From: Marinitoga piezophila KA3
GTDB lineage: Bacteria > Thermotogota > Thermotogae > Petrotogales > Petrotogaceae
NCBI RefSeq assembly: GCF_000255135.1
Contig: NC_016751.1
Location: 1,736,001 to 1,800,000 of the forward strand
Direction of reading: 5' to 3'
DNA: 64,000 bases
Both the position numbers and the translations under genes were made by a program. The number at the start of each line of letters is the position of its first letter. Positions within the stretch are counted from its first letter, which is position 1. The notes below the pieces were generated by a model. That model searched no databases. It had not been told where the DNA came from and worked only from the letters and a program-made list of their open reading frames with translations. Of this stretch, positions 1 through 64,000 are shown one piece after another.

Positions 1-795
1 ACACCTCAAAGGGAAAAACGATTGGCAAAAAAAGCTCAAGAAGGTAATAAAAAAGCAAGAGATGAATTGATAAAAGCTAATTTAAGGCTTGTTATATCTA
101 TTGCAAAAAAATATATAGGAAGAGGATTATCCTTTCTGGATTTGATTCAGGAAGGAAATATAGGATTAATAAAAGCGGTAAATAAGTTTGATTATAAGAA
201 GGGATTTAAATTCAGTACATATGCAACATGGTGGATTAGACAGGCTATAACAAGAGCTATTGCTGATCAGGCAAGAACTATAAGAATCCCAGTGCATATG
301 GTTGAAACAATAAACAAATTCAATAAAATTATCAGAGAATATTTGCAGGAACATGGTGAATATCCTTCACCAGAAAAACTTGCAGAATTAACAGGAAAAC
401 CAGTTGAAAAGGTAAATGAAATCCTTTTAACAGCAAGGGAAACAATATCTGCTGACTCACCGCTTGGAGCATCAGATGAAGATGATTCAACAATAGGTGA
501 TTTTATAGCAGATGATACATTGGATAAACCAGCAGAAGTTGCTATGAAAATGTTATTGAGAGAAGAACTTGAAAAAATTCTTGATACATTGCAGCCAAGA
601 GAGGCAATGGTATTGAAAATGAGATATGGCCTTCTTGATGGTAAGGTAAAGACTCTTGAAGAGGTTGGACAGTATTTTAATGTAACAAGAGAAAGAATAA
701 GACAGATTGAAGTTAAGGCATTGAGAAAGTTAAGACATCCAAGCAGAAGCGCTCAATTAAAAGAATTAAGTTCTATGCTTGGAAAAGAGTTATAA
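1..795 (+). CDS. rpoD: Primary RNA polymerase sigma factor RpoD (3' part, cut by window start)
   Basis: This is the promoter-recognition subunit of RNA polymerase for housekeeping genes. The reading frame is open to base 1, so the TTG at 22 is an internal leucine and the N-terminal regions 1.1/1.2 lie outside the window. Visible are region 2.1 ([17 protein letters not shown]), the core-binding and -10 recognition helix ([15 protein letters not shown]), region 3, and the region 4.2 helix-turn-helix ([20 protein letters not shown]) for -35 contact. The family's usual length is about 400 residues, so roughly a third is missing. The conserved RHPSRS C-terminus marks it as sigma-70 group 1 rather than an alternative sigma. 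It lies 12 bp before the helicase gene, probably co-transcribed. Confidence 0.95.
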
Positions 796-807
796 TGGAG
801 GATTCAT

Positions 808-2784
808 ATGGACGAAAAAGTGTTTAATATAAAACGTGAATATTCTATACCAGAATTCTTCAAAGAAGAGTTAGATAGTGAACAGCTTGATGCCGTTATA
901 AACTCCACAGGAAGATCATTAATAATTGCAGGCCCGGGTTCAGGAAAGACCCGGGTCATTACATATAAAATCGCATATTTGCTTTCTCAAGGCATAAAAC
1001 CGGAAAATATTTTATTGGTTACTTTTACAAGAGCTGCTGCTCGTGAAATGGTAGAAAGGGTAAGAAATGTAACCAATGTAGATACATCTTCACTAACTGC
1101 AGGTACCTTTCACCATGTGTGTAATATGATTTTAAGGAGATATGCAAAGGTTATTGGATATGAAAATAACTTTACTATTCTCGATTCAGAAGATGCGAAG
1201 GATTTAATGAGAATAGCAAAAAATGAATATAAGGAAACATTAACAAAGGAAGAAGCCAAACAAATTCCAGGTGAAGGGGTTATTTTAAAGATTATAGGAT
1301 ATGCCGCAAATACGTTAAAATCCATTCGTGAAGCAATATTGGATATGGCTGCATATTTAATTGATTATCAAGAGGATATAGAAAGAATATATATGAATTA
1401 TCTTGAAATGAAGAAAAAAATAAATGCAATGGATTATGATGATATGCTAATAAATACATTGCATCTTTTAGAAACAAATGAGGATATAAGAAATTATATA
1501 GCTTCAAAATATCAATGGGTATTGGTAGATGAATTTCAGGATACCAGTCTTGTTCAATTGAGAATAGTTGAATTTTTATCCAGTGTGCATAAAAATCTTA
1601 TAGTTGTTGGTGATGATTCGCAAAGTATATATTCATTTAGGGGTTCAAGATTTGAAAATGTTGAAGAGTTTCAGTCACATGAAGATGTAAAATTATTTAA
1701 AATTCAAACAAATTATAGAAGTGTTCCTGAAATAGTTGAATTAGAAAATTATCTTATTCCAACACACTCTATTCCAAAAAAATTAAAACCATATAGAAGT
1801 TCCTATCATATGAAACCAGTAATAGTGAAAACATATGATGAATTAGAACAGGCAGATTTTATAGTGCAACTTATAGAAAATAAATTTGATGAAGGTGTTT
1901 CTCCAGAAGAAATAGCTATATTATACCGTTCCCATAGTTTATCAATGGTACTACAACAAAAATTGGACGTAAAAAAGATTTCATATAAATTATTATCTGG
2001 TAAGAGATTTATAGAAACAAGACATATAAAAGATATAATGGCTTTTTTAAAGATATTAGCAAATCCATATGATAATATTTCATGGACACGTGTATTAAAG
2101 CTGTTTCCAGGTATAGGTCAAAAAACACTTACAAAAATCGTTAACGAATTTTATGCAAACCTTATGGAATATCCAACACCATATGGAGCATTTGAACAGA
2201 TTAAATTTAGAAAGTATCCAAAAGCCAAAGAAATAATATTATATTTGTTTGAAAATAGCGATGAAAATCCACAGGATTTAATAGACTATATATATAATGA
2301 GTTTTATAGGGAATATCTGGAATTAAATTTTAAAGATGCATATTCAAGAAAACAGGATATAGAAAGATTAGGGGAAATTGCTTCAAGATATAAGTCAGTA
2401 GAATCCTTTCTTGAAGAATTGGCATTAAGTGAAAATATAGAAATACAAAGTGCCGAGAAAGATAGAAAAAATGAAAGAATTACATTAACTACAGTTCATG
2501 GTGCAAAGGGATTGGAATGGAAGGTTGTAATAATAATTTCTGTAAACCCTGGAGATTTCCCAAACGGAATGGCATTAAAAGAAAAAAAGATAGATGAAGA
2601 GGAAAGATTGTTTTATGTTGCTGTAACTCGAGCAAAAGATGAGTTGTATATAGTAAAACAGCTTACTGGAACGACAAAGCCGTATTACGGCAATTCATTT
2701 TACATGAGGCAGAAATTACCAGATTTTACAGATAAAATTCCAAAAGAACTTGTGGAACACTGGAAAATTGGATATTCAGATTAA
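808..2784 (+). CDS. UvrD/Rep/PcrA-type superfamily 1 DNA helicase
   Basis: This is an ATP-dependent 3'-5' DNA helicase, probably acting in repair or in clearing replication forks. Seen in order: a Q-motif (LDSEQLDAV, about residue 22), Walker A AGPGSGKT (41-48), motif II VDEFQDTS (about 240), motif III VGDDSQSIYSFRG (about 268), motif V TTVHGAKGLEW, and motif VI VAVTRAKDELY near the C-terminus. At 658 residues it is shorter than a typical PcrA/UvrD (about 720-ish), and the extended C-terminal tail that binds polymerase is not obvious. A clean GGAGG lies 6 bases upstream of the ATG. I cannot separate UvrD from PcrA or Rep from sequence alone. Confidence 0.92.
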   Translation: MDEKVFNIKREYSIPEFFKEELDSEQLDAVINSTGRSLIIAGPGSGKTRVITYKIAYLLSQGIKPENILLVTFTRAAAREMVERVRNVTNVDTSSLTAGTFHHVCNMILRRYAKVIGYENNFTILDSEDAKDLMRIAKNEYKETLTKEEAKQIPGEGVILKIIGYAANTLKSIREAILDMAAYLIDYQEDIERIYMNYLEMKKKINAMDYDDMLINTLHLLETNEDIRNYIASKYQWVLVDEFQDTSLVQLRIVEFLSSVHKNLIVVGDDSQSIYSFRGSRFENVEEFQSHEDVKLFKIQTNYRSVPEIVELENYLIPTHSIPKKLKPYRSSYHMKPVIVKTYDELEQADFIVQLIENKFDEGVSPEEIAILYRSHSLSMVLQQKLDVKKISYKLLSGKRFIETRHIKDIMAFLKILANPYDNISWTRVLKLFPGIGQKTLTKIVNEFYANLMEYPTPYGAFEQIKFRKYPKAKEIILYLFENSDENPQDLIDYIYNEFYREYLELNFKDAYSRKQDIERLGEIASRYKSVESFLEELALSENIEIQSAEKDRKNERITLTTVHGAKGLEWKVVIIISVNPGDFPNGMALKEKKIDEEERLFYVAVTRAKDELYIVKQLTGTTKPYYGNSFYMRQKLPDFTDKIPKELVEHWKIGYSD

Positions 2785-2786
2785 AT

Positions 2787-2818
2787 AAAATGCGAGAGAA
2801 AGAAATCTCTCGCATTTT
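2787..2818. terminator. Bidirectional rho-independent terminator between convergent genes
   Basis: Perfect 12-bp arms (AAAATGCGAGAG at 2787-2798 and its complement at 2807-2818) with an 8-nt loop. A-rich and T-rich flanks allow termination of both the helicase and the permease transcripts. Confidence 0.88.
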
Positions 2819-2826
2819 ATTTATTA

Positions 2827-4236
2827 TTATACAGATAATTTTCCTGTTGCCACGAGGAATATAACAACTATAGAAATAACCCACATTACTCCATATGTAA
2901 GTTTTTGCCCACCTGTTAAACCTTCGCCTCTTTCCTTTTTGGCTATAGGATATGCAAATATACCAAATGAATAAATTACCAATGCAGTTATTATATATAT
3001 CCATCCAACTGCATAAATTACCCATGCTGTATAAATTACAGCAACCCACGCAAAGAATTTATACAATCCGCTATTTTCTTCTTTTGCTACTTTAACTCCA
3101 AATACAGCGGAGAAGAAATATGGTAATAATATTGTTGTTGTAGCAATATAGAATATAGTATTATAAACATTTTGTAAAGTATCTGATAATAAAGATAATA
3201 AGAAAATCTGAGTGATGATATTTGTAATTGTCAATGAAAATACAGGTGTGGCATTTTCATTTTGCTGAGCAAATTTTTTAGGGAATACATTATCTTTAAC
3301 TGCGGCAATATACGGTATCTCTGCAGTAAGTAATAACCAGCTTAGTAAAGCACCAAAAACAGAGAATAAAAATCCAAAGTCGAGAATATATTGTCCAGGT
3401 TTACCCATAACTTTACTTAAAACAGTACCAAGAGGTGAAGTTGAATTAACCAATTCGCCCGGTGGTACAACACCCATTGTAAAAACAGAAACTGAAATAT
3501 AAACAATAAGTGTAATAATAAAGCCAATTATAGTAGCTTTTCCGACGTCTTTTTGTGATTTCGCCTTATTTGAAAGAACAACTGCGCCTTCTATACCAAT
3601 AAATGCCCATAACATAGTTCCAAAACTATCATTTACCTGCTTGAAAATAGATGCTGTTTCTCCAGTTGCAGCAATTTTGGTTGAAAAGAATATATCTTTT
3701 ACGAGATCAGGATTAAACGCAAAAATTGAAACTATAGCAACAAGAAATAGAGGAATTAATTTTAAAACAGTTAAAATAGCATTTGTGGTACCAGCTGTTC
3801 TAATTCCGCTAACAATTAAAAAGTGATAAACCCATAGAATAATACTTGAAAAAACAAGTGCGATAATTTTATTTTGTTCTAAAATTGGGAAATATCCACT
3901 TAGAATTTTCATTATTACAGCAAAGAAAGCAATATTCCCGAGCAACGCACTCCACCAATATCCCCACGCAGAATTAAACCCTATAAATTCTCCAAATTGT
4001 TCTCTGGCATAAGAGTAAATACCACCTTCTAATTCGGGACGTTTATAGGATAAAAACTGAAATACCATTGCCAGAGAAAAAACACCGAATCCTGTAATTA
4101 GCCAACCAATTAAAATTGCTCCAGGGTTTGCAACGCTACCAAGATCAGCTGGTGAGTTGAAAATCCCGGCGCCAATCATTGAACCAATAACCAGCATGGT
4201 AAGTGCAAATAACCCTAAAACTTTGTTGTTGCTCAT
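2827..4236 (-). CDS. arcD: APC-family amino acid antiporter, likely arginine/ornithine exchanger
   Basis: This is an integral membrane transporter of the amino acid-polyamine-organocation family, 469 residues with about 12 hydrophobic segments. The family's first-helix motif is clear (IGSMIGAGIF, residues 17-26), followed by the GGIYSYAREQFG segment. It lies 28 bp downstream of arginine deiminase on the same strand, so the likely job is arginine uptake in exchange for ornithine or citrulline. The family assignment is firm. The substrate is inferred from the neighbour. Start: ATG with GGAGGTGA just upstream (minus strand). Confidence 0.85.
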   Translation of the reverse strand: MSNNKVLGLFALTMLVIGSMIGAGIFNSPADLGSVANPGAILIGWLITGFGVFSLAMVFQFLSYKRPELEGGIYSYAREQFGEFIGFNSAWGYWWSALLGNIAFFAVIMKILSGYFPILEQNKIIALVFSSIILWVYHFLIVSGIRTAGTTNAILTVLKLIPLFLVAIVSIFAFNPDLVKDIFFSTKIAATGETASIFKQVNDSFGTMLWAFIGIEGAVVLSNKAKSQKDVGKATIIGFIITLIVYISVSVFTMGVVPPGELVNSTSPLGTVLSKVMGKPGQYILDFGFLFSVFGALLSWLLLTAEIPYIAAVKDNVFPKKFAQQNENATPVFSLTITNIITQIFLLSLLSDTLQNVYNTIFYIATTTILLPYFFSAVFGVKVAKEENSGLYKFFAWVAVIYTAWVIYAVGWIYIITALVIYSFGIFAYPIAKKERGEGLTGGQKLTYGVMWVISIVVIFLVATGKLSV

Positions 4237-4264
4237 ACTTCACCTCCAATATTTATAGGATAAA

Positions 4265-5473
4265 TTAATCCCCCCTATTCATAGGCATTGACATACATCG
4301 TGGTCCTCCACGACCTCTTGATAATTCACTTGAAGGTATTTCAATAACGCTAATGCCATTATCTCTTAAAAGAGTGTTTGTAACATAATTTCTATCATAT
4401 GCGATAACAACACCAGGTTTTACGGCTAAAACATTTGAACCGTCATTCCATTGCTCTCTTTTTGCTGCAATTTCATCTTCTCCACCACATTTTAATATTT
4501 TTACCTGACCATTTTCAAGGTATTTTTGTAATATTTCTTCAAGTGATTTGTTCTCTTCAATAACTTCAAGATCACCGTCTTTTCCTTTTTTAATTACATA
4601 TACCAATAAACTGGATTCTAATTGCGAATGAGCGAGGAATTTATCTGTATCAACCATTGTAAATATAGTATCAAGATGCATGTATGCTCTTTTCTTTGGG
4701 ATATTAATAGCAAGAATAGTTTCAAATGATTCATCTGTTTCAAAGAATAGTTTCTTGGCAAGGATTTCTACAGCTTCGGGATCTGTTCTTTGTGAAATAC
4801 CTATAGCAAGAACTTTTTCGGTAAGAACCAATACATCTCCGCCTTCAATAGCAAAAGGCAATGTCATATCGTAGTAAATAGGAGTATTTTTGAAGTCGTT
4901 ATTATATTTTACAACATATTTCATAAATAATGATTCTCTTCTTCTTGCTTTTGTTCTCATCCTGTTTATAACAATACCTTTACCAACAAAAGCAACAGGA
5001 TCTCTCTGGAAATAAAGGTTTGGTAATGGCAATAAATAAAACTGTTTGTTAAGCCTTACCTTTGTTGAAAAATTCTCTTTCTTTAATTTAAATTCATTAA
5101 TTCTAACTCCACCAACAATTTTATTTATCATTTCCTTTGTTTCAAAGCTTAAAAGATATTCTTCAAGAGCTTCCTTTATATATTCATTTTTAACCTCGCT
5201 TAATTCAAGATATTCTTTTACAAATTGCTCTTTTATAGAATCTTCGCTTAAAGATGTAGCCAATAAATCAGTTACATATTCTACATGAACACCATTTGTT
5301 CTTAATACATCAGCGAAATAATCGTGTTCCTGCTGAGCTTTCTTTAAAAATGGAATATCTTCAAATAATAATTCTTCAAGTAAATCAGGTTCCATATTTT
5401 CAAGTTCTAAACCTGGTCTGTGTAATAACACACGCCTCAATCTTTTAACTTCTGAATATACATTTATTCCCAT
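4265..5473 (-). CDS. arcA: Arginine deiminase
   Basis: This cytosolic enzyme hydrolyses L-arginine to citrulline and ammonia, the first step of the arginine deiminase ATP-yielding pathway. About 402 residues, the usual family length. Visible signatures are FQRDP in the middle, the MHLDTIFTMVD active-site block with its His and Asp, and the catalytic Cys in GGPRCMSMP ten residues from the C-terminus. Two ATGs occur at the 5' end. The one at 5473 has GGGAGGT at proper spacing, while the one at 5479 abuts the ribosome site, so 5473 is preferred. Ornithine carbamoyltransferase and carbamate kinase, the next two enzymes, are not next to it. Confidence 0.95.
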   Translation of the reverse strand: MGINVYSEVKRLRRVLLHRPGLELENMEPDLLEELLFEDIPFLKKAQQEHDYFADVLRTNGVHVEYVTDLLATSLSEDSIKEQFVKEYLELSEVKNEYIKEALEEYLLSFETKEMINKIVGGVRINEFKLKKENFSTKVRLNKQFYLLPLPNLYFQRDPVAFVGKGIVINRMRTKARRRESLFMKYVVKYNNDFKNTPIYYDMTLPFAIEGGDVLVLTEKVLAIGISQRTDPEAVEILAKKLFFETDESFETILAINIPKKRAYMHLDTIFTMVDTDKFLAHSQLESSLLVYVIKKGKDGDLEVIEENKSLEEILQKYLENGQVKILKCGGEDEIAAKREQWNDGSNVLAVKPGVVIAYDRNYVTNTLLRDNGISVIEIPSSELSRGRGGPRCMSMPMNRGD

Positions 5474-5510
5474 GATCATACCTCCCGTAGATATTTTATT
5501 ATCCAGTAAT

Positions 5511-5516
5511 ATTATA
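5511..5516 (-). promoter_or_regulatory. Candidate -10 box for arcA-permease transcript
   Basis: A perfect TATAAT on the minus strand about 38 bases before the arcA start. The -35 region at 5534-5539 is weak (TTTTAA), which suggests activator dependence. This is an inference. Confidence 0.45.
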
Positions 5517-5603
5517 CATTTTTAAAGTATTTTTTAAAAATTCCAATTTTAGCCAAATTTTATTGCTAAGAAAAATTTTTCATGGTTATTATAAAATTTT
5601 ATC

Positions 5604-5650
5604 AGTATGCAGGAGTATGCGTGAGTATGCGTAAGTATGCGTGAGTATGC
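5604..5650. repeat. Five AGTATGC repeats at exact 10-bp spacing
   Basis: AGTATGC occurs at 5604, 5614, 5624, 5634 and 5644, each separated by three bases (mostly GTG or GTA). This places every copy on the same face of the helix. The array lies between the divergent arcA and metalloprotease genes, about 90 bp from each predicted -10. It could be a cooperative regulator-binding array or a simple slippage repeat. No product is encoded. Confidence 0.9.
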
Positions 5651-5730
5651 TCCTTTTTAACGTGAAAAAAATTTCACATATTATTATTTACATTCTCTTC
5701 TAATATGTGTTATTTAATGTATTTAAAATT

Positions 5731-5739
5731 TGCTATAAT
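5731..5739 (+). promoter_or_regulatory. Extended -10 promoter for the secreted metalloprotease gene
   Basis: TGCTATAAT fits the TGnTATAAT extended -10 consensus. The -35 region is poor (TATTTA). It lies about 34 bases before the start codon at 5773. Confidence 0.5.
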
Positions 5740-5772
5740 ATAATAGAAAAAATATAATTATGGAGGTGTAAA

Positions 5773-8193
5773 ATGGGTAAAAAAATTCTTATTGTAATAA
5801 TTGCTTTATTAAATGTAATGATTTTTTCGACAAACATTTATAATTTCGAATATTCTTTAAAAAACAATTCAAGAGTTGCAGAAACAAAATATTTTAAATT
5901 TATATTTGAGAAAAATTTATCTTATATCTTTCCTGTATTAAATAAAGTAGCTGACAAATTATATGAAAATTATGAAGATTTTTATGAAACGTCACCAGGA
6001 AGTATAACAGTATTTGTATATGATGATGTAGACTTTGTAAATTCATTTGCTATTCCGCATTTGAATATTATAAGATTATATGTAAATCAACCAGATTCTT
6101 CAATAGGGTTAACTGAAAATGTACGTACATGGCTGCCGTTTGTTTTTTCTCATGAGCTTAATCACGTTTTTTATGGCAATATGAGGAATAAATATATAGA
6201 CTGGATTCCATATGATTTTATCAAAAAAGGATTATTATCAATGAATTGGCAACCAAGTTATTTGCATGAAGGACTTTCAATATATATGGAAAGCAAATAT
6301 TTTAAGGGAAGATTTGAGGATAGTATATTTAATATGTATTTAATGGCAGAAATTATTTCAAATAAATATCCAGAATATTATCTTGGTTCTGGTTCAATGA
6401 CAGATAAATGGTCACCAGCAGGATTTAATTATATGTATGGTGCAATATTTACAAAAGAGATTTCTGAAAAATATGGAGAAGAAACATTAAAAAAAATCAT
6501 ACAGGATATGAATTCAAAATTGTTTTTTAACACGATAAAATATTCTTTTGAAAAGGTCACAGGAGAAAAATGGAAAGACTTTTTATTATATATAAAGGTG
6601 AAATATAAAAATCTTTATTTAGGTAGATCTGAAAAAGGATATAAAGATAATTATAAACCTTTAAATAATGCATTTCATTATACCGGAAATCTTAATACAG
6701 ATGGAGAAAAGCTGTATTATTATGGAGAATTTGAAAATAAAATTAAAGGGGTATATAAAGGTGACGAATATGTAGGCAATTATAGAAAATTTAGCATATC
6801 AAAAGATGGAAAGCTATTATACCTTTCAAGTATTACTAATAATAATGAAAATAGAAATATTCTTTATTTAAAATGTGATTGTCCGTTATCTGATAAAATA
6901 ATTGCAAACAGAGTTAGATCCTTTAATTTTATTGATAATAATAGAGTGGTATATACAACAATAAAAAATGGTTTTACTACTACATATATAATGGATTTAA
7001 GAACAGGAAATAAAGAAAAAATAATATCAGAAGGATATTATGTAATAAATAATTTTACATCTAATGGTAAAGAAGTATATTTTTCAGCTAACTTTGACAA
7101 TACCACTGATATATATAAATATGAAATAGAAACAGGAAATTTATTGAGATTAACAAGAAACCAATATACTGAGAGAGATTTATTTCTGTATAACGATTAC
7201 TTATATTTCTCAGCGGATTATGAGGATAATATATACAACATATATAGGTATAATATAAAAAATAAAAAATTGGAAAAAATAACAAATCACATATACGGAA
7301 CATTTAATCCTGTAATCATAAAAGAAAAATTATATTTCATTTTTTACGATGAAAATGGGTATCATATTTCAACATTAAATCTAGATAATTTATCAAAAAA
7401 ATTAATTGAGACTGTTGAATTTAATGAATATATAGCTGTTTCACCTTTAATTTATCATATGAAACCTGACAAATATAGTAAATATGAGGAAAAAACAAAA
7501 TATAATTATATAATACCATTAGTTTATAATAATAAAATAGGTGTGGGATATATATCTTTAAGCGAAGGTTTGAATTACGGTTTTGGTGCAGGTGTGTTAA
7601 CGGATATCAATAATACTTCAATGATTGTTGGAGGATATTTGAATTTATATACTAATAATTTTATTTTATCTACAATAGGAAATGAAGGAATATATACGGA
7701 CATTTCAATATCCAAAGATTTTCAATTTTATTTAAAATCAAAATATTATCTGACAATTTCAAATAATCTTCAGTTGCATAATATATCCCCTGTATCAAAT
7801 ACCTTTAGTATAAATATAACAAATAATCCGTATTATATAAACAGCATTCAGTTATATAATTATAATGTATCAATGAACATTAATAATGCATATACATCAA
7901 TAAATATTTCAAAGCCATTCTATGTATTTTCATTTGTTACAACACCATATGGATATTACGATACATCTGGAAATCTTGTTTTAGGAACATCTTTTTCAAA
8001 AAAAATATGGAATCCTGATATTTCAATATTTGATGGAAAATTTAGATTTGATAATTTATATTTAACAGGTAATATATCCTATAATATTCCTTTTCACAAA
8101 ACAACATGTGGAATATCTCTGATATTTAATTTTACAGAATTTTACTGGGCAAATGTTCCAATTCCAATAAAAATAATTGATTTTTCAAATTAA
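5773..8193 (+). CDS. Secreted HExxH metalloprotease with beta-propeller and barrel-like C-terminus
   Basis: I do not recognise a named gene. Residues 1-20 form a signal peptide. Residues 45-280 resemble a gluzincin (peptidase MA-like) protease. The zinc motif HELNH is at 127-131 and a third ligand Glu about 166 is in LHEGLSIYMES, 35 residues later, as in that clan. Residues about 300-540 contain repeated short blocks typical of TolB-like propellers (DIYKYEIETG, NIYRYNIKNK). The remaining 250 residues alternate polar and aromatic residues with many Asn/Tyr/Ser, as in outer-membrane (toga) beta-barrels. An attached surface protease is the inference. ATG with GGAGGTG upstream. Followed by a terminator, so monocistronic. 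Confidence 0.75.
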   Translation: MGKKILIVIIALLNVMIFSTNIYNFEYSLKNNSRVAETKYFKFIFEKNLSYIFPVLNKVADKLYENYEDFYETSPGSITVFVYDDVDFVNSFAIPHLNIIRLYVNQPDSSIGLTENVRTWLPFVFSHELNHVFYGNMRNKYIDWIPYDFIKKGLLSMNWQPSYLHEGLSIYMESKYFKGRFEDSIFNMYLMAEIISNKYPEYYLGSGSMTDKWSPAGFNYMYGAIFTKEISEKYGEETLKKIIQDMNSKLFFNTIKYSFEKVTGEKWKDFLLYIKVKYKNLYLGRSEKGYKDNYKPLNNAFHYTGNLNTDGEKLYYYGEFENKIKGVYKGDEYVGNYRKFSISKDGKLLYLSSITNNNENRNILYLKCDCPLSDKIIANRVRSFNFIDNNRVVYTTIKNGFTTTYIMDLRTGNKEKIISEGYYVINNFTSNGKEVYFSANFDNTTDIYKYEIETGNLLRLTRNQYTERDLFLYNDYLYFSADYEDNIYNIYRYNIKNKKLEKITNHIYGTFNPVIIKEKLYFIFYDENGYHISTLNLDNLSKKLIETVEFNEYIAVSPLIYHMKPDKYSKYEEKTKYNYIIPLVYNNKIGVGYISLSEGLNYGFGAGVLTDINNTSMIVGGYLNLYTNNFILSTIGNEGIYTDISISKDFQFYLKSKYYLTISNNLQLHNISPVSNTFSINITNNPYYINSIQLYNYNVSMNINNAYTSINISKPFYVFSFVTTPYGYYDTSGNLVLGTSFSKKIWNPDISIFDGKFRFDNLYLTGNISYNIPFHKTTCGISLIFNFTEFYWANVPIPIKIIDFSN

Positions 8194-8215
8194 TAGATAT
8201 AAGTATTAATTAGCT

Positions 8216-8241
8216 ATAATCCCCCGATATTGGGGGATTAT
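8216..8241 (+). terminator. Rho-independent terminator after the metalloprotease gene
   Basis: Ten-bp arms ATAATCCCCC / GGGGGATTAT around a 6-nt loop, followed by TTTTTATTTT. Confidence 0.88.
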
Positions 8242-8420
8242 TTTTATTTTAAAAATTATGAAAATGATTTCTTGGAAAGATTACGGATAATTAACGAGAG
8301 TTATGGTTGATTATTGTTAGTAGGTTATTTTTTTTATAACATAATGTTACTTGTAATATTTCGAAAATAAATATATAATATGATTAAAGATATTGAAATT
8401 AAGTTAATAATTTTTTGAAG

Positions 8421-8438
8421 AAAACTTGAAAAAGTTTT
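8421..8438. promoter_or_regulatory. Candidate operator upstream of the xanthine dehydrogenase operon
   Basis: AAAACTT-GAAA-AAGTTTT is a perfect 7-bp inverted repeat 42 bases before the first start codon of the operon. It overlaps TTGAAA, and TATATT/TATTAT sequences lie just downstream, so it sits where a repressor or activator would act. No regulator gene is adjacent. Whether it is a binding site is inference. Confidence 0.4.
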
Positions 8439-8480
8439 AAATATATTATGTATGTCTATTCTTGTAAAAGGAGGGGAATT

Positions 8481-9347
8481 ATGATAACGTTTTCTTATGA
8501 TTACGCAAAACCCAAAACGCTAGATGAAGCCCTTGAATTATTGCAAAAAGACGGGGCTTATCCTATGTTAGGAGGAACTGATTTAATTGTAAAAATGAGA
8601 GCGAATCGAATTAAACCAACAGTTGTAGTAGATTTAAAAGGAATTGATGAATTATTTAAAGTAGATTTTTCCAAAGAAAATGGATTAACCTTTGGTGCTG
8701 GAATAAAACTCAATGTATTGGTTGAAGAATTTGATTTTGTAAAAGAATATTATCCAACATTGTATCAGGGGGCAAGAGTAGTTGGAGGGTATCAAACCAG
8801 AAACAGAGGAACTGTTGCTGGTAATATTTGTAATGCTTCACCTGCTTCAGATACAGCTCCAGCATTATTAACATATGATGCGGAATTAAATCTTGTAAGC
8901 AAGGAAGGCGAAAGAACAGTAAAATTAACAGAATTCTTTGTAGGACCAGGAAAAACTGTATTGAAAAAAGGAGAGATTGTAAAATCAATCCATTTGCCTT
9001 TTGAAGGTGAAAGTATAGGAAGATATTACAAGATTTCAAGAATTAAAGCAGTTGACCTTTCAACAATTGGAATGGCATTAACTGTAATTGATCCAGAAGG
9101 AAAGAGAGATATAAGAGTTGCATTAGCTTCTGTTGCTCCAACACCAGTTAGAATTTTTGAAGCAGAAGAATTTATAAAGGGTAAAGAATTAACAAAGGAA
9201 AATGTTGAGGAGTTTGCAAGAATAATACATGATAGTGTTTCTCCAATAACAGATGCAAGGGGAACAGCTGAATATAGAAAAAGAATGGCTAAAATATTAC
9301 CTATAAAATTGCTAAGAGAATTAAATTTGTTGAAGGAGGGGATATAA
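8481..9347 (+). CDS. Xanthine dehydrogenase family, FAD-binding subunit
   Basis: This is the middle, electron-transfer subunit of a molybdenum hydroxylase (CoxM/XdhB class), 288 residues. FAD-contact blocks are visible: YPMLGGTDLIVKMRANR near the N-terminus and GGYQTRNRGTVAGNICNASP around residue 100. The start is placed at ATG 8481, which has AAAGGAGGGG directly upstream. An upstream in-frame ATG at 8448 has none. It is the first gene of a nine-gene run on the plus strand, 1 bp before the iron-sulfur subunit. The separate-subunit arrangement is typical of anaerobes. The substrate (xanthine, hypoxanthine or another N-heterocycle) is not readable from this subunit. Confidence 0.93.
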   Translation: MITFSYDYAKPKTLDEALELLQKDGAYPMLGGTDLIVKMRANRIKPTVVVDLKGIDELFKVDFSKENGLTFGAGIKLNVLVEEFDFVKEYYPTLYQGARVVGGYQTRNRGTVAGNICNASPASDTAPALLTYDAELNLVSKEGERTVKLTEFFVGPGKTVLKKGEIVKSIHLPFEGESIGRYYKISRIKAVDLSTIGMALTVIDPEGKRDIRVALASVAPTPVRIFEAEEFIKGKELTKENVEEFARIIHDSVSPITDARGTAEYRKRMAKILPIKLLRELNLLKEGI

Positions 9348-9348
9348 T

Positions 9349-9819
9349 ATGAAAATTACATTTACAGTAAATAATGAAAATGTAGAAGTTGATGTAAAGC
9401 CAAATGAAACCCTCCTTGATGTATTAAGAGAAAAATTATACCTTACAGGTGCTAAGGAAGGTTGTGGAAATGGCGAATGTGGTGCCTGTACAGTTATATA
9501 TAATGGAAGACCTGTAAATTCATGTCTTGTTTTAGCACCAGAAGCAGAAGGCGCAGTAATTGAAACAGTAGAAGGCTTAACAAAGGATAATAAATTACAT
9601 CCTATTCAGGAAGCATTTATTGAAGCTAATGCTTTCCAATGTGGATATTGTACACCAGGATTTATTATGTCTACAAAAGCAATGTTAGAAAAAGTTCCAA
9701 ATCCAACAAAAGAAGTTATTGTTGAAAGATTGGCAGGTAATTTATGTAGATGTACCGGTTATACAGTAATTATTGATGCTGTGAAATTAGCTGCCCAGAA
9801 AATGGGAGGTGCAAAATAA
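9349..9819 (+). CDS. Xanthine dehydrogenase family, 2Fe-2S subunit
   Basis: This small subunit passes electrons from the molybdenum site to FAD. 156 residues in two domains. The plant-ferredoxin-like N-terminal domain has GCGNGECGACTV and a fourth Cys in NSCLV. The C-terminal helical domain has FQCGYCTPGF and GNLCRCTGY, the second 2Fe-2S site nearest the molybdenum cofactor. All eight expected Cys ligands appear present. The stop overlaps the next start by one base (TAATG), which implies translational coupling with the large subunit. Confidence 0.95.
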   Translation: MKITFTVNNENVEVDVKPNETLLDVLREKLYLTGAKEGCGNGECGACTVIYNGRPVNSCLVLAPEAEGAVIETVEGLTKDNKLHPIQEAFIEANAFQCGYCTPGFIMSTKAMLEKVPNPTKEVIVERLAGNLCRCTGYTVIIDAVKLAAQKMGGAK

Positions 9820-12167
9820 TGAAATACGAATATCAACCACCTATTAAATTTGAACATGTAGGAAAACCTATGAATCGTGTAGATGGTTTTGAGAAGGTTA
9901 CTGGAAACGCTAAATATGTAACAGACATGTTTTTCCCAAATATGTTATATGGTGCAGTAAAAAGAAGTCCAATACCTCATGGAATTATAAAAAAGATAGA
10001 TACCTCTAAAGCTGAAGCTTTGCAGGGTGTAAGAGCAATAGTTACAGGGAAAGATGTTCCATATAGACAGGGAATTTATCTTGTTGATAGACCTGTAATT
10101 ACTCCTGATAGAGTTAGATATGTTGGAGAACCAGTGGCAGCTGTAGCAGCAGACTCATTGGAAATTGCAAGAAGAGCTGTTGAATTAATAGAAGTTGAAT
10201 ATGAAGAATTACCTGTAGTTCAGGATCCAAGAGAATCCTTAAAAGGTGAAGTATTAATACATCCTGATCTTGCAAATTATGATAGATTACCTATATATAA
10301 TATAGAACCTGAAAGAAATGTATTTCATCACCATAAAACAAGAAAAGGTGATGTAGAAAAAGGTTTTAAAGAAGCAGATGTTATAGTTGAAGGTGACTAT
10401 TACTTACCTCAAATGTATCATGCTCCACTTGAACCACATGCAGCAATAGCTTTCTGGGATTATAACGAAAAGCTTACTGTATGGTCAAGTGCACAATCTC
10501 CATTTACATTAAGAAATTTAATAGCTCATGCATTTAAGATCCCAAGACATAAGGTTAGAGTTATAGCTCCTTATGTTGGTGGAGGATTTGGTGGTAAAGC
10601 TGGTATAAATATGGAGGGTATAGTAATTGCATTAGCTGAAAAAGTAAAAGGAAGACATATAAAGCTTGTTTATACAAGAGAAGAAGATGTCGCAACAGTT
10701 GTTAGACAGGCAATGTATGCTCATATAAAAACAGGTGTTGAAAATGATGGAACAATTGTGGCAATGGAAGCTGAATTAATATTCGATGGAGGAGCATATG
10801 CAGAATATGGAACAAATGTTGTAAGAGCTGCTGGATATACACTTCCAGGTCCATATTATGTTCCAAACCTTAAAACAGATTCCTTTGGTGTTTATACAAA
10901 TCACTTTATTGGTGGTGCATTTAGGGGATTTGGACATGGAGAATTGCATTGGGCAACAGAAAGAAATCTCGATGAAGTTGCACAAAAATTAGGTATAGAT
11001 CCACTTGAATTAAGATTGAAAAATGTATTAAAGCCAGGATTAACAAATTCAATGGGTCAAACTATACATCATGATACTGGTGATGTAGAAGCATGTTTGA
11101 AAAAAGCAGCAGAATTAATAGAATACGATAAAAAACCTGAACAACCTGCAGATCCAAAGAAAAAGAGAGGTAAAGGTATAGCAGGTCTTGTAAAGGCTCC
11201 AGCTATGCCGACAAATGCAGCATCAGCCGTTGTAATTAAATTTCATGAAGATGCAACAGTAACATTGCAGGCAAGTATTCAGGAAATTGGTCAGGGATTC
11301 AATACAGCAGTTACGCAAATGGCTGCAGATGCATTACATATTTCACCGGATAAAATACACTTTGTAATGCCTGTTGATACTGATGTAAATCCATATGAAT
11401 GGCAGACAGTTGCAAGTAGGGCATTATGGACTGTAGGTAATGCATTATACAGAGCTGCGGAAGATGCATTAAATCAAATCAAAAATATAGCTTCACAGGT
11501 ATTGGGCGTTGCACCTCATAATTTAGAAGTAGAAGATGATAGAGTATATGTAAAATATAGACCGGAAAAATATTTATTGTTAAAAGATGTTGTAATGGGA
11601 TACACCTACCCAGATGGGCATGCCATTGGTGGCCCGGTAATTGGAAGAGGTAGTTTTGTTCCTGAAATGCTTACAAATCTTGATCTTGAAACAGGTCAGG
11701 GTAATGCAGCAGCTGAATGGACATTTGGAGCTCAGGCTGCAGAGGTTGAAATTGATACAGAAACAGGTGAAATAAAAGTATTGAGTATGGTTGGGGTGTT
11801 TGATGCAGGTACTATTATAAATCCAATTACAGCAGGTGGTCAGGTAGTTGGTGGAATGATTCAGGGTATGGGACCAGCATTATTTGAAGGGGTTAAATAT
11901 AACGATAAAGGTTATCCATTAACTGTATCGTTTACTGATTATAAGATTCCAACAATAGCCGACATACCAGATGAAATAAAATATGACTTTGTTGAAACCT
12001 TTGAAGAATCTTCACCATTTGGTGCTAAAGGTGTAGGAGAACATCCAATGATTTCAATACCACCAGCAATAGCAGCAGCTATTTATGATGCACTTGGAGT
12101 AAATATAAATGAATTGCCATTATCACCGGATAAAATATTAAAAGCACTTGATGAAAAGAATAGTTAA
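9819..12167 (+). CDS. Xanthine dehydrogenase family, molybdenum-binding catalytic subunit
   Basis: This catalytic subunit hydroxylates a heterocyclic carbon using water. 782 residues, normal for separately encoded XdhA-type large subunits. Seen: the GGGFGGKAG cofactor loop (about residue 257), GAFRGFGHGE (about 365, active-site Arg region), QEIGQGFNT, and the catalytic Glu (about 741) in GAKGVGEHP. There is no in-frame TGA, so no selenocysteine. The adjacent nucleobase permease supports a purine-type substrate, but homologues acting on nicotinate, aldehydes or selenium-dependent substrates share these motifs. Closest sub-family is undecided. Confidence 0.93.
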   Translation: MKYEYQPPIKFEHVGKPMNRVDGFEKVTGNAKYVTDMFFPNMLYGAVKRSPIPHGIIKKIDTSKAEALQGVRAIVTGKDVPYRQGIYLVDRPVITPDRVRYVGEPVAAVAADSLEIARRAVELIEVEYEELPVVQDPRESLKGEVLIHPDLANYDRLPIYNIEPERNVFHHHKTRKGDVEKGFKEADVIVEGDYYLPQMYHAPLEPHAAIAFWDYNEKLTVWSSAQSPFTLRNLIAHAFKIPRHKVRVIAPYVGGGFGGKAGINMEGIVIALAEKVKGRHIKLVYTREEDVATVVRQAMYAHIKTGVENDGTIVAMEAELIFDGGAYAEYGTNVVRAAGYTLPGPYYVPNLKTDSFGVYTNHFIGGAFRGFGHGELHWATERNLDEVAQKLGIDPLELRLKNVLKPGLTNSMGQTIHHDTGDVEACLKKAAELIEYDKKPEQPADPKKKRGKGIAGLVKAPAMPTNAASAVVIKFHEDATVTLQASIQEIGQGFNTAVTQMAADALHISPDKIHFVMPVDTDVNPYEWQTVASRALWTVGNALYRAAEDALNQIKNIASQVLGVAPHNLEVEDDRVYVKYRPEKYLLLKDVVMGYTYPDGHAIGGPVIGRGSFVPEMLTNLDLETGQGNAAAEWTFGAQAAEVEIDTETGEIKVLSMVGVFDAGTIINPITAGGQVVGGMIQGMGPALFEGVKYNDKGYPLTVSFTDYKIPTIADIPDEIKYDFVETFEESSPFGAKGVGEHPMISIPPAIAAAIYDALGVNINELPLSPDKILKALDEKNS

Positions 12168-12212
12168 AATTTAGATATTGTCTATCCAAATCTTTTTTAG
12201 GAGGGGAGAAGC

Positions 12213-13514
12213 ATGGGCGAAAGCGAATATTTGAACATTACGCCTCAAGAAGACAGAAGCGCGAACATGAGTACTGGGGGATTGATTTTGCTTGGATTAC
12301 AACACACATTTACCATGTTTGGCGCAACAGTATTGGTGCCTTATTTAACGGGTATTCCAGTTAATGTAGCTCTTTTGACAGCTGGGTTAGGAACATTGTT
12401 ATTCCACTGGATTACCAAATGGAAAGTTCCAGTATTTTTAGGATCAAGTTTTGCTTATATTGCACCAGTAGTAGCAGTAACAACTTATTACATGCAACAG
12501 GGAGGACTTGAATACAAGAGTATACAGGATGCAGTTCAAGCGGGGGTAGATCTGAGACCTTATCTGGCATATGCCACAGGTGGTATTGTTCTTGCAGGAC
12601 TTGTTAAATTTGTATTTGGTTTATTAATAAAATGGATAGGTATTAGAAGATTTGAAAAATTATTCCCACCTGTAATTTCCGGTACAATGATTATTCTTAT
12701 TGGTTTAATTTTGAGTCCAGTAGCAGTTAATATGGCAAGCGGTAATTGGACAATAGCATTAATCTCATTATTTACTGCAATATTTGTAAGATTATATATG
12801 AGAGGATTTAATAGACTTGTTCCAGTTATCTGGGGTATTATAGTAGGTTATGTTGTAGCATTGATTACAGGTAATGTTAACTTTGCAGAATTATCAACAG
12901 CAAGCTGGATTGGTATGCCAGAAATGTATTTACCTAAATTCTCATGGTATGCAGCAGCAGCAATTGTACCAGTAGCTATAGCCCCATCAGTAGAACACTT
13001 TGGTGATGTATTTGCTATATCAGCAGTTGTTGGTAAAAAGTTCTATGAAGATCCAGGAATGCATAGAACATTAATGGGTGATGGGCTTGCAACATCATTA
13101 GGTGGTTTGCTTGGAGGTCCAGCAAATACAACATATAGTGAAAACACAGGTGTTCTTGCATTTACAAAGGCATTTAATCCATGGATAATGAGAATAGCAG
13201 CATTTTTTGCAATTTTAATGTCATTAGTACCAAAAGTTGGAGCACTTGTTAGATCAATACCTGTTCCAGTTATGGGCGGAATTGAAATCTTATTATTCGG
13301 TATGATTGCAAGTATAGGTGCAAAAACATTAATTAACAATCAGGTTAAAGTAGAAGGTAAAAACCTTGTTATTATGTCATTAATGCTTGTTACAGGTCTT
13401 GGTGGAGCAGTATTCCAGGCTGGTAACTTTGCATTACAGGGATTGGGTTTAGCAGCTATAGTTGGTATTTTAGCTAATGCAATATTATCATTAACAGGAG
13501 CATCAGATGACTGA
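12213..13514 (+). CDS. NCS2-family uracil/xanthine permease
   Basis: This inner-membrane nucleobase:cation symporter has 433 residues with about 14 hydrophobic spans. Family marks are LGLQHTFTMFGATVLVP (about residues 28-44), the substrate-site stretch APSVEHFGDVF, and LLGGPANTTYSENTGV. These last two blocks look closer to the UraA (uracil) branch than to the UapA/XanQ (xanthine/urate) branch, yet the gene sits directly after a xanthine-dehydrogenase set. So the transported base may be xanthine, uracil or both. RBS AGGAGGGGAG precedes the ATG. Its stop overlaps the next gene by 8 bp. Confidence 0.92.
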   Translation: MGESEYLNITPQEDRSANMSTGGLILLGLQHTFTMFGATVLVPYLTGIPVNVALLTAGLGTLLFHWITKWKVPVFLGSSFAYIAPVVAVTTYYMQQGGLEYKSIQDAVQAGVDLRPYLAYATGGIVLAGLVKFVFGLLIKWIGIRRFEKLFPPVISGTMIILIGLILSPVAVNMASGNWTIALISLFTAIFVRLYMRGFNRLVPVIWGIIVGYVVALITGNVNFAELSTASWIGMPEMYLPKFSWYAAAAIVPVAIAPSVEHFGDVFAISAVVGKKFYEDPGMHRTLMGDGLATSLGGLLGGPANTTYSENTGVLAFTKAFNPWIMRIAAFFAILMSLVPKVGALVRSIPVPVMGGIEILLFGMIASIGAKTLINNQVKVEGKNLVIMSLMLVTGLGGAVFQAGNFALQGLGLAAIVGILANAILSLTGASDD

Positions 13515-14238
13515 TATTATTGTTTCAAAAAATGTTTTTGAAAAACATGTAAATGAAGAAGCAAAAATCTTTTTCAAAACAAAACATACAGTATATTATA
13601 AATTTAACGATTCGGATATATTGACTCTGACAACTCATTCGAACCGGGTAGGGGCATTGGGGCTAACAGCCCCCTCCCGATTCCTTAAATTCAAAAAAGT
13701 ATATGTAAACAAAAATAAGGTTTTAGTATTTGATAACGTTTTCTTTTTAAGCAAGTTTAAATTGTATGATCCAACAATAACAAACTTTAGAAAAAACGTA
13801 AATATAGATGAAGCTATTAATTATATAAAACAAAATGTTGATAACAGAATATCTTTGAAAATAATAAAAGGTTTATTTGATAAAAAATATGAATCATTAA
13901 TAGGATTTGGTCCAGGATTAACTCCACTTGGTGATGATATATTATCAGGAGTTCTTTTAATGGAGCATTATTTTAAAAAAGATTTAGTGGATAAAGATCA
14001 CATTATTTTTATTTCAAGAAAAAAAACAAATGATATTTCTTATTTTCAAATGAAATATGCTGCCGAAGGATTAGCACCATTGCCAGTTAAAGAATATTTA
14101 AGTAGCGGTAATAAGGATGATTTATTAAAAATGGGAGCTACATCTGGAAGTGGATGGTTATTGGGGATTACCTATTACTTTGAGTTTGGAGGGATAGCGG
14201 ATGGTCTATACAATGATAAAACCGAATTCGTATTATGA
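13507..14238 (+). CDS. DUF2877 protein, YlbF/AllH-like oxamate carbamoyltransferase component
   Basis: The protein has 243 residues and the DUF2877 hallmark LIGFGPGLTPLGDDILSGVL around residue 135. In E. coli the DUF2877 protein YlbF is encoded with FdrA and YlbE, and the three have been reported to form oxamate carbamoyltransferase (oxalurate + phosphate giving oxamate + carbamoyl phosphate). The individual role of this subunit is not known to me. Here it starts inside the permease gene (8-bp overlap) and its end overlaps fdrA by 38 bp, so the three genes are tightly coupled. Its N-terminal half is poorly conserved and Lys/Phe-rich. Confidence 0.82.
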   Translation: MTDIIVSKNVFEKHVNEEAKIFFKTKHTVYYKFNDSDILTLTTHSNRVGALGLTAPSRFLKFKKVYVNKNKVLVFDNVFFLSKFKLYDPTITNFRKNVNIDEAINYIKQNVDNRISLKIIKGLFDKKYESLIGFGPGLTPLGDDILSGVLLMEHYFKKDLVDKDHIIFISRKKTNDISYFQMKYAAEGLAPLPVKEYLSSGNKDDLLKMGATSGSGWLLGITYYFEFGGIADGLYNDKTEFVL

Positions 14239-15742
14239 TTCCGTAACCCTTATGTTGATAACCGAAGATATAAAAAAAATGGAAGGTATTGAAGAAGCTT
14301 TGGTTGGCATGGGGACGGACACAAATAAGGAATTTTTAAAAGAATTGGATATGATGTCAGAAGAAGTTGAAAATTCTACACCAAATGATCTTTTGATTGT
14401 TGTAAAAGGCGAAAATATAGACATGGAAGAAATAGAAAAAACTGTTGAAGAGTTACTAAAAACAGAAACAGAAGAAGATGAAGGGGAAAAATTCTATCCT
14501 TCAATGGATTCTGCACTTAACAAAGTAAAAGACGCAAATATGGTATTAATCTCTATTGCAGGTGAATATGCAGGTCTTGAAACTAAAAAGGCTCTTGACA
14601 GAGGACTTAATGTAATGTTATTTAGTGATAATGTTTCACTGGAAGATGAAATAAAATTAAAAAAATATGCGCTTAAAAAAGGATTACTTGTTATGGGACC
14701 AGATTGTGGAACAGCTATAATCAATGGAGTACCTATGGCATTTTCAAATGTAGTCAACAGGGGGAAGATTGGTATTGTTGCCGCATCCGGAACTGGCGCT
14801 CAAGAAGTATCCTCTATCATCTCAAATCTTGGATGCGGCATTTCCCAGCTCATTGGAACTGGCGGAAGAGATGTAAAGAAAGATGTTGGAGGATTAATGT
14901 TCCTTGAAGGAATTAAGAGATTAATTGAAGATGATGAAACAGAGATAATAGTACTTGTTTCAAAACCACCATATCCAGAAGTAGTAGAAAAAGCTGTTGA
15001 ATTATTGAAAAAGACAAATAAAAAACATGTCGTTCATTTTGTAAACGGAAAAGTGGAAGATGACACAATTACAGTTGGACATACTCTGGAAGATGCTGCT
15101 ATAAAGGCTGCATTGTTGTGTAAAGGCGAAGAAATAAAGAAAGATATTTATACGTATTTTGATTTCCTTGAAGCATTTGATTTTGAAACAAAGGTAAAAG
15201 AAGAAGCAGAAAAAATAAAAGAAGGAAAATATATAAGAGGACTATATTCTGGTGGAACATTGGCTGATGAAGCAATGGTATTGCTTGCAAAAGAGATAGG
15301 TCCAATATATTCCCCAGCACCATTAGATCCAGAATATAAGCTTGAGAATATAAATGAAAGTAAGGAAAATACAGTAGTGGATATGGGTGAAGACGAGTTT
15401 ACAGTTGGAAGACCACATCCTATGATTGACTTTACAATGAGAAAGTCCAGACTTGTAAAAGAATATCTCGATAAAGATACGGCAATAATACTGGTTGACG
15501 TAGTGTTAGGCTGGGGTTCACATATGGATCCTGCTGGTGAAATTGCAGAAGCAGTAAAGAACGCCAGGGAAGTTTCTGATAAGTATAGATGTGTAATAGC
15601 AAATATTTGTGGAACATATGAGGATCCACAAAAATATAATGAACAAAAGAAAAAACTCGAAGATGCTGGTGTTATTGTCTTCCCAAGTAATGCCAGTGCA
15701 GTAAAATTCGCAGTTAGCGTTTGGAAGGAGTTGGGAAGATGA
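14201..15742 (+). CDS. fdrA: FdrA family protein, oxamate carbamoyltransferase component
   Basis: 513 residues, built like the acyl-CoA synthetase (succinyl-CoA ligase alpha) fold. A first Rossmann-type domain ends in LVMGPDCGTAIINGVP. A second has GKIGIVAASGTGAQEVSS and LIGTGGRDVKK. A C-terminal domain has RPHPMIDFTMR and DVVLGWGSH. The start at 14201 is chosen because GGAGGG ends 7 bases before it, although MIKPNSYYDS four codons later matches the E. coli FdrA start better. The phosphohistidine of true succinyl-CoA ligases is not apparent. Known linkage with YlbE/YlbF makes carbamoyl transfer the leading function, by analogy only. Confidence 0.88.
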   Translation: MVYTMIKPNSYYDSVTLMLITEDIKKMEGIEEALVGMGTDTNKEFLKELDMMSEEVENSTPNDLLIVVKGENIDMEEIEKTVEELLKTETEEDEGEKFYPSMDSALNKVKDANMVLISIAGEYAGLETKKALDRGLNVMLFSDNVSLEDEIKLKKYALKKGLLVMGPDCGTAIINGVPMAFSNVVNRGKIGIVAASGTGAQEVSSIISNLGCGISQLIGTGGRDVKKDVGGLMFLEGIKRLIEDDETEIIVLVSKPPYPEVVEKAVELLKKTNKKHVVHFVNGKVEDDTITVGHTLEDAAIKAALLCKGEEIKKDIYTYFDFLEAFDFETKVKEEAEKIKEGKYIRGLYSGGTLADEAMVLLAKEIGPIYSPAPLDPEYKLENINESKENTVVDMGEDEFTVGRPHPMIDFTMRKSRLVKEYLDKDTAIILVDVVLGWGSHMDPAGEIAEAVKNAREVSDKYRCVIANICGTYEDPQKYNEQKKKLEDAGVIVFPSNASAVKFAVSVWKELGR

Positions 15743-17142
15743 GTTTATTTAAAGAAGAATTAAAAATCATAAATATCGGATTGAAATCATTCTATGAAGA
15801 TTTAAAAAAACAGGGAGCACATGTTGTGCATGTTGATTGGAAACCACCACTTGGCGGTTCAAAGGCTGTAAAAATATTAAATGACTTTTCAAATGTTAAG
15901 GTAGATGTTGAAGCAGCAAATGCAAAAGCAGTAGAAAGAATTATGAATTCACAGCCAACCCTTGTTGGAATGGCATTGGCAAAAGATGTAGTTCCAGGAA
16001 TGAAAGAAAATATGATTTTACATGCAGGTCCTCCAATTACGTGGGATAGAATGTGTGGTCCATTAAAAGGCGCAATAATTGGTGGGCTTATCTATGAAGG
16101 AAAAGCAAAAAATGAAAAAGAGGCTATTGAGTTAATAGAATCAGGAGAAATTCAATTTGATCCATGGCATCATCATGATGGTGTAGGCCCTATGGCTGGT
16201 GTTGCAACACCTTCCATGCCTGTGTTTATAGTTGAAAACAAGACATATGGTATAAAAGCATATTGTACAATGAATGAAGGTTTAGGAAAGGTTTTAAGAT
16301 ATGGAGCAAATGGACCTGATGTAATTGATAGACTTAAATGGATGGAATCAGTGTTATATCCAGTTTTAAAAGAAGCTATTGAAATAAAAGGCGAAATTAA
16401 TTTAAAGAATCTTATTGCTCAGGCAGTTCAAATGGGCGATGAATGTCATAATAGAAATAAAGCAGCAACATCTTTGTTTATCAGGGAAATTGCACCTGCA
16501 ATACTTGATACATCGTTCTCTGATAAAGAAAAGAAAGAAGTAATTGAATTTATTAATTCAAATGATCATTTCTTCCTTAATTTATCAATGCCAGCAGCAA
16601 AATCAGCAACATTAGCAGCAGAAGGTATTGAAGGAAGTACAATAGTTACAGTAATGGCAAGAAATGGAACTGATTTTGGTATTAGAGTAGCTGGGTTACC
16701 AGGAGAATGGTTTGTTGGTCCAGCACAGGAAGTAGAAGGATTATACTTCCCGGGATTTACAAAGGAAGATGCAAATCCTGATATTGGAGATAGTACTATT
16801 ACAGAAACAGGCGGATTTGGTGGATTTGCAATGGCTGGTGCTCCGGCTATAGTTAAATTTGTTGGAGGTAGTGTTCAGGAAGCAATTGAAACAACACAGA
16901 AGATGTATGAAATTACAGATGCAGAAAATAACACATATAAAATACCATTCTTGAATTTTAGAGGAACGCCAACAGGATTAAATGTTAAAAAAGTTGTTGA
17001 AAAGGGTATATTACCAAGAATTAATACAGGTATAGCCCATAAAGAACCAGGTATAGGGCAGGTTGGAGCAGGTTTAACCTATCCACCTATGAATATATTT
17101 ATAGATGCATTGGAAGCATTTGTAAAAAAATACTCAGATTGA
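15739..17142 (+). CDS. DUF1116 protein, YlbE/AllG-like oxamate carbamoyltransferase component
   Basis: 467 residues. The start is the ATG overlapping the fdrA stop as ATGA, with AAGGAG upstream. Conserved-looking blocks are HVVHVDWKPPLGG (about residue 30), HAGPPITWDRMCGPLKGA (about 95), the His-rich DPWHHHDGVGPMAGV (about 145), and MARNGTDFGIRVAGLPGEWF. The GPP/WDRMCGP and HHHDGVGP segments look like ligand or metal sites. In E. coli the DUF1116 protein YlbE belongs to the reported oxamate carbamoyltransferase set. The trio order DUF2877-FdrA-DUF1116 is kept here, which supports a complete complex. Confidence 0.88.
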   Translation: MSLFKEELKIINIGLKSFYEDLKKQGAHVVHVDWKPPLGGSKAVKILNDFSNVKVDVEAANAKAVERIMNSQPTLVGMALAKDVVPGMKENMILHAGPPITWDRMCGPLKGAIIGGLIYEGKAKNEKEAIELIESGEIQFDPWHHHDGVGPMAGVATPSMPVFIVENKTYGIKAYCTMNEGLGKVLRYGANGPDVIDRLKWMESVLYPVLKEAIEIKGEINLKNLIAQAVQMGDECHNRNKAATSLFIREIAPAILDTSFSDKEKKEVIEFINSNDHFFLNLSMPAAKSATLAAEGIEGSTIVTVMARNGTDFGIRVAGLPGEWFVGPAQEVEGLYFPGFTKEDANPDIGDSTITETGGFGGFAMAGAPAIVKFVGGSVQEAIETTQKMYEITDAENNTYKIPFLNFRGTPTGLNVKKVVEKGILPRINTGIAHKEPGIGQVGAGLTYPPMNIFIDALEAFVKKYSD

Positions 17143-17154
17143 GGGGGGATTATT

Positions 17155-17949
17155 GTGGCAGGTATTAAAGTGTATGATTTAACTCAGAAGATTGGTATTA
17201 CAACACCACCATGGCCAGGTTATGAGCCAATGAAATTGTGGTATTTCAAGAGAATGATGCTTCAGAAGGTTAACGGACAGATAGTTCAAACAAGTATGCA
17301 TAATGGTACACATCTTGATGGTCAAAGACATTTTATGACTGGCGGAAGAGATATAGCTTCATTGCCACTTGATGGTTATTTGTTCGGTGAAGGGGTTATT
17401 TTAGATATTTCTAAAGAAGTTGGAGATTTTGATATTTATACACCAGAAACATTATTAAAGGTTGCAAAAGAAAATAATCTCGAGATTAAAAAGGGCGATA
17501 TTATAATTATTAACACTGGTTATCACAAATATGCATGGGATCAACCAGAAGCAAATGAAAATAAATATTATTACTTCCACCCAGGACCAGATCAAAGATT
17601 TGCTGATTGGTTAAAAGAAATGGAAATTAAATGGGTTGGTGTTGATTGTGGTTCTGCAGATCACCCAATGAATACAATATTAAGAGAATACAGACCTGAA
17701 TTTGCTAAAATGGCAGACGAACACTTTAGAAAAAAATACGGAAAACCATTAGATGAATACTTTACAGATGAAACGTATCAATTAATGCATATTGATTTAT
17801 TCCCACACTTGATTTTACACGCTGAAAATCTTGGTGGAGAAATTGATAAAGTATTAAATAGAAGAATGTACATAGGTATATTCCCATGGAAACTTGTTGA
17901 TGGTGAATCAAGTATAGCTCGTGTAGCTGCATTTGAAATTGAAGGATAA
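17155..17949 (+). CDS. Cyclase-family metal-dependent hydrolase (kynurenine formamidase/isatin hydrolase fold)
   Basis: 264 residues, starting at GTG with GAGGGGGG upstream. The family's metal motif is seen in SMHNGTHLDGQRHF (about residues 54-67), which supplies His/Asp/His ligands, along with a second conserved segment VGVDCGSADHPMN. Relatives hydrolyse amide bonds in cyclic or formylated substrates (formylkynurenine, isatin). Placed after the FdrA trio and a molybdenum hydroxylase, ring opening of an oxidised heterocycle or hydrolysis of a ureido/oxamate-like product is plausible. That role is inference. Length and motif agree with the family. Confidence 0.85.
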   Translation: MAGIKVYDLTQKIGITTPPWPGYEPMKLWYFKRMMLQKVNGQIVQTSMHNGTHLDGQRHFMTGGRDIASLPLDGYLFGEGVILDISKEVGDFDIYTPETLLKVAKENNLEIKKGDIIIINTGYHKYAWDQPEANENKYYYFHPGPDQRFADWLKEMEIKWVGVDCGSADHPMNTILREYRPEFAKMADEHFRKKYGKPLDEYFTDETYQLMHIDLFPHLILHAENLGGEIDKVLNRRMYIGIFPWKLVDGESSIARVAAFEIEG

Positions 17950-18015
17950 TTGAAACGATAAAATTGATTAATAATAACAGAAAACGATAAAAGATAAAAA
18001 TGGAGGGGAAAGATT

Positions 18016-18738
18016 ATGTGGAAAGAAATACCGGAAAAAGTATCACAGGAAAAAATTACATTTGATGTTAGAGAAATAGAACCAATGTTAGCAGGACCGT
18101 CATTGAAATTAGAACCATATGAACCAGAAATGGCAAAATTAAAAGATGGAAATTATTTATATATCAGACCATTGAAAAAAGAAGAAGTACCTCAATTATT
18201 ACCATTTATAAAGAAATTATTAGATGTAGATCATGACTTTTATGATATTGTTGGTGTAAGAGTATATGGCGAATTATTAGGATGGTATAGAGATAGATTA
18301 AAGGATCCATATTTCATGATTGGTACAATTAATGGGAAATTAGCAGGTTTTGCAAATGCAAGAGTTATGAATAATGGAATTCATATTAGTTTACACTCAA
18401 TGGCATATGTAAGAGGATTAAAAGTAGGAGCTATTATGTATTATGCAAAAGCTAAATATGCATTTGAAAAACTGGGAGCAAAAGAATGGTGGTCAACATT
18501 TGAAAGTTATAATGGTTGGAAGAGATGGGGTTTAGGTATGGCACAACCATCATATCCATGGCCAGATGTACAGCATGAATTAGGTGGAGCAAAAGTATAT
18601 TACATTACAAGAGAATATTGGGATTTATCAGTAAAACAATATTTACTCGATTATATAAAGACAGATCTTGTACCTGCAACACCAGAAGTTGCAGAAGCAA
18701 ACAAAGAATTAATAATCCCCGAAAGTCCTCTCGTTTAA
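18016..18738 (+). CDS. Unrecognised GNAT-like acyltransferase at the end of the purine/oxamate operon
   Basis: 240 residues with no name I can give. From residue 50 the order looks like a GNAT fold: YIRPLKKEEVPQLLPFI (first strand and helix), FMIGTINGKLAGFANA (strands), then VRGLKVGAIMYYAKAKYAFE, whose basic/Gly turn and following helix resemble the acyl-CoA pyrophosphate loop, and finally NGWKRWGLGMAQ. The first 45 residues are an extra segment. It is the last gene before the operon terminator, 66 bp after the cyclase, with its own strong GGAGGGG. A substrate linked to the pathway (amine or amino acid product) is conceivable, but a pathway role is unproven. Confidence 0.6.
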   Translation: MWKEIPEKVSQEKITFDVREIEPMLAGPSLKLEPYEPEMAKLKDGNYLYIRPLKKEEVPQLLPFIKKLLDVDHDFYDIVGVRVYGELLGWYRDRLKDPYFMIGTINGKLAGFANARVMNNGIHISLHSMAYVRGLKVGAIMYYAKAKYAFEKLGAKEWWSTFESYNGWKRWGLGMAQPSYPWPDVQHELGGAKVYYITREYWDLSVKQYLLDYIKTDLVPATPEVAEANKELIIPESPLV

Positions 18739-18747
18739 ATAGGGCTG

Positions 18748-18775
18748 GCAGGCCGAAAAGGCCTGCTCTTTTTTT
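18748..18775 (+). terminator. Terminator of the xanthine dehydrogenase-FdrA operon
   Basis: GCAGGCC / GGCCTGC arms with a GAAAA loop followed by a run of seven T's. Confidence 0.9.
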
Positions 18776-18806
18776 AAAAAAGATAATATAAATAAAAAAT
18801 AAATAA

Positions 18807-18839
18807 AAAAAGGAGCTTCCTTATGGAAAGCTCCTTTTT
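18807..18839 (-). terminator. Terminator of the padR-pdo-trxB operon
   Basis: Twelve-bp arms AAAAAGGAGCTT / AAGCTCCTTTTT around a short loop, just beyond the trxB stop. On the minus strand it is followed by a T-rich tract. Confidence 0.85.
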
Positions 18840-18848
18840 GATTGCTAA

Positions 18849-19802
18849 TTAATTAAAGTATTCTCTTACAGCAAAAGATGCTGCAATAGCACCATCAGCT
18901 GCTGCTGTGATAATCTGTCTTAATTCCTTTTGAATAACATCTCCTGCAGCAAATACACCTTTCACATTTGTTTCTCTGTGTTCATCTACAGGGATATATC
19001 CATAATCATCAAGTTCTATTTTTCCTTTAAATAATTCTGTTACAGGAGTAAGTCCTACAAAAACGAATACTCCGTCTACATCGAAGTTTGTAATTTCACC
19101 AGTTTCTCTGTTTTCAAGTACAAGCTGAGTTACTTTCTTATCACCTTTGATTTCCTTTACTACAGAATTCCAGATGAATTTAATATTTTCTGTATTAAAT
19201 GCTTTGTCCTGATATCTTTTATCAGCTCTTAACTTATCTCTTCTATGAATAATATAAACTTCTTTTGCTATTTTTGAAAGATAAAGAGCTTCTTCAACAG
19301 CTGTATTGCCACCGCCAATAACAGCAACTTTCTGGTTTTTGAAGAAATGTCCATCGCAGGTAGCACAGTATGAAACACCTCTACCAGCAAATTCCATTTC
19401 ACCAGGAACACCTAATTTTCTTGGTGTTGCACCTGTTGCGATAACAACTGTTTTTGCTTTTACAATACTTCCATTATCAAGTGATATTATCTTTTCATCT
19501 TTACTGAAATCAACATTAATAACTTCACCATCGTAAAATTCTACGCCAAATTCTCTTGCGTGTTCTCCAAGTTTTGTTGCTAATTCTTCTCCTGTAATAG
19601 ATTTAAATCCAGGATAGTTTTCAACATATTCTGTTAAGTTAATCTGACCGCCTTCTAAATCTTTTTCTATAATTAATGGCTGGATTCCGCCCTGAACAGC
19701 ATAAATCCCTGCTGCAACACCTGCTGGACCACCGCCAATAATTACCATATCATAATATTCTTTTAAATCATGTTTTTTTGATGATCCAAGATCAAAGAAC
19801 AT
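18849..19802 (-). CDS. trxB: Thioredoxin reductase
   Basis: This FAD- and NAD(P)H-dependent flavoenzyme reduces thioredoxin-type proteins. 317 residues, standard length. FAD motif GGGPAGVAAG (22-31), redox-active C146-A-T-C149, second nucleotide motif GGGNTAVEEAL, and the FAD-binding AAGDV near the C-terminus are all visible. A GGAGGGATAA precedes the ATG and overlaps the end of the preceding pdo gene (3-bp gap), so the two are coupled. The natural partner is the glutaredoxin-like disulfide oxidoreductase encoded immediately upstream, as in other thermophiles. Confidence 0.96.
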   Translation of the reverse strand: MFFDLGSSKKHDLKEYYDMVIIGGGPAGVAAGIYAVQGGIQPLIIEKDLEGGQINLTEYVENYPGFKSITGEELATKLGEHAREFGVEFYDGEVINVDFSKDEKIISLDNGSIVKAKTVVIATGATPRKLGVPGEMEFAGRGVSYCATCDGHFFKNQKVAVIGGGNTAVEEALYLSKIAKEVYIIHRRDKLRADKRYQDKAFNTENIKFIWNSVVKEIKGDKKVTQLVLENRETGEITNFDVDGVFVFVGLTPVTELFKGKIELDDYGYIPVDEHRETNVKGVFAAGDVIQKELRQIITAAADGAIAASFAVREYFN

Positions 19803-19805
19803 GGC

Positions 19806-20486
19806 TTATCCCTCCACAGCTTTTAATACTTCTTCAACGAAGTTTGGTTCAGGATATGCACCAATAAATTCACCTTTAACTACCCATTCACCATTTTCAA
19901 ATGCTTCAATAACTGTGTGTGGTACAGAACTTACATTGTGTTTCATTGAAATTTCGTAAAATTCGTTAGCTTCTACCATTTCACCGTTTATATTTTCATT
20001 AATCATTGCAGCCATCTGTGCTGATAAAACAGCTCTTGGACAGTATGGACATGTTGGAGTTACAAATACTCTTAATCTTATTTTTTTGTTTATACCCTTT
20101 AATTTTTCAATTGTGTCTTCTGAGAAATCTACTTCTTCGCCATTTTTGGACATGAGAATTAAATCCTGTAATAATGTGCTGAATTCATGTCCTGAAGGAA
20201 TTCCGTAAAATCTTACACCTAAATCTGAACCATTTGATGCAAGAATAACTGTTGCTGGAGCTAATGTTTTATCAATTTCATATTCTTCTGCAAGTGGAGA
20301 GTCAATATTTTCAACTTCTAAATCAACATTATCTACACCTTCTGATAATTCTGTGTATAATTGTTTTGTTACTTCACAGTATTCGCAATCATCTTTTTCG
20401 AATAAAATTATTTTTACTCTACCTTTCATTTCCCCTAATAAATCCTTTACCTGTTCTAATGTTTTGTCATCTAATAATCTTTCCAT
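19806..20486 (-). CDS. Protein disulfide oxidoreductase, tandem glutaredoxin-like domains
   Basis: 226 residues with two thioredoxin folds. The N-terminal unit carries C34-E-Y-C37 and the C-terminal unit C146-P-Y-C149, followed by the cis-proline region SSVPHTVIEA. This is the PDO family of thermophilic bacteria and archaea, which shuffles or reduces protein disulfides in the cytosol and is recharged by TrxB. The C-terminal CPYC is the conserved active site. The N-terminal CEYC is less canonical. Gene order padR-pdo-trxB makes one redox operon. ATG with GGAGGTG upstream on the minus strand. Confidence 0.92.
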   Translation of the reverse strand: MERLLDDKTLEQVKDLLGEMKGRVKIILFEKDDCEYCEVTKQLYTELSEGVDNVDLEVENIDSPLAEEYEIDKTLAPATVILASNGSDLGVRFYGIPSGHEFSTLLQDLILMSKNGEEVDFSEDTIEKLKGINKKIRLRVFVTPTCPYCPRAVLSAQMAAMINENINGEMVEANEFYEISMKHNVSSVPHTVIEAFENGEWVVKGEFIGAYPEPNFVEEVLKAVEG

Positions 20487-20506
20487 TTTACTACACCTCC
20501 GAAGTT

Positions 20507-20866
20507 TTATATATTTTCTTTTGCTTTATTAATAAAGTTTTTTAAAACTATTATCTGTTCTTCCATTTCAGAAATAAATCTTTTCATTCTTTCTTTTCCT
20601 TTTTCTGTCACCTTATAAATTTTTCTTGGTGGACTTGATGTTGTATCCCAATCAAACTCTATTTCGCCACGTTTTTCAAGATCTGAAAGAGCCCTGTATA
20701 CTCTTCCTTTTTGCCCAATTCCTTCTGGAATTGTTATACCCATTTCGCATAGCCTATTGGATAGTTCATAGCCATAACTGGGCTTTTCGGCTATTAATAT
20801 CAATAATAAATCGCATATTAACTTTCCGCTCTTTTGAAATATTTTACACTTATTTGCCGAATTCAT
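20507..20866 (-). CDS. PadR-family transcriptional regulator
   Basis: 119 residues. The winged-helix PadR domain spans about 12-100 (GYELSNRLCEMG, RVYRALSDLEKRGEIEFDW, RKIYKVTEKGKERM) with a short C-terminal dimerisation helix. Three cysteines (about 7, 18 and 40) lie in the N-terminal half, which might allow redox sensing given the thiol-reductase genes it precedes. That is inference. It heads the operon, 20 bp before pdo, and a strong promoter carrying a 19-bp palindrome lies upstream, consistent with autorepression. ATG with GGAGGG upstream. Confidence 0.88.
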   Translation of the reverse strand: MNSANKCKIFQKSGKLICDLLLILIAEKPSYGYELSNRLCEMGITIPEGIGQKGRVYRALSDLEKRGEIEFDWDTTSSPPRKIYKVTEKGKERMKRFISEMEEQIIVLKNFINKAKENI

Positions 20867-20918
20867 TTATTACCCTCCAAATAGTACTAAAAAAGTCAAT
20901 TTTTCCATCCATGATTAT

Positions 20919-20947
20919 ATTATATACATTATGTATATATTTGTCAA
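20919..20947 (-). promoter_or_regulatory. padR operon promoter with palindrome in the spacer
   Basis: On the minus strand TTGACA (20947-20942) and TATAAT (20924-20919) are 17 bp apart, a consensus promoter. The perfect 9-bp-arm palindrome TATATACATTATGTATATA (20921-20939) fills most of the spacer and overlaps the -10. ACAT/ATGT half-sites are typical of PadR operators. Confidence 0.85.
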
Positions 20948-21000
20948 GTAAAAAATATAAAGGTTCTATTGTTATTTTTTTAAAATTTGAAGTCAAAAAA

Positions 21001-21028
21001 TTAAAGCACCCATGAAAAGGTGCTTTAA
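21001..21028 (-). terminator. Terminator after the HD-GYP gene
   Basis: TTAAAGCACC / GGTGCTTTAA arms (21001-21010, 21019-21028), followed on the minus strand by AATTTTTT. The stem includes the stop codon of the HD-GYP gene. Confidence 0.87.
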
Positions 21029-23457
21029 TCAGAAAATTTATTATATATATTATTGATTTCATCTGAGTATTGTTTAAATATCTCAAGGATTTTTGGATTA
21101 AAATCTTTTGGCGAAGTTCTATTATCACCCTCAATGATTATTTTCATCACTTTTTCGTGTGGAATAGCCGGTTTATATGGACGTTTAGAACGTAAAGCAT
21201 CGTATACATCTACAATAGATACAATCTGAGCTTCAATAGGTATTTCATCGCCTTTTAAATTATATGGATATCCTCCACCATTATATTTTTCATGGTGATA
21301 TAATGCAATTTTTAATGCAGTTTCAAAGTATGGGTCATCACCCAATAACCGTTCTGCATAAATGGTATGTTTTTTCATAATTTCATATTCTTCATCTGTT
21401 AATTTACCGGGTTTATTTAAAATTTCAAGTGGAATAAAGATTTTTCCAATATCATGTAATGTCGAAAATTCCTTTATTTCAATTATTTTGTCTTCTGGAA
21501 GATTTAATTTTTGAGCTATAAAATACGAAAGCTCTCCAACTCTATATATATGTTGTCCTGTAATATCATCATGTGCTTCTGCAATTAAAGCGAGTTTATT
21601 GGCAAAATTAAGATAGGCACTTTTAACTCTATCTATGGTATATTTTGAATTAATTACAGTTTTAGCAATATTCATTAAAGCCTGTATAATTGTTTTATCG
21701 TATTCAGTAAATGATTTAGGATTACTGGCGTCTATATCCAGTGCAAGATTAAGTATTTTTCCTTTTTCTAATTCTGAGGTTATAATCATTATTTCCTTTA
21801 TATTTTTTACAGCATTTATAAATTTATTAAATGTTTTTTCATCCATTCCTTTTTTGTCAATTTTAATTAATTCATCTGATTTAAATATTTTTATTTCATC
21901 ATTTGTTTGAACCATCCAATCTTTTTTAAGATTAAGTTGTTTTAATTTTTCTATATCATGACCTATTGCTGCAATGAAATTCCATTTATCATTTTCAGCA
22001 AGTGAAATACTTCCGTAATCACATGCATCAACAAGTTCATTGGCAAATTTTAAAAGATTTGTATAATAATTTTCAATATCCTGTGTTTCAAAATTGGAAA
22101 TCAGTTCAATCATCTTAAATAATTTTTTGTTTGTGGAATCAAGTATTTTATTTTTTTTCTCAAGTTCAAGTTTTTGCTCTACTTTATCTGTAACATCTAT
22201 ATATAAAACAAGAATTTTATCTTCACCATTTTGTTGCCTTATAGGTGTTTTGAAAACTCTGAAATAACGTATTTTTCCGTCTTTTTTCATTTTAACTTCT
22301 AAAACAGTTTTTTCAATATGATTTAATATAATCTGTATATCTTTTATAACAGCATTTTCTTTGGTTTTTTCATCAATAGTATTGCCGATAATATCGTTTA
22401 AATTTTTTCCAATAATTTCATCTTTTTCCATATTAAAAAATTCAGCAAAAGCTTTATTAGAAAAAATAATAGTTTGATCTACAGTTTTTATATAAATAGG
22501 ATTTGGTGAAAGATTAACAATTTTTTCAATTAAATCTGTAGAATTTTTTAATTCTGAAAGTGTTTTTTCGAGATCATTTAAAGCATCTGTTAATTCTGAA
22601 TTTTTTTTCTGTAATTTTCTTTTAAGTTGATTGGAATTTATATATAGCACAATAATTATAAAAATAAGTATAGTTTCTAAAATAGCAATTGCAGGAACAA
22701 GCCAGTCAGGTATTTTTTCAAGAGTTTTTGTATTAAAATATTTATCAAAAATACTATAATAGTATGAATCGGGATCTGATTTTAATTTTTTTAATAATTG
22801 ATCAAACCTCTGAAAAAATTCATCCAGACTTTTATCTTTTTTATACATCATATAAATACTTATAGGCGTAAAAATAATGGAAGTTTTTTTAATGTTATGC
22901 TTGTTCTCAAGATATAAACCAAGAAATTTTGGCATTACACCAGCATCTATTTCATGTTTTTCGAGGGCATCAAGTATTTCCATATAATCATTCATTTCAA
23001 CAAAATCTACTTTTATATTAAAAGATTTAAGAATTTCTTTTATGCCTCCAGGTCCATCGTAAAATATATCTGTTTTCATTACGCCAATTTTTTTATTTTT
23101 TAAATCAACTATATTATCGACATTTTCTTTTCCTGAAACATATATTACTCCCCAGTCGAAAAATAAAGCTTCGCTGTTAAAATTAAAGAATTTTTTTCTT
23201 TCAGGGGTTATTGCCAGGTCAGCAACAATATCAATTTCATTATTTTTAAGTTTTTCAATAAGGTTTGCCTGTGTATCAAAAACAAATTTATAGTCAACAT
23301 TTAAATCTTCAAACATATTCCGTGCTAATTCAACAAAAAAGCCTCTTTTTTCATCAAATACAATAGGTATATCTTTGTATATACCTATTTTAAGTGTTTT
23401 TGAAAAAGAAAGGGATATAGAAACGATTATAAGTACAAAAATCAAGAGCCTTTTCAT
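21025..23457 (-). CDS. Periplasmic-binding-domain PAS/HD-GYP sensor phosphodiesterase
   Basis: 810-residue membrane signalling protein. Signal peptide 1-19. A family 3 solute-binding-like domain (about 20-245, with YDGPGGIKEI). A transmembrane helix (about 256-278). A coiled linker. A PAS domain (about 305-425, NPIYIKTVDQTIIFSN). A GAF-like region (about 445-615). An HD-GYP domain (about 625-800) with STLHDIGKIFIP and HHEKYNGGGYP, keeping the HD pair and GYP. HD-GYP proteins hydrolyse cyclic di-GMP, here presumably in response to an extracytoplasmic ligand. It lies 12 bp after a GGDEF gene in the same operon. Ligand unknown. Amino acids are typical for the binding fold. Confidence 0.88.
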   Translation of the reverse strand: MKRLLIFVLIIVSISLSFSKTLKIGIYKDIPIVFDEKRGFFVELARNMFEDLNVDYKFVFDTQANLIEKLKNNEIDIVADLAITPERKKFFNFNSEALFFDWGVIYVSGKENVDNIVDLKNKKIGVMKTDIFYDGPGGIKEILKSFNIKVDFVEMNDYMEILDALEKHEIDAGVMPKFLGLYLENKHNIKKTSIIFTPISIYMMYKKDKSLDEFFQRFDQLLKKLKSDPDSYYYSIFDKYFNTKTLEKIPDWLVPAIAILETILIFIIIVLYINSNQLKRKLQKKNSELTDALNDLEKTLSELKNSTDLIEKIVNLSPNPIYIKTVDQTIIFSNKAFAEFFNMEKDEIIGKNLNDIIGNTIDEKTKENAVIKDIQIILNHIEKTVLEVKMKKDGKIRYFRVFKTPIRQQNGEDKILVLYIDVTDKVEQKLELEKKNKILDSTNKKLFKMIELISNFETQDIENYYTNLLKFANELVDACDYGSISLAENDKWNFIAAIGHDIEKLKQLNLKKDWMVQTNDEIKIFKSDELIKIDKKGMDEKTFNKFINAVKNIKEIMIITSELEKGKILNLALDIDASNPKSFTEYDKTIIQALMNIAKTVINSKYTIDRVKSAYLNFANKLALIAEAHDDITGQHIYRVGELSYFIAQKLNLPEDKIIEIKEFSTLHDIGKIFIPLEILNKPGKLTDEEYEIMKKHTIYAERLLGDDPYFETALKIALYHHEKYNGGGYPYNLKGDEIPIEAQIVSIVDVYDALRSKRPYKPAIPHEKVMKIIIEGDNRTSPKDFNPKILEIFKQYSDEINNIYNKFSD

Positions 23458-23469
23458 ATTTTCGCCCCG

Positions 23470-25128
23470 CTATAATATAATTTTATTTTTTCCGCTGTTC
23501 TTAGCTTCATAAGCTTTTTTGTCTGCTATTTTTATTAAATTTGAGATATCAGTTTCATATGTATCTTCAATACCAACGCTGAAACTTAAACCAGTTTCAA
23601 TTAATTTTCTTTTTATTCTTTCCAGAATCTTTTTAGCCTGTTTTTTATTTAAATTTTCAAAAATTATTACAAATTCATCTCCACCATATCTATAAACTTT
23701 GTCAATATCTCTAACGGAGCTTTTTAAGGTAAATGCAAACTCTTTTAATTTTTCATCTCCAATTACATGGCCGTATGTATCATTTATTTTCTTAAAATCA
23801 TCAAGGTCAATAAAAGCCAGAGAAATAGGAATATTAGAAATATTATAGAATTTAATATCTTTATTTAACTTTGAAGAATTATATAAAGATGTCAGGTAAT
23901 CTGTTTCACTTAATTTTTTAATATATTTAAATTGTTTACTGTGTATCAATATTATAGAAACTATTTTTGAAAGAACAGATAGTATTTTCATATCTTCTTC
24001 AGTAGGTCTTAAACCATTTTTAGGCTGGTCGCATGAGATATATCCAATGATTTCATTTTCTTTATCTCTTATTGTTATAAGCAATAAATCATTTGGATGC
24101 CATTGGTTTTTCTTTTGTGTATATGTATTTAAAGTTATATTTGATTCAAACTGAAAATAATAATTCTGTTCGTCAAAATCCCCTTTTTCTGCAGGGATAA
24201 AATATACTTCTCCATATCTATATTCATTAGCAAAAAGTTTTAAAATATCTGAAGCCTTAACTTTTGTTTCCTTTAATTTATTGAATTCAATTTCTGATAA
24301 TCCAGCATATGTAATTCTATTAATCTTATCGTTTTCATAGTCTATTTCTGAGATTAAGACATATTTATATCCAAACTGTTTATTTAAAATGTTGGCAACA
24401 TCTTTTGAAATCTTTTCTTTTGAAACATTCATAGAATATGAATATAAAATGTTTGAAAATTGAAGCATTATATCATTGAAACGTTTAAGCCTTTCATTTT
24501 TGATTTTTTCTTCTTCTCTTTCAGTTAGATGTTTCATTATAAAATAATATAAAATAATAAAAATCAAATTTTGAAAGATAAAATAAATTTTTAAGACATG
24601 GTTCTGGCATAAAAGGTAGAAATACATACTTGGCAACAAAGTTAAGAAAAATACATATTCTGTAAGCAGCATATTGAAATCAAAACGATCTAAATCTGTA
24701 TGTAATGTGTTAATTAGCTTTGAAAAGGTTACAAACAAAAATAGTTTTAAATAAATATTGTCAGTAATTAAATCGGCAAGTACATATCCTCCATAATTCA
24801 TGAAAAAATAGCCCAGAAATTTACTAACTCTTTTATTTAATCCAAGTCTTTCAAGCCTGAATAAAGTGGTTATTGCAGCAACTAAAATATATTGCCTTCC
24901 ATAAAGAGAAGCAACTAAAAATCCTGTCATATTTGTAACAAGTCTAATATTGTTTTTCCATTTTACATCAATATTATCGGATATAAATGTAATCAACAAT
25001 ACAGCCAATAATTTTTTTATTTCAAATGAAAAATTAATAGGAAAAAAATAGATTAATACAATTGAAAAGAACAAAGAAATGAAATTCTGTTTATTGAAAA
25101 ACTTTCCGTTAAATAAGAAATTTTCCAT
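23470..25128 (-). CDS. Membrane-bound diguanylate cyclase (GGDEF)
   Basis: 552 residues. The N-terminal ~190 residues hold about six hydrophobic segments, then a GAF-like region (about 210-385), then a GGDEF domain (about 395-550) with intact RYGGDEFVIIFE. RDID lies exactly five residues before GGDEF, matching the RxxD inhibitory site. It should make cyclic di-GMP from two GTP and be product-inhibited. The start at 25128 is chosen because GGGGTGA lies just upstream of that ATG. The ATG at 25152 overlaps the preceding gene and has no ribosome site. Confidence 0.92.
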   Translation of the reverse strand: MENFLFNGKFFNKQNFISLFFSIVLIYFFPINFSFEIKKLLAVLLITFISDNIDVKWKNNIRLVTNMTGFLVASLYGRQYILVAAITTLFRLERLGLNKRVSKFLGYFFMNYGGYVLADLITDNIYLKLFLFVTFSKLINTLHTDLDRFDFNMLLTEYVFFLTLLPSMYFYLLCQNHVLKIYFIFQNLIFIILYYFIMKHLTEREEEKIKNERLKRFNDIMLQFSNILYSYSMNVSKEKISKDVANILNKQFGYKYVLISEIDYENDKINRITYAGLSEIEFNKLKETKVKASDILKLFANEYRYGEVYFIPAEKGDFDEQNYYFQFESNITLNTYTQKKNQWHPNDLLLITIRDKENEIIGYISCDQPKNGLRPTEEDMKILSVLSKIVSIILIHSKQFKYIKKLSETDYLTSLYNSSKLNKDIKFYNISNIPISLAFIDLDDFKKINDTYGHVIGDEKLKEFAFTLKSSVRDIDKVYRYGGDEFVIIFENLNKKQAKKILERIKRKLIETGLSFSVGIEDTYETDISNLIKIADKKAYEAKNSGKNKIIL

Positions 25129-25138
25129 AAAATCACCC

Positions 25139-26155
25139 CTAAAAATTTTCATCTAAAACTTCATCTATTTCATCAAAACCATATAATCTTGCTCTGATCT
25201 TTAGATCTTCTATATCCATTAATTTAATAACATAATTAGCTAACATAAATTCAAATGGTAGCCATATTACATGTCCTGTAAGAGCGTGAATATGTTTTGC
25301 GCCTTTCTTAAATTCTTTCCATAAAATCTTTCTGCTTCTTACAGAAAGTGTTTTATCAAATATTGCCTCAATAAAAGTAACCTTTTTTGGATTAATTAAA
25401 TGAGCATAAGAAAGAGGATCTATTCTAAATAATGGATGTATTTTTTTGCTATTTAATATTTCTTCAAGTTTCATATTTTTTACTATCTGGAATTGATCCT
25501 CGTATATGTTATAAATCTTTTCTATATTATGCATATCAAAATCTGTTTTAAAACCTTTATCTATCATTCTTCGAACAAATTTTGTTGCAGGAGAATTATA
25601 TAAAATTTCCGGTAAGTATCCTCCTGTTGTCATTAACAATAATTTATCTAATTGTGGGTTTAAAGCTTCTACAATAGTTCCTATCATTCCTCCTAAACAA
25701 TATCCAATCAGGATATTGTGTTTTTTCCACAATTTTTTTTGTTTTAAAAAATCAATTGTACTTAATGTATCAACAACCCCATGTTCCCAAAATCTATACA
25801 TTACACTTATTTCAGGCCAGAGATAATTTCTTCCACTAACAGATTTTTCATCAACACGGGTATAATTACCGGGTAAGATTAAAATAGAGGTATTTATTCC
25901 AACAGATGCAAGACGTTTTGCAAGCCATATCATATACTTTACATTTGCACTACCAAGACCGTGTAAAATTAATGCAGAAGCAAGAGTTTCTTCTTTGGGT
26001 TCAAAATTATATAATTCTACAGTTTCAGTACCTCTGGCAGGATTCCTGTATAATGTTTTAAATCGAATATAATTACATCTATAATGTTTTCCTTTAAAAA
26101 TATATCCAGAAATATAATCAAAATCTTTCTTTTCATATGTAAAATCAACCTTCAT
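25139..26155 (-). CDS. Alpha/beta hydrolase with cysteine in the nucleophile position
   Basis: 338 residues. The alpha/beta hydrolase order is visible: LILHGLGSA oxyanion strand (62-70), strand-turn ILIGYCLGGMIG with Cys153 where Ser usually stands, a late Asp in EAIFDKTLS, and a His near LTGHVIW. GYCLGG resembles dienelactone hydrolase, whose nucleophile is Cys, although overall length and lid differ. The coding region overlaps the preceding esterase gene by 11 bp and ends 10 bp before the diguanylate cyclase start. Cytosolic (no signal peptide). Substrate unknown. A lipid or lactone ester is possible. Confidence 0.75.
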   Translation of the reverse strand: MKVDFTYEKKDFDYISGYIFKGKHYRCNYIRFKTLYRNPARGTETVELYNFEPKEETLASALILHGLGSANVKYMIWLAKRLASVGINTSILILPGNYTRVDEKSVSGRNYLWPEISVMYRFWEHGVVDTLSTIDFLKQKKLWKKHNILIGYCLGGMIGTIVEALNPQLDKLLLMTTGGYLPEILYNSPATKFVRRMIDKGFKTDFDMHNIEKIYNIYEDQFQIVKNMKLEEILNSKKIHPLFRIDPLSYAHLINPKKVTFIEAIFDKTLSVRSRKILWKEFKKGAKHIHALTGHVIWLPFEFMLANYVIKLMDIEDLKIRARLYGFDEIDEVLDENF

Positions 26156-27152
26156 TTTTAATCAAACCCCTCATGAATTTTATTGTTTCATTTAGAATTT
26201 TAATTGTTTGTATATCATTATTTTCAAATTCAAATCCATGATCACCATATTTGTGGACAAAAAACTTAACCTTTACACCTTTTTCTTTTAATTTTTTATA
26301 CAATTTTACAGAAGACGAAAAAGGAACAACTTTATCTTCTTTTCCGTGAACCAATAATACAGGATTCATATTTTCATTTATCCAGAATATAGGAGAATAA
26401 TATAAATATTTTCCTGTTTTTTCTTTTACCGGTAATCCTTTTAAAGTTGCAGTAACTGCAACCTTTGCAAAAACCGATTTTACATTTTTATCAAAAAGAT
26501 CCATTAAATCGGACGGTGCATAGTATGCAATCACGCCTTTAATACCAGAAATTTTATCTTTCTTTTTTAAAAATGTGTTATAAGAATAGTATAATAACGA
26601 AAGATGGCCTCCGGCGGATAGTCCCATTAAAATAATATTATTTTTATCAAAATACAGTTTTTGGGCGTTTTTTTTGATAAAATTTAAAGCGTCTGTATAA
26701 TCTGATAATATTTCATCCATTGTATGTGAAATTCCAAATCTATAGTCAATAGATACTACAGCAAAACCTTTTGAAGCAATAAATTTACACCATGAAACAT
26801 TATTGGGTTGATTTCTGAACCCGGAAACCCATCCACCACCATGCGCAAAAAATATAACAGGTAATTTTTCCTTATTGTGATTTTTGGGATAATAAATATC
26901 CATCTTTAATTGTAATTTTCCTTCAGTTTTATATGTATATGTATAAGGACCTCTAAAATCATAAGCGTCAATGGGCAATTTTTTTCTTAGAAGGTTTATA
27001 ATATATAATGATGCCCATAAAAAGAATGTAAATACAATTACAATTCCACCCCAGGTTAACGTTCCAATAATTACAAAAAAAGCCAGAATTTTTTTTAAAA
27101 TATTTTTATTTATAGTACCACCTCGCAACCTCTTTATAATATTATACACCAA
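26145..27152 (-). CDS. Esterase/lipase-type alpha/beta hydrolase, membrane-anchored
   Basis: Up to 335 residues. An N-terminal hydrophobic segment (IIGTLTWGGIVIVFTFFLW region) suggests membrane anchoring. Then come HSL/BD-FAE-family signs: AHGGGWVSGF (oxyanion), the nucleophile motif LMGLSAGGHLS, the acid in LLVHGKEDKVVP and the catalytic His in KYGDHGFEF. It should cleave carboxylic esters. The 5' end is uncertain. GTG 27152 coincides with a TATAAT, whereas the best ribosome site (GAGGTGG, 27124-27118) precedes an ATA codon at 27113. It is the first gene of the cyclic di-GMP operon and divergent from the NYN gene. Confidence 0.8.
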   Translation of the reverse strand: MVYNIIKRLRGGTINKNILKKILAFFVIIGTLTWGGIVIVFTFFLWASLYIINLLRKKLPIDAYDFRGPYTYTYKTEGKLQLKMDIYYPKNHNKEKLPVIFFAHGGGWVSGFRNQPNNVSWCKFIASKGFAVVSIDYRFGISHTMDEILSDYTDALNFIKKNAQKLYFDKNNIILMGLSAGGHLSLLYYSYNTFLKKKDKISGIKGVIAYYAPSDLMDLFDKNVKSVFAKVAVTATLKGLPVKEKTGKYLYYSPIFWINENMNPVLLVHGKEDKVVPFSSSVKLYKKLKEKGVKVKFFVHKYGDHGFEFENNDIQTIKILNETIKFMRGLIKNEG

Positions 27153-27176
27153 ATTTTAAAAAAGGAGAAATATTAA

Positions 27177-28166
27177 ATGGGTTTTGGAGAAATAAAGCAT
27201 ATTATAGAAGAAAAAGACTACAAAGAACATAGCGATAGAATTAGAAAAGACGTATTGAAAATGAGAAAATATCTATTGTCTCCAAGAACATTAAATCAGA
27301 GAAAATTAATATCTCTATTTAGATTTTTAAGTAAAAATGCAGAAAGAAAAATACTGACAAAACACATTAATGATTTGCAATTTTTATTAATTCATATTGT
27401 AGAAAAACCAAAAGAAAATAGATTTAACGATTTGAAAAAATATTATGGATTAAAAGATGAAGATATAGAAATGATAAAATTTATAATGTTTCCCGATAAA
27501 TTTCCTCCAGGTGGTTATGAAGAAAAATTGAAAAAATATGGTATAGAATTATACACACCAAAAGTTATTTTTAAAAAACTTCCATTTAAGGATTATATAG
27601 ATCTTTACGCGTTAATGACTTATATTCCTCTTGACGAAAAAAATATTTTTATTCAGAATTTGTTAGATGAAATATTAAAATTAAATCCACTTGAAGATAA
27701 AAATGCAACCTTAAAAAGATTTTTGGAAATTTATAAAAGTCTTAGTGATTTTGAACAACATTTACTTAATCTACAGTTAAGGAGTTTTTCATATTATCAT
27801 TATAGACTATTCAATGTTTCGGGAATAAAAGGGATGGTTATTGATGGAAGCAATGTTGTAAGATATGAAAATAAAAATTCCTTACAGTTTTTGCTGGGAA
27901 TAATAGAAAATCTGTATACAGAAAAATATGTATTTTATCCTGTTCATATTGTTTTTGATAAAAATATCGAATACATTTTAGAAGAAGAAGAAAGGAAAAT
28001 ATTAAAAAATTTTCTGTTGAAAAAAAGAGTATATTTACATTCTCCGGCAGATGAAAAAATAATAGAAATAGCAAAAAAATATGGATATTTTGTATTATCA
28101 AATGATAAATTTAAAGAATATGATTTTGATAAAGAAAAGATATTGGAAATCAAAAGGTTTATATAA
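27177..28166 (+). CDS. Putative NYN/Zc3h12a-type PIN-like ribonuclease
   Basis: 329 residues. The C-terminal 115 residues look like a NYN (PIN-like) nuclease. MVIDGSNVVRYEN (about 220) supplies the first Asp and Asn. Further on are PVHIVFDKNIEYIL, then HSPADEKIIEIAKKYGYFVLSNDKFKEY with the later acidic residues, as in Zc3h12a-like RNases. The N-terminal 200 residues are helical, Lys-rich and unrecognised. No named bacterial gene comes to mind. GGAGAAA precedes the ATG. 39 bp before pepT, probably co-transcribed. Confidence 0.65.
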   Translation: MGFGEIKHIIEEKDYKEHSDRIRKDVLKMRKYLLSPRTLNQRKLISLFRFLSKNAERKILTKHINDLQFLLIHIVEKPKENRFNDLKKYYGLKDEDIEMIKFIMFPDKFPPGGYEEKLKKYGIELYTPKVIFKKLPFKDYIDLYALMTYIPLDEKNIFIQNLLDEILKLNPLEDKNATLKRFLEIYKSLSDFEQHLLNLQLRSFSYYHYRLFNVSGIKGMVIDGSNVVRYENKNSLQFLLGIIENLYTEKYVFYPVHIVFDKNIEYILEEEERKILKNFLLKKRVYLHSPADEKIIEIAKKYGYFVLSNDKFKEYDFDKEKILEIKRFI

Positions 28167-28205
28167 ATATAATAAATATAGAATACCAAAGAAAGGGGCA
28201 TTACT

Positions 28206-29429
28206 ATGAAAAAAGTACAGGAAAGATTTTTGGAATATGTAAAATTTTATACCACGTCTGATGAAAATTCTGAAACATGTCCTTCAACACCAGAACAGCT
28301 TGTTTTTGCAAATTATTTAAAAAAAGAATTAGAAGAAATAGGGTTGAGTGAAGTTGAAGTAGATGAAAATGGATATGTATATGCAACTTTACCGGCAAAT
28401 TCAGAAGAAGATATTCCTGTAATAGGTTTTATTGCTCATATGGATACAGCACCTGCATTAACAGGCAAAGGTGTAAAACCGAAGATTATAAAATATGAGG
28501 GCGGAGATATTGTATTAAATGAAGAAAAGAATATTGTATTAAGTCCTGAGGAATTTCCAAAATTAAATAATTATATTGGACAGGAAATAATAGTTACAGA
28601 TGGAAATACATTGTTGGGTGCAGACGACAAAGCCGGTATTGCTGAAATTATCACAGCTATGGAATACTTAATTCAGCATCCAGAAATAAAACATGGAAAG
28701 ATAAGAATAGGATTTACTCCTGATGAAGAAATAGGTAGAGGAGCCGATAGATTTAATGTGGAAAAATTTGGCGCAAAATTTGCATATACAATAGATGGGG
28801 GAGAAATTGGAGAGCTTGAAGCAGAAAATTTTAATGCTGCCACAGCACATTTTAAAATAAATGGAAAAAGTATACATCCAGGAACAGCTAAAAATAAAAT
28901 GATAAATGCAGCTGAAATAGCAGCAGAATTAATAATGATGTTTCCTCAGGCACAAACTCCACAGAATACAGAAAAATACGAAGGATTTTTTCATGTAGTA
29001 GGCATTAAAGGTGATTGTGATTCAGCAGAAGTTGTAATGATAGTTAGAGATCATGATAAAAAATTATTTGAAAATAAAAAATGGTTATGTGAAAAAAATG
29101 CGGAGCTTTTAAACAAAAAGTATGGTGGAAATACAGTTGAATTAAACCTAAAAGATTCTTATTACAACATGAAAGAAATAATAGATAAAAATCCAGAAAT
29201 AATTGAAATAGCTAAAAAAGCCATGGAAAATGTAGGTGTAACACCAATTATAAAAGCTATAAGAGGCGGAACAGATGGTGCAAGACTATCTTATATGGGA
29301 TTGCCATGTCCAAATATCTTTACAGGTGGTCACAATTTCCATGGCAGATACGAATACATTCCAATTCCTTCAATGGAAAAGGCTGTGGAAGTTATTATAG
29401 AAATTTCTAAATTGGTTGCAAGAAACTAA
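28206..29429 (+). CDS. pepT: Peptidase T (tripeptide aminopeptidase)
   Basis: This cytosolic M20-family zinc enzyme releases the N-terminal residue of tripeptides. 407 residues, standard length. Metal and catalytic blocks are visible: IAHMDTAPA (about 80), LLGADDKAGIAEI (about 138), FTPDEEIGRGADRF (about 172), TIDGGEIGELEAENFNAA and RGGTDGARLS. The C-terminal FTGGHNFHGRYEYIP contains the last His ligand. Its context with a putative RNase shows no pathway link. GAAAGGGG upstream of the ATG is acceptable. Confidence 0.95.
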   Translation: MKKVQERFLEYVKFYTTSDENSETCPSTPEQLVFANYLKKELEEIGLSEVEVDENGYVYATLPANSEEDIPVIGFIAHMDTAPALTGKGVKPKIIKYEGGDIVLNEEKNIVLSPEEFPKLNNYIGQEIIVTDGNTLLGADDKAGIAEIITAMEYLIQHPEIKHGKIRIGFTPDEEIGRGADRFNVEKFGAKFAYTIDGGEIGELEAENFNAATAHFKINGKSIHPGTAKNKMINAAEIAAELIMMFPQAQTPQNTEKYEGFFHVVGIKGDCDSAEVVMIVRDHDKKLFENKKWLCEKNAELLNKKYGGNTVELNLKDSYYNMKEIIDKNPEIIEIAKKAMENVGVTPIIKAIRGGTDGARLSYMGLPCPNIFTGGHNFHGRYEYIPIPSMEKAVEVIIEISKLVARN

Positions 29430-29536
29430 AAGATAAAATCTTCCTGTTAAATCTAATCAGTTAGGATTAGCAGTAAAGTAATCCAAAATCCTGTGCTTTT
29501 TAAACTTTAAGTTGTTAATCTTATAAAAAATGATGG

Positions 29537-29565
29537 TTGAATTAATTAACATAAAGGGTTATAAT
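29537..29565 (+). promoter_or_regulatory. Promoter of the oadB-korDA transcript
   Basis: TTGAAT (29537-29542), 17-bp spacer, TATAAT (29560-29565), 33 bases before the oadB start. Confidence 0.7.
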
Positions 29566-29598
29566 TAAATTTGAAAATATTTACAAGGAGGATTTGAA

Positions 29599-30735
29599 AT
29601 GGATTTGTCTAATTTTGTCGCATTCTTTGCAAACAGTGGTTTTGCCTATTTTACCTGGCAGCATCTATTGATGATTGCTATTGGATCCGTGTTAATTTAC
29701 ATTGCTATTGTTAAACATGCCGAACCGTTATTATTAATACCTATTGGATTTGGAATTATTCTTGCGAATATTCCACCGGAAGTTACCGGTATTTTAAATC
29801 CACCTATGGATGGCCAGGTTGGAGGATTATTATGGTATATACAAAGGGGAATGTTTTTAGGAATATATCCACCATTGATATTTTTAGGAATAGGTGCATT
29901 AACAGATTTCTCATACCTTATTGCAGATCCGAGATTAATCTTTTTAGGTGCTGCAGCTCAGGTTGGAATATTTGGAACATTTATAGTTGCAAATATGATG
30001 GGATTCGATATTCATAGCGCTGCATCTATAGCTATAATTGGTGGTGCAGATGGACCTACTTCAATCTATCTTGCTTCAAGATTTTCACCTGATTTATTGG
30101 CAATAATCGCAATTGCTGCATATTCGTATATAGCTTTAATACCGATATTGCAGCCACCTGTCTCGAAATTATTGACAACCAAAGAAGAAAGATTAATAAG
30201 AATGAAAAAAATGAGACATGTTACACAAAAAGAAAAGATTATATTCCCAATTGCTACAACAATAGTTGTTGCGTTACTTGTACCTAAGGCTATATCACTT
30301 GTGGGAATGTTAATGCTTGGTAATTTGTTAAAAGAATCTGGAGTTACAAAAAGGCTTGCTGAAGCTGCTTCAAGATATATACTTGATTCAGTTACCATAT
30401 TATTAATGCTTTCTGTTGGAAGTACAGCAAGGGCAGATGTATTTTTAAAGCCAACAAGTTTAAAAATATTCTTACTTGGTGCTGTTGCATTTATTATTGC
30501 AATGATGTCAGGGATATTCTTTGCAAAACTCATGAATTTATTTACAAAAGATAAAATAAATCCTTTAATAGGTGCTGCTGGAGTTTCAGCTGTTCCTGAT
30601 TCAGCAAGGGTTGCACAAACTGTTGCTCAGTCAGAAGATCCAGGAAACTTTATTCTTATGCATGCAATGGGTCCAAATGTTGCAGGTGTAATTGGTTCAG
30701 CTGTAGCAGCAGGTGTATTTTTATCAATACTCTAA
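29599..30735 (+). CDS. oadB: Sodium-translocating decarboxylase beta subunit
   Basis: This membrane subunit couples decarboxylation of a carboxybiotin carrier to sodium export. 378 residues with about nine or more hydrophobic spans. The family's GGADGPTSIYLAS segment is clear (about residue 152), as are TARADVFLKP and the C-terminal SAVPDSARVAQ. The biotin carrier and carboxyltransferase (alpha) subunits are not nearby, so the substrate (oxaloacetate, methylmalonyl-CoA or glutaconyl-CoA) cannot be told. It shares a transcript with two subunits of a 2-oxoacid:ferredoxin oxidoreductase, which suggests 2-oxoacid metabolism. Confidence 0.92.
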   Translation: MDLSNFVAFFANSGFAYFTWQHLLMIAIGSVLIYIAIVKHAEPLLLIPIGFGIILANIPPEVTGILNPPMDGQVGGLLWYIQRGMFLGIYPPLIFLGIGALTDFSYLIADPRLIFLGAAAQVGIFGTFIVANMMGFDIHSAASIAIIGGADGPTSIYLASRFSPDLLAIIAIAAYSYIALIPILQPPVSKLLTTKEERLIRMKKMRHVTQKEKIIFPIATTIVVALLVPKAISLVGMLMLGNLLKESGVTKRLAEAASRYILDSVTILLMLSVGSTARADVFLKPTSLKIFLLGAVAFIIAMMSGIFFAKLMNLFTKDKINPLIGAAGVSAVPDSARVAQTVAQSEDPGNFILMHAMGPNVAGVIGSAVAAGVFLSIL

Positions 30736-30763
30736 TCCTTTTATAAAGAGGTGAAAATCCTAA

Positions 30764-30985
30764 ATGGCAAAAAAAAGCTATGAGATTACCATTAACTATT
30801 CTTACTGTAAAAACTGTGGTATATGTTATCATGTTTGTCCAACAAAAGCCCTTGGCTCAGCAGAAATGGGAAAACCTATAATAGTTGATGAAAGCAAATG
30901 TATAGGTTGTTTAATGTGTGAAAGATTATGTCCTGATATTGCTATTGATATATCAGAGAAAAAGGTGGTTGAGGCCAATGGGTAA
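30764..30985 (+). CDS. korD: 2x4Fe-4S ferredoxin, delta subunit of 2-oxoacid:ferredoxin oxidoreductase
   Basis: 73 residues with two CxxCxxCxxxCP clusters (CKNCGICYHVCP and CIGCLMCERLCP), each binding one 4Fe-4S. It overlaps the alpha-subunit gene by 8 bp, the usual korD-korA arrangement, so it likely relays electrons from the oxidoreductase to free ferredoxin. GAGGTGAAAA precedes the ATG. Confidence 0.9.
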   Translation: MAKKSYEITINYSYCKNCGICYHVCPTKALGSAEMGKPIIVDESKCIGCLMCERLCPDIAIDISEKKVVEANG

Positions 30986-32138
30986 AATAGTATTCATGCA
31001 GGGAAATGAAGCATGTGCATTAGCAGCAGTAAAAGCAGGTTGTAGATTTTTTGCAGGATATCCTATTACACCTTCTTCAGAAGTAGCAGAGGTTATGGCA
31101 AGAGAATTACCAAAAGTTGGAGGAAAATTCATACAAATGGAAGATGAAATTGCCAGTGCTGCAGCCATTATTGGTGCATCATTAGCAGGCGTAAAGTCAA
31201 TGACAGCTACAAGTGGTCCAGGCTTTAGTTTAATGCAGGAAGCTCTTGGATACGCAACGATGACTGAAACGCCATGTGTAATAGTGGATGTTATGAGGGG
31301 AGGACCAAGTACAGGTTTGCCAACAAAGCCATCACAGGGAGATATAATGCAGATAAGATGGGGAAGGCATGGCGATCAGCAGATAATAGCTCTTTATCCT
31401 TCAACAGTAGAAGAGGTTTATAAATATACAATTACGGCATTTAATTATGCTGAAAAATATAGAACACCAGTTGTGCTTGTAATGGATGAAACATTAGGAC
31501 ATATGAGAGAGAGTTTTTACTTAAGTGATGAATACGAAAATCCTGAAATAGTGGCAAGAATGAGTGAAGAAGAAATAGAAGAAGAAGATTTATTCCATCC
31601 TTTTGGATTCCAGGAAGAAAATTATCCTGTAAATCCTTTAATAGAAATGGGAAAGGCAAGATTTCATGTTTCAGGTTTAGTTCATGATGAAACAGGATTC
31701 CCGGTGGGGTCTTCTTCAGTAGCAGATAAAGTAATTAAACATCTTGATTCCAAAATCAGATTATATACAGAAGAAATTGCTATTTATGATGAATATATGA
31801 CAGAAGACGCTGAAATTATAGTTGTAGCTTATGGTTCAGTTGCTAGAAGTGCAATGAAGGCTGTAAAAATGGCACGTGAAGATAGAATACCTGTAGGGTT
31901 ATTTAAACCCATTACAATCTGGCCATTCTCAGTATCAAAAATGAAAAATCTTTTGAAGAAATCACAGGCTATAATTGTGGCTGAAATGAATTTAGGGCAA
32001 CTTGCACTTGAAATATCAAGGGTAAATAAATTTGGAAAACATATAGCACTTGTAAATAGAGTAGATGGTGATTTAATTTCACCAAAAGAAATATTGGATT
32101 CAATAACACAGGTATGGAGACATATAATAGAATTTTAA
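30978..32138 (+). CDS. korA: 2-oxoacid:ferredoxin oxidoreductase alpha subunit
   Basis: 386 residues of the KorA/VorB type. It carries the pyrimidine-side domain that works with a TPP-binding beta subunit to decarboxylate a 2-oxoacid oxidatively. Visible are GNEACALAAVKAGCRFFAGY (residues 8-27), PITPSSEVAEVM, TATSGPGFSLMQEALGYA and GGPSTGLPTKPSQGDIMQ. The start is ATG 30978, which begins the conserved N-terminus and lies after GGTGGTTGAGG. A frame extending to 30918 would overlap korD by most of its length. A terminator follows directly, so the beta and gamma subunits are not in this operon. Confidence 0.9.
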   Translation: MGKIVFMQGNEACALAAVKAGCRFFAGYPITPSSEVAEVMARELPKVGGKFIQMEDEIASAAAIIGASLAGVKSMTATSGPGFSLMQEALGYATMTETPCVIVDVMRGGPSTGLPTKPSQGDIMQIRWGRHGDQQIIALYPSTVEEVYKYTITAFNYAEKYRTPVVLVMDETLGHMRESFYLSDEYENPEIVARMSEEEIEEEDLFHPFGFQEENYPVNPLIEMGKARFHVSGLVHDETGFPVGSSSVADKVIKHLDSKIRLYTEEIAIYDEYMTEDAEIIVVAYGSVARSAMKAVKMAREDRIPVGLFKPITIWPFSVSKMKNLLKKSQAIIVAEMNLGQLALEISRVNKFGKHIALVNRVDGDLISPKEILDSITQVWRHIIEF

Positions 32139-32139
32139 T

Positions 32140-32166
32140 AAATCCCCCTTTTCAAAAGGGGGATTT
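32140..32166 (+). terminator. Terminator after korA
   Basis: Perfect 13-bp arms AAATCCCCCTTTT / AAAAGGGGGATTT, followed by GTTTTTT. Confidence 0.92.
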
Positions 32167-32272
32167 GTTTTTTGGTATATGTATATTAACAATTAAAAAT
32201 TGTATTTGAAAAAAAAGAAATTTTATGGTAAAATAAAATGTGATAATGATAATAAAGGGGGCTGAGCTATTC

Positions 32273-32569
32273 ATGGAAGTTTTAAAAGTTGGTCATAATT
32301 CATCTCCAAACAAAGTTGCTGGAGCTATCGCAGGAGTTCTCAGCAAAACAGACGAAGTTGAAATTCAGGCTATAGGAGCGGGGGCTGTTAATCAGGCAGT
32401 AAAAGCTATTGCTATTGCCAGAAGATTCGTTGAAACAAGAGGAAAAAAGATTTTTGTAGTACCAGGATTTGTTGAAGTTACTGTTGGTGACGAAAAGAGA
32501 ACAGGTATAAAATTCAGAGTTTTTGCAGAAATAACAGAAGAAGAAACAGACGAAGCTACAGAAGAATAA
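32273..32569 (+). CDS. spoVS: SpoVS-family protein
   Basis: 98 residues. Nearly the whole length matches stage V sporulation protein S (KVGHNSSPNKVAGAIAG, EIQAIGAGAVNQAVKAIAIA, VPGFVEVTVG), an Alba-like fold thought to bind nucleic acid. Extra acidic residues (EEETDEATEE) form a C-terminal tail absent from the 86-residue Bacillus protein. The start at 32273 begins the conserved MEVLKV. An upstream ATG adds an unconserved stretch. No sporulation genes are nearby and the lineage is non-sporulating, so its job here is probably gene regulation. It heads a three-gene run. Confidence 0.92.
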   Translation: MEVLKVGHNSSPNKVAGAIAGVLSKTDEVEIQAIGAGAVNQAVKAIAIARRFVETRGKKIFVVPGFVEVTVGDEKRTGIKFRVFAEITEEETDEATEE

Positions 32570-32586
32570 TACGAGGAGAATTGTAA

Positions 32587-32841
32587 GTGATAGATGATAA
32601 AATCATCAATGAAATAGTGACCGCGTGTATAAATGACGCGCGGCTTTTTTCTATAGTTGAAGAAATTTCTAAATTAAATATAAATGAAAGATTAAAAATA
32701 CGAAGAAAGGCTTCCATGGTATTGAAAAAAGAAAAAACTGTTGATAAGGAAGCTCTAACCTTTTATTTTGTAATTACAGAAAATGGTGTAGCAGAGGAAA
32801 TATTGAGGAGGATAAATAATGAACGAAAAGAAAATGCCTAA
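32587..32841 (+). CDS. Small hypothetical protein
   Basis: 84 residues, not recognised. Begins at GTG after GAGGAGAATT, 17 bp behind spoVS, and its end overlaps the DUF1385 gene by 23 bp. The protein is charged and predicted largely helical (EEISKLNINERLKIRRKASM), with no Cys motif, signal peptide or membrane span. The tight packing argues that it is translated. Possibly lineage-specific. Confidence 0.6.
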   Translation: MIDDKIINEIVTACINDARLFSIVEEISKLNINERLKIRRKASMVLKKEKTVDKEALTFYFVITENGVAEEILRRINNERKENA

Positions 32842-33703
32842 ATATGTTGGAGGTCAGGCAGTTATTGAAGGCGTAATGATGAAGGGAATACATACTGTAG
32901 TTGCTGTAAAAAGGCCAGATGGAAAGGTTCAGATAAAAAAATTAAATGAATTTTCTTTCGGTTTTCTTGAAAAGATACCCTTTATACGGGGTTTTTTTGT
33001 ATTATTAAAAGCGATGATAATAGGAATGGGAGCTTTAACTTATTCGGCTAATGTATCAGATGAAGAGGAAATAACAAAAAAAGATATGATTATATCAATA
33101 TTATTAGCTATACTTTTTTCTGTTGGGGGATTTGGATTGGCACCGATGTATTTGACAAAATTATTCAATATAAACAATGAATTCTGGTTTTCATTTGCTG
33201 AAGGTGTAATAAGGGCAATATTTGTTATACTTTATATATGGGTAATTTCATTATTTAAGGATGTTAAAAGAGTTTTTGAATATCATGGTGCAGAACATAA
33301 AGCAGTTTATACTTACGAAAACAAAGAACAATTAATTGTTGAGAACGCAAAAAAATATACAACATTACATCCCAGATGTGGAACGAGTTTTCTTATAATA
33401 ACTGTTTTTGCCTCGATAATAGTTTTTTCCATTACAGGAGCTATGGGTTATACAACATTGTTAGAAAAAACAATAACAAGAATAGTTTTATTGCCGTTGG
33501 TAGCTGGAGTTGCATATGAATTTCAAAGATTTACAGCAAAAATAATAGATACATCTCTTGGTAAGATTTTAGCTTCTCCAGGATTAATGCTTCAAAAAAT
33601 AACCACATCAGAACCTGATGAAGAACAATTAAAGGTAGCATTAATATCCCTTGAATATGCTTTAAAGGAAGACTTTGATGGAGAAGAAGTTGTTGAAATT
33701 TAA
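32819..33703 (+). CDS. DUF1385 (YqhQ-like) membrane protein
   Basis: 294 residues. The DUF1385 signature is present from the start (YVGGQAVIEGVMMKG, residues 9-23), with FEYHGAEHKAVYTYE and LHPRCGTSFLI in the middle. Four or five hydrophobic spans (about 95-115, 125-150, 185-210, 215-235) place it in the membrane. The HGAEHK and HPRCGTSF motifs look like metal or catalytic residues, but no activity is known to me. It overlaps the small gene before it and is followed by the rpsO promoter. Confidence 0.88.
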   Translation: MNEKKMPKYVGGQAVIEGVMMKGIHTVVAVKRPDGKVQIKKLNEFSFGFLEKIPFIRGFFVLLKAMIIGMGALTYSANVSDEEEITKKDMIISILLAILFSVGGFGLAPMYLTKLFNINNEFWFSFAEGVIRAIFVILYIWVISLFKDVKRVFEYHGAEHKAVYTYENKEQLIVENAKKYTTLHPRCGTSFLIITVFASIIVFSITGAMGYTTLLEKTITRIVLLPLVAGVAYEFQRFTAKIIDTSLGKILASPGLMLQKITTSEPDEEQLKVALISLEYALKEDFDGEEVVEI

Positions 33704-33715
33704 ATAAAATATCAA

Positions 33716-33744
33716 TTGACATTTAACATAACTTATAATATAAT
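33716..33744 (+). promoter_or_regulatory. rpsO promoter
   Basis: TTGACA (33716-33721), 17-bp spacer, TATAAT (33739-33744). Transcription should begin about 33751, at the base of the leader hairpin. Confidence 0.88.
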
Positions 33745-33753
33745 ATAAATACC

Positions 33754-33790
33754 CTGACTCAGATAATGGCATAGACCTTATCTTGGTCAG
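33754..33790 (+). promoter_or_regulatory. Structured 5' leader of rpsO (candidate S15 autoregulatory RNA)
   Basis: CTGAC (33754-33758) pairs with GTCAG (33786-33790) and AGATAA (33761-33766) with TTATCT (33778-33783), leaving a TC/TG internal loop and an 11-nt apical loop. It sits between the rpsO promoter and ribosome site. S15 represses its own mRNA through leader structures in several phyla. Binding here is inferred. Confidence 0.65.
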
Positions 33791-33817
33791 AGGAATATAT
33801 AAACGGAGGGAAAGAAG

Positions 33818-34093
33818 ATGTCAAGAGGATTAGATCCAGAAGTAAAAAAGAACGTTATTGAAGAATTCAAAATTAACGACAAAGACACAGGTTCAGTAGA
33901 AGTTCAGGTTGCTTTATTAACAGCAAGAATCAGACACTTAACAGAACACTTAAAAACACATCCAAAGGATTTCCACTCAAGAAGAGGTCTTATGAAAATG
34001 GTTGGTAAAAGAAGAAAAATGTTAAAATACCTCAAGAAAGAAAGACCAGAAGTTTATAAAGAATTAATTTCAAAATTAGGAATCAGAGGATAA
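33818..34093 (+). CDS. rpsO: 30S ribosomal protein S15
   Basis: 91 residues, usual length. It is a primary 16S rRNA-binding protein of the small-subunit platform. The conserved [22 protein letters not shown] and the [19 protein letters not shown] block are intact. Monocistronic between its own promoter and a terminator, with GGAGGG before the ATG and a structured leader suitable for feedback control. Confidence 0.98.
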
Positions 34094-34097
34094 TATC

Positions 34098-34123
34098 AAA
34101 CTCCCGCTCAATAGCGGGAGTTT
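34098..34123. terminator. Bidirectional terminator between rpsO and ssnA
   Basis: AAACTCCCGCT / AGCGGGAGTTT arms with a 4-nt loop. The plus strand continues with TTTTTTAAA. The ssnA stop codon lies immediately beyond. Confidence 0.9.
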
Positions 34124-34124
34124 T

Positions 34125-35414
34125 TTAAATGATATTCCATAAATTTTCAGCAACATCTTTTGCTTCGCTATAAATTTTTTCAACTTCAAAATTTACTTTC
34201 CTATTTTCCATTAAAAATTCACCGTCAATAATTGTATCAACAACATCGAGATTATCCCAGATACCAAAAAACACATGCCCAAAAATGTTATTTTCATTTA
34301 AAGGTGTAAATGGTGCATATTCAAAAGAAATCATATCGGCTTTGTATCCTTTTTCTATTCTACCAACCTTTATATTCAATATTTTTCCAAACAGGTTATA
34401 TACATTATCAATATTATTCTTTAAATCATCAAAATTGAAGAATGTTGGATCTTCATATCTATATTTCTGGGTGAAATAAAGGTTTAAATATTCTCTTGTT
34501 ATATTAAATCCTAAGCCGTCATTGCCTATTATTGTTTTTATATTTTTATCTTTGAGTAATTTATAATTTGGCATTCCTATGGCATTATTCATATTTGAAG
34601 TAGGATTAAGTGCAACATATACATTGTAATTTGAAATTATATCAGCTTCATTTTCATCAATATGGACACAATGGGATAATATGGAATTATCAGTTAACAA
34701 ATTGAATTCTTCTAATCTTTCAACAACACGTTTTCCATATTTTTTTATTGAATCTTCCTCATCCTCTAAACTTTCAGCTACATGAATGTGTATGGGAGCA
34801 CCATTTAAATTTTCTGATACCTTTTTTAATGTTTCGTTGGATAAAGAGAGTGAAGCGTGTAAACCAAACATTCCGGCAAATTTTTCAGAATTATTCTTTA
34901 AAAATTCTGTATTTTCTTCAATACATTCGTCAATATTAAATCTATCACTGGTTTCAAAACAAAAAACACCTCTTACACCAATTTTTTCTGTAACGCTTTC
35001 CTTTAATTTGTTCAATGTTCCTTTTATTGCTTGCCCGCTTGCATGATGGTCTATAATTCCTGTAATTCCATTTTTTATAAATTCTATACCGCTCACAAGA
35101 CCACTATAATATGTAGTTTCAAGATCAATTTTTGAATCCATTCGCCACCATAACTGTTTTAAGATATCAGAAAAACTTTTTGGATTAAATTCAACAGCCA
35201 TTCCCCTTGCAAAAGTGGAATAAATATGTGTATGTCCGTTGACAAATCCTGGCATAACGAGTTTTCCTTTAAAATCAATAATTTCTTCATTTCCTTTTTT
35301 TTTGAAATTATCCATTGAACCTGTTTCAATTATTTCTTTATCAAATCTAATATATTGATTTTCTCTATATGTTTCATAATCAAAGATATTACAATTAACA
35401 ATAACCTTTACCAT
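34125..35414 (-). CDS. ssnA: SsnA-type amidohydrolase
   Basis: 429-residue metal-dependent amidohydrolase of the TIM-barrel superfamily. HTH metal pair in PGFVNGHTHIYST (about residue 60), HIHVAESLEDEEDS with a further His, HCVHIDENEAD, and the late Asp in IIGNDGLGFN. GVRGVFCFETSDRF fits the SsnA branch. SsnA is encoded in the E. coli and gut-anaerobe purine breakdown clusters with HydA, YgeW and YgeY, all present here in one operon, and is presumed to deaminate or hydrolyse a purine-derived ring. Last gene of the operon. Start overlaps the hydantoinase by 7 bp. Confidence 0.85.
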   Translation of the reverse strand: MVKVIVNCNIFDYETYRENQYIRFDKEIIETGSMDNFKKKGNEEIIDFKGKLVMPGFVNGHTHIYSTFARGMAVEFNPKSFSDILKQLWWRMDSKIDLETTYYSGLVSGIEFIKNGITGIIDHHASGQAIKGTLNKLKESVTEKIGVRGVFCFETSDRFNIDECIEENTEFLKNNSEKFAGMFGLHASLSLSNETLKKVSENLNGAPIHIHVAESLEDEEDSIKKYGKRVVERLEEFNLLTDNSILSHCVHIDENEADIISNYNVYVALNPTSNMNNAIGMPNYKLLKDKNIKTIIGNDGLGFNITREYLNLYFTQKYRYEDPTFFNFDDLKNNIDNVYNLFGKILNIKVGRIEKGYKADMISFEYAPFTPLNENNIFGHVFFGIWDNLDVVDTIIDGEFLMENRKVNFEVEKIYSEAKDVAENLWNII

Positions 35415-36721
35415 CTTATCTCTTCCCTTCTCAGGAATCTTCCCTTTTTCCTTGAACCGATAAATTTTCCATTGTTAATTATTATTTTACCATTTGATAT
35501 TGTTGTTATAACTTTGCCTTTAACAGGGAGACCTTTATAAACTGTGTAATCTGCTGCAGAATGATGTTTTTCTATTATCCAGTCAACTTCTGGATCGAAG
35601 ATTACAATATCTGCATCAGCGCCCGGTAAAAGGTTACCTTTACGTGGATATAATCCATAATACTTAGCAACATTAGAGGTGAATTTATCAATAACTTTTT
35701 CTCCAAAAAGTGTAAACATTAATGAGAATGAAAATTCCACTCCACCTATTCCCATAGGCATAATATTTGTATATCGTTTATTTTTATCCTTTGAATTAAA
35801 TGGGCAATGATCCGTTCCTATTGTTTGCAAATAATCAAAATTTTCGACGAGCAAATCCTTTTCCTTTTCGCTTCTCAAAGGTGGTGTCATTGAGAATAAA
35901 TATCCGTGTTTTTTTCCATATAAACTGTCATCAAAATAAAAATAATGCGGACAGCTTTCAAGAACCATATTTTTTCCTATGATATCAGAAAATTTTTTCT
36001 TTAAGACATCAAGGGAATATCCACTTGATAAATGGACTATATACAGTTGTCCTTCATAATATTCTGCCATTTCAGCTAATTTTACAACTTCTGTAGTTTC
36101 AGAAAGAGTAGATCTAACGCTGGAATGTTCCTTCATTTTTATTTTTTCCTTCTTTTCTATTAGCTCATCATTTTCAGCATGCACTGTAACGACAATTCCT
36201 TCTTCAGAAGATAATGAAAGCAATTCTGATATATATTTATCCTTTGTCATTCGCTGTCCATACGTGGTAAATAATTTAATACTTGCTACGCCTAATTCTT
36301 TACATTTTTTGATTAATTTATGAGGTTCTACAGTTGGATTTGCTATAGTGGCATGAAATGCAAAGTCAGTATGACTTTTTTGGGCTAATTTCATACGAGT
36401 TTCAAAAGCTTTTTCCAGTTCTTCCATTGTAGTTATTGGATCGAGAAAATCGATATATGAAGTAATTCCACCATATGCTGCAGAGATTGAGCCTGTTTTA
36501 AAATCATCGACAGATGTATATTTTCCAACGGTTAGTTCAAAATGAACATGTGGATCTATAAAACCGGGAAGTATAAACTTCCCGGAAGCATTGATTTCTT
36601 TCTTTGATTCTAAATATGATGTAGTAATATCACATATCTTTCCATTTTTAACATAAAGGTTTCCTTCTATAAATTCATTATTTATATATATTTCGCCATT
36701 TAATATCCCAAGATCAAACAT
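35408..36721 (-). CDS. hydA: Dihydropyrimidinase/hydantoinase
   Basis: This zinc amidohydrolase opens cyclic diamides such as dihydropyrimidines, hydantoins or allantoin-like rings. About 437 residues. Seen: PGFIDPHVHFEL metal pair, the bridging Lys (to be carboxylated) in ASIKLFTTYG, HAENDELI, VHLSSGYS and the catalytic Asp in GTDHCPFN. The ATG at 36721 opens the conserved MFDLGILNG and has GGGATGTGA upstream. The GTG at 36751 lies inside ygeW with no ribosome site. In E. coli the HydA phenylhydantoinase lies with ygeW and ygeY, the same neighbourhood as here. Confidence 0.9.
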   Translation of the reverse strand: MFDLGILNGEIYINNEFIEGNLYVKNGKICDITTSYLESKKEINASGKFILPGFIDPHVHFELTVGKYTSVDDFKTGSISAAYGGITSYIDFLDPITTMEELEKAFETRMKLAQKSHTDFAFHATIANPTVEPHKLIKKCKELGVASIKLFTTYGQRMTKDKYISELLSLSSEEGIVVTVHAENDELIEKKEKIKMKEHSSVRSTLSETTEVVKLAEMAEYYEGQLYIVHLSSGYSLDVLKKKFSDIIGKNMVLESCPHYFYFDDSLYGKKHGYLFSMTPPLRSEKEKDLLVENFDYLQTIGTDHCPFNSKDKNKRYTNIMPMGIGGVEFSFSLMFTLFGEKVIDKFTSNVAKYYGLYPRKGNLLPGADADIVIFDPEVDWIIEKHHSAADYTVYKGLPVKGKVITTISNGKIIINNGKFIGSRKKGRFLRREEIRW

Positions 36722-36740
36722 GGCAATCACATCCCGATTA

Positions 36741-37736
36741 TTATCTTCCACCCATTAATAATGTCATTACAGCCTTTGCTGTATGCAATCTGTTTTCTGC
36801 TTCATCAAATATTATTGAATGTGGTCCGTCAATAACAGAATCTACAACTTCTTTTCCTCTATCTGCGGGTAACGCGTGCATATAAACTGAATCCGGTCTT
36901 GTTAATTTCATCTTTTCTTCATCACAAATCCAATCTTTATGTTTTGCGGTTTCAGCCTTAATTTCTTCTGGATCATCTGACACAAAGAATCCTCCCCAGT
37001 TCTTTGGTATAACAACATGTGCATCAACAAATGCATCTTCCATTTTATGTGAAATATTCAATTTTCCACCATATTTTTCTGCATTTTCCTGAGCCTGTTT
37101 TACAATATCAGGCATTAAATCGAATTTTTCTGGATAAGCAAGAGTTACGTCCATACCCAATCTGGTGAACAGTAATATTTGTGATTGAGGAACTGATAAA
37201 GGTTTTAAATGACTTTCAGCATATGCCCAGCTTATACCAACCTTTAAGCCTCTTAAATTCTTTCCAAATCTTTCCTGCATTGTCATTACATCGGCCAATA
37301 CCTGGAACGGATGATAAACATCATCCTGTAAATTCATAACAGGTACCTGTGAAACAGAAGCCATTCCTCTTAAATATTTATTTCCTTTTCCGAATTCACA
37401 TGCTCTAACAGCAATTCCGTGTCCCATTCTTGCTAAAACTCTTGCAGTATCTTCAGGTGTTTCTCCATGAGATAATTGCATTGTACTTGGGTTTAAGAAA
37501 TTAGCATGACCTCCTAATTGTGCAATACCAGCTTCCATAGAGTTTCTTGTTCTTGTAGATTGGTCAAAGAATATTAAGAATAAAGTTTTATATAATAAAT
37601 ATGGTGTTGGTATGTTGGATGCCATTTTGATTTTTAAATCCCTTGCAAGATCTAACATCATTTCTATTTCTTCATTTGTAAAATCCTGTGTTGTAATGAA
37701 ATGTCTACTTTTTTCTGTCTTAAAAAATGCTGACAT
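36741..37736 (-). CDS. ygeW: YgeW-type (knotted) carbamoyltransferase
   Basis: 331 residues of the aspartate/ornithine carbamoyltransferase superfamily. The carbamoyl-phosphate motif S60-T-R-T-R is present, with HPFQVLAD (about 145) and the MHALPADRG segment (about 289). The sequence KPLSVPQS and the catabolic-type NLQDDVYHP resemble YgeW, a knotted transcarbamylase of unknown substrate, more than ArgF or ArcB. It is shorter than E. coli YgeW (about 396). The hydA-ssnA-ygeY context supports YgeW. Ornithine use cannot be excluded and would complete the arginine deiminase pathway. GGGGGAGAT precedes the ATG. Confidence 0.85.
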   Translation of the reverse strand: MSAFFKTEKSRHFITTQDFTNEEIEMMLDLARDLKIKMASNIPTPYLLYKTLFLIFFDQSTRTRNSMEAGIAQLGGHANFLNPSTMQLSHGETPEDTARVLARMGHGIAVRACEFGKGNKYLRGMASVSQVPVMNLQDDVYHPFQVLADVMTMQERFGKNLRGLKVGISWAYAESHLKPLSVPQSQILLFTRLGMDVTLAYPEKFDLMPDIVKQAQENAEKYGGKLNISHKMEDAFVDAHVVIPKNWGGFFVSDDPEEIKAETAKHKDWICDEEKMKLTRPDSVYMHALPADRGKEVVDSVIDGPHSIIFDEAENRLHTAKAVMTLLMGGR

Positions 37737-37800
37737 AAATATCTCCCCCTTAGTTTTAATTTTTTAATTTGAAAACGTTCTCTTTTTTACTGAAAAAAAT

Positions 37801-38997
37801 TTACTTTTTAAGTTTCTCTACCAATGTTTTTGGGAAATTAGCGTAAAATGCTGCAGCTTTAACAAGATGTTCAATCTTTACCTTTTCGTTTGGAGCATGA
37901 GCATATTTTTCATCGCCAGGTCCAAATCCAACTGTAGGTATTCCATAAACACCAGCTGTTGCAATTCCATTAGTACTAAATGTCCATTTATCAATAAATG
38001 GTTCATCATTAAATGTTTTTTCAAACGTTTCTTTTGCAGCTTGAACTACAGTAGAATCCTCTTCAACAACCCATGTTGGGAAATATTTTTCAACTGGATA
38101 TTCTACTCCTGTATAAGCAGGTTTTGAATAGGTTAATTCTACAATTTCAGCATCTATACCAGTCTTTTTAAATATTTCCCTTATCTCTTCAAATGCGCTT
38201 TCCTTTGTTTCTCCAGCCGTTAATCTTCTATCAATGTGAATAACACATTCATCAGGTACAGCGTTATGTGAAGGTGATTTAAAGAATATTTGAGAAACAA
38301 CTATTGTGCCTTTACCTAAAAACGGATCATAATGCAAGTTTTCATTTAATTTTTCTATTTCATTTATAATCTTTGCCATTTTATATATAGCATTATCGCC
38401 TCTTTCTGGAGCGCTTGCATGTGCTGAAAGCCCCACTGTTTTTACTCTAAATTCTATTCTTCCTCTATGGCCTCTATAGACATTTAAACTTGTAGGTTCT
38501 GTAATAACTACAAAATCAGGTTTTAACTTGTCTTCTTCTACAATATATCTCCAACATAATCCGTCACAGTCTTCTTCCATAACTGTACCAGTTACATATA
38601 CTGTAAAATCATCAAGTAAATTTAAATCCTTAAGTATTTTCATACCATATACCATAGAACACATACCGGCTTTTTGATCAGAAGCACCACGACCATAAAC
38701 CCATTCTTCATCCCAATCACCACTAAATGGATCCTTATCCCACAAATCAGGATTTCCTACTTCAACTGTATCAATGTGTGCGTCCATAGCTATAACAGTT
38801 TTTCCACTGCCAATCCTTCCGAGAATATTTCCCAGACCATCGATTTTTACTTCGTCAAATCCAACCTTTTCCATCTCTTCTTTAATTACCTGAATTACTT
38901 CTTTTTCATCACCAGAATAACTTCTTGCTTTTATGAGTTTGCTCATAAATTTAACTATGTCTTCTCGGTATTTTTCTGCCAATTCTAAAGTTGTCAA
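37801..38997 (-). CDS. ygeY: YgeY-family M20 metallohydrolase
   Basis: About 398 residues. M20 peptidase/deacylase signatures: VIAMDAHIDTVEVG (first His and Asp), YGRGASDQKAGMCSM, VMEEDCDGLCWRYI (catalytic Glu pair) and the ITEPTSLNVYRGHRGRIEF dimerisation-domain start. This matches the YgeY family linked to selenium-dependent purine metabolism in anaerobes. It is the first gene of ygeY-ygeW-hydA-ssnA. Start: TTG 38997 has GGAGGG six bases upstream. The ATG at 39012 would place that ribosome site inside the gene. A TATAAT on the minus strand at 39038-39033 is a likely -10. Confidence 0.88.
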   Translation of the reverse strand: MTTLELAEKYREDIVKFMSKLIKARSYSGDEKEVIQVIKEEMEKVGFDEVKIDGLGNILGRIGSGKTVIAMDAHIDTVEVGNPDLWDKDPFSGDWDEEWVYGRGASDQKAGMCSMVYGMKILKDLNLLDDFTVYVTGTVMEEDCDGLCWRYIVEEDKLKPDFVVITEPTSLNVYRGHRGRIEFRVKTVGLSAHASAPERGDNAIYKMAKIINEIEKLNENLHYDPFLGKGTIVVSQIFFKSPSHNAVPDECVIHIDRRLTAGETKESAFEEIREIFKKTGIDAEIVELTYSKPAYTGVEYPVEKYFPTWVVEEDSTVVQAAKETFEKTFNDEPFIDKWTFSTNGIATAGVYGIPTVGFGPGDEKYAHAPNEKVKIEHLVKAAAFYANFPKTLVEKLKK

Positions 38998-39171
38998 TCC
39001 TATCCCTCCCATATGAAAATTCTTTATATAACATTATATAACTTTAATATTAAAATTTAAAATCCATAAAAACTAAATTAACATTACTTTAGCAATTGGA
39101 ATTTTTAAATATTTTTAATTATCTCAATTATTCAAAGATTTTTGAGGGAGTATAATTTATAATTGTAATTA

Positions 39172-39180
39172 TGATATAAT
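39172..39180 (+). promoter_or_regulatory. Extended -10 promoter for ccdA
   Basis: TGATATAAT matches TGnTATAAT, 40 bases before the ccdA start. The -35 is poor. The rest of the 39039-39171 gap is AT-rich with no structure I can support. Confidence 0.5.
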
Positions 39181-39220
39181 TAATCTACTATTAGTTATAA
39201 TCAATAGAAAGGAGATGAAT

Positions 39221-39907
39221 ATGGAGAATTTAGCTGTTGCTGTTCAACCAACAATAGGATATTTTGGTGCCTTTTTAGGTGGGATAATCTCATTTTTTAG
39301 TCCCTGTATATTGCCGTTAGTTCCATTATTTTTTGGAATTCTAATGCCAGATTTGAAGGATTTTAAACTTACCTTGAAACGTGGATTAGCTTTTTTTCTT
39401 GGTTTATCGATATTCTTCTCGATGCTGGGTGTTTTAGCAGGAAGTTTGGGAACTTTTATCTCAAAATATCAAGACGTCTTTAATCTGGTTGCAGGAATAT
39501 TTATTATAATAATGGGTATTTATTATCTCCTTGATAAAGAGATCTTCAAAGGATTTAAGCTGGATTTATCAAAATATAAGGGAACAACTTTTTTAGGTGC
39601 TTTTATAATGGGAATTTTAATTTCATTTATATGGATTCCATGTTCAGGACCTGTTCTCGCAGCAGTATTGACCTTTGCATCTACAACAACAAACATATTT
39701 AAAGGTGGATTTATGCTTTTCTTATATTCATTGGGGATTTCTATTCCATTTTTATTTTTCAGCGGTGTAGTAAGTAAATTATTATCCAGAATTACATTTG
39801 GGACACCAAAATGGCAAAAGATTTTAAAGGTTTCAGGGAGTTTATTATTGGTTTTAATGGGGATTCTGGTAATACTTGGAAAGTTCAATAATTTACAGGG
39901 AGTGTGA
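39221..39907 (+). CDS. ccdA: CcdA-type thiol:disulfide electron transporter
   Basis: 228-residue membrane protein with six hydrophobic spans that carries reducing equivalents from cytosolic thioredoxin to extracytoplasmic thiols. The two redox Cys are seen in FFSPCILPLVP (first span) and WIPCSGPVLAAV (fourth span). The start is the second ATG (39221), correctly spaced from AAAGGAG. The ATG at 39215 abuts it. It overlaps, or nearly so, a secreted thioredoxin-fold gene that is its likely partner. The TrxB/PDO genes at 19-20.5 kb could provide the cytosolic side. Confidence 0.92.
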   Translation: MENLAVAVQPTIGYFGAFLGGIISFFSPCILPLVPLFFGILMPDLKDFKLTLKRGLAFFLGLSIFFSMLGVLAGSLGTFISKYQDVFNLVAGIFIIIMGIYYLLDKEIFKGFKLDLSKYKGTTFLGAFIMGILISFIWIPCSGPVLAAVLTFASTTTNIFKGGFMLFLYSLGISIPFLFFSGVVSKLLSRITFGTPKWQKILKVSGSLLLVLMGILVILGKFNNLQGV

Positions 39908-39912
39908 GGATA

Positions 39913-40584
39913 ATGAAAAAAATAAGTCTTTTTATTTTATTAATAATATCAGGTGTAATTATGTATGGTTCAATCCTTCCAGATAAATTTATTGTTCATG
40001 ATTTTAATGTGGCATTGAAAATTGGTGAAATAACAGGGAAAAAGGTTATAATTATGTTTTCTTCAGGAAGTTGTTATTATTGTAATAAGTTTAAAAAAGA
40101 AACTTTATATGATGAAGAGGTACAAAAGTGGTTAAGAACTGAATATATCTTTGCAGAGATATATGCTGATAAGAAAAAGATTGCCAATTATAAAGGGAAA
40201 ACATTAAATTACAGGGATTTATTTGGAGCGTTTGGAGTAAGAGGGACACCAACATTTTTCTTCTTTGATAGCAAAGGAGAAGCAAAGGCTCAATTGCCAG
40301 GATATGTAGATCCTACAACTTTTATTTCTATCTTAAAATACTTTAAATACTCTTCAAATCACAATATAGATTATAGTACATTTGTAAAAAAGAATATAAA
40401 GGTTTCAATAGAAAAAAGAGTTTTGAACTTAACAGATGAAGAGATAAAATATTTGCTTGAAAATGATCCAAATACAGTGGAATACCAAAAAGATGATTCT
40501 TTAGATGATTTTGTAAATGTTATTGTTAAAGAAAAATCAAAGGAAATAGAAAGTAAATTTTATGTAGTAATTTATAGTAAGTAG
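39913..40584 (+). CDS. Secreted thioredoxin-fold protein
   Basis: 223 residues. Hydrophobic signal segment (residues 1-20), then a thioredoxin-like domain with CYYC (about 50-53) in MFSSGSCYYCNKFKKETL and the cis-Pro loop VRGTPTFFFFD. The FKKETLYDEEVQ pattern resembles SoxW/DsbD-gamma-like thioredoxins. The last 80 residues form a charged extension with no recognised domain. Follows ccdA by 5 bp, with GTGAGGA upstream of the ATG (a GTG at 39904 also lies in frame). Expected to reduce extracytoplasmic disulfides with electrons from CcdA. Confidence 0.85.
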   Translation: MKKISLFILLIISGVIMYGSILPDKFIVHDFNVALKIGEITGKKVIIMFSSGSCYYCNKFKKETLYDEEVQKWLRTEYIFAEIYADKKKIANYKGKTLNYRDLFGAFGVRGTPTFFFFDSKGEAKAQLPGYVDPTTFISILKYFKYSSNHNIDYSTFVKKNIKVSIEKRVLNLTDEEIKYLLENDPNTVEYQKDDSLDDFVNVIVKEKSKEIESKFYVVIYSK

Positions 40585-40588
40585 AATC

Positions 40589-40626
40589 AAAACGCTTCAG
40601 CAATAGCTAATATGCTGGAGCGTTTT
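40589..40626 (+). terminator. Terminator after the ccdA-thioredoxin pair
   Basis: Fourteen-bp arms (40589-40602 and 40613-40626) with one G-T wobble: AAAACGCTTCAGCA / TGCTGGAGCGTTTT. Confidence 0.82.
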
Positions 40627-40668
40627 ATATTATAAATATGATATAATTTTGATATGGAGGTGGAAGTG

Positions 40669-42255
40669 ATGAAAAAATTACCGGTAGGAATATCAGATTA
40701 TAAGGAGTTAATAGAAGAAAATTATATATATGTAGATAAAACAAAGTATCTATATGATTTAATAAATAGTGGAAAGTTTTATTTTATGTCAAGACCTCGA
40801 AGATTCGGAAAGAGTTTAACTATATCGGCATTCTATTATTTATTTAAAGGGGAAAGAGAATTATTTAAAGATACATATATATACGACAAATTGGAGTTTA
40901 AAGAATATCCAATAATAAGATTAAATCTATTAAAAGCAAAATCAGAAAGTATAGAGAAACTTAAAGAAAGCCTCACAAAAATGATAGTTCAGGAAGGAAA
41001 AAGAAATGGAGTAAAGATAGAAGAAACAGATTATAGTTTCGCATTTGATGAATTAATAATGAAGCTATCAGAAAAAGGAAAGGTAGTAATACTGGTAGAC
41101 GAATATGAAAAACCAATATTGGATAATATAACAAACAAAAAAATGGCAGAAAAATGCAGAGAAGTATTAAGAAATTTCTATTTAAATATAAAAGCAAATG
41201 ACGAGCATATAAAATTTGTATTCATAACCGGAATAACAAAATTCACAAAAACAGGAGTATTCTCAGCATTAAATAATTTAAGCGATATATCTTTAAACAG
41301 GAAATATGCACAGATGTTTGGATATACGCAGGAAGAATTGGAATATTATTTCAAAGATTACATAAAAGAATTATCAGAAGAAATGGGAATAACAGAAAAA
41401 GAATTGCTTGAAGAAATGAAGAGATATTATAATGGATTTTCATTTGACGGAGAACATACAGTATATAATCCATATTCAATATTGAGATTTTTTTCAGAAA
41501 AAAAATTCCAAAACTTCTGGTTTGAAAGTGGCTCACCGAGTTTTTTGTATGAGTATATAAAAGGAAAAAAGATAGAATATGAGGATTTAGTAAAAATACC
41601 TGTAAGTGCAGAAGATTTCTCAACAAGGGAAATAGAAGATGCAAAAGCAAATATCTTTTTTACGCAGGCAGGGTATTTAACCTTTAAAGGAATAAAAAAA
41701 TATGGATTAAAGAAAAAATATATACTGGACTATCCAAATTTTGAAGTGAAAGAAAGTCTTCTTAAAATACTTGAAGAGATAAATAAAGATAATAAAAAAG
41801 CAAATGAGTGAAAACTTGAAAATTCCTGAAAAAATTCGAAGTGGAGCCGGACAAAATCACACGGATGTGATTTTGAGTGAAGACGAACATGGATGTGAGT
41901 CTGCAACGGCCGGCGGGAACAAGAATTTTTGAGGATTAGAATTTTCTACCTGTTTGAACGAATTTGCTTTTTTATTATCTGAAATGTATTGATATTTACA
42001 ATAATAGCCTCAGCAGGAATAGATGTAAAAGCAGAAGAATTGACAAACTTAGGAAGAAGTGATTTAGTAATAGATTTTGACGACAGGATATATTTATTTG
42101 AAATAAAACTGGATCAAAGTAGCGACGAAGCATTAAAACAAATAAAAGAAATGAAATACTATGAAAAATACAGCGGAAAAGAAATATATCTCATAGGAAT
42201 AAATATAAATTCAGAAAAAAGGAATATTGAGGAATATATAATAGAGAAGTTGTAA
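40669..42255 (+). pseudogene. Disrupted AAA-ATPase-like/PD-(D/E)XK protein gene
   Basis: The intact family has an N-terminal ATPase domain and a C-terminal PD-(D/E)XK nuclease domain. The first part (40669-41811, 380 residues) has LPVGISDYKELIEENY, the P-loop variant SRPRRFGKS and Walker B VVILVDEYEKPI, then stops after the NFEVKESLL region. The nuclease core reappears from about 41992 to 42255 (GRSDLVIDF, YLFEIKLDQSSDEALKQI), lacking its own ribosome site. Between them lie about 180 bp of unrelated, more GC-rich sequence, and a stretch of roughly 50-60 family residues appears lost. The start at ATG 40669 follows GGAGGTGG. The N-terminal part may still be translated. Confidence 0.8.
41818..41946. 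repeat. Structured GC-rich element inserted in the ATPase gene (candidate MITE or RNA)
   Basis: Outer arms pair in three blocks: GAAAATTC (41818) with GAATTTTC (41939), AAAAATTC (41830) with GAATTTTT (41923), and GCCGG (41846) with CCGGC (41910), separated by internal loops of 4-8 bases. Inside are two hairpins. 41852-41875 has a 10-bp stem with loop CGGA. 41881-41902 has AGAC/GTCT, then tandem GA opposite GA, then ACA/TGT around TGGA. Both apices read ACA-YGGA-TGT. No ORF. Base composition differs clearly from the AT-rich flanks. Confidence 0.75.
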
Positions 42256-42273
42256 ATTAAAAAAGGTGATAAG

Positions 42274-45240
42274 GTGAGAAATATATATAAAATAATAGAT
42301 AAATTAAATGAAAAGATATTAGAAGCTAATGATTTTGAATATAGAACGGGAAAAGACTTTTATGAAAATAATTTAGTAGAAGAGTTTTCTGTTTTTAAAA
42401 GCAATAATAAAACAAATTTTACCGCCATTATCAATGATGGCGGAAAATTTTTTAGACCTATAATTAGTATTGATGAGGAAACAGAAGAAATATATTTTTC
42501 CTGTTCATGCAATTATGGAAAAAGCACATCATGTATGCATCTTGTATCATTAAGCTTAAAAGTAATAGATTATTTAAATAATGAAAGTAAAACACAGAGT
42601 AATATTCATGTGGAAAGCGATATTGCGGAATTTCTTGGAATTTATGATTATGGAGAAACCTATTATCTTGTATATCCTGATGAACAATATACAAAAATAA
42701 AATTAGCAGAAAAAATTGACGGTAAAATAAAATTGAGAAAAGATATTGAAACATATAATGATATATTGAAATTTCTAAAAACAGCTGTACCGGAAGATGA
42801 ATATGAGATAAAAAAACTAATAGTGCCTGTGAAAATAGATAATTACTATGGAAAACACGATTATGAATTAAGATTAATGAGTTTTAGAGAATTAAAAAAA
42901 ATAAAAAGCAGTAAAATACTTCTTCCAAATAAAAAAGAATTAAAATGGGGAGAAGATATAAAAATAAAGATAATTTTAGAAGGTGATTTAGAAAGTAAAA
43001 AAGGTAAAATGAAATTATTTCCCATACCAGAGAAGGAAAGGATTGTGAAAACATATAGCGATATGGCATATTTTAATAAACAAAGTATATCAATAATTGA
43101 TATAAAGACTCAGTTAAATATCCCCTTTTATTTAAAGGATATAGAAAGTGAATTTTCATTTGAAAATAAAAGTGATCTTGAAAATTATATAAAAGATGTT
43201 CTTTTACCTTATGAAAGATTTGGATTTGAAATAGATATAGACGAGAGATTTGGGATAAAAAAAGAGATATTTATTCCAAAATTAAATTTATATATTAATT
43301 TTCTTCAAGATAGATTTACATTTAGAGGAAGGTTTTTGTATGGAAAGGAAATCAATTTTTATGATGAATACAAATATAGAAATTATGATTTAGAAAGAAA
43401 GTTATTAAAAAATCTTGAAGAGGTTAATGTTTTTCTCGATGAAAAAGGGCAATATTCAATGGAGATAAATGATTTCTTTGAATTCCTTGAAAATGGCATG
43501 AAAAAGCTGGATAAAAATATTATTATAAAAATGAACAGGAATATTAAGTTCCATGAAGTTGAAAATATAAAAATGCAGTTAAATATGAAAAATAGCTGGT
43601 TTGATGTGGAAGGTAGTCTTGAATTAAAAGGAAATAAACGTATAGATATAAGTTATTTGAGAAACAGAAAGAATAACTTTATAGTCCTTAAAGATGAAAC
43701 CTTTATTAAAATTCCAGAATATATACTGGAAAAGCTTGAAGATTTAAAGGTAAAAAAGGAAAAAATTACAGTTGAAAGTTATAACATATATTCATTATTA
43801 AATTCTGAAAATATAGAAATAGATACTCTCGATGAAAAAACAAAGAAATATATAGAAAAAGTAAAGAGTTTTGAAAAAATAAAAGAGTATGAAATTCCTG
43901 AATTGAAAATTCCCATGAGAAAATATCAAATTGAAGGTTATAGATTTTTAAGATATCTTCAAGAATATAATTTCAATGGTATTCTTGCTGACGATATGGG
44001 GCTTGGTAAAACGCTTCAAACTATAGCTTTAATTCTATCATTAAAAAGAAAAGACAGAAAATTCCTTATAATTGCTCCGCGTTCAGTTATATACAATTGG
44101 GCAAATGAAATAGATAAATTTACATCGAATATAAAATATTACATTTATCATAATTCTCAAAAGGATATACCTGAGGATACAGATGTAATTATAACCACTT
44201 ATAATACATTGAGAAATTCCATAGAAGAATTAAAGAAAACAAAATATTTTTATATTATCCTTGATGAAGCACAATTTATCAAAAATGACGAAACTAAATT
44301 ATATAAGGCAATAAGAAAACTCAAATCAAATCATAAACTCGCACTTACAGGAACGCCGCTTGAAAATTCATTGACGGATTTATATAACATATTTGAGTTT
44401 TTAATGCCGGGATTTTTTGGAAATAAAAAGGATTTTTTGAGAAAATACAACTATGCAAATAAAGAAAGTATTGAAAGATTAAAAAAGAAAATCCATCCAT
44501 TTATTCTAAGAAGAACAAAAGAAAATGTACTCAAAGAATTACCGCCAAAAACAGAAGAGTATATTTTCAATGAAATGACACAACATCAAAAAAAGATTTA
44601 TCATCAAATAGCAGAAGAATACAGGCAAAAAATTGCAATGTCACAGGGGACCATAAACTTTAGCGTCCTTGAAGGACTTCTAAGACTAAGACAAATTGTA
44701 AATCATCCTAAATTGCTTGGTGTAAATATAGAATCCTCAAAATTTAATATGTTTAAAAATTTTATAAAAGAAGTATTGGAAGAAAATCATAAAATAGTGA
44801 TATTTTCACAATTTGTGAAAATGATTGAAATAATGGAAGAATGGCTGGAAAAGGAAAAAATTCAGTATCTTAAAATAATTGGAAAAACCAAAAAACGTGT
44901 GGAAATAGTGGAAGAATTTAATAATACAAATAATATAAAAATACTTCTTGTAAGTCTAAAAGCCGGTGGAACAGGATTAAATATTACCGGTGCAGATTAT
45001 GTTATTCATTACGATCCGTGGTGGAATCCGGCGGTTGAAAACCAGGCCACCGATAGAGTCTATAGAATTGGTCAGAATAAACCTGTATTTGTATACAAGT
45101 TTATAACAAGAGAATCAATAGAAGAAAAAATAATGAAATTAAAGGAAGCAAAGGAAGATTTATACAATCTTGCAATATCCACAGAAAAAGGTGTTCTAAA
45201 GAATTTGAGTCGGGAAGATATTTATCAGTTATTCGAATAA
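42274..45240 (+). CDS. SWIM zinc-finger SNF2-family helicase
   Basis: 988 residues. N-terminal SWIM zinc finger CSCNYGKSTSCMH (about 77-89), a long middle region (about 100-530) with no named domain, then the SNF2 ATPase: LADDMGLGKTLQTIAL (about 568-583), DEAQFIKN, LTGTPLENSL. The C-terminal helicase lobe has LKAGGTGLNITGADYVIHYD and NQATDRVYRIGQ. Bacterial SWIM-SNF2 proteins translocate on double-stranded DNA and remodel bound proteins such as RNA polymerase. The exact target is unknown. GTG start with AAGGTGATAAG upstream. It follows the broken ATPase gene by 18 bp. Confidence 0.93.
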   Translation: MRNIYKIIDKLNEKILEANDFEYRTGKDFYENNLVEEFSVFKSNNKTNFTAIINDGGKFFRPIISIDEETEEIYFSCSCNYGKSTSCMHLVSLSLKVIDYLNNESKTQSNIHVESDIAEFLGIYDYGETYYLVYPDEQYTKIKLAEKIDGKIKLRKDIETYNDILKFLKTAVPEDEYEIKKLIVPVKIDNYYGKHDYELRLMSFRELKKIKSSKILLPNKKELKWGEDIKIKIILEGDLESKKGKMKLFPIPEKERIVKTYSDMAYFNKQSISIIDIKTQLNIPFYLKDIESEFSFENKSDLENYIKDVLLPYERFGFEIDIDERFGIKKEIFIPKLNLYINFLQDRFTFRGRFLYGKEINFYDEYKYRNYDLERKLLKNLEEVNVFLDEKGQYSMEINDFFEFLENGMKKLDKNIIIKMNRNIKFHEVENIKMQLNMKNSWFDVEGSLELKGNKRIDISYLRNRKNNFIVLKDETFIKIPEYILEKLEDLKVKKEKITVESYNIYSLLNSENIEIDTLDEKTKKYIEKVKSFEKIKEYEIPELKIPMRKYQIEGYRFLRYLQEYNFNGILADDMGLGKTLQTIALILSLKRKDRKFLIIAPRSVIYNWANEIDKFTSNIKYYIYHNSQKDIPEDTDVIITTYNTLRNSIEELKKTKYFYIILDEAQFIKNDETKLYKAIRKLKSNHKLALTGTPLENSLTDLYNIFEFLMPGFFGNKKDFLRKYNYANKESIERLKKKIHPFILRRTKENVLKELPPKTEEYIFNEMTQHQKKIYHQIAEEYRQKIAMSQGTINFSVLEGLLRLRQIVNHPKLLGVNIESSKFNMFKNFIKEVLEENHKIVIFSQFVKMIEIMEEWLEKEKIQYLKIIGKTKKRVEIVEEFNNTNNIKILLVSLKAGGTGLNITGADYVIHYDPWWNPAVENQATDRVYRIGQNKPVFVYKFITRESIEEKIMKLKEAKEDLYNLAISTEKGVLKNLSREDIYQLFE

Positions 45241-45311
45241 TTTATCAAACATAAAAGGGTAACCACCGGATGATGTTTCAAAGGAGTAATAACTTCTTAA
45301 TCATTAGGTAA

Positions 45312-45340
45312 TTGACAGAAGGTTGATTATCTGTTATAAT
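45312..45340 (+). promoter_or_regulatory. Promoter of the tRNA-ribosomal protein-rpoBC transcription unit
   Basis: Consensus TTGACA (45312-45317) and TATAAT (45335-45340) with a 17-bp spacer, 20 bases before tRNA-Thr. Confidence 0.92.
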
Positions 45341-45360
45341 AAACTCCGGAAAGTTGAGAT

Positions 45361-45436
45361 GCCGACGTAGCTCAACTGGCAGAGCGGCTGACTTGTAATC
45401 AGCAGGTTGGGGGTTCGAGTCCCTTCGTCGGCTCCA
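45361..45436 (+). tRNA. tRNA-Thr (anticodon TGT)
   Basis: 76 nt with GCCGACG/CGTCGGC acceptor stem, anticodon loop CTTGTAA, GGTTCGAGTC T-arm and an encoded CCA end. Confidence 0.97.
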
Positions 45437-45461
45437 AATTTTTTTTCTTTTTTTTATCGGT

Positions 45462-45548
45462 GGTGAGGTGCCCGAGCGGCCAAAGGGGGCGGACTGTAAA
45501 TCCGCTGGCGGATTGCCTTCGAAGGTTCGAATCCTTCCCTCACCACCA
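45462..45548 (+). tRNA. tRNA-Tyr (anticodon GTA)
   Basis: 87 nt with a long variable arm (class II). GGTGAGG/CCTCACC acceptor stem, anticodon loop CTGTAAA, T-arm GGTTCGAATCC and encoded CCA. Confidence 0.97.
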
Positions 45549-45584
45549 TTTTATCAATTATAATGGCATGTGAGGTGAAATAAA

Positions 45585-45749
45585 ATGGCAGCTAAAAGTC
45601 CTGTTTTAACTGTATCATTAAAATGTACAGAATGTAATAGAAGAAATTACTACAAAACAAGAAAAAGAACATTTAAAAAGAAATTGGAATTCAGAAAATA
45701 CTGTCCACACTGTAACAAGCACACATTACATGTTGAATCAAAGATATAA
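45585..45749 (+). CDS. rpmG: 50S ribosomal protein L33
   Basis: 54 residues, short but complete. The zinc-type L33 pattern is present: two pairs CTEC (14-17) and CPHC (40-43) would bind one zinc. Other hallmarks are the Thr/Lys-rich YYKTRKRTFKKKLEFRKYC stretch. It sits between tRNA-Tyr and secE as in many bacteria. TGAGGTG lies before the ATG. Confidence 0.95.
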   Translation: MAAKSPVLTVSLKCTECNRRNYYKTRKRTFKKKLEFRKYCPHCNKHTLHVESKI

Positions 45750-45775
45750 ACTAAAAGAAATTTCGAAGAAAATTA

Positions 45776-45793
45776 ACCCCCTTAACAGGGGGT
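45776..45793 (+). other. Small hairpin between rpmG and secE
   Basis: ACCCCC / GGGGGT arms with a 6-nt loop, without a following T-tract. Probably an RNA processing or stabilising stem rather than a terminator. Confidence 0.4.
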
Positions 45794-45819
45794 CATGATT
45801 AAATTCTGGGGGTGTTTTG

Positions 45820-46047
45820 ATGTCAAAGTTCTGGATATTCCTTAGCTCAGTATGGCAGGAAGCAAAAAAAGTAAAATGGCCAAATAAAAAAGAAGCATTA
45901 ACATCAACATTAATAGTTGTTGCGATATTGATATTTGTATCAGTTTATTTGTTCTTAATTGATTATGGGTTCTTAAACTTATTTACTAAATTCATATATC
46001 CCTTAATTGGTATAAAGACAGGAATGGGAACCGGATCAACTCAATGA
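45820..46047 (+). CDS. secE: Preprotein translocase subunit SecE
   Basis: 75-residue single-span membrane subunit of the SecYEG channel. The conserved amphipathic helix EAKKVKWPNKKEA (about 14-26) precedes a hydrophobic span (about 29-50). A short C-terminal extension reaches past the membrane (FIYPLIGIKTGMGTGSTQ). The ATG at 45820 is preferred, with GGGGGTG upstream. A TTG three bases earlier also exists. Directly precedes nusG as in most bacteria. Confidence 0.95.
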   Translation: MSKFWIFLSSVWQEAKKVKWPNKKEALTSTLIVVAILIFVSVYLFLIDYGFLNLFTKFIYPLIGIKTGMGTGSTQ

Positions 46048-46068
46048 TAAAAAAGCAGGTGGATAATA

Positions 46069-47127
46069 ATGCGTAAAAAATGGTATATTTTGCAAACTTT
46101 TTCAGGAATGGAGAATAAAGTAAAAGAATTAATTGAAGAAAAAGCCAGATTGTTTGAAAAGGAGAAGTTCTTTGGTAAAATTCTTATTCCTGAAGAAAGT
46201 GAAATAGACTTAACAAATAAAAAAGTTGATAGAATTGTTGTTGAAAAAGATGCGATAATTCATGTAAAAAATGGCGATAATGTCAAAAAAGGTGATATTA
46301 TTGCTGAAGAGCCGGAAGTAATAGTAAAAAGATCAGGAGTTATTTCTGAAATAAAAAATTTTAGAAGAATAATTATTGAAACAAAAGATAGAAAGTATTT
46401 AAAAGATTATACAATACCAGAAAGTGCAAAAATAATGGGAGGATTAAAAATTAATACTCCTGTAGAGATAGGAATGCCTCTTGCAGCAGAGGGAGGATAT
46501 GAATCAGCTTTTGATGGTACTGTTGTAGCTGTTGAAAAATTAAAAAGAATAGTTGTAAGTACTGATGATCATGGTGAAGATTTATACTATATATATAAAG
46601 ATAATTTTGATTCAGCTGCTTTTAGAAAAGGGACATATGTAGAAAAAGGTCAAATGTTATCAAATAAAAAAGAATTTAAAGCAAAATCTTCTGGTAAGGT
46701 TGAAATTAGAGATTTTGGATCATGGAAACAGATAATTATATTAAAAACAAGAATATCCAGGTTATTTCCGGGTTATATGTTTATTGAAATGATTTTAAAC
46801 AAAGAAACACAGGAAATGGTAAAAAATATTCCATATGTAATAAACTTTATAAATATAGGCGGAACGCCTGTGCAATTGAAAAATAAAGAAGTAAAAGCTT
46901 TATTAAGATTAACAGGTGAAGAATCATATGAAGTAAAAGAAAGTAAAATAAGAGTTGATTATGAAGTTGGAGAACATGTAAGAATAATAAATGGTCCATT
47001 TGAATTCTTTACAGGTAAAATTACAGAAATTGATTTACATAAACAAACTGTTAAAGTAACAATTAATATGTTTGGTAGAGAAACAGATGTAGAATTAGGT
47101 TTAACTGAAATAGAAAAAATTAGCTAA
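46069..47127 (+). CDS. nusG: Transcription factor NusG with Thermotoga-type inserted domain
   Basis: 352 residues against about 180 in E. coli. The NGN domain starts MRKKWYILQTFSGMENKV and resumes at about 228 with RLFPGYMFIEM. Between about residues 45 and 227 lies an insertion with two beta-rich segments (VKNGDNVKKGDIIAEEPEV and GMPLAAEGGYESAFDGTV). This is the domain II known from Thermotoga maritima NusG. The KOW domain closes the protein (YEVGEHVRIINGPFEFFTG). NusG binds RNA polymerase to aid elongation and couple to Rho or the ribosome. In Thermotoga the protein is reported to be self-inhibited by domain contacts. Confidence 0.96.
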   Translation: MRKKWYILQTFSGMENKVKELIEEKARLFEKEKFFGKILIPEESEIDLTNKKVDRIVVEKDAIIHVKNGDNVKKGDIIAEEPEVIVKRSGVISEIKNFRRIIIETKDRKYLKDYTIPESAKIMGGLKINTPVEIGMPLAAEGGYESAFDGTVVAVEKLKRIVVSTDDHGEDLYYIYKDNFDSAAFRKGTYVEKGQMLSNKKEFKAKSSGKVEIRDFGSWKQIIILKTRISRLFPGYMFIEMILNKETQEMVKNIPYVINFINIGGTPVQLKNKEVKALLRLTGEESYEVKESKIRVDYEVGEHVRIINGPFEFFTGKITEIDLHKQTVKVTINMFGRETDVELGLTEIEKIS

Positions 47128-47172
47128 TAAGTGGGAGGGTTATCCCGCTAATACCACGAAGGAGGGAACATT

Positions 47173-47601
47173 ATGGCAAAAAAAGTTGCAAGGGTAGTTA
47201 AATTGCAATTACCTGCAGGTAAAGCCACACCTGCGCCACCAGTTGGTCCTGCATTAGGTCAGCATGGTGTAAACTTGATGGAATTCTGTAAAAAATTCAA
47301 CGCAGCAACAGCTGATAAAGCTGGAATGATTATTCCTGTTGAAATTACAGTATTTGAAGACAGATCATTTACATTTACATTGAAAACCCCCCCAGCTTCC
47401 TTCTTGATCTTACAGGCAGCTGGACTTAAAAAAGGTGCAAACAACCCAGGAAGAGAAATTGTTGGAAAGATCACAACAACACAGGTAAAAGAAATCGCAG
47501 AAATCAAGATGCCCGACTTAAACGCAAGAACAATTGAAGCTGCAATGGAAATAATAAAAGGTACAGCAAGAAACATGGGCATCGAAGTAGTAGAAGGTTA
47601 A
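47173..47601 (+). CDS. rplK: 50S ribosomal protein L11
   Basis: 142 residues, complete. The N-terminal [31 protein letters not shown] (quoted in two parts: [14 protein letters not shown] and [14 protein letters not shown]) and the C-terminal rRNA-binding domain are conserved. It forms the GTPase-associated centre with 23S rRNA. GGAGGG precedes the ATG. Start of the rplKAJL group. Confidence 0.97.
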
Positions 47602-47615
47602 GGGGGTGTATGTGA

Positions 47616-48317
47616 ATGTCAAGACATGGTAAAAGATACTTAGAAGCAAGAAAATTAATTGATAGAGAAAAATTCTATTCACTTGATGAAGCATTAGAAT
47701 TATTACCAAAAATTGCAACTGCAAAATTCGATGAAAGTGTTGAATTACATATAATTCTTGGAATTGATCCAAGAAAAAGTGATCAGCAGGTAAGAGGTAA
47801 CATCTCATTACCACATGGAACAGGTAAAAATGTAAGAGTTCTTGTTTTCGCTAAAGGTGAAAAAGTTAAGGAAGCATTAGATGCTGGTGCTGATTATGCA
47901 GGATCAGACGAATTAATTCAGAAAATCAACGAAGGTTGGACAGACTTTGATGTTGCAATTGCAACACCTGATATGATGAGAGAAATTGGAAGATTAGGTA
48001 AAGTATTAGGTCCAAGAGGATTAATGCCATCACCAAAAGGTGGAACAGTAACAAATGATGTTGCTGATGCAGTAAAAGAATTTAAAGCTGGTAAAATTGA
48101 AGTTAGAAACGATAAAACAGGTAACTTACATGTTGCTGTAGGTAAAAAATCATTTGAACCAGCAAAATTAAAAGAAAATATCGTTGAAGCATTACAACAA
48201 ATAGAAAAAATGAGACCATCAGCAGCTAAAGGTAAATTTATCAGAAAAGTTTCTTTAGCACCTACAATGGGTCCTGGAATGAAAATAAACGTTTCAGAGT
48301 TTTTAACTGAAAAGTAA
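47616..48317 (+). CDS. rplA: 50S ribosomal protein L1
   Basis: 233 residues, usual length. [15 protein letters not shown] at the N-terminus, [17 protein letters not shown] (about 130) and the C-terminal [18 protein letters not shown] are the family's rRNA-contacting parts. It lies 14 bp after rplK with AAGGGGGTG upstream. L1 represses its own operon in many bacteria by binding its leader. Confidence 0.98.
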
Positions 48318-48335
48318 TAATTATTGGTTATAATA

Positions 48336-48473
48336 CCTCAGGAAATAAATAGTACTGAAGACAGCAGGTAATATTATAATGTGGTGAAAACCCGCCTGCC
48401 GAGGTACGCTGAAGATAAAACAATAAATGTTTTAGTCCTTCTGCGGTCCTCGTCAGGACCGCAGATTTTTTTT
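48336..48473 (+). promoter_or_regulatory. L10 leader with attenuator (rplJL control)
   Basis: The 173-bp gap between rplA and rplJ contains an ACCTC (48335) / GAGGT (48411) closing helix enclosing stem-rich sequence, the expected shape of the ribosomal L10(L12)4-binding leader. It is followed by a perfect terminator-like stem, CTGCGGTCCT / AGGACCGCAG (48441-48464), and eight T's. Binding of L10 is inferred from family knowledge. Confidence 0.8.
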
Positions 48474-48490
48474 GGAGGAGGTGCGATTCG

Positions 48491-49039
48491 GTGTTAACAA
48501 GAGCTCAAAAAGCAGAAATGCTCAAAGAATTAGAAAGTGCATTTAAAGATTCTTCAATAGTTGTTTTCGTAGATTTTAAAGGTATGTCTGTTGCTGAATC
48601 AAATGATTTCAGAACAGATTTGTTCAAAAAATTCGAAGACAAGGTTGTATTCAGGGTTTATAGAAATGCATTGATAAAAACAGCTATTAAAAATGCAGGT
48701 TTAAACCTTGAAGACTATGAAGAATTCTTAAATGGTAACACAGCTTTACTTTACACAAAGGAAGCTGATCCAATTGAAACATTAAAAGTATTGGTAGAAT
48801 TCAAGAAAAAATTAAAGAAGGATACACCAGCTATTAAAGCAGGTATTCTTGAAGGAAAACTCTTCACACCAGAAGAAGCAGAAGAATTGGCAAAACTTCC
48901 ATCAAAGGAACAGTTGCTTGCTATGCTTGTTGGTGGCTTAAATGCTCCTATTTCAGGTTTGGTTGGTGCATTAAGCGGTATCTTGAGAAAGTTCGTATAT
49001 GCTTTAAACGCTATTAAAGAAGAAAAAGAAAAACAATAA
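48491..49039 (+). CDS. rplJ: 50S ribosomal protein L10
   Basis: 182 residues. It anchors L7/L12 dimers to the ribosome stalk. N-terminal [28 protein letters not shown] (RNA contact) and the C-terminal helix that binds L12 are seen. GTG start with GGAGGAGGTG about ten bases upstream. Preceded by an attenuator leader. Confidence 0.97.
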
Positions 49040-49067
49040 TTTAAATATTTTCAGGAGGTGTTTTGGA

Positions 49068-49451
49068 ATGACAAGAGAAGAATTAATTCAAGCAATTAAA
49101 GAAATGACAGTAGCAGAATTAGCAGAATTAGTAAAGGCATTAGAAGATGAATTTGGAGTATCAGCAGCAGCACCAGTTGCAGTTGCAGCAGCACCAGTAG
49201 CAGGTGGAGCAGCTCCAGCAGCAGAAGAAAAAGATTCATTTGATGTTGTATTAAAGAGCTTCGGTGCAAAGAAAATAAACGTAATTAAAGTAGTTAGAGA
49301 AATTACAGGATTAGGTCTTAAAGAAGCAAAAGACTTAGTAGAAAAAGCAGGAACACCAGACGCAGTAGTTAAAGAAGGAGCTTCAAAAGACGAAGCAGAA
49401 GAATTAAAGAAAAAATTAGAAGAAGCTGGCGCAGAAGTAGAATTGAAGTAA
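49068..49451 (+). CDS. rplL: 50S ribosomal protein L7/L12
   Basis: 127 residues. N-terminal dimerisation helices ([15 protein letters not shown]), an Ala/Pro-rich hinge (about residues 33-55) and the C-terminal factor-binding domain with [22 protein letters not shown] precedes the ATG. The multi-copy stalk protein recruits translation GTPases. Confidence 0.98.
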
Positions 49452-49491
49452 TTTCTTAAAGAAAAATAAACTTTTATATGATATAATTGTT

Positions 49492-49517
49492 CCGCATCAG
49501 ACTAACGTCTGATGCGG
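49492..49517 (+). terminator. Hairpin between rplL and rpoB (partial terminator or processing site)
   Basis: Perfect 11-bp stem CCGCATCAGAC / GTCTGATGCGG with a 4-nt TAAC loop, followed only by TATTGTTTTG. The weak T-tract suggests attenuation, as between these genes in other bacteria, rather than full termination. Confidence 0.65.
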
Positions 49518-49561
49518 TATTGTTTTGCTAATAAAATTTCAGGAAGACGAGGTGATTCTTT

Positions 49562-52500
49562 GTGAACACCCGGGTGTTAAAAGTGGGTAAAAGAGAAAGG
49601 CATTTTTTTGGTAAGGTAAAGGAAGATTTAAACCTTTATCATGATTTGTTGGAGATTCAGCTTAACTCCTATGAATGGTTTATTAAACATGGAGTTAAAG
49701 AGGTGCTTGATAAATATGCACCAATTACCGTTGAATTAAAAGGGAAGAGAAAAGCAAAAATCTCGCTTGAATTTACAGATGTATGGATTGAAGATCCGCT
49801 TTTTGAGGAAATGGAATGTAAGGAAAAAGGACTTTCTTACGTAGTTCCTCTAAAAGCAAAAATAAGAATAACAGATCACAGTACTGGGGAAATCATTGAA
49901 CCCAGTGATTCGTTATTTTTTGGGAATATTCCAAAGATTACAGATAGAAGCACCTTTATTATCAATGGTGCGGAGAGGGTAGTAGTTAACCAGCTTGTTA
50001 GATCGCCTGGTGTATACTTTGTTAGTGAAGAACAAAAAAGCGTGAAACAAACAAGACCACATTTTGTAGCTCATTTCCTTCCTGTAAAAGGGGCATGGCT
50101 TGAAATAATATACAATCCAAATCCAGGTAAAGATTTCTTACAAATTAGAATCGATAGAAAAAGAAAATTCAATTACTTCCTATTCTTAAGGGCTTTGGGT
50201 TACGACTCAGATTTAGCTTTGTTAGATCTCTATCCAGAAACAATTAGTTTAAATTATGATCTAACAGAATATATTGAAAGAGGCGTAACAATCCTTTCAG
50301 ACATAAAAGTTCCAGAAGGCTCAGAATTATACAAAGAAACAAAAACATTTAGAGGAGTAAAATTAACAGAAAAAATAGTTGAAATGCTCTTAGATTTAAA
50401 TGTAACAGAAATAAAAGTTGCACATATTGTAGCGCAAAATACACTTGAAATGTTTAAAAAATCATATGAATCAGATGGAAATTTATTAACTCCTGAAGAA
50501 GCTTATAAAGAATTATTCAAAAAACTCAGACCTGGTGAAATTCCAAGAGTTAATATAGCTACAGATTACATAAATAATCTCTACTTTAATCCTAATACAT
50601 TCGATTTCTCATTAATTGGTAGAAAGAAAATCGTCAACAGAATGGGCGATGTATACAGGAAATATTTAATAGAAGTAGAGGGAAAAGATATAGATAAAAG
50701 TGAAGATGTAGAATATCCTCATAAAGATGAAAAAACATTAACAAAACTCGACTTAATTCTTGCATCAAGACATTTACTTGAAATGAAAAATAACCCGGAA
50801 CTCCTTGATACAAGAGATCATCTTGGTAATAAACGTGTAAGATCAGTTGGGGAATTAATGCAAATTGAATTTGAAAGATCATTCTCAAAAATGCTTCCTG
50901 TGTTGAATGAAAAATTAAGTATAGTTCAAAATATACAAAAATTAAATCCAAATACTCTCGTTAATTCAAGAGCTATTATGACAACAATAAATCAATTCTT
51001 TGCAACAAGTCAGTTATCGCAGTTTATGGACCAGGTAAATCCCCTTTCTGAATTAACACATAAAAGAAGATTATCAGCAATAGGTCCGGGCGGTTTAAAG
51101 AGAGAACATGCAAAGTTTGAAGTTAGGGACGTTCACCATTCACATTATGGAAGAATGTGTCCTATTGAAACACCAGAAGGTGCCAATATCGGTTTAATTA
51201 CTTCATTGGCAATTCTTTCAAGGGTTGATGAATTTGGATTCCTTGAAACACCATATTATAAAGTAAAAGATGGTAAGGTTTTATATGATAAAGGAGTATA
51301 TTGGTTAACTGCAGATCAGGAAGAAGAAAAAATAATTGCTCCTGCATCTGTTGAAATAGATGAAAATGGAATGATTAAAGCTGAATATGTTGAAATTAGG
51401 CATGCCGGTAAAGTTACATATGTTCATAGAGAAGATGTAGAATTTATAGCAGTAACTCCAAAACAGATTGTATCTGTTTCAACATCATTAATACCATTCC
51501 TTGAACACGATGATGCTAACCGTGCGTTGATGGGTTCAAACATGCAGAGACAGGCAGTACCTTTAATGATTACAGAAGCACCATTTGTTGGGACAGGTGT
51601 TGAATGGTTAGCAGCAAGGGATTCAGGTTATGTAATTAAGGCAAAACATAGAGGAAAGGTTTCATACGTAGATGCTAAAACAATAATAATAAATAGAATA
51701 GATGAAGAAGGAAATGAAATATTAGATAAAAATGGAAATCCAGTTCAGGACAAATATACATTATGGAAATTCATAAGATCAAACCAGGATACAACAGTAA
51801 ATCAAAGACCAATTGTTGAAATGGGTGAAGTTGTAGAAAAAGGAGATCCAATTGCAGATGGTCCTGCAATAGATATGGGAGAATTAGCACTTGGTAAAAA
51901 TGTTCTTGTAGCATTTATGCCATGGGAAGGATACAACTTCGAAGATGCTATCCTTGTTAATGAAGAACTACTTGAAAGGGATACATTTACATCATTACAT
52001 ATAGAAGTATATGAAACAAAAGCAATGGATACACAACTTGGTCCAGAAGAAATTACAGCAGATATTCCTAACGTAAAGAAAGAGTCATTAAGAAACCTCG
52101 ATGAAAACGGTATTGTAAGAGTTGGTGCATATGTAACTTCAGGTGATATACTTGTTGGTAAAGTTACACCAAGAGGAGAATCAGAAACATCACCAGAAGA
52201 AAAACTCATAAGATCCGTTTTTGGAGATAGAGGTAAGGATGTAAAAGATACATCATTAACAGTACCTCATGGAATTGAAGGTAGAGTTATTGATGTTAAA
52301 GTATATACAAGAAAAGATATTCCAGATTTAGAAACAGGTGTAAATCAATACGTAAAAGTTTATATAGCTTCAAAGAAAACATTAAATGTTGGAGATAAAT
52401 TGGCAGGGCGTCACGGTAATAAGGGTGTTGTTTCAAACATCTTGAGAAAAGAAGATATGCCATTCCTGCCAAATGGAAAGCCAATTGAAATGATCCTTAG

Positions 52501-53170
52501 TCCTTTAGGGGTTCCATCACGTATGAACCTTGGGCAGGTTTTAGAAATGCACCTTGGTTGGTTAGCAAAATTAACAGGAAGACATTTTGCAACACCAATA
52601 TTTGATGGTGCAAAAGAATATGAAATAATGGAAGAATTATATAAAGCAAGAAAAAACAACAGAATGGACGAATTAGATGCAGTTCGTAAAGAATATGGTC
52701 TTGATCTTGGTGACGATCCAAAAACAGAAAGTGGAAAGATCGTATTAAGAGATGGAAGAACAGGAGAACCATTTGATTATCCTATTGCAATAGGATATAT
52801 GTACATGTTAAGACTTGTGCATATTGCGAAAGATAAAATGCACGCACGTTCTACAGGTCCATATTCATTAATTCACCAGCAACCACTTGGAGGTAAAGCT
52901 CACTTTGGTGGTCAGAGATTTGGTGAAATGGAAGTTTGGGCTTTGGAAGCATATGGTGCAGCACATACATTAACAGAAATGCTTACATACAAATCAGATG
53001 ATATTAAAGGAAGAAATGAAGTATATAAAGCAATCTTAAATGGTAAGAATTTACCTGATCCTGGAATTCCAGAAAGTTTCAAAGTTCTTGTAAAGGAATT
53101 ACAGGGATTAATGCTCGATGTTCGTTTGTATGATGAGGACGGTAACGAATTAGATGTTGACAAATTATAA
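49562..53170 (+). CDS. rpoB: RNA polymerase beta subunit
   Basis: 1202 residues, shorter than E. coli beta (1342) because the lineage-specific insertions of enterobacteria are absent. GTG start after GAGGTGATT. Recognisable are SPGVYF, the rifampicin-pocket region [20 protein letters not shown] with [27 protein letters not shown], and the C-terminal [19 protein letters not shown]. In the resistance segment no atypical residue stands out by eye. Forms the core enzyme with the neighbouring rpoC product. It precedes rpoC by 23 bp. Confidence 0.99.
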
Positions 53171-53193
53171 AATCCCCTCAAGGAGGGTAAAGC

Positions 53194-56100
53194 ATGGGTA
53201 AAATGACTTCTTCTTTCAAAAGGAAAATCGCAAAAATAAAGGTAGGTATAGCTTCACCAGAAAGAATTAGAGAATGGTCATTTGGTGAAGTAAAAAAACC
53301 AGAAACTATTAATCACAGAACATTTAAACCAGAAAGAGATGGACTTTTCTGTGAAAAAATATTTGGTCCTGTAAAGGATTACGAATGTAACTGTGGAAGA
53401 TATAAAGGTAAAAAGTATGAAGGTACAGTATGTGAAAAGTGTGGAGTTAGAGTAGAGTCAAAAGAAGCCAGAAGAAGAAAAATGGGGCATATTGAATTAG
53501 CTGCCCCTGTAGTACATATCTGGTTCTTAAAATCATCTCCATCTATTTTATCAATATTATTAAATATACCTGTAAAAGAATTGGAAAACATAATCTACTA
53601 CGGATCAAAAAGGGTAGTAGAAAAAATATGGCTTATTACAGATCCAAAAGACACAGATATGTTCGATTATGGAGATCTTCTCCATAATACAGAGTATGAA
53701 ATATTTAAAGAAAAAATGGATTTTGATGTTGAACAGGCAGTAAAAGTATTACATGTAAAAGAAAAACCTGTTGCTAAAAGATCCGGGGTAGTAAGCATTG
53801 AAACAGAACTTACACAGACAAAACATGAAATCACATGGGTTAAAATAAAAGATGAAAACGGTGTAGAAGAAAAATGGCCAATCTTTGAAGGTGCAACATT
53901 ATACGTAGAAGATGGTGAAGAAGTAGAAGAAGGAACACAACTTGCAGATACATTCTTATATGAAGAAGAAATATTAACAGCAAGCGAATATTTAATATTT
54001 GAACAATTCTATCCATCAGCAATAGAAATAGAAAGAGATATAGAAAGAGATACACCTATACTTGTAATTACAGAAATTGATCCTGAAATTCAGGAAGAAA
54101 TTGGAAAAGGTATAGGTAGCACATTATTACAGGAAGAATATGAAGCATATAAAGAGTTATATCATGACAGAATAACAGCTGATTATGGTGGAGAAGCAAT
54201 AAAGAAGCTTCTTAGAAGTTTAGATTTACATGAATTAAAGATTCAGCTTGAATCAGAGTTATCAAAATTAGACAAGAAAAGCGCAAAAGCTTTAAAATTA
54301 TTAAAAAGATTAAAGGTTGTAAAAGACTTCTTAAAATCAGGTAATAAACCTGAATGGATGATTATAGAAGCATTGCCAGTAGTTCCGCCAGATATCAGAC
54401 CATTAATTCAAATAGATGGTGGAAGATTTGCAGCTACAGACTTAAACGACTTATACAGAAGAGTTATCAATAGAAATAACAGATTACAAAAATTATTTGA
54501 AATAGAAGCACCAGAAATAATTGTTAGAAATGAAAAGAGAATTCTCCAGCAGGCAGTAGATTCATTAATCTACAATGGCCGTGTTGGAAAAGCTATGACA
54601 GATAGAAGTGGAAGGCCTTTAAGATCATTGACAGATTTAATTAAAGGTAAAAAAGGAAGATTCAGAAGAAATCTTCTTGGAAAACGTGTGGATTACTCAG
54701 GAAGGGCTGTTATTGTTGTTGGTCCTGAATTAAAAATCCATGAATGTGGTCTTCCAAAGAAAATGGCAATGGAATTATTCAAGCCGTTTGTTCTCAATAA
54801 ATTACTTAAAGATTCAAATGCATCAAGTAAAAACGCAAGAAAATTAAAGAAAACAATTATTGAAAAGGAAATGCCAGAAGCATGGGAAATGCTTGAAGAA
54901 GTAATAAAAGGTCATCCTGTATTATTAAACAGGGCACCTACATTGCATAGAATTTCAATTCAGGCATTTATCCCAAGATTAATTGAAGGTAATTCAATAC
55001 AGTTACATCCATTGGTATGTCCTCCATTTAACGCAGACTTTGACGGAGACCAGATGGCTGTACACGTACCGCTTTCAAATATAGCTCAAGCTGAAGCTAA
55101 ATTCTTGATGTTATCAAGATACAATATCATATCACCTGCAAATGGAAAACCAATATCCATGCCAGGTAAAGATATGATAGCTGGTGCATATTACCTTACA
55201 ACAGTTGATCCAAAATACTTTGAATCAAGAAAATTACCTTCAAATATAAAAGACTTTGAAAATAAAGACACAATAAAATATTTATTTAATGATGAATTAC
55301 ACGCATTATACGTTCATGAATATGAAAAGGTAATAAAAAATGAAATAGTTGTTGAAGATAATGAATTGAGATGGGAAAAACCAACACTCATACTCCATGA
55401 ACCAATTGGATTGTATCTTGACGGAAAATTAATCAAGACAACAGTTGGAAGATTGATCTTCAAGGAAATATTGCCAGAACCAATTGGAAGATTTAATCCA
55501 GATTTCAACAAAATATACAAGAAAAAAGAAATCAAAAATCTTATATTCGATACATTTAAATACCATGGAATTGACAGAACAGCAGACTTGCTTGATGATA
55601 TTAAATTCTTAGGATTCCACTATGCAACATTATCAGGATTAACAATATCTGTAAGGGATATAGTAGAACCAAAAGAAAGAATAGAAATTATCAAAAAGTC
55701 AGAACAAATAGTTATGGAAATTGAAAAGTATTATGAAGAAGGTTACCTTACAGATGATCAAAGATATAAAGAAGTAGTTAAAGTCTGGGAAAAGACAATA
55801 GCGGACGTTACAGAAGTAACAAGTAAAGAATTTAGAAAATATCCATTTAATCCTGTATGGATGATGGTTGACTCCGGTGCAAGGGGTAACATTGACCAGT
55901 TAAAACAGCTTGCAGGTATGAGGGGTCTTATGGCTGATCCATCAGGTAAAGTTATTGAGTTACCTATTAAATCAAACTTTAGAAATGGTCTTTCTGAACT
56001 TGAATTCTTTATTTCAACACACGGAGCTAGAAAAGGTTCTGCAGATACAGCATTAAGAACATCTACAGCAGGTTACCTTACAAGAAGACTTGTAGACGTT

Positions 56101-57930
56101 GCACAATCAATTACAGTAACAGAACCAGATTGTGGAACATCAAAGGGTATAGAAGCAAGAGAATTAATAGCAGACGGATTGAGAATAGAAAAACTTGCAG
56201 ATTATCTCTTTGGTAGAGTACTTGCATCAGATGTTGTAGACCCTGTAACAGATGAAATAATTGTAAATCCAACAACAGGAAAGAAATATGTAAAAGATGT
56301 AATGTTAGATGAAGAAGATGCAGAATTCCTTGCAAATTACAGATCAACAATTCCTGTTTATGAAGTACATGAAAAATTAAGCGTAGATAAAATCAATCTT
56401 TACTTATACAATATTCTCAATAGTGATGTCCTTGTTGATGGAGAATTATTATATGCAAAAGGAACAGTAATAGACAATGATATAATAGTTTCATTAAAAC
56501 AGCATAATATAAAAGAAGTTGATGTAAAAGAATATAAAGTAGTTAATTTCGTTCATGTAGGTGATGCAATTAAAGTTGAAGATGAAAACGGAAAGATTAT
56601 CACACTTGCAAATTATCAGGAAAAAATTGATGCTGATACAGCAAGAAAATTAGAAAGATATAATATAGAAACAATAGAGGTAAGACCTTCAATCTATGTA
56701 AGATCAATCTTAACCTGTGAGGCAGAACATGGTGTTTGTGCTAAATGTTATGGTATGGATCTTTCAAACCACAAAATAGTAAATATAGGTGAATCTGTAG
56801 GTATCATAGCAGCACAGTCTATAGGTGAACCTGGAACACAGCTTACAATGAGAACATTCCATACAGGGGGTATTGCTACAGCAGGTGATATTACTCAGGG
56901 TCTTCCAAGAGCAGAAGAATTATTTGAAGCAAGAAAGAACTTAAAAGGTCCTGAAGCAGAATTCTCAACAGTAAAAGGTATAGTAAGAAAAGTGAACAGA
57001 GATGAAAAAGGAAGACTTGTAATTATTGTTGAAGATCTAAAAGGAGAACTATATACATATATAGCAGATCCTAAGGTTAAACCAACAGTAAATGAAGGTG
57101 ACAAGGTTGAACCTGGCTACAGATTAACTTCAGGTAATATAAAACCAAGAAGATTACTTGAAGAGCTTGGTGCGGAAGTAACCTTTGATTACCTATTAAA
57201 AGAAATTAAAAAGATATATGCTGAACAGGGTGTTGAAATTCACGATAAACACTTTGAAATAATAATCAAACAAATGTTCAACAAAGTTGAAATAACATAT
57301 GCTGGAGATACAGACTTTATGCCAAAAGACCTTGTAAACCTCAAAACAGTTGAAAAGGTAAACAAACAAATCTATGAAGCAAATAAAAAGGTTGAAGAAA
57401 ACAGAGAAATGGCAATAGGTAAAAAATTAGCAGAAAAAATCATTGTAAAAGTTGATGAAGAGAATGAAACAATAGGAGAAATAGGAGATACAGTAACAGA
57501 AGAATTATTAAATAGAATAATTGCAGCTGGAATAAAAGAAATTGAAGTATTCAAATCAGAACCTCAATTACTCGAAAATGAAGATGAAGAAATTAGGCTT
57601 GTTGGAGAAAAAGAAACATTATTAATTGCGCCAAAAGAACCAGCAAGATACGAAAGAAAACTTTTAAGAATAACAAAATCATCTCTTGAAAGAGAAGGTT
57701 GGTTAGGTGCAGCATCATTCCAGCAAACAGTTCAGGTATTAACAGAAGCAGCATTAGAAGGAAGAGAAGACTACTTATTGGGATTAAAAGAAAATGTTAT
57801 AGTTGGACAGCCAATTCCAGCTGGAACAGGATTAAAAGCATTCTTAGAATCAGAAATCTCAATATTCGAATTACCAACATATCCAACAGAAGATACAAAA
57901 ACAGATGAAAGCGAAAGCGCAGCATCATAA
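53194..57930 (+). CDS. rpoC: RNA polymerase beta' subunit with N-terminal insertion
   Basis: 1578 residues. Zinc site 1 [20 protein letters not shown] (about 66-85), the catalytic NADFDGDQ (about 611-618), zinc site 2 with [17 protein letters not shown] (about 1170), and the trigger-loop-region [16 protein letters not shown] (about 1208). Between residues about 185 and 305 there is extra sequence not in E. coli, containing barrel-like repeats ([19 protein letters not shown]). Similar insertions are known from Thermotoga beta'. GGAGGG precedes the ATG. Last gene of the transcription unit. It carries a Glu/Ser/Ala-rich tail. Confidence 0.99.
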
Positions 57931-57938
57931 TAGATAAT

Positions 57939-57970
57939 AAAAAAGGCTCGGATTTTTCCGAGCCTTTTTT
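57939..57970. terminator. Bidirectional terminator between rpoC and thiB
   Basis: Fourteen-bp arms AAAAAAGGCTCGGA / TCCGAGCCTTTTTT with a 4-nt T loop, between convergent genes. Confidence 0.93.
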
Positions 57971-57974
57971 GTAA

Positions 57975-58946
57975 TTAATACATAATTTCTTCCCATTCAT
58001 CTAACCAATTTTCAAGATTCTTGTTCAATTCTTCTGAATCTATTGTTAAAACCTTTTCAGGAACAAGAGCATACTTAAATGCTTCAGGAAGTTTTACGTT
58101 AGTTACCGGGAACATCCATTGATTTAAAGGCACTTCTTTTTGAAAATCATCAAACAATAAGAATTCAATAAATCTTTTTGCAAGCTCAGGATTCTTTGTT
58201 CCTTTTACAATACCAGCGCCTTCTATTTGAATATAAGCTCCCTCTTGAGGAATAAAAGCTTTATACTTGGTGCTCTTATAATAATAATATGAATAAGCGC
58301 CATCTGTAGCATAACTTACCATCATAGGCGCTTCACCAGCTTCAAATTTTGCAAAGGCTTCTCCCCAACCTGGTGTAACTGTTAATATTGCTGGTTTTAA
58401 CCTTTTCCAGAAATCTTTCCATTGATCTTTATATACTGCTATTGTCCATAACAAAAATGCCTGACCTGTACTGGAAGTTCGTGGATCCTGAATAATCAAT
58501 TTCTTTTTTAACTTTGTTAAATCTTCAAAACTTTTAGGAACGGATTTTAATTTTTCTGGATCATAAACAATAGCAATTGCACCATAATCATATGGAATTA
58601 AATGATAACTTTTATCATAGATTAAGTCATCTTTTATCTTTGAAATATTTAAAGGTTTATATGGAATTACCAGATCTTCATTAATGGCCAACACAGAAAG
58701 CGACTGATCAAGACCAATAACTACATCAGCCTTTGGATTTTTCTTTTCAAGTTTAAGTCGTGAAAGCAAAGTTCCCCCGTCTCCAAGAACAACAACATTT
58801 ACATCTACGTTATACATATTTTCAAATTTCTGAATAACCCCTTTCTTAATCCAGTCCAAACTGTCATAAACATAAACAGTTAGAGTTTTTGCAAATAGCA
58901 AAGAAGATAATAATAAAACACTTAAAAAAACAATACCCTTTTTCAT
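57975..58946 (-). CDS. thiB: Thiamine ABC transporter substrate-binding protein
   Basis: 323 residues. Signal peptide of about 18 residues (MKKGIVFLSVLLLSSLLFAK), then a periplasmic-binding fold with LTVYVYDSLDW, GDGGTLLSRLKLEKKNPKAD, the Tyr/Trp-rich ligand region TPGWGEAFAKFEAGEAPMM and the C-terminal LNQWMFPVTNV, all typical of ThiB/TbpA. The ATG at 58946 has GGAGGTGAG. An upstream in-frame ATG lies within a terminator and is rejected. A TPP riboswitch controls it, which supports thiamine or a phosphate ester as ligand. ThiP and ThiQ are not adjacent. Confidence 0.92.
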   Translation of the reverse strand: MKKGIVFLSVLLLSSLLFAKTLTVYVYDSLDWIKKGVIQKFENMYNVDVNVVVLGDGGTLLSRLKLEKKNPKADVVIGLDQSLSVLAINEDLVIPYKPLNISKIKDDLIYDKSYHLIPYDYGAIAIVYDPEKLKSVPKSFEDLTKLKKKLIIQDPRTSSTGQAFLLWTIAVYKDQWKDFWKRLKPAILTVTPGWGEAFAKFEAGEAPMMVSYATDGAYSYYYYKSTKYKAFIPQEGAYIQIEGAGIVKGTKNPELAKRFIEFLLFDDFQKEVPLNQWMFPVTNVKLPEAFKYALVPEKVLTIDSEELNKNLENWLDEWEEIMY

Positions 58947-58989
58947 GCACTCACCTCCAAATAATAAATTATAATTTTTAAAAGAAAAA

Positions 58990-59012
58990 ACGCCTTCCGG
59001 CATGGAAGGCGT
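58990..59012 (-). terminator. Expression-platform terminator of the TPP riboswitch
   Basis: On the minus strand ACGCCTTCC / GGAAGGCGT arms with a 5-nt loop and then TTTTTTCTTTT, between the aptamer and the thiB ribosome site. Confidence 0.85.
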
Positions 59013-59035
59013 GATTGAATTATCCTTTTTACCGC

Positions 59036-59127
59036 ACTCCCTACGCCGGTATTACCCGGATCAGGTGCTGGGGTCTAAGGCTTCCACCTTAATCTCAGCT
59101 GCGGTATCAGCAGCTCCCCCGGCGGGT
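59036..59127 (-). promoter_or_regulatory. TPP (thiamine pyrophosphate) riboswitch aptamer
   Basis: Minus-strand sequence shows the THI-box core: GGGGGAGCTG at the 5' side, GCTGAGATTA (CTGAGA at 59098-59093), ACCTGATC (59066-59059), and CGGGTAATACCGGCGTAGGGA at the 3' side (quoted as CGGGTAATACCGG then CGTAGGGA). The 5' CGCCGG and 3' CCGGCG can form the closing stem. A following terminator makes high TPP switch thiB off. TATAAT at 59155-59150 is a likely -10. Confidence 0.97.
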
Positions 59128-59227
59128 TACTGTATTAACTTACAATTTTATTATACTCATCAATTACTAAAAAACTGTATAAATTAATAATTTTTAGAAA
59201 CATAAAGGTTAATTTTTCTTGAAATAT

Positions 59228-59385
59228 TTGACTGTCCAGTCAGTCATTTTTTTATTAGATAAAATATTGAATAACTCTGTTTTTAAGGTAATAGTAAATT
59301 GACCGTTCAGTTTTATGACTTTTTATGTCATAATTGAAACAAAATGAAAAAAGTATTATAATAATATTGACCGAACAGTCAGTCA
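59228..59385 (+). promoter_or_regulatory. tetR promoter with three operator-like palindromes
   Basis: Promoter TTGAAA (59334-59339), 17-bp spacer, TATAAT (59357-59362). Operators: TGACTG-TC-CAGTCA (59229-59242, perfect), TGACCG-TT-CAGTTT (59300-59313), TGACCG-AA-CAGTCA (59368-59381). One sits over the start of transcription and one just upstream of the -35. The spacing suggests cooperative repression by the TetR protein encoded next. Confidence 0.8.
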
Positions 59386-59401
59386 TGTATGAGGTGGTAA
59401 T

Positions 59402-59977
59402 ATGAATAATGACCGTAAAGAAAATTATAAAGAAGCTAAAAGAAAAAGCATAGCAGAAAAAGCACTTAATTTAATAATAAAAAAGGGATTGTCCAGTTTT
59501 ACCATGGATGAAGTAGCAAAAGAGGCTGGAGTATCAAAAGGAACATTATATCTATATTTTGATAGCAAAGATTCATTAATAATAACGGCATTTTCCATAC
59601 TTGTTGAAAGGTTAAAAAAATCACTTGAAATTATGATTCCTGAAAATACTTCAAAAGAAGAAAAAGCACGTGCAGTAATAAAATTATATGTGAAAGTATT
59701 AAAAGAATTTCCATCAGATGATTTATTAAGATTATTTGAGATATTAATTAATTCTATACATAATAAAAATAGAGCTAAAGAATTAACCAATTTATTTCAT
59801 GAATATTATTCTCAACTATTTGAAATGTGGGAAGAATTTGTGCCGTCAAAAACCGCTGCAGTTGTTTTACAGGCTATGTTTGATGGTATAAGTATATATA
59901 AATCTGTTGGAGTTGAGTTTAAAGAAGGGGAATTATGTGAAGCTTTTGAATATATAATAGGAAAAATAATTTCATAA
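59402..59977 (+). CDS. TetR/AcrR-family transcriptional regulator
   Basis: 191 residues. N-terminal helix-turn-helix domain (about 15-60): AEKALNLIIKKGLSSFTMDEVAKEAGVSKGTLYLYFDSKD, given here only as its parts TMDEVAKEAGVSKGTLYLYF. The C-terminal helical ligand domain is divergent. Three palindromes upstream make self-repression likely. 12 bp later the radical-SAM gene begins, so the two should be co-regulated. The ligand cannot be read. GAGGTGG precedes the ATG. Confidence 0.92.
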   Translation: MNNDRKENYKEAKRKSIAEKALNLIIKKGLSSFTMDEVAKEAGVSKGTLYLYFDSKDSLIITAFSILVERLKKSLEIMIPENTSKEEKARAVIKLYVKVLKEFPSDDLLRLFEILINSIHNKNRAKELTNLFHEYYSQLFEMWEEFVPSKTAAVVLQAMFDGISIYKSVGVEFKEGELCEAFEYIIGKIIS

Positions 59978-59989
59978 AGGAGGGATTTT

Positions 59990-61435
59990 ATGAAAATCCT
60001 TGATAATATGAAAAACATGATGATGAAACAGGCTTCAAAATTGGTAACAAATGTTGTTAGAAACTCAGAGGTTGAAGATCTTGCAAAATTATTGAGAACA
60101 CTGGAAAAATTTGCAAAAGAACCAACAAAAAGCGGTTTAAGGAAACTTGCCGAAGGCGCTGAAAGAAAAGATCCAATGCTTGTAAAATGGTCAGAGTTAT
60201 TCAAAAAAGCCAGTCCAAAAGTTGTAGAAAAGATAATAAACAATCTTATTATCAATGAATTTGCAGTTGGTGAAAAGGTAAGGCAGGAAAAAATGCATGA
60301 ATATGAAGTTGTTCTTCCAAAACTTGCTGTTATAAGTCCAACATATGCATGTAATTTAAGATGTGTGGGATGTTATGCAGGACTTTATGGTCATAAATAT
60401 CAACTTTCAAAGGAAGAAATATTTAGCGTAATAAGACAATTTAATGATCTTGGAATATACTTCTTCATAATCACCGGCGGTGAACCATTTATTTATCCTT
60501 ACTTATTCGATGTTCTTGAAGAATTTAATGACTCATATTTCATGATTTATACAAACGGTACATTAATAGATGAAGAAAAAGCAAAAAGACTTGCAGAACT
60601 TGGAAATGCAACATTATCCGTATCTGTTGAAGGCTTTGAAGAAATGACAGATTGGAGAAGAGGAAAAGGTGTATTCAAAAAAGTATTAAATGCATGGGAA
60701 TTATTAACCAAACATGGAGTAATATATGGAGCTTCAATTACTGCAACAAGAAAGAATCATGACCTAATAACAAGCGATGAATTCTGGAACTTCTTAAAAG
60801 AGCACAATGTTGCATATGCATGGATATTCCAGTTTATGCCTGTTGGAATGGATCCAACAATGGATCTTGTTCCTACACCAGAACAGAGATATGAAAGATT
60901 CCTTATAACAGAAGAAAAGAGACTTAATGGAGACTTTGCATTTGTTGCAGACTTCTGGAATCACGGATTCTTAACTCATGGTTGTTTAGCAGCTGGTTCA
61001 AAATATTTGCATATTAATGCAAAAGGTTATGTAGAACCATGTGTATTCCAGCAATTTGCAGTAGATAGCATTAGAGAAAAGAGCATTATAGAAATATTAA
61101 AATCACCATTCTTTGAAGCATATAAGAGAACAATACCATATTCAAACAATCTCTTTAGACCATGTCCAATTATAGACAATCCACGAGTATTAAGATCAAT
61201 GGTAAAGAAATTCAATGCAATTCCACAGCATTCAGGAAGCGAAAAAGTCATAACAGAATTGGCACCAGAACTTGATAAACTTGCAGAAGGCTGGAAAGAA
61301 TATGCGGATAAGTTATGGTATGAAAAGGGATATGCAGAAAAATATCCAGCAAAAAGAGGTATATATAATTATGAAACACGTATGAGAAGATATGCAGATA
61401 ACGAAGAAAAACTTGCTCTTGATAAAAAAGCATAA
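59990..61435 (+). CDS. Radical SAM protein with SPASM-like C-terminal cysteines
   Basis: 481 residues. An N-terminal helical region (1-105) of unknown role precedes the radical SAM core with C121-N-L-R-C125-V-G-C128 binding the 4Fe-4S cluster, then YFFIITGGEPFIYPYLFD (the SAM-binding GGE). The C-terminal part has HGCLAAGSKYLHINAKGYVEPC and FRPCPIIDNP, resembling an auxiliary-cluster domain as in SPASM proteins. Such enzymes usually modify peptides or proteins, but no small precursor peptide is apparent nearby. Controlled with the TetR gene upstream. Reaction unknown. Confidence 0.85.
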   Translation: MKILDNMKNMMMKQASKLVTNVVRNSEVEDLAKLLRTLEKFAKEPTKSGLRKLAEGAERKDPMLVKWSELFKKASPKVVEKIINNLIINEFAVGEKVRQEKMHEYEVVLPKLAVISPTYACNLRCVGCYAGLYGHKYQLSKEEIFSVIRQFNDLGIYFFIITGGEPFIYPYLFDVLEEFNDSYFMIYTNGTLIDEEKAKRLAELGNATLSVSVEGFEEMTDWRRGKGVFKKVLNAWELLTKHGVIYGASITATRKNHDLITSDEFWNFLKEHNVAYAWIFQFMPVGMDPTMDLVPTPEQRYERFLITEEKRLNGDFAFVADFWNHGFLTHGCLAAGSKYLHINAKGYVEPCVFQQFAVDSIREKSIIEILKSPFFEAYKRTIPYSNNLFRPCPIIDNPRVLRSMVKKFNAIPQHSGSEKVITELAPELDKLAEGWKEYADKLWYEKGYAEKYPAKRGIYNYETRMRRYADNEEKLALDKKA

Positions 61436-61444
61436 TAAATAAAA

Positions 61445-61474
61445 AACAGCTGAGGTATTTAAACCTCAGCTGTT
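61445..61474. terminator. Bidirectional terminator between radical SAM and kinase genes
   Basis: AACAGCTGAGGT / ACCTCAGCTGTT arms with a 6-nt loop. The plus strand continues with ATTTTTTG. The last codons and stop of the kinase gene lie inside the stem. Confidence 0.88.
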
Positions 61475-62688
61475 ATTTTTTGTGGAAATCTCAATTCAAT
61501 AGTTGTACCTTTTCCAACTTCAGATTCAACATGAATCCTTCCCATTAATTTTTCGATTAAACGTTTTACAATTGCCAGACCTAAACCACTACCTGGCTTA
61601 TTTTTAGCCAATCTAACAAATGGTTTAAATATATCATTAAGTTTGTCTTCTGGAATTCCAGGACCTGTATCTTTTACCATAATAACAAACTCTTTTGTTT
61701 TATTATCAAATGAAATATGAACATTTACATATCCCTCGTCAGTATATTTTATAGCATTTCCAACGATATTTACAAGTATTTGCTTCATCTTTAATGGATC
61801 GGTTTCTATCATCTCAGGGATATTATTTTCAAATTTAATATTTAATTCCACTTCTGGTGAAAGTTGTGGCTCAACAATAGATATTGACTCATAAACAAGA
61901 AATTTCAAATGAACCTCAGTAAAGTTCATTTCTTCTTCTCTATTTAATTTATTAAAGGTTGATAAATCAGAAATAAGGGAGTTCATATGTTTTGAGCTGA
62001 GATAAATACGTTTTACAAGATCGAAAATTTCTTCTGTTGTTAAATTATCCTTTCCCCTTAAAATACTTTCAGAATACCCTAAAATAGCAGTTAAAGGTGT
62101 TCTAACCTCATGTGTAATAAAACTTAAATATACACTGTTCATTTCATTTGCTTTCTTTTCCTCATCACGAAGAGATTTTAAAGTTAAAAACGTTGAGGCA
62201 AAACTTCCAAATATTTTTAAAGATTTTTTAGCAGTTTCACTGAACTTTTTAAGTCTGAAATTATCAACATATATATGCCCTTTAATTTCATCTCCAACCT
62301 TTAAAGGATAAGCAAGGGTAATCATATTTTCATGTTTTTCATGTAACTGTTTTACATTTTCATGGAAAATCCTCGATGGATTCTTAAATTCTTTAAAAGC
62401 ATCAATTTCTATAATATCCTGAACATCTATATATTTGTAAATATATGAATCCTCAAGAGGAACTATAAGTTTTTCAACAATGTCATCATCATAATTATAG
62501 CCAACTACAGCCTTATATAATGTATTGTCTATAAGCCAGATTGTACCAGCTTCTGCTTCAGGAATACTTTTAATAGCAACAGACAATAATTTTTTCATAA
62601 ATTCCTTTTCATTTTCTTCACCGGTTAATTGTGAAGAAAGTTCTGCCATTAATTCAAAATTTGATAAAATATCGTTTTCGCAGTCCAT
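61459..62688 (-). CDS. GAF-domain sensor histidine kinase
   Basis: 409 residues, no membrane span. A GAF-like sensor region (about 15-175), then HisKA with phospho-acceptor H193 in FITHEVRTPLTAILGYSE, then the HATPase domain: N-box QILVNIVGNAIKYTDEG, G1 VKDTGPGIPEDKL, F-box FKPFVRL and G2 GSGLGLAIVKRL. It should autophosphorylate and pass phosphate to a response regulator, none of which lies nearby (orphan). The ATG at 62688 follows AGGGGGGC. The ATG at 62721 lacks a ribosome site. Soluble GAF sensing suggests a cytosolic ligand or redox signal. Confidence 0.9.
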   Translation of the reverse strand: MDCENDILSNFELMAELSSQLTGEENEKEFMKKLLSVAIKSIPEAEAGTIWLIDNTLYKAVVGYNYDDDIVEKLIVPLEDSYIYKYIDVQDIIEIDAFKEFKNPSRIFHENVKQLHEKHENMITLAYPLKVGDEIKGHIYVDNFRLKKFSETAKKSLKIFGSFASTFLTLKSLRDEEKKANEMNSVYLSFITHEVRTPLTAILGYSESILRGKDNLTTEEIFDLVKRIYLSSKHMNSLISDLSTFNKLNREEEMNFTEVHLKFLVYESISIVEPQLSPEVELNIKFENNIPEMIETDPLKMKQILVNIVGNAIKYTDEGYVNVHISFDNKTKEFVIMVKDTGPGIPEDKLNDIFKPFVRLAKNKPGSGLGLAIVKRLIEKLMGRIHVESEVGKGTTIELRFPQKITAEV

Positions 62689-62751
62689 GTTAGGTGCCCC
62701 CCTGTATAAAAACTCACACATTTTAAAATTATAACATATCTTTTTTCATAA

Positions 62752-63375
62752 TCAAAATGTTAATGAAAAAATTTTCAATGTATTTTTAAAATCATCTATA
62801 ATTCTTGCTGTTAATCCCCATATAATTTTGTTTTCGTAAAGATAAAAAAGTGTTTTATAATATCCCTTTCTCCAATTATAATTCTTGCCATTTGGAATTA
62901 AATGATAAGGATAATCTTCTGGTGGTTCCATTTTTATATTTACCTTATACTTCAATGGTTCATTATTTAAGAAAAATTTTAAAGGAACAAAAAAGTACTC
63001 TTTCACTTCTTCATTAGGTCGAATATCAGAAATATCAAAATCTTTAATTTCTATAAGAAATGGATATATAACAAAATTAAAAGGTGTTGTGAAATAATCA
63101 AGTTGAGAGATTAATCGTACTTTTTCTTTTTTAATCCCCAATTCTTCATTTAATTCTCTTAAAGCAGCATCATATATTTCTTCACCTTTTTCAACAGCGC
63201 CTCCTGGCAAACTTACCTCGCGAGGTTGAGGTAAATGATCTGCACGAATTTCAAAAACAATATTTACCTCATTATCTATTTCCACAAGAGGTATTGTTAC
63301 AGCAAATCGTTTAAATTCAGAAATCAAATCTGGTTTATAATCTTTATAAATATTTTTGATCTTTTCTATATTCAT
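62752..63375 (-). CDS. Nudix hydrolase, CoA-pyrophosphatase-like
   Basis: 207 residues. The Nudix box is perfect: GAVEKGEEIYDAAL-RELNEELGI (quoted in two parts) fits G-x5-E-x7-REUxEExGU. The preceding LPQPREVSLPGG resembles the motif ahead of the box in NudL-type coenzyme A pyrophosphatases. It hydrolyses a nucleoside diphosphate linked to another group. CoA is the best guess. Start overlaps the manA stop as ATGA, so the two are co-translated. Confidence 0.88.
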   Translation of the reverse strand: MNIEKIKNIYKDYKPDLISEFKRFAVTIPLVEIDNEVNIVFEIRADHLPQPREVSLPGGAVEKGEEIYDAALRELNEELGIKKEKVRLISQLDYFTTPFNFVIYPFLIEIKDFDISDIRPNEEVKEYFFVPLKFFLNNEPLKYKVNIKMEPPEDYPYHLIPNGKNYNWRKGYYKTLFYLYENKIIWGLTARIIDDFKNTLKIFSLTF

Positions 63376-64000
63376 AATGTAAAGAATAGTCCTTTCTTTT
63401 TTGTTGTATATTCTAAATTAAAAGGAATTATAAATGTTTCATATGTTTCAAATTCCACAAAAATTCCAGGTCCTTTAATAGTTTCACCATTATCTTTTTC
63501 AAATATAGTAAAATATTGCGTTTTAAATTCTTTTGGTGAATTAGCAATTACAAATGGACAATTCTTCAAAGCATTTTTACCTTTTTCAACATGAATTTCC
63601 CTTGGCCTTCCCCAATCATATAATCTATATGTAAGATTTGAAGTTTGTTGAATTTCAAGCAATTTTGAATCTGGACCAAGTGTATGAACAACTCCTGCTG
63701 GAATAAATAATAAATCATTTTTATTAAGTATAGTTGGTTTAAAAACTTCATCCCAATTTTCAGATTCAATAGCTTTTTTATTTTTCTCAACATCATTAGA
63801 AATAAAAATTTCATTCTTTTCATTTAAAAAATACCATGCTTCAGTCTTTCCCCATGGTTCATTTTCAGCGTTTCTTGCAATATCATCATCTGGATGAACC
63901 TGAATTGAAAGCCATTGAGTGGTTGATATTAACTTTAACAATAACGGAATACGAGGTAATTCCATTCCAAAAATATCTTTTATATATTCAGAAGGCTTTC
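63372..64000 (-). CDS. manA: Mannose-6-phosphate isomerase, class I (5' part cut by window end)
   Basis: The reading frame stays open to the right edge, so the true start lies outside. Seen: LSIQVHPDDDIARNAENEPWGKTEAWY, quoted only as IQVHPDD and GKTEAWY, which contain the zinc His/Glu of type I phosphomannose isomerase, and later FIPAGVVHTLG with the third metal His. It interconverts mannose-6-phosphate and fructose-6-phosphate. About 209 residues are visible of a family member of roughly 300. Coupled to the Nudix gene at its 3' end. Confidence 0.92.
   Translation of the reverse strand, partial: KPSEYIKDIFGMELPRIPLLLKLISTTQWLSIQVHPDDDIARNAENEPWGKTEAWYFLNEKNEIFISNDVEKNKKAIESENWDEVFKPTILNKNDLLFIPAGVVHTLGPDSKLLEIQQTSNLTYRLYDWGRPREIHVEKGKNALKNCPFVIANSPKEFKTQYFTIFEKDNGETIKGPGIFVEFETYETFIIPFNLEYTTKKKGLFFTL

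Follow-up and report, generated by a model that had tools for sequence, protein, structure and literature searches.

What controls the padR-pdo-trxB operon of the Marinitoga genome studied here, and is the palindrome set within its promoter the site of that control? The window, which is the whole 64-kb stretch of DNA analysed (G000:C2:1736001-1800000, where G000 is the source genome), carries on its minus strand padR1 (20507..20866), encoding a PadR-family winged-helix protein of 119 residues with cysteines C7, C18 and C40 (PF03551, 60.6 bits with a cut-off of 27). This gene is followed on the same strand by pdo (19806..20486), for a protein disulfide oxidoreductase (PDO; TIGR02187, 236.6 bits with a cut-off of 185), and trxB (18849..19802), for a thioredoxin reductase (TrxB; TIGR01292, 397.5 bits with a cut-off of 343.45). 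The model proposed here, in which PadR1 is an autorepressor of a small thiol regulon and is released from DNA by a switch in its cysteines, is as a whole one that we favour with some reservation, and its parts carry different degrees of confidence.

A palindrome inside the padR-pdo-trxB promoter

The genes padR1 (20866-20507), pdo (20486-19806) and trxB (19802-18849) are separated by intergenic gaps of 20 and 3 bases, and they look like a single transcription unit ending at an intrinsic terminator on the minus strand (18839-18807), which has a 14-pair stem and a T-run. A terminator-like hairpin on the same strand (20999..21030, with a 13-pair stem and a T-run) ends the upstream gene, so that padR1 probably opens its own transcription unit. 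The minus-strand promoter at 20947-20919 has the form TTGACA-N17-TATAAT and matches the consensus at 12 of 12 positions, with both the −35 hexamer TTGACA (20942..20947) and the −10 hexamer TATAAT (20919..20924) invariant in all seven Marinitoga genomes. Within it lies a 19-bp palindrome (20921..20939, assigned to no strand), comprising one central base and a perfect nine-base arm on either side. The palindrome, a putative operator of PadR1, spans most of the promoter spacer and four bases of the −10 hexamer. The exact sequence TATATACANNNTGTATATA occurs once in the 64-kb window; at up to three mismatches it occurs 10 times, against 1.57 expected (100 shuffles, maximum 5).

Gene order is kept in all seven Marinitoga genomes. 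In their aligned upstream regions, 26 of the 29 columns of the −35 to −10 block are invariant and the three varying columns are exactly the palindrome centre; in the flanks of this block, 14 of 77 and 13 of 52 columns are invariant. The promoter-embedded palindrome ahead of padR-pdo-trxB, described in the first-pass annotation as occupying the spacer of TTGACA-N17-TATAAT, is real and is confirmed. The ACAT and ATGT half-sites that were read into it do not hold, as the bases beside the palindrome centre differ between species, and in six of seven Marinitoga the right half is TTGT or similar, without ATG. Because the three-base centre is variable, the half-sites are those of TATATACA-N3-TGTATATA, rather than ACAT and ATGT. 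The canonical PadR operator is an ATGT/ACAT inverted repeat with a spacer of 8-10 bases (PMC3506622); in the present palindrome, ACAT occurs without a preceding ATGT. The ATGT/ACAT motif is characteristic of the PadR members that have been studied, and not of the PadR fold.

At all 30 loci inspected, which are the best 30 of 59 pdo matches, trxB lies next to pdo, and padR adjoins them solely in the seven Marinitoga. One of these genomes (G002) has a frameshift in padR1 between codons 80 and 95 (L007 1493-1848), and the operators persist despite it. Other G002 genes (ccdA and Mrp) are also broken, which suggests that the frameshift is an assembly error.

Glutaredoxin and further candidate targets

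Exact matches to TATATACA-N3-TGTATATA were sought in 103 genomes of the class, comprising 7 Marinitoga and 96 others, with the reversed pattern as a control. The seven Marinitoga contain 15 matches and the other 96 genomes two, and the reversed control gives none. Exact operators are found at exactly two loci in each Marinitoga genome, the 15th match being an extra copy at the second locus of G003. A search for the palindrome elsewhere in the genome, which the first-pass annotation had suggested as a check, thus returned one further exact site, ahead of a glutaredoxin gene. In all seven genomes this second locus is the promoter region of the small glutaredoxin gene (grx), with the operator beginning 34-38 bases before the start of the 79-residue gene. 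Its product is a CPWC glutaredoxin of the YruB type (TIGR02196, 107.7 bits with a cut-off of 88.55). The confinement of exact sites to two loci argues for a two-operon thiol-redox regulon that comprises TrxB, PDO and glutaredoxin.

The grx promoter has features of its own. Upstream of the operator, ATGGCATAAAT is invariant in all seven Marinitoga (L033, L072, L076, L077, L079-L081); it does not clearly read as a −10 hexamer, and it matches no box known to us. Repression at grx may work differently from that at the padR promoter. In G003, the grx promoter (L077 1501-1680) contains two operators approximately 160 bases apart, around an apparent short insertion.

At up to one mismatch, the Marinitoga genomes contain 29 sites (15 exact and 14 with one mismatch), and the control pattern has 14 matches, none of them exact. 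One-mismatch sites were rejected as a regulon class, since 14 sites against 14 control matches is background. Individual inspection covered the one-mismatch sites of the operator pattern, the control matches being counted only. It placed six of the 14 sites inside genes and eight between genes, the latter at an iron-sulfur/DUF2249 gene (three), nuoE (three) and ccdA (two). Three of the seven Marinitoga were found to have the iron-sulfur gene, whose domains are Fer4, DUF1858 and DUF2249, and it is retained as a target because the one-mismatch operator is conserved, within a conserved block, in all three. In the source genome this gene is located at G000:C2:1730585-1731103 (L225), approximately 5 kb before the window.

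Two further genes are tentative members of the PadR1 regulon, on the evidence of similar sites. The ccdA promoters of G001, G006, G004 and G005 (four of seven genomes) carry operator-like sites with one to three mismatches; no such site was found in the ccdA promoter of the source genome. The NuoE-like gene (L237-L243) has a one-mismatch site 283-386 bases upstream in G000, G001 and G006, and a two-mismatch site 43-54 bases upstream in the six Marinitoga other than G000. In the window, ccdA (DsbD_TM) is followed by a thioredoxin-like gene (39215-40584).

PadR1, its cysteines and a possible thiol switch

The winged-helix domain of the PadR family is evident in PadR1 both from the Pfam score and from fold matches to many PadR structures. 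The closest solved structure is that of TM0937 (2ESH; E 1.5e-26, Foldseek identity of 46%). In the AlphaFold2 (AF2) monomer model (pLDDT 86), residues 88-118 form a long C-terminal helix of the dimerisation type, and the presumed recognition helix is composed of residues 52-65. In a survey with PadR1 as the query, at E values up to 0.001 (very distant PadRs would escape it), PadR1 is the sole PadR found in all seven Marinitoga, and this distribution, which matches that of the operator, points to PadR1 as the protein that binds it. The promoter, the operator, the genes that share it and the conservation of the cysteines are established by sequence comparison; repression and the direction of the response we infer.

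We consider it very probable that PadR1 represses this regulon via TATATACA-N3-TGTATATA. The earlier proposal of an autorepressor of the TrxB and PDO operon is supported by comparison, in which the operator is conserved and its distribution is matched by PadR1 alone among the PadRs found, and autorepression of the thiol regulon is, as far as sequences can speak to it, well supported. A PadR1 dimer would bind TATATACA-N3-TGTATATA between the −35 and −10 hexamers and exclude RNA polymerase from padR-pdo-trxB; as the operator spans the spacer and part of the −10 hexamer, a bound dimer should block the polymerase, and as padR is the first gene of the operon, the outcome would be autorepression. 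The same operator would bring the distant grx under PadR1, and in some species also the iron-sulfur/DUF1858/DUF2249 gene.

The three N-terminal cysteines that had drawn attention to the protein, C7, C18 and C40 of 119 residues, are conserved in all seven Marinitoga, that is, in six of six intact PadR1 proteins and, in the seventh (G002), before the frameshift. In the AF2 model, C7 lies in the predicted disordered N-terminus, before helix 13-27, C18 in the first helix and C40 at the end of the second helix. In an alignment of 21 PadRs, the paralog PadR2 and seven other Thermotogota PadRs have no cysteine, and three PadR1-like proteins from the same family each carry a cysteine close to the N-terminus, accompanied by a second in one of them. 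G009 and G008 each have a PadR with a single cysteine, at positions 2 and 117, and in two Caldisericota PadRs a cysteine occupies position 9. These cysteines in other PadRs, the disorder predicted around C7 and the absence of a CxxC pair count against the proposed model.

A redox or persulfide switch is suggested by three things together: the cysteines, the nature of the target genes, and the regulator whose place PadR1 seems to have taken (see below). That C7, C18 and C40 sense the thiol state is in our view a reasonably likely reading. Oxidation or persulfidation of cytosolic thiols, by disulfide stress, polysulfide from S0 or oxygen traces, would extend to at least one of C7, C18 and C40. 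The reacted PadR1 would release DNA, so that TrxB, PDO and glutaredoxin are made, and these would re-reduce PadR1.

A comparable loop is described in the archaeal Thermococcales, where the ArsR-family regulator SurR represses Pdo among others and releases DNA upon oxidation of its cysteines by S0, and where TrxR-Pdo can reduce SurR in vitro (PMC12162507, PMC7278568). There, as in the proposal for PadR1, a regulated target reduces its own regulator, and by this analogy TrxB and PDO would be the natural reductants of oxidised PadR1. However, SurR differs in its family, its CxxC switch, its archaeal host and its large energy-metabolism regulon; PadR1 has a PadR domain, and its cysteines form no CxxC. 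A second relevant system is RosR of Halobacterium, a PadR-type oxidative-stress regulator that is cysteine-free (PMC4287449, PMC9426492) and that H2O2 releases from DNA at most loci (PMC4287449). RosR is similar to PadR1 in its PadR-type winged helix, and it has a palindrome of approximately 20 bp and an oxidative-stress regulon (PMC4287449). Unlike PadR1, with its C7, C18 and C40, it has no cysteines, and it controls more than 300 genes through an unrelated operator. The first-pass view that a redox-responsive role is not usual for PadR proteins therefore stands with a caveat, RosR being already an oxidative-stress PadR, albeit a cysteine-free one.

YodB, of the MarR/DUF24 family, is a thiol repressor of the small winged-helix type whose reactive cysteine sits where a near-N-terminal helix begins (PMC8063818), and its structure (5HS7) ranks 41 among the fold matches of PadR1. 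Nevertheless, YodB has an HxlR/DUF24 domain, another operator and another cysteine pattern, and PadR1 gives no HxlR/DUF24 Pfam match at E 0.001. Thiol switches are known in the ArsR, MarR/DUF24, TrmB and CsoR families (PMC7278568, PMC8063818, PMC9426492, PMC10715087). Among the open-access papers listed, a scope outside which most subscription journals fall, no report was found of a padR-pdo-trxB operon or of a cysteine-switch PadR.

An alternative reading of the same protein, which we hold to be unlikely, is that PadR1 is a repressor that answers a small molecule (a drug, an aromatic compound or a flavin), like LmrR or PadR, and that the cysteines are structural or incidental. LmrR, itself a small PadR protein, binds drugs near the dimer interface (PMC3506622, PMC5428041), the model has low confidence around C7, and some relatives' PadRs also carry a cysteine. 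However, both exact targets of the operator code for thiol-disulfide enzymes, neither a transporter nor a catabolic gene is among them, and PadR1 has three invariant cysteines that the paralog in its own genome lacks.

It is distinctly improbable that the three cysteines instead bind an iron-sulfur cluster or a metal, so that PadR1 senses the iron-sulfur or metal state and the thiol genes are an output. Three conserved cysteines per subunit would fit such a role, as would the related palindromes that mark operons for Mrp-type 4Fe-4S ATPases and NifX, and the ferredoxin-domain gene with an operator in all three species that have it. On the other hand, no cluster motif known to us has the spacing C-x10-C-x21-C, and most PadRs at Mrp/NifX operons are without cysteine.

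Related palindromes and an apparent exchange of regulator

The wider palindrome TATATRYA-N3-TRYATATA marks DUF5320/Mrp-ATPase/NifX operons in many Thermotogota and in Caldisericota (L200-L224, L245-L252, L100-L105). Outside Marinitoga it has 28 sites, against three reversed-control matches; inside Marinitoga it is weakly enriched (27 sites against 15 control matches; in the source genome, three against five). Twenty-four of the 28 outside sites were inspected, the other four being an overlapping pair in G011 and single sites in G044 and G099. A Mrp, NifX, DUF5320 or PadR gene, recognised by six-frame sequence patterns, lies within 6 kb of 21 of them, and PadR itself is near nine of the 24. The sites without such a mark are in G033, G015 and G089: inspection by eye shows a glycine-rich gene in G033 and at the contig end in G089, and the G015 site lies inside a gene. 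The exact operator outside Marinitoga (G089, G090) precedes a glycine-rich gene. In Caldisericota, the wider palindrome is located 1-3 kb upstream of padR at all four loci found.

In five of five Marinitoga with a Mrp/NifX operon, the wider palindrome lies inside a TTGACA-N17-TATAAT promoter of that operon (exact in one, with one mismatch in four). Palindromes being inside the Mrp/NifX promoters too, an operator in the spacer seems to be a common layout for this PadR group, and TATATRYA-N3-TRYATATA is perhaps its general operator. Thermotogota PadRs of the TM0937 (2ESH) type, near related palindromes in Mrp/NifX-type operons, are mostly cysteine-free, unlike PadR1.

PadR2 was found in the five Marinitoga with a Mrp/NifX operon and is the likely regulator of that operon. 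In the PadR1-query search it was not found in G001 or G006 (99% complete drafts), two genomes that are without the Mrp/NifX operon and yet have both exact thiol operators; in the same search, weaker PadR matches (30-35% identity) are absent from G000 and G005. That PadR2 or another regulator binds the thiol operator, the targets of PadR1 being elsewhere, is very improbable. The related palindrome at the same position in the Marinitoga Mrp/NifX promoters makes cross-talk possible, but G001 and G006 keep both exact operators where neither PadR2 nor its operon was found, and PadR1 alone among the PadRs found occurs in all seven genomes, a distribution that disfavours PadR2 or any other PadR as the regulator. 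The idea that an AT-rich promoter produced the palindrome by chance deserves almost no credence: the genome is AT-rich, the operator has TATA runs and one-mismatch sites are at background level, but everything except the palindrome centre is conserved, and the two exact loci per genome, against none in the control, both precede thiol genes.

PadR1-like genes of three other genera were considered as controllers of thiol genes and rejected, having no thiol neighbours except grx in G011. In that genome, from another genus of the same family, grx is located 2 kb from the PadR1-like gene, whose product has an N-terminal cysteine (L172 4200-6925). In a tree of the 21 PadRs, a long stem (1.17) leads to PadR1, whose neighbours are weakly placed (83/75).

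A different palindrome, ATACC-N7-GGTAT, is common to pdo and grx in other genera, where it lies 28-83 bases upstream of the start codon. With up to one mismatch allowed, it is present in 19 of the 23 pdo promoters and 16 of the 17 grx promoters (L048-L070, L154-L170), with dinucleotide-shuffle expectations of 0.16 and 0.10, respectively (largest 2). It is missing at pdo of G013, G016, G012 and G054 and at grx of G012, and it is absent at both genes in all seven Marinitoga. Its form, which we take to resemble that of CsoR-family operators, suggests that it is probably a CsoR/CstR-type operator.

CsoR-family (PF02583) proteins were found in 39 of the 41 genomes searched, and none in G000 or G038. 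Those of group A have two cysteines, with a tyrosine in place of the copper histidine four residues before the second cysteine in 14 of 14 aligned (15 of the 30 retrieved loci were given for alignment, and the pattern missed one, L284). The group A proteins of the relatives thus have the two conserved cysteines, without the copper histidine, that are expected of a CstR-like protein; group A resembles CstR, and its co-occurrence with the palindrome points to a role at pdo and grx. The link is imperfect, as G012 has group A and neither operator. Group A was not found in Marinitoga. The six Marinitoga other than the source genome have two PF02583 copies each, and all 12 belong to group B.

Neither group A nor its putative operators are found where PadR1 and its operator occur, so that PadR1 probably took the place of a CstR-like regulator. 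CstR itself is a sensor of reactive sulfur species (PMC10715087). The CstR/CsoR protein is unrelated to PadR1 and has a different operator, but its proposed targets, pdo and grx, are the same two. The full proposition, that in Marinitoga PadR1, as a PadR switched by thiols or persulfide, took over pdo-trxB and grx from a CstR-like repressor, with protein, operator and promoter exchanged at both loci and the targets unchanged, is one that we advance only tentatively. To our knowledge, thiol or persulfide sensing is not known for the PadR family, which would, if the proposition is true, be extended to cysteine-based redox or sulfur sensing; the locus would also be a clean natural case of regulator replacement across a small regulon, both targets having received a new operator. 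Control of PDO-TrxB in thermophilic Thermotogota could also be tested with a single protein of 119 residues and a pair of short DNA probes.

The proteins of group B have a Cys and a His-x3-Cys, as in copper sensors, and the eight inspected second PF02583 copies from other genera also belong to this group. Several group B copies adjoin genes that resemble, by eye, copper chaperones or pumps.
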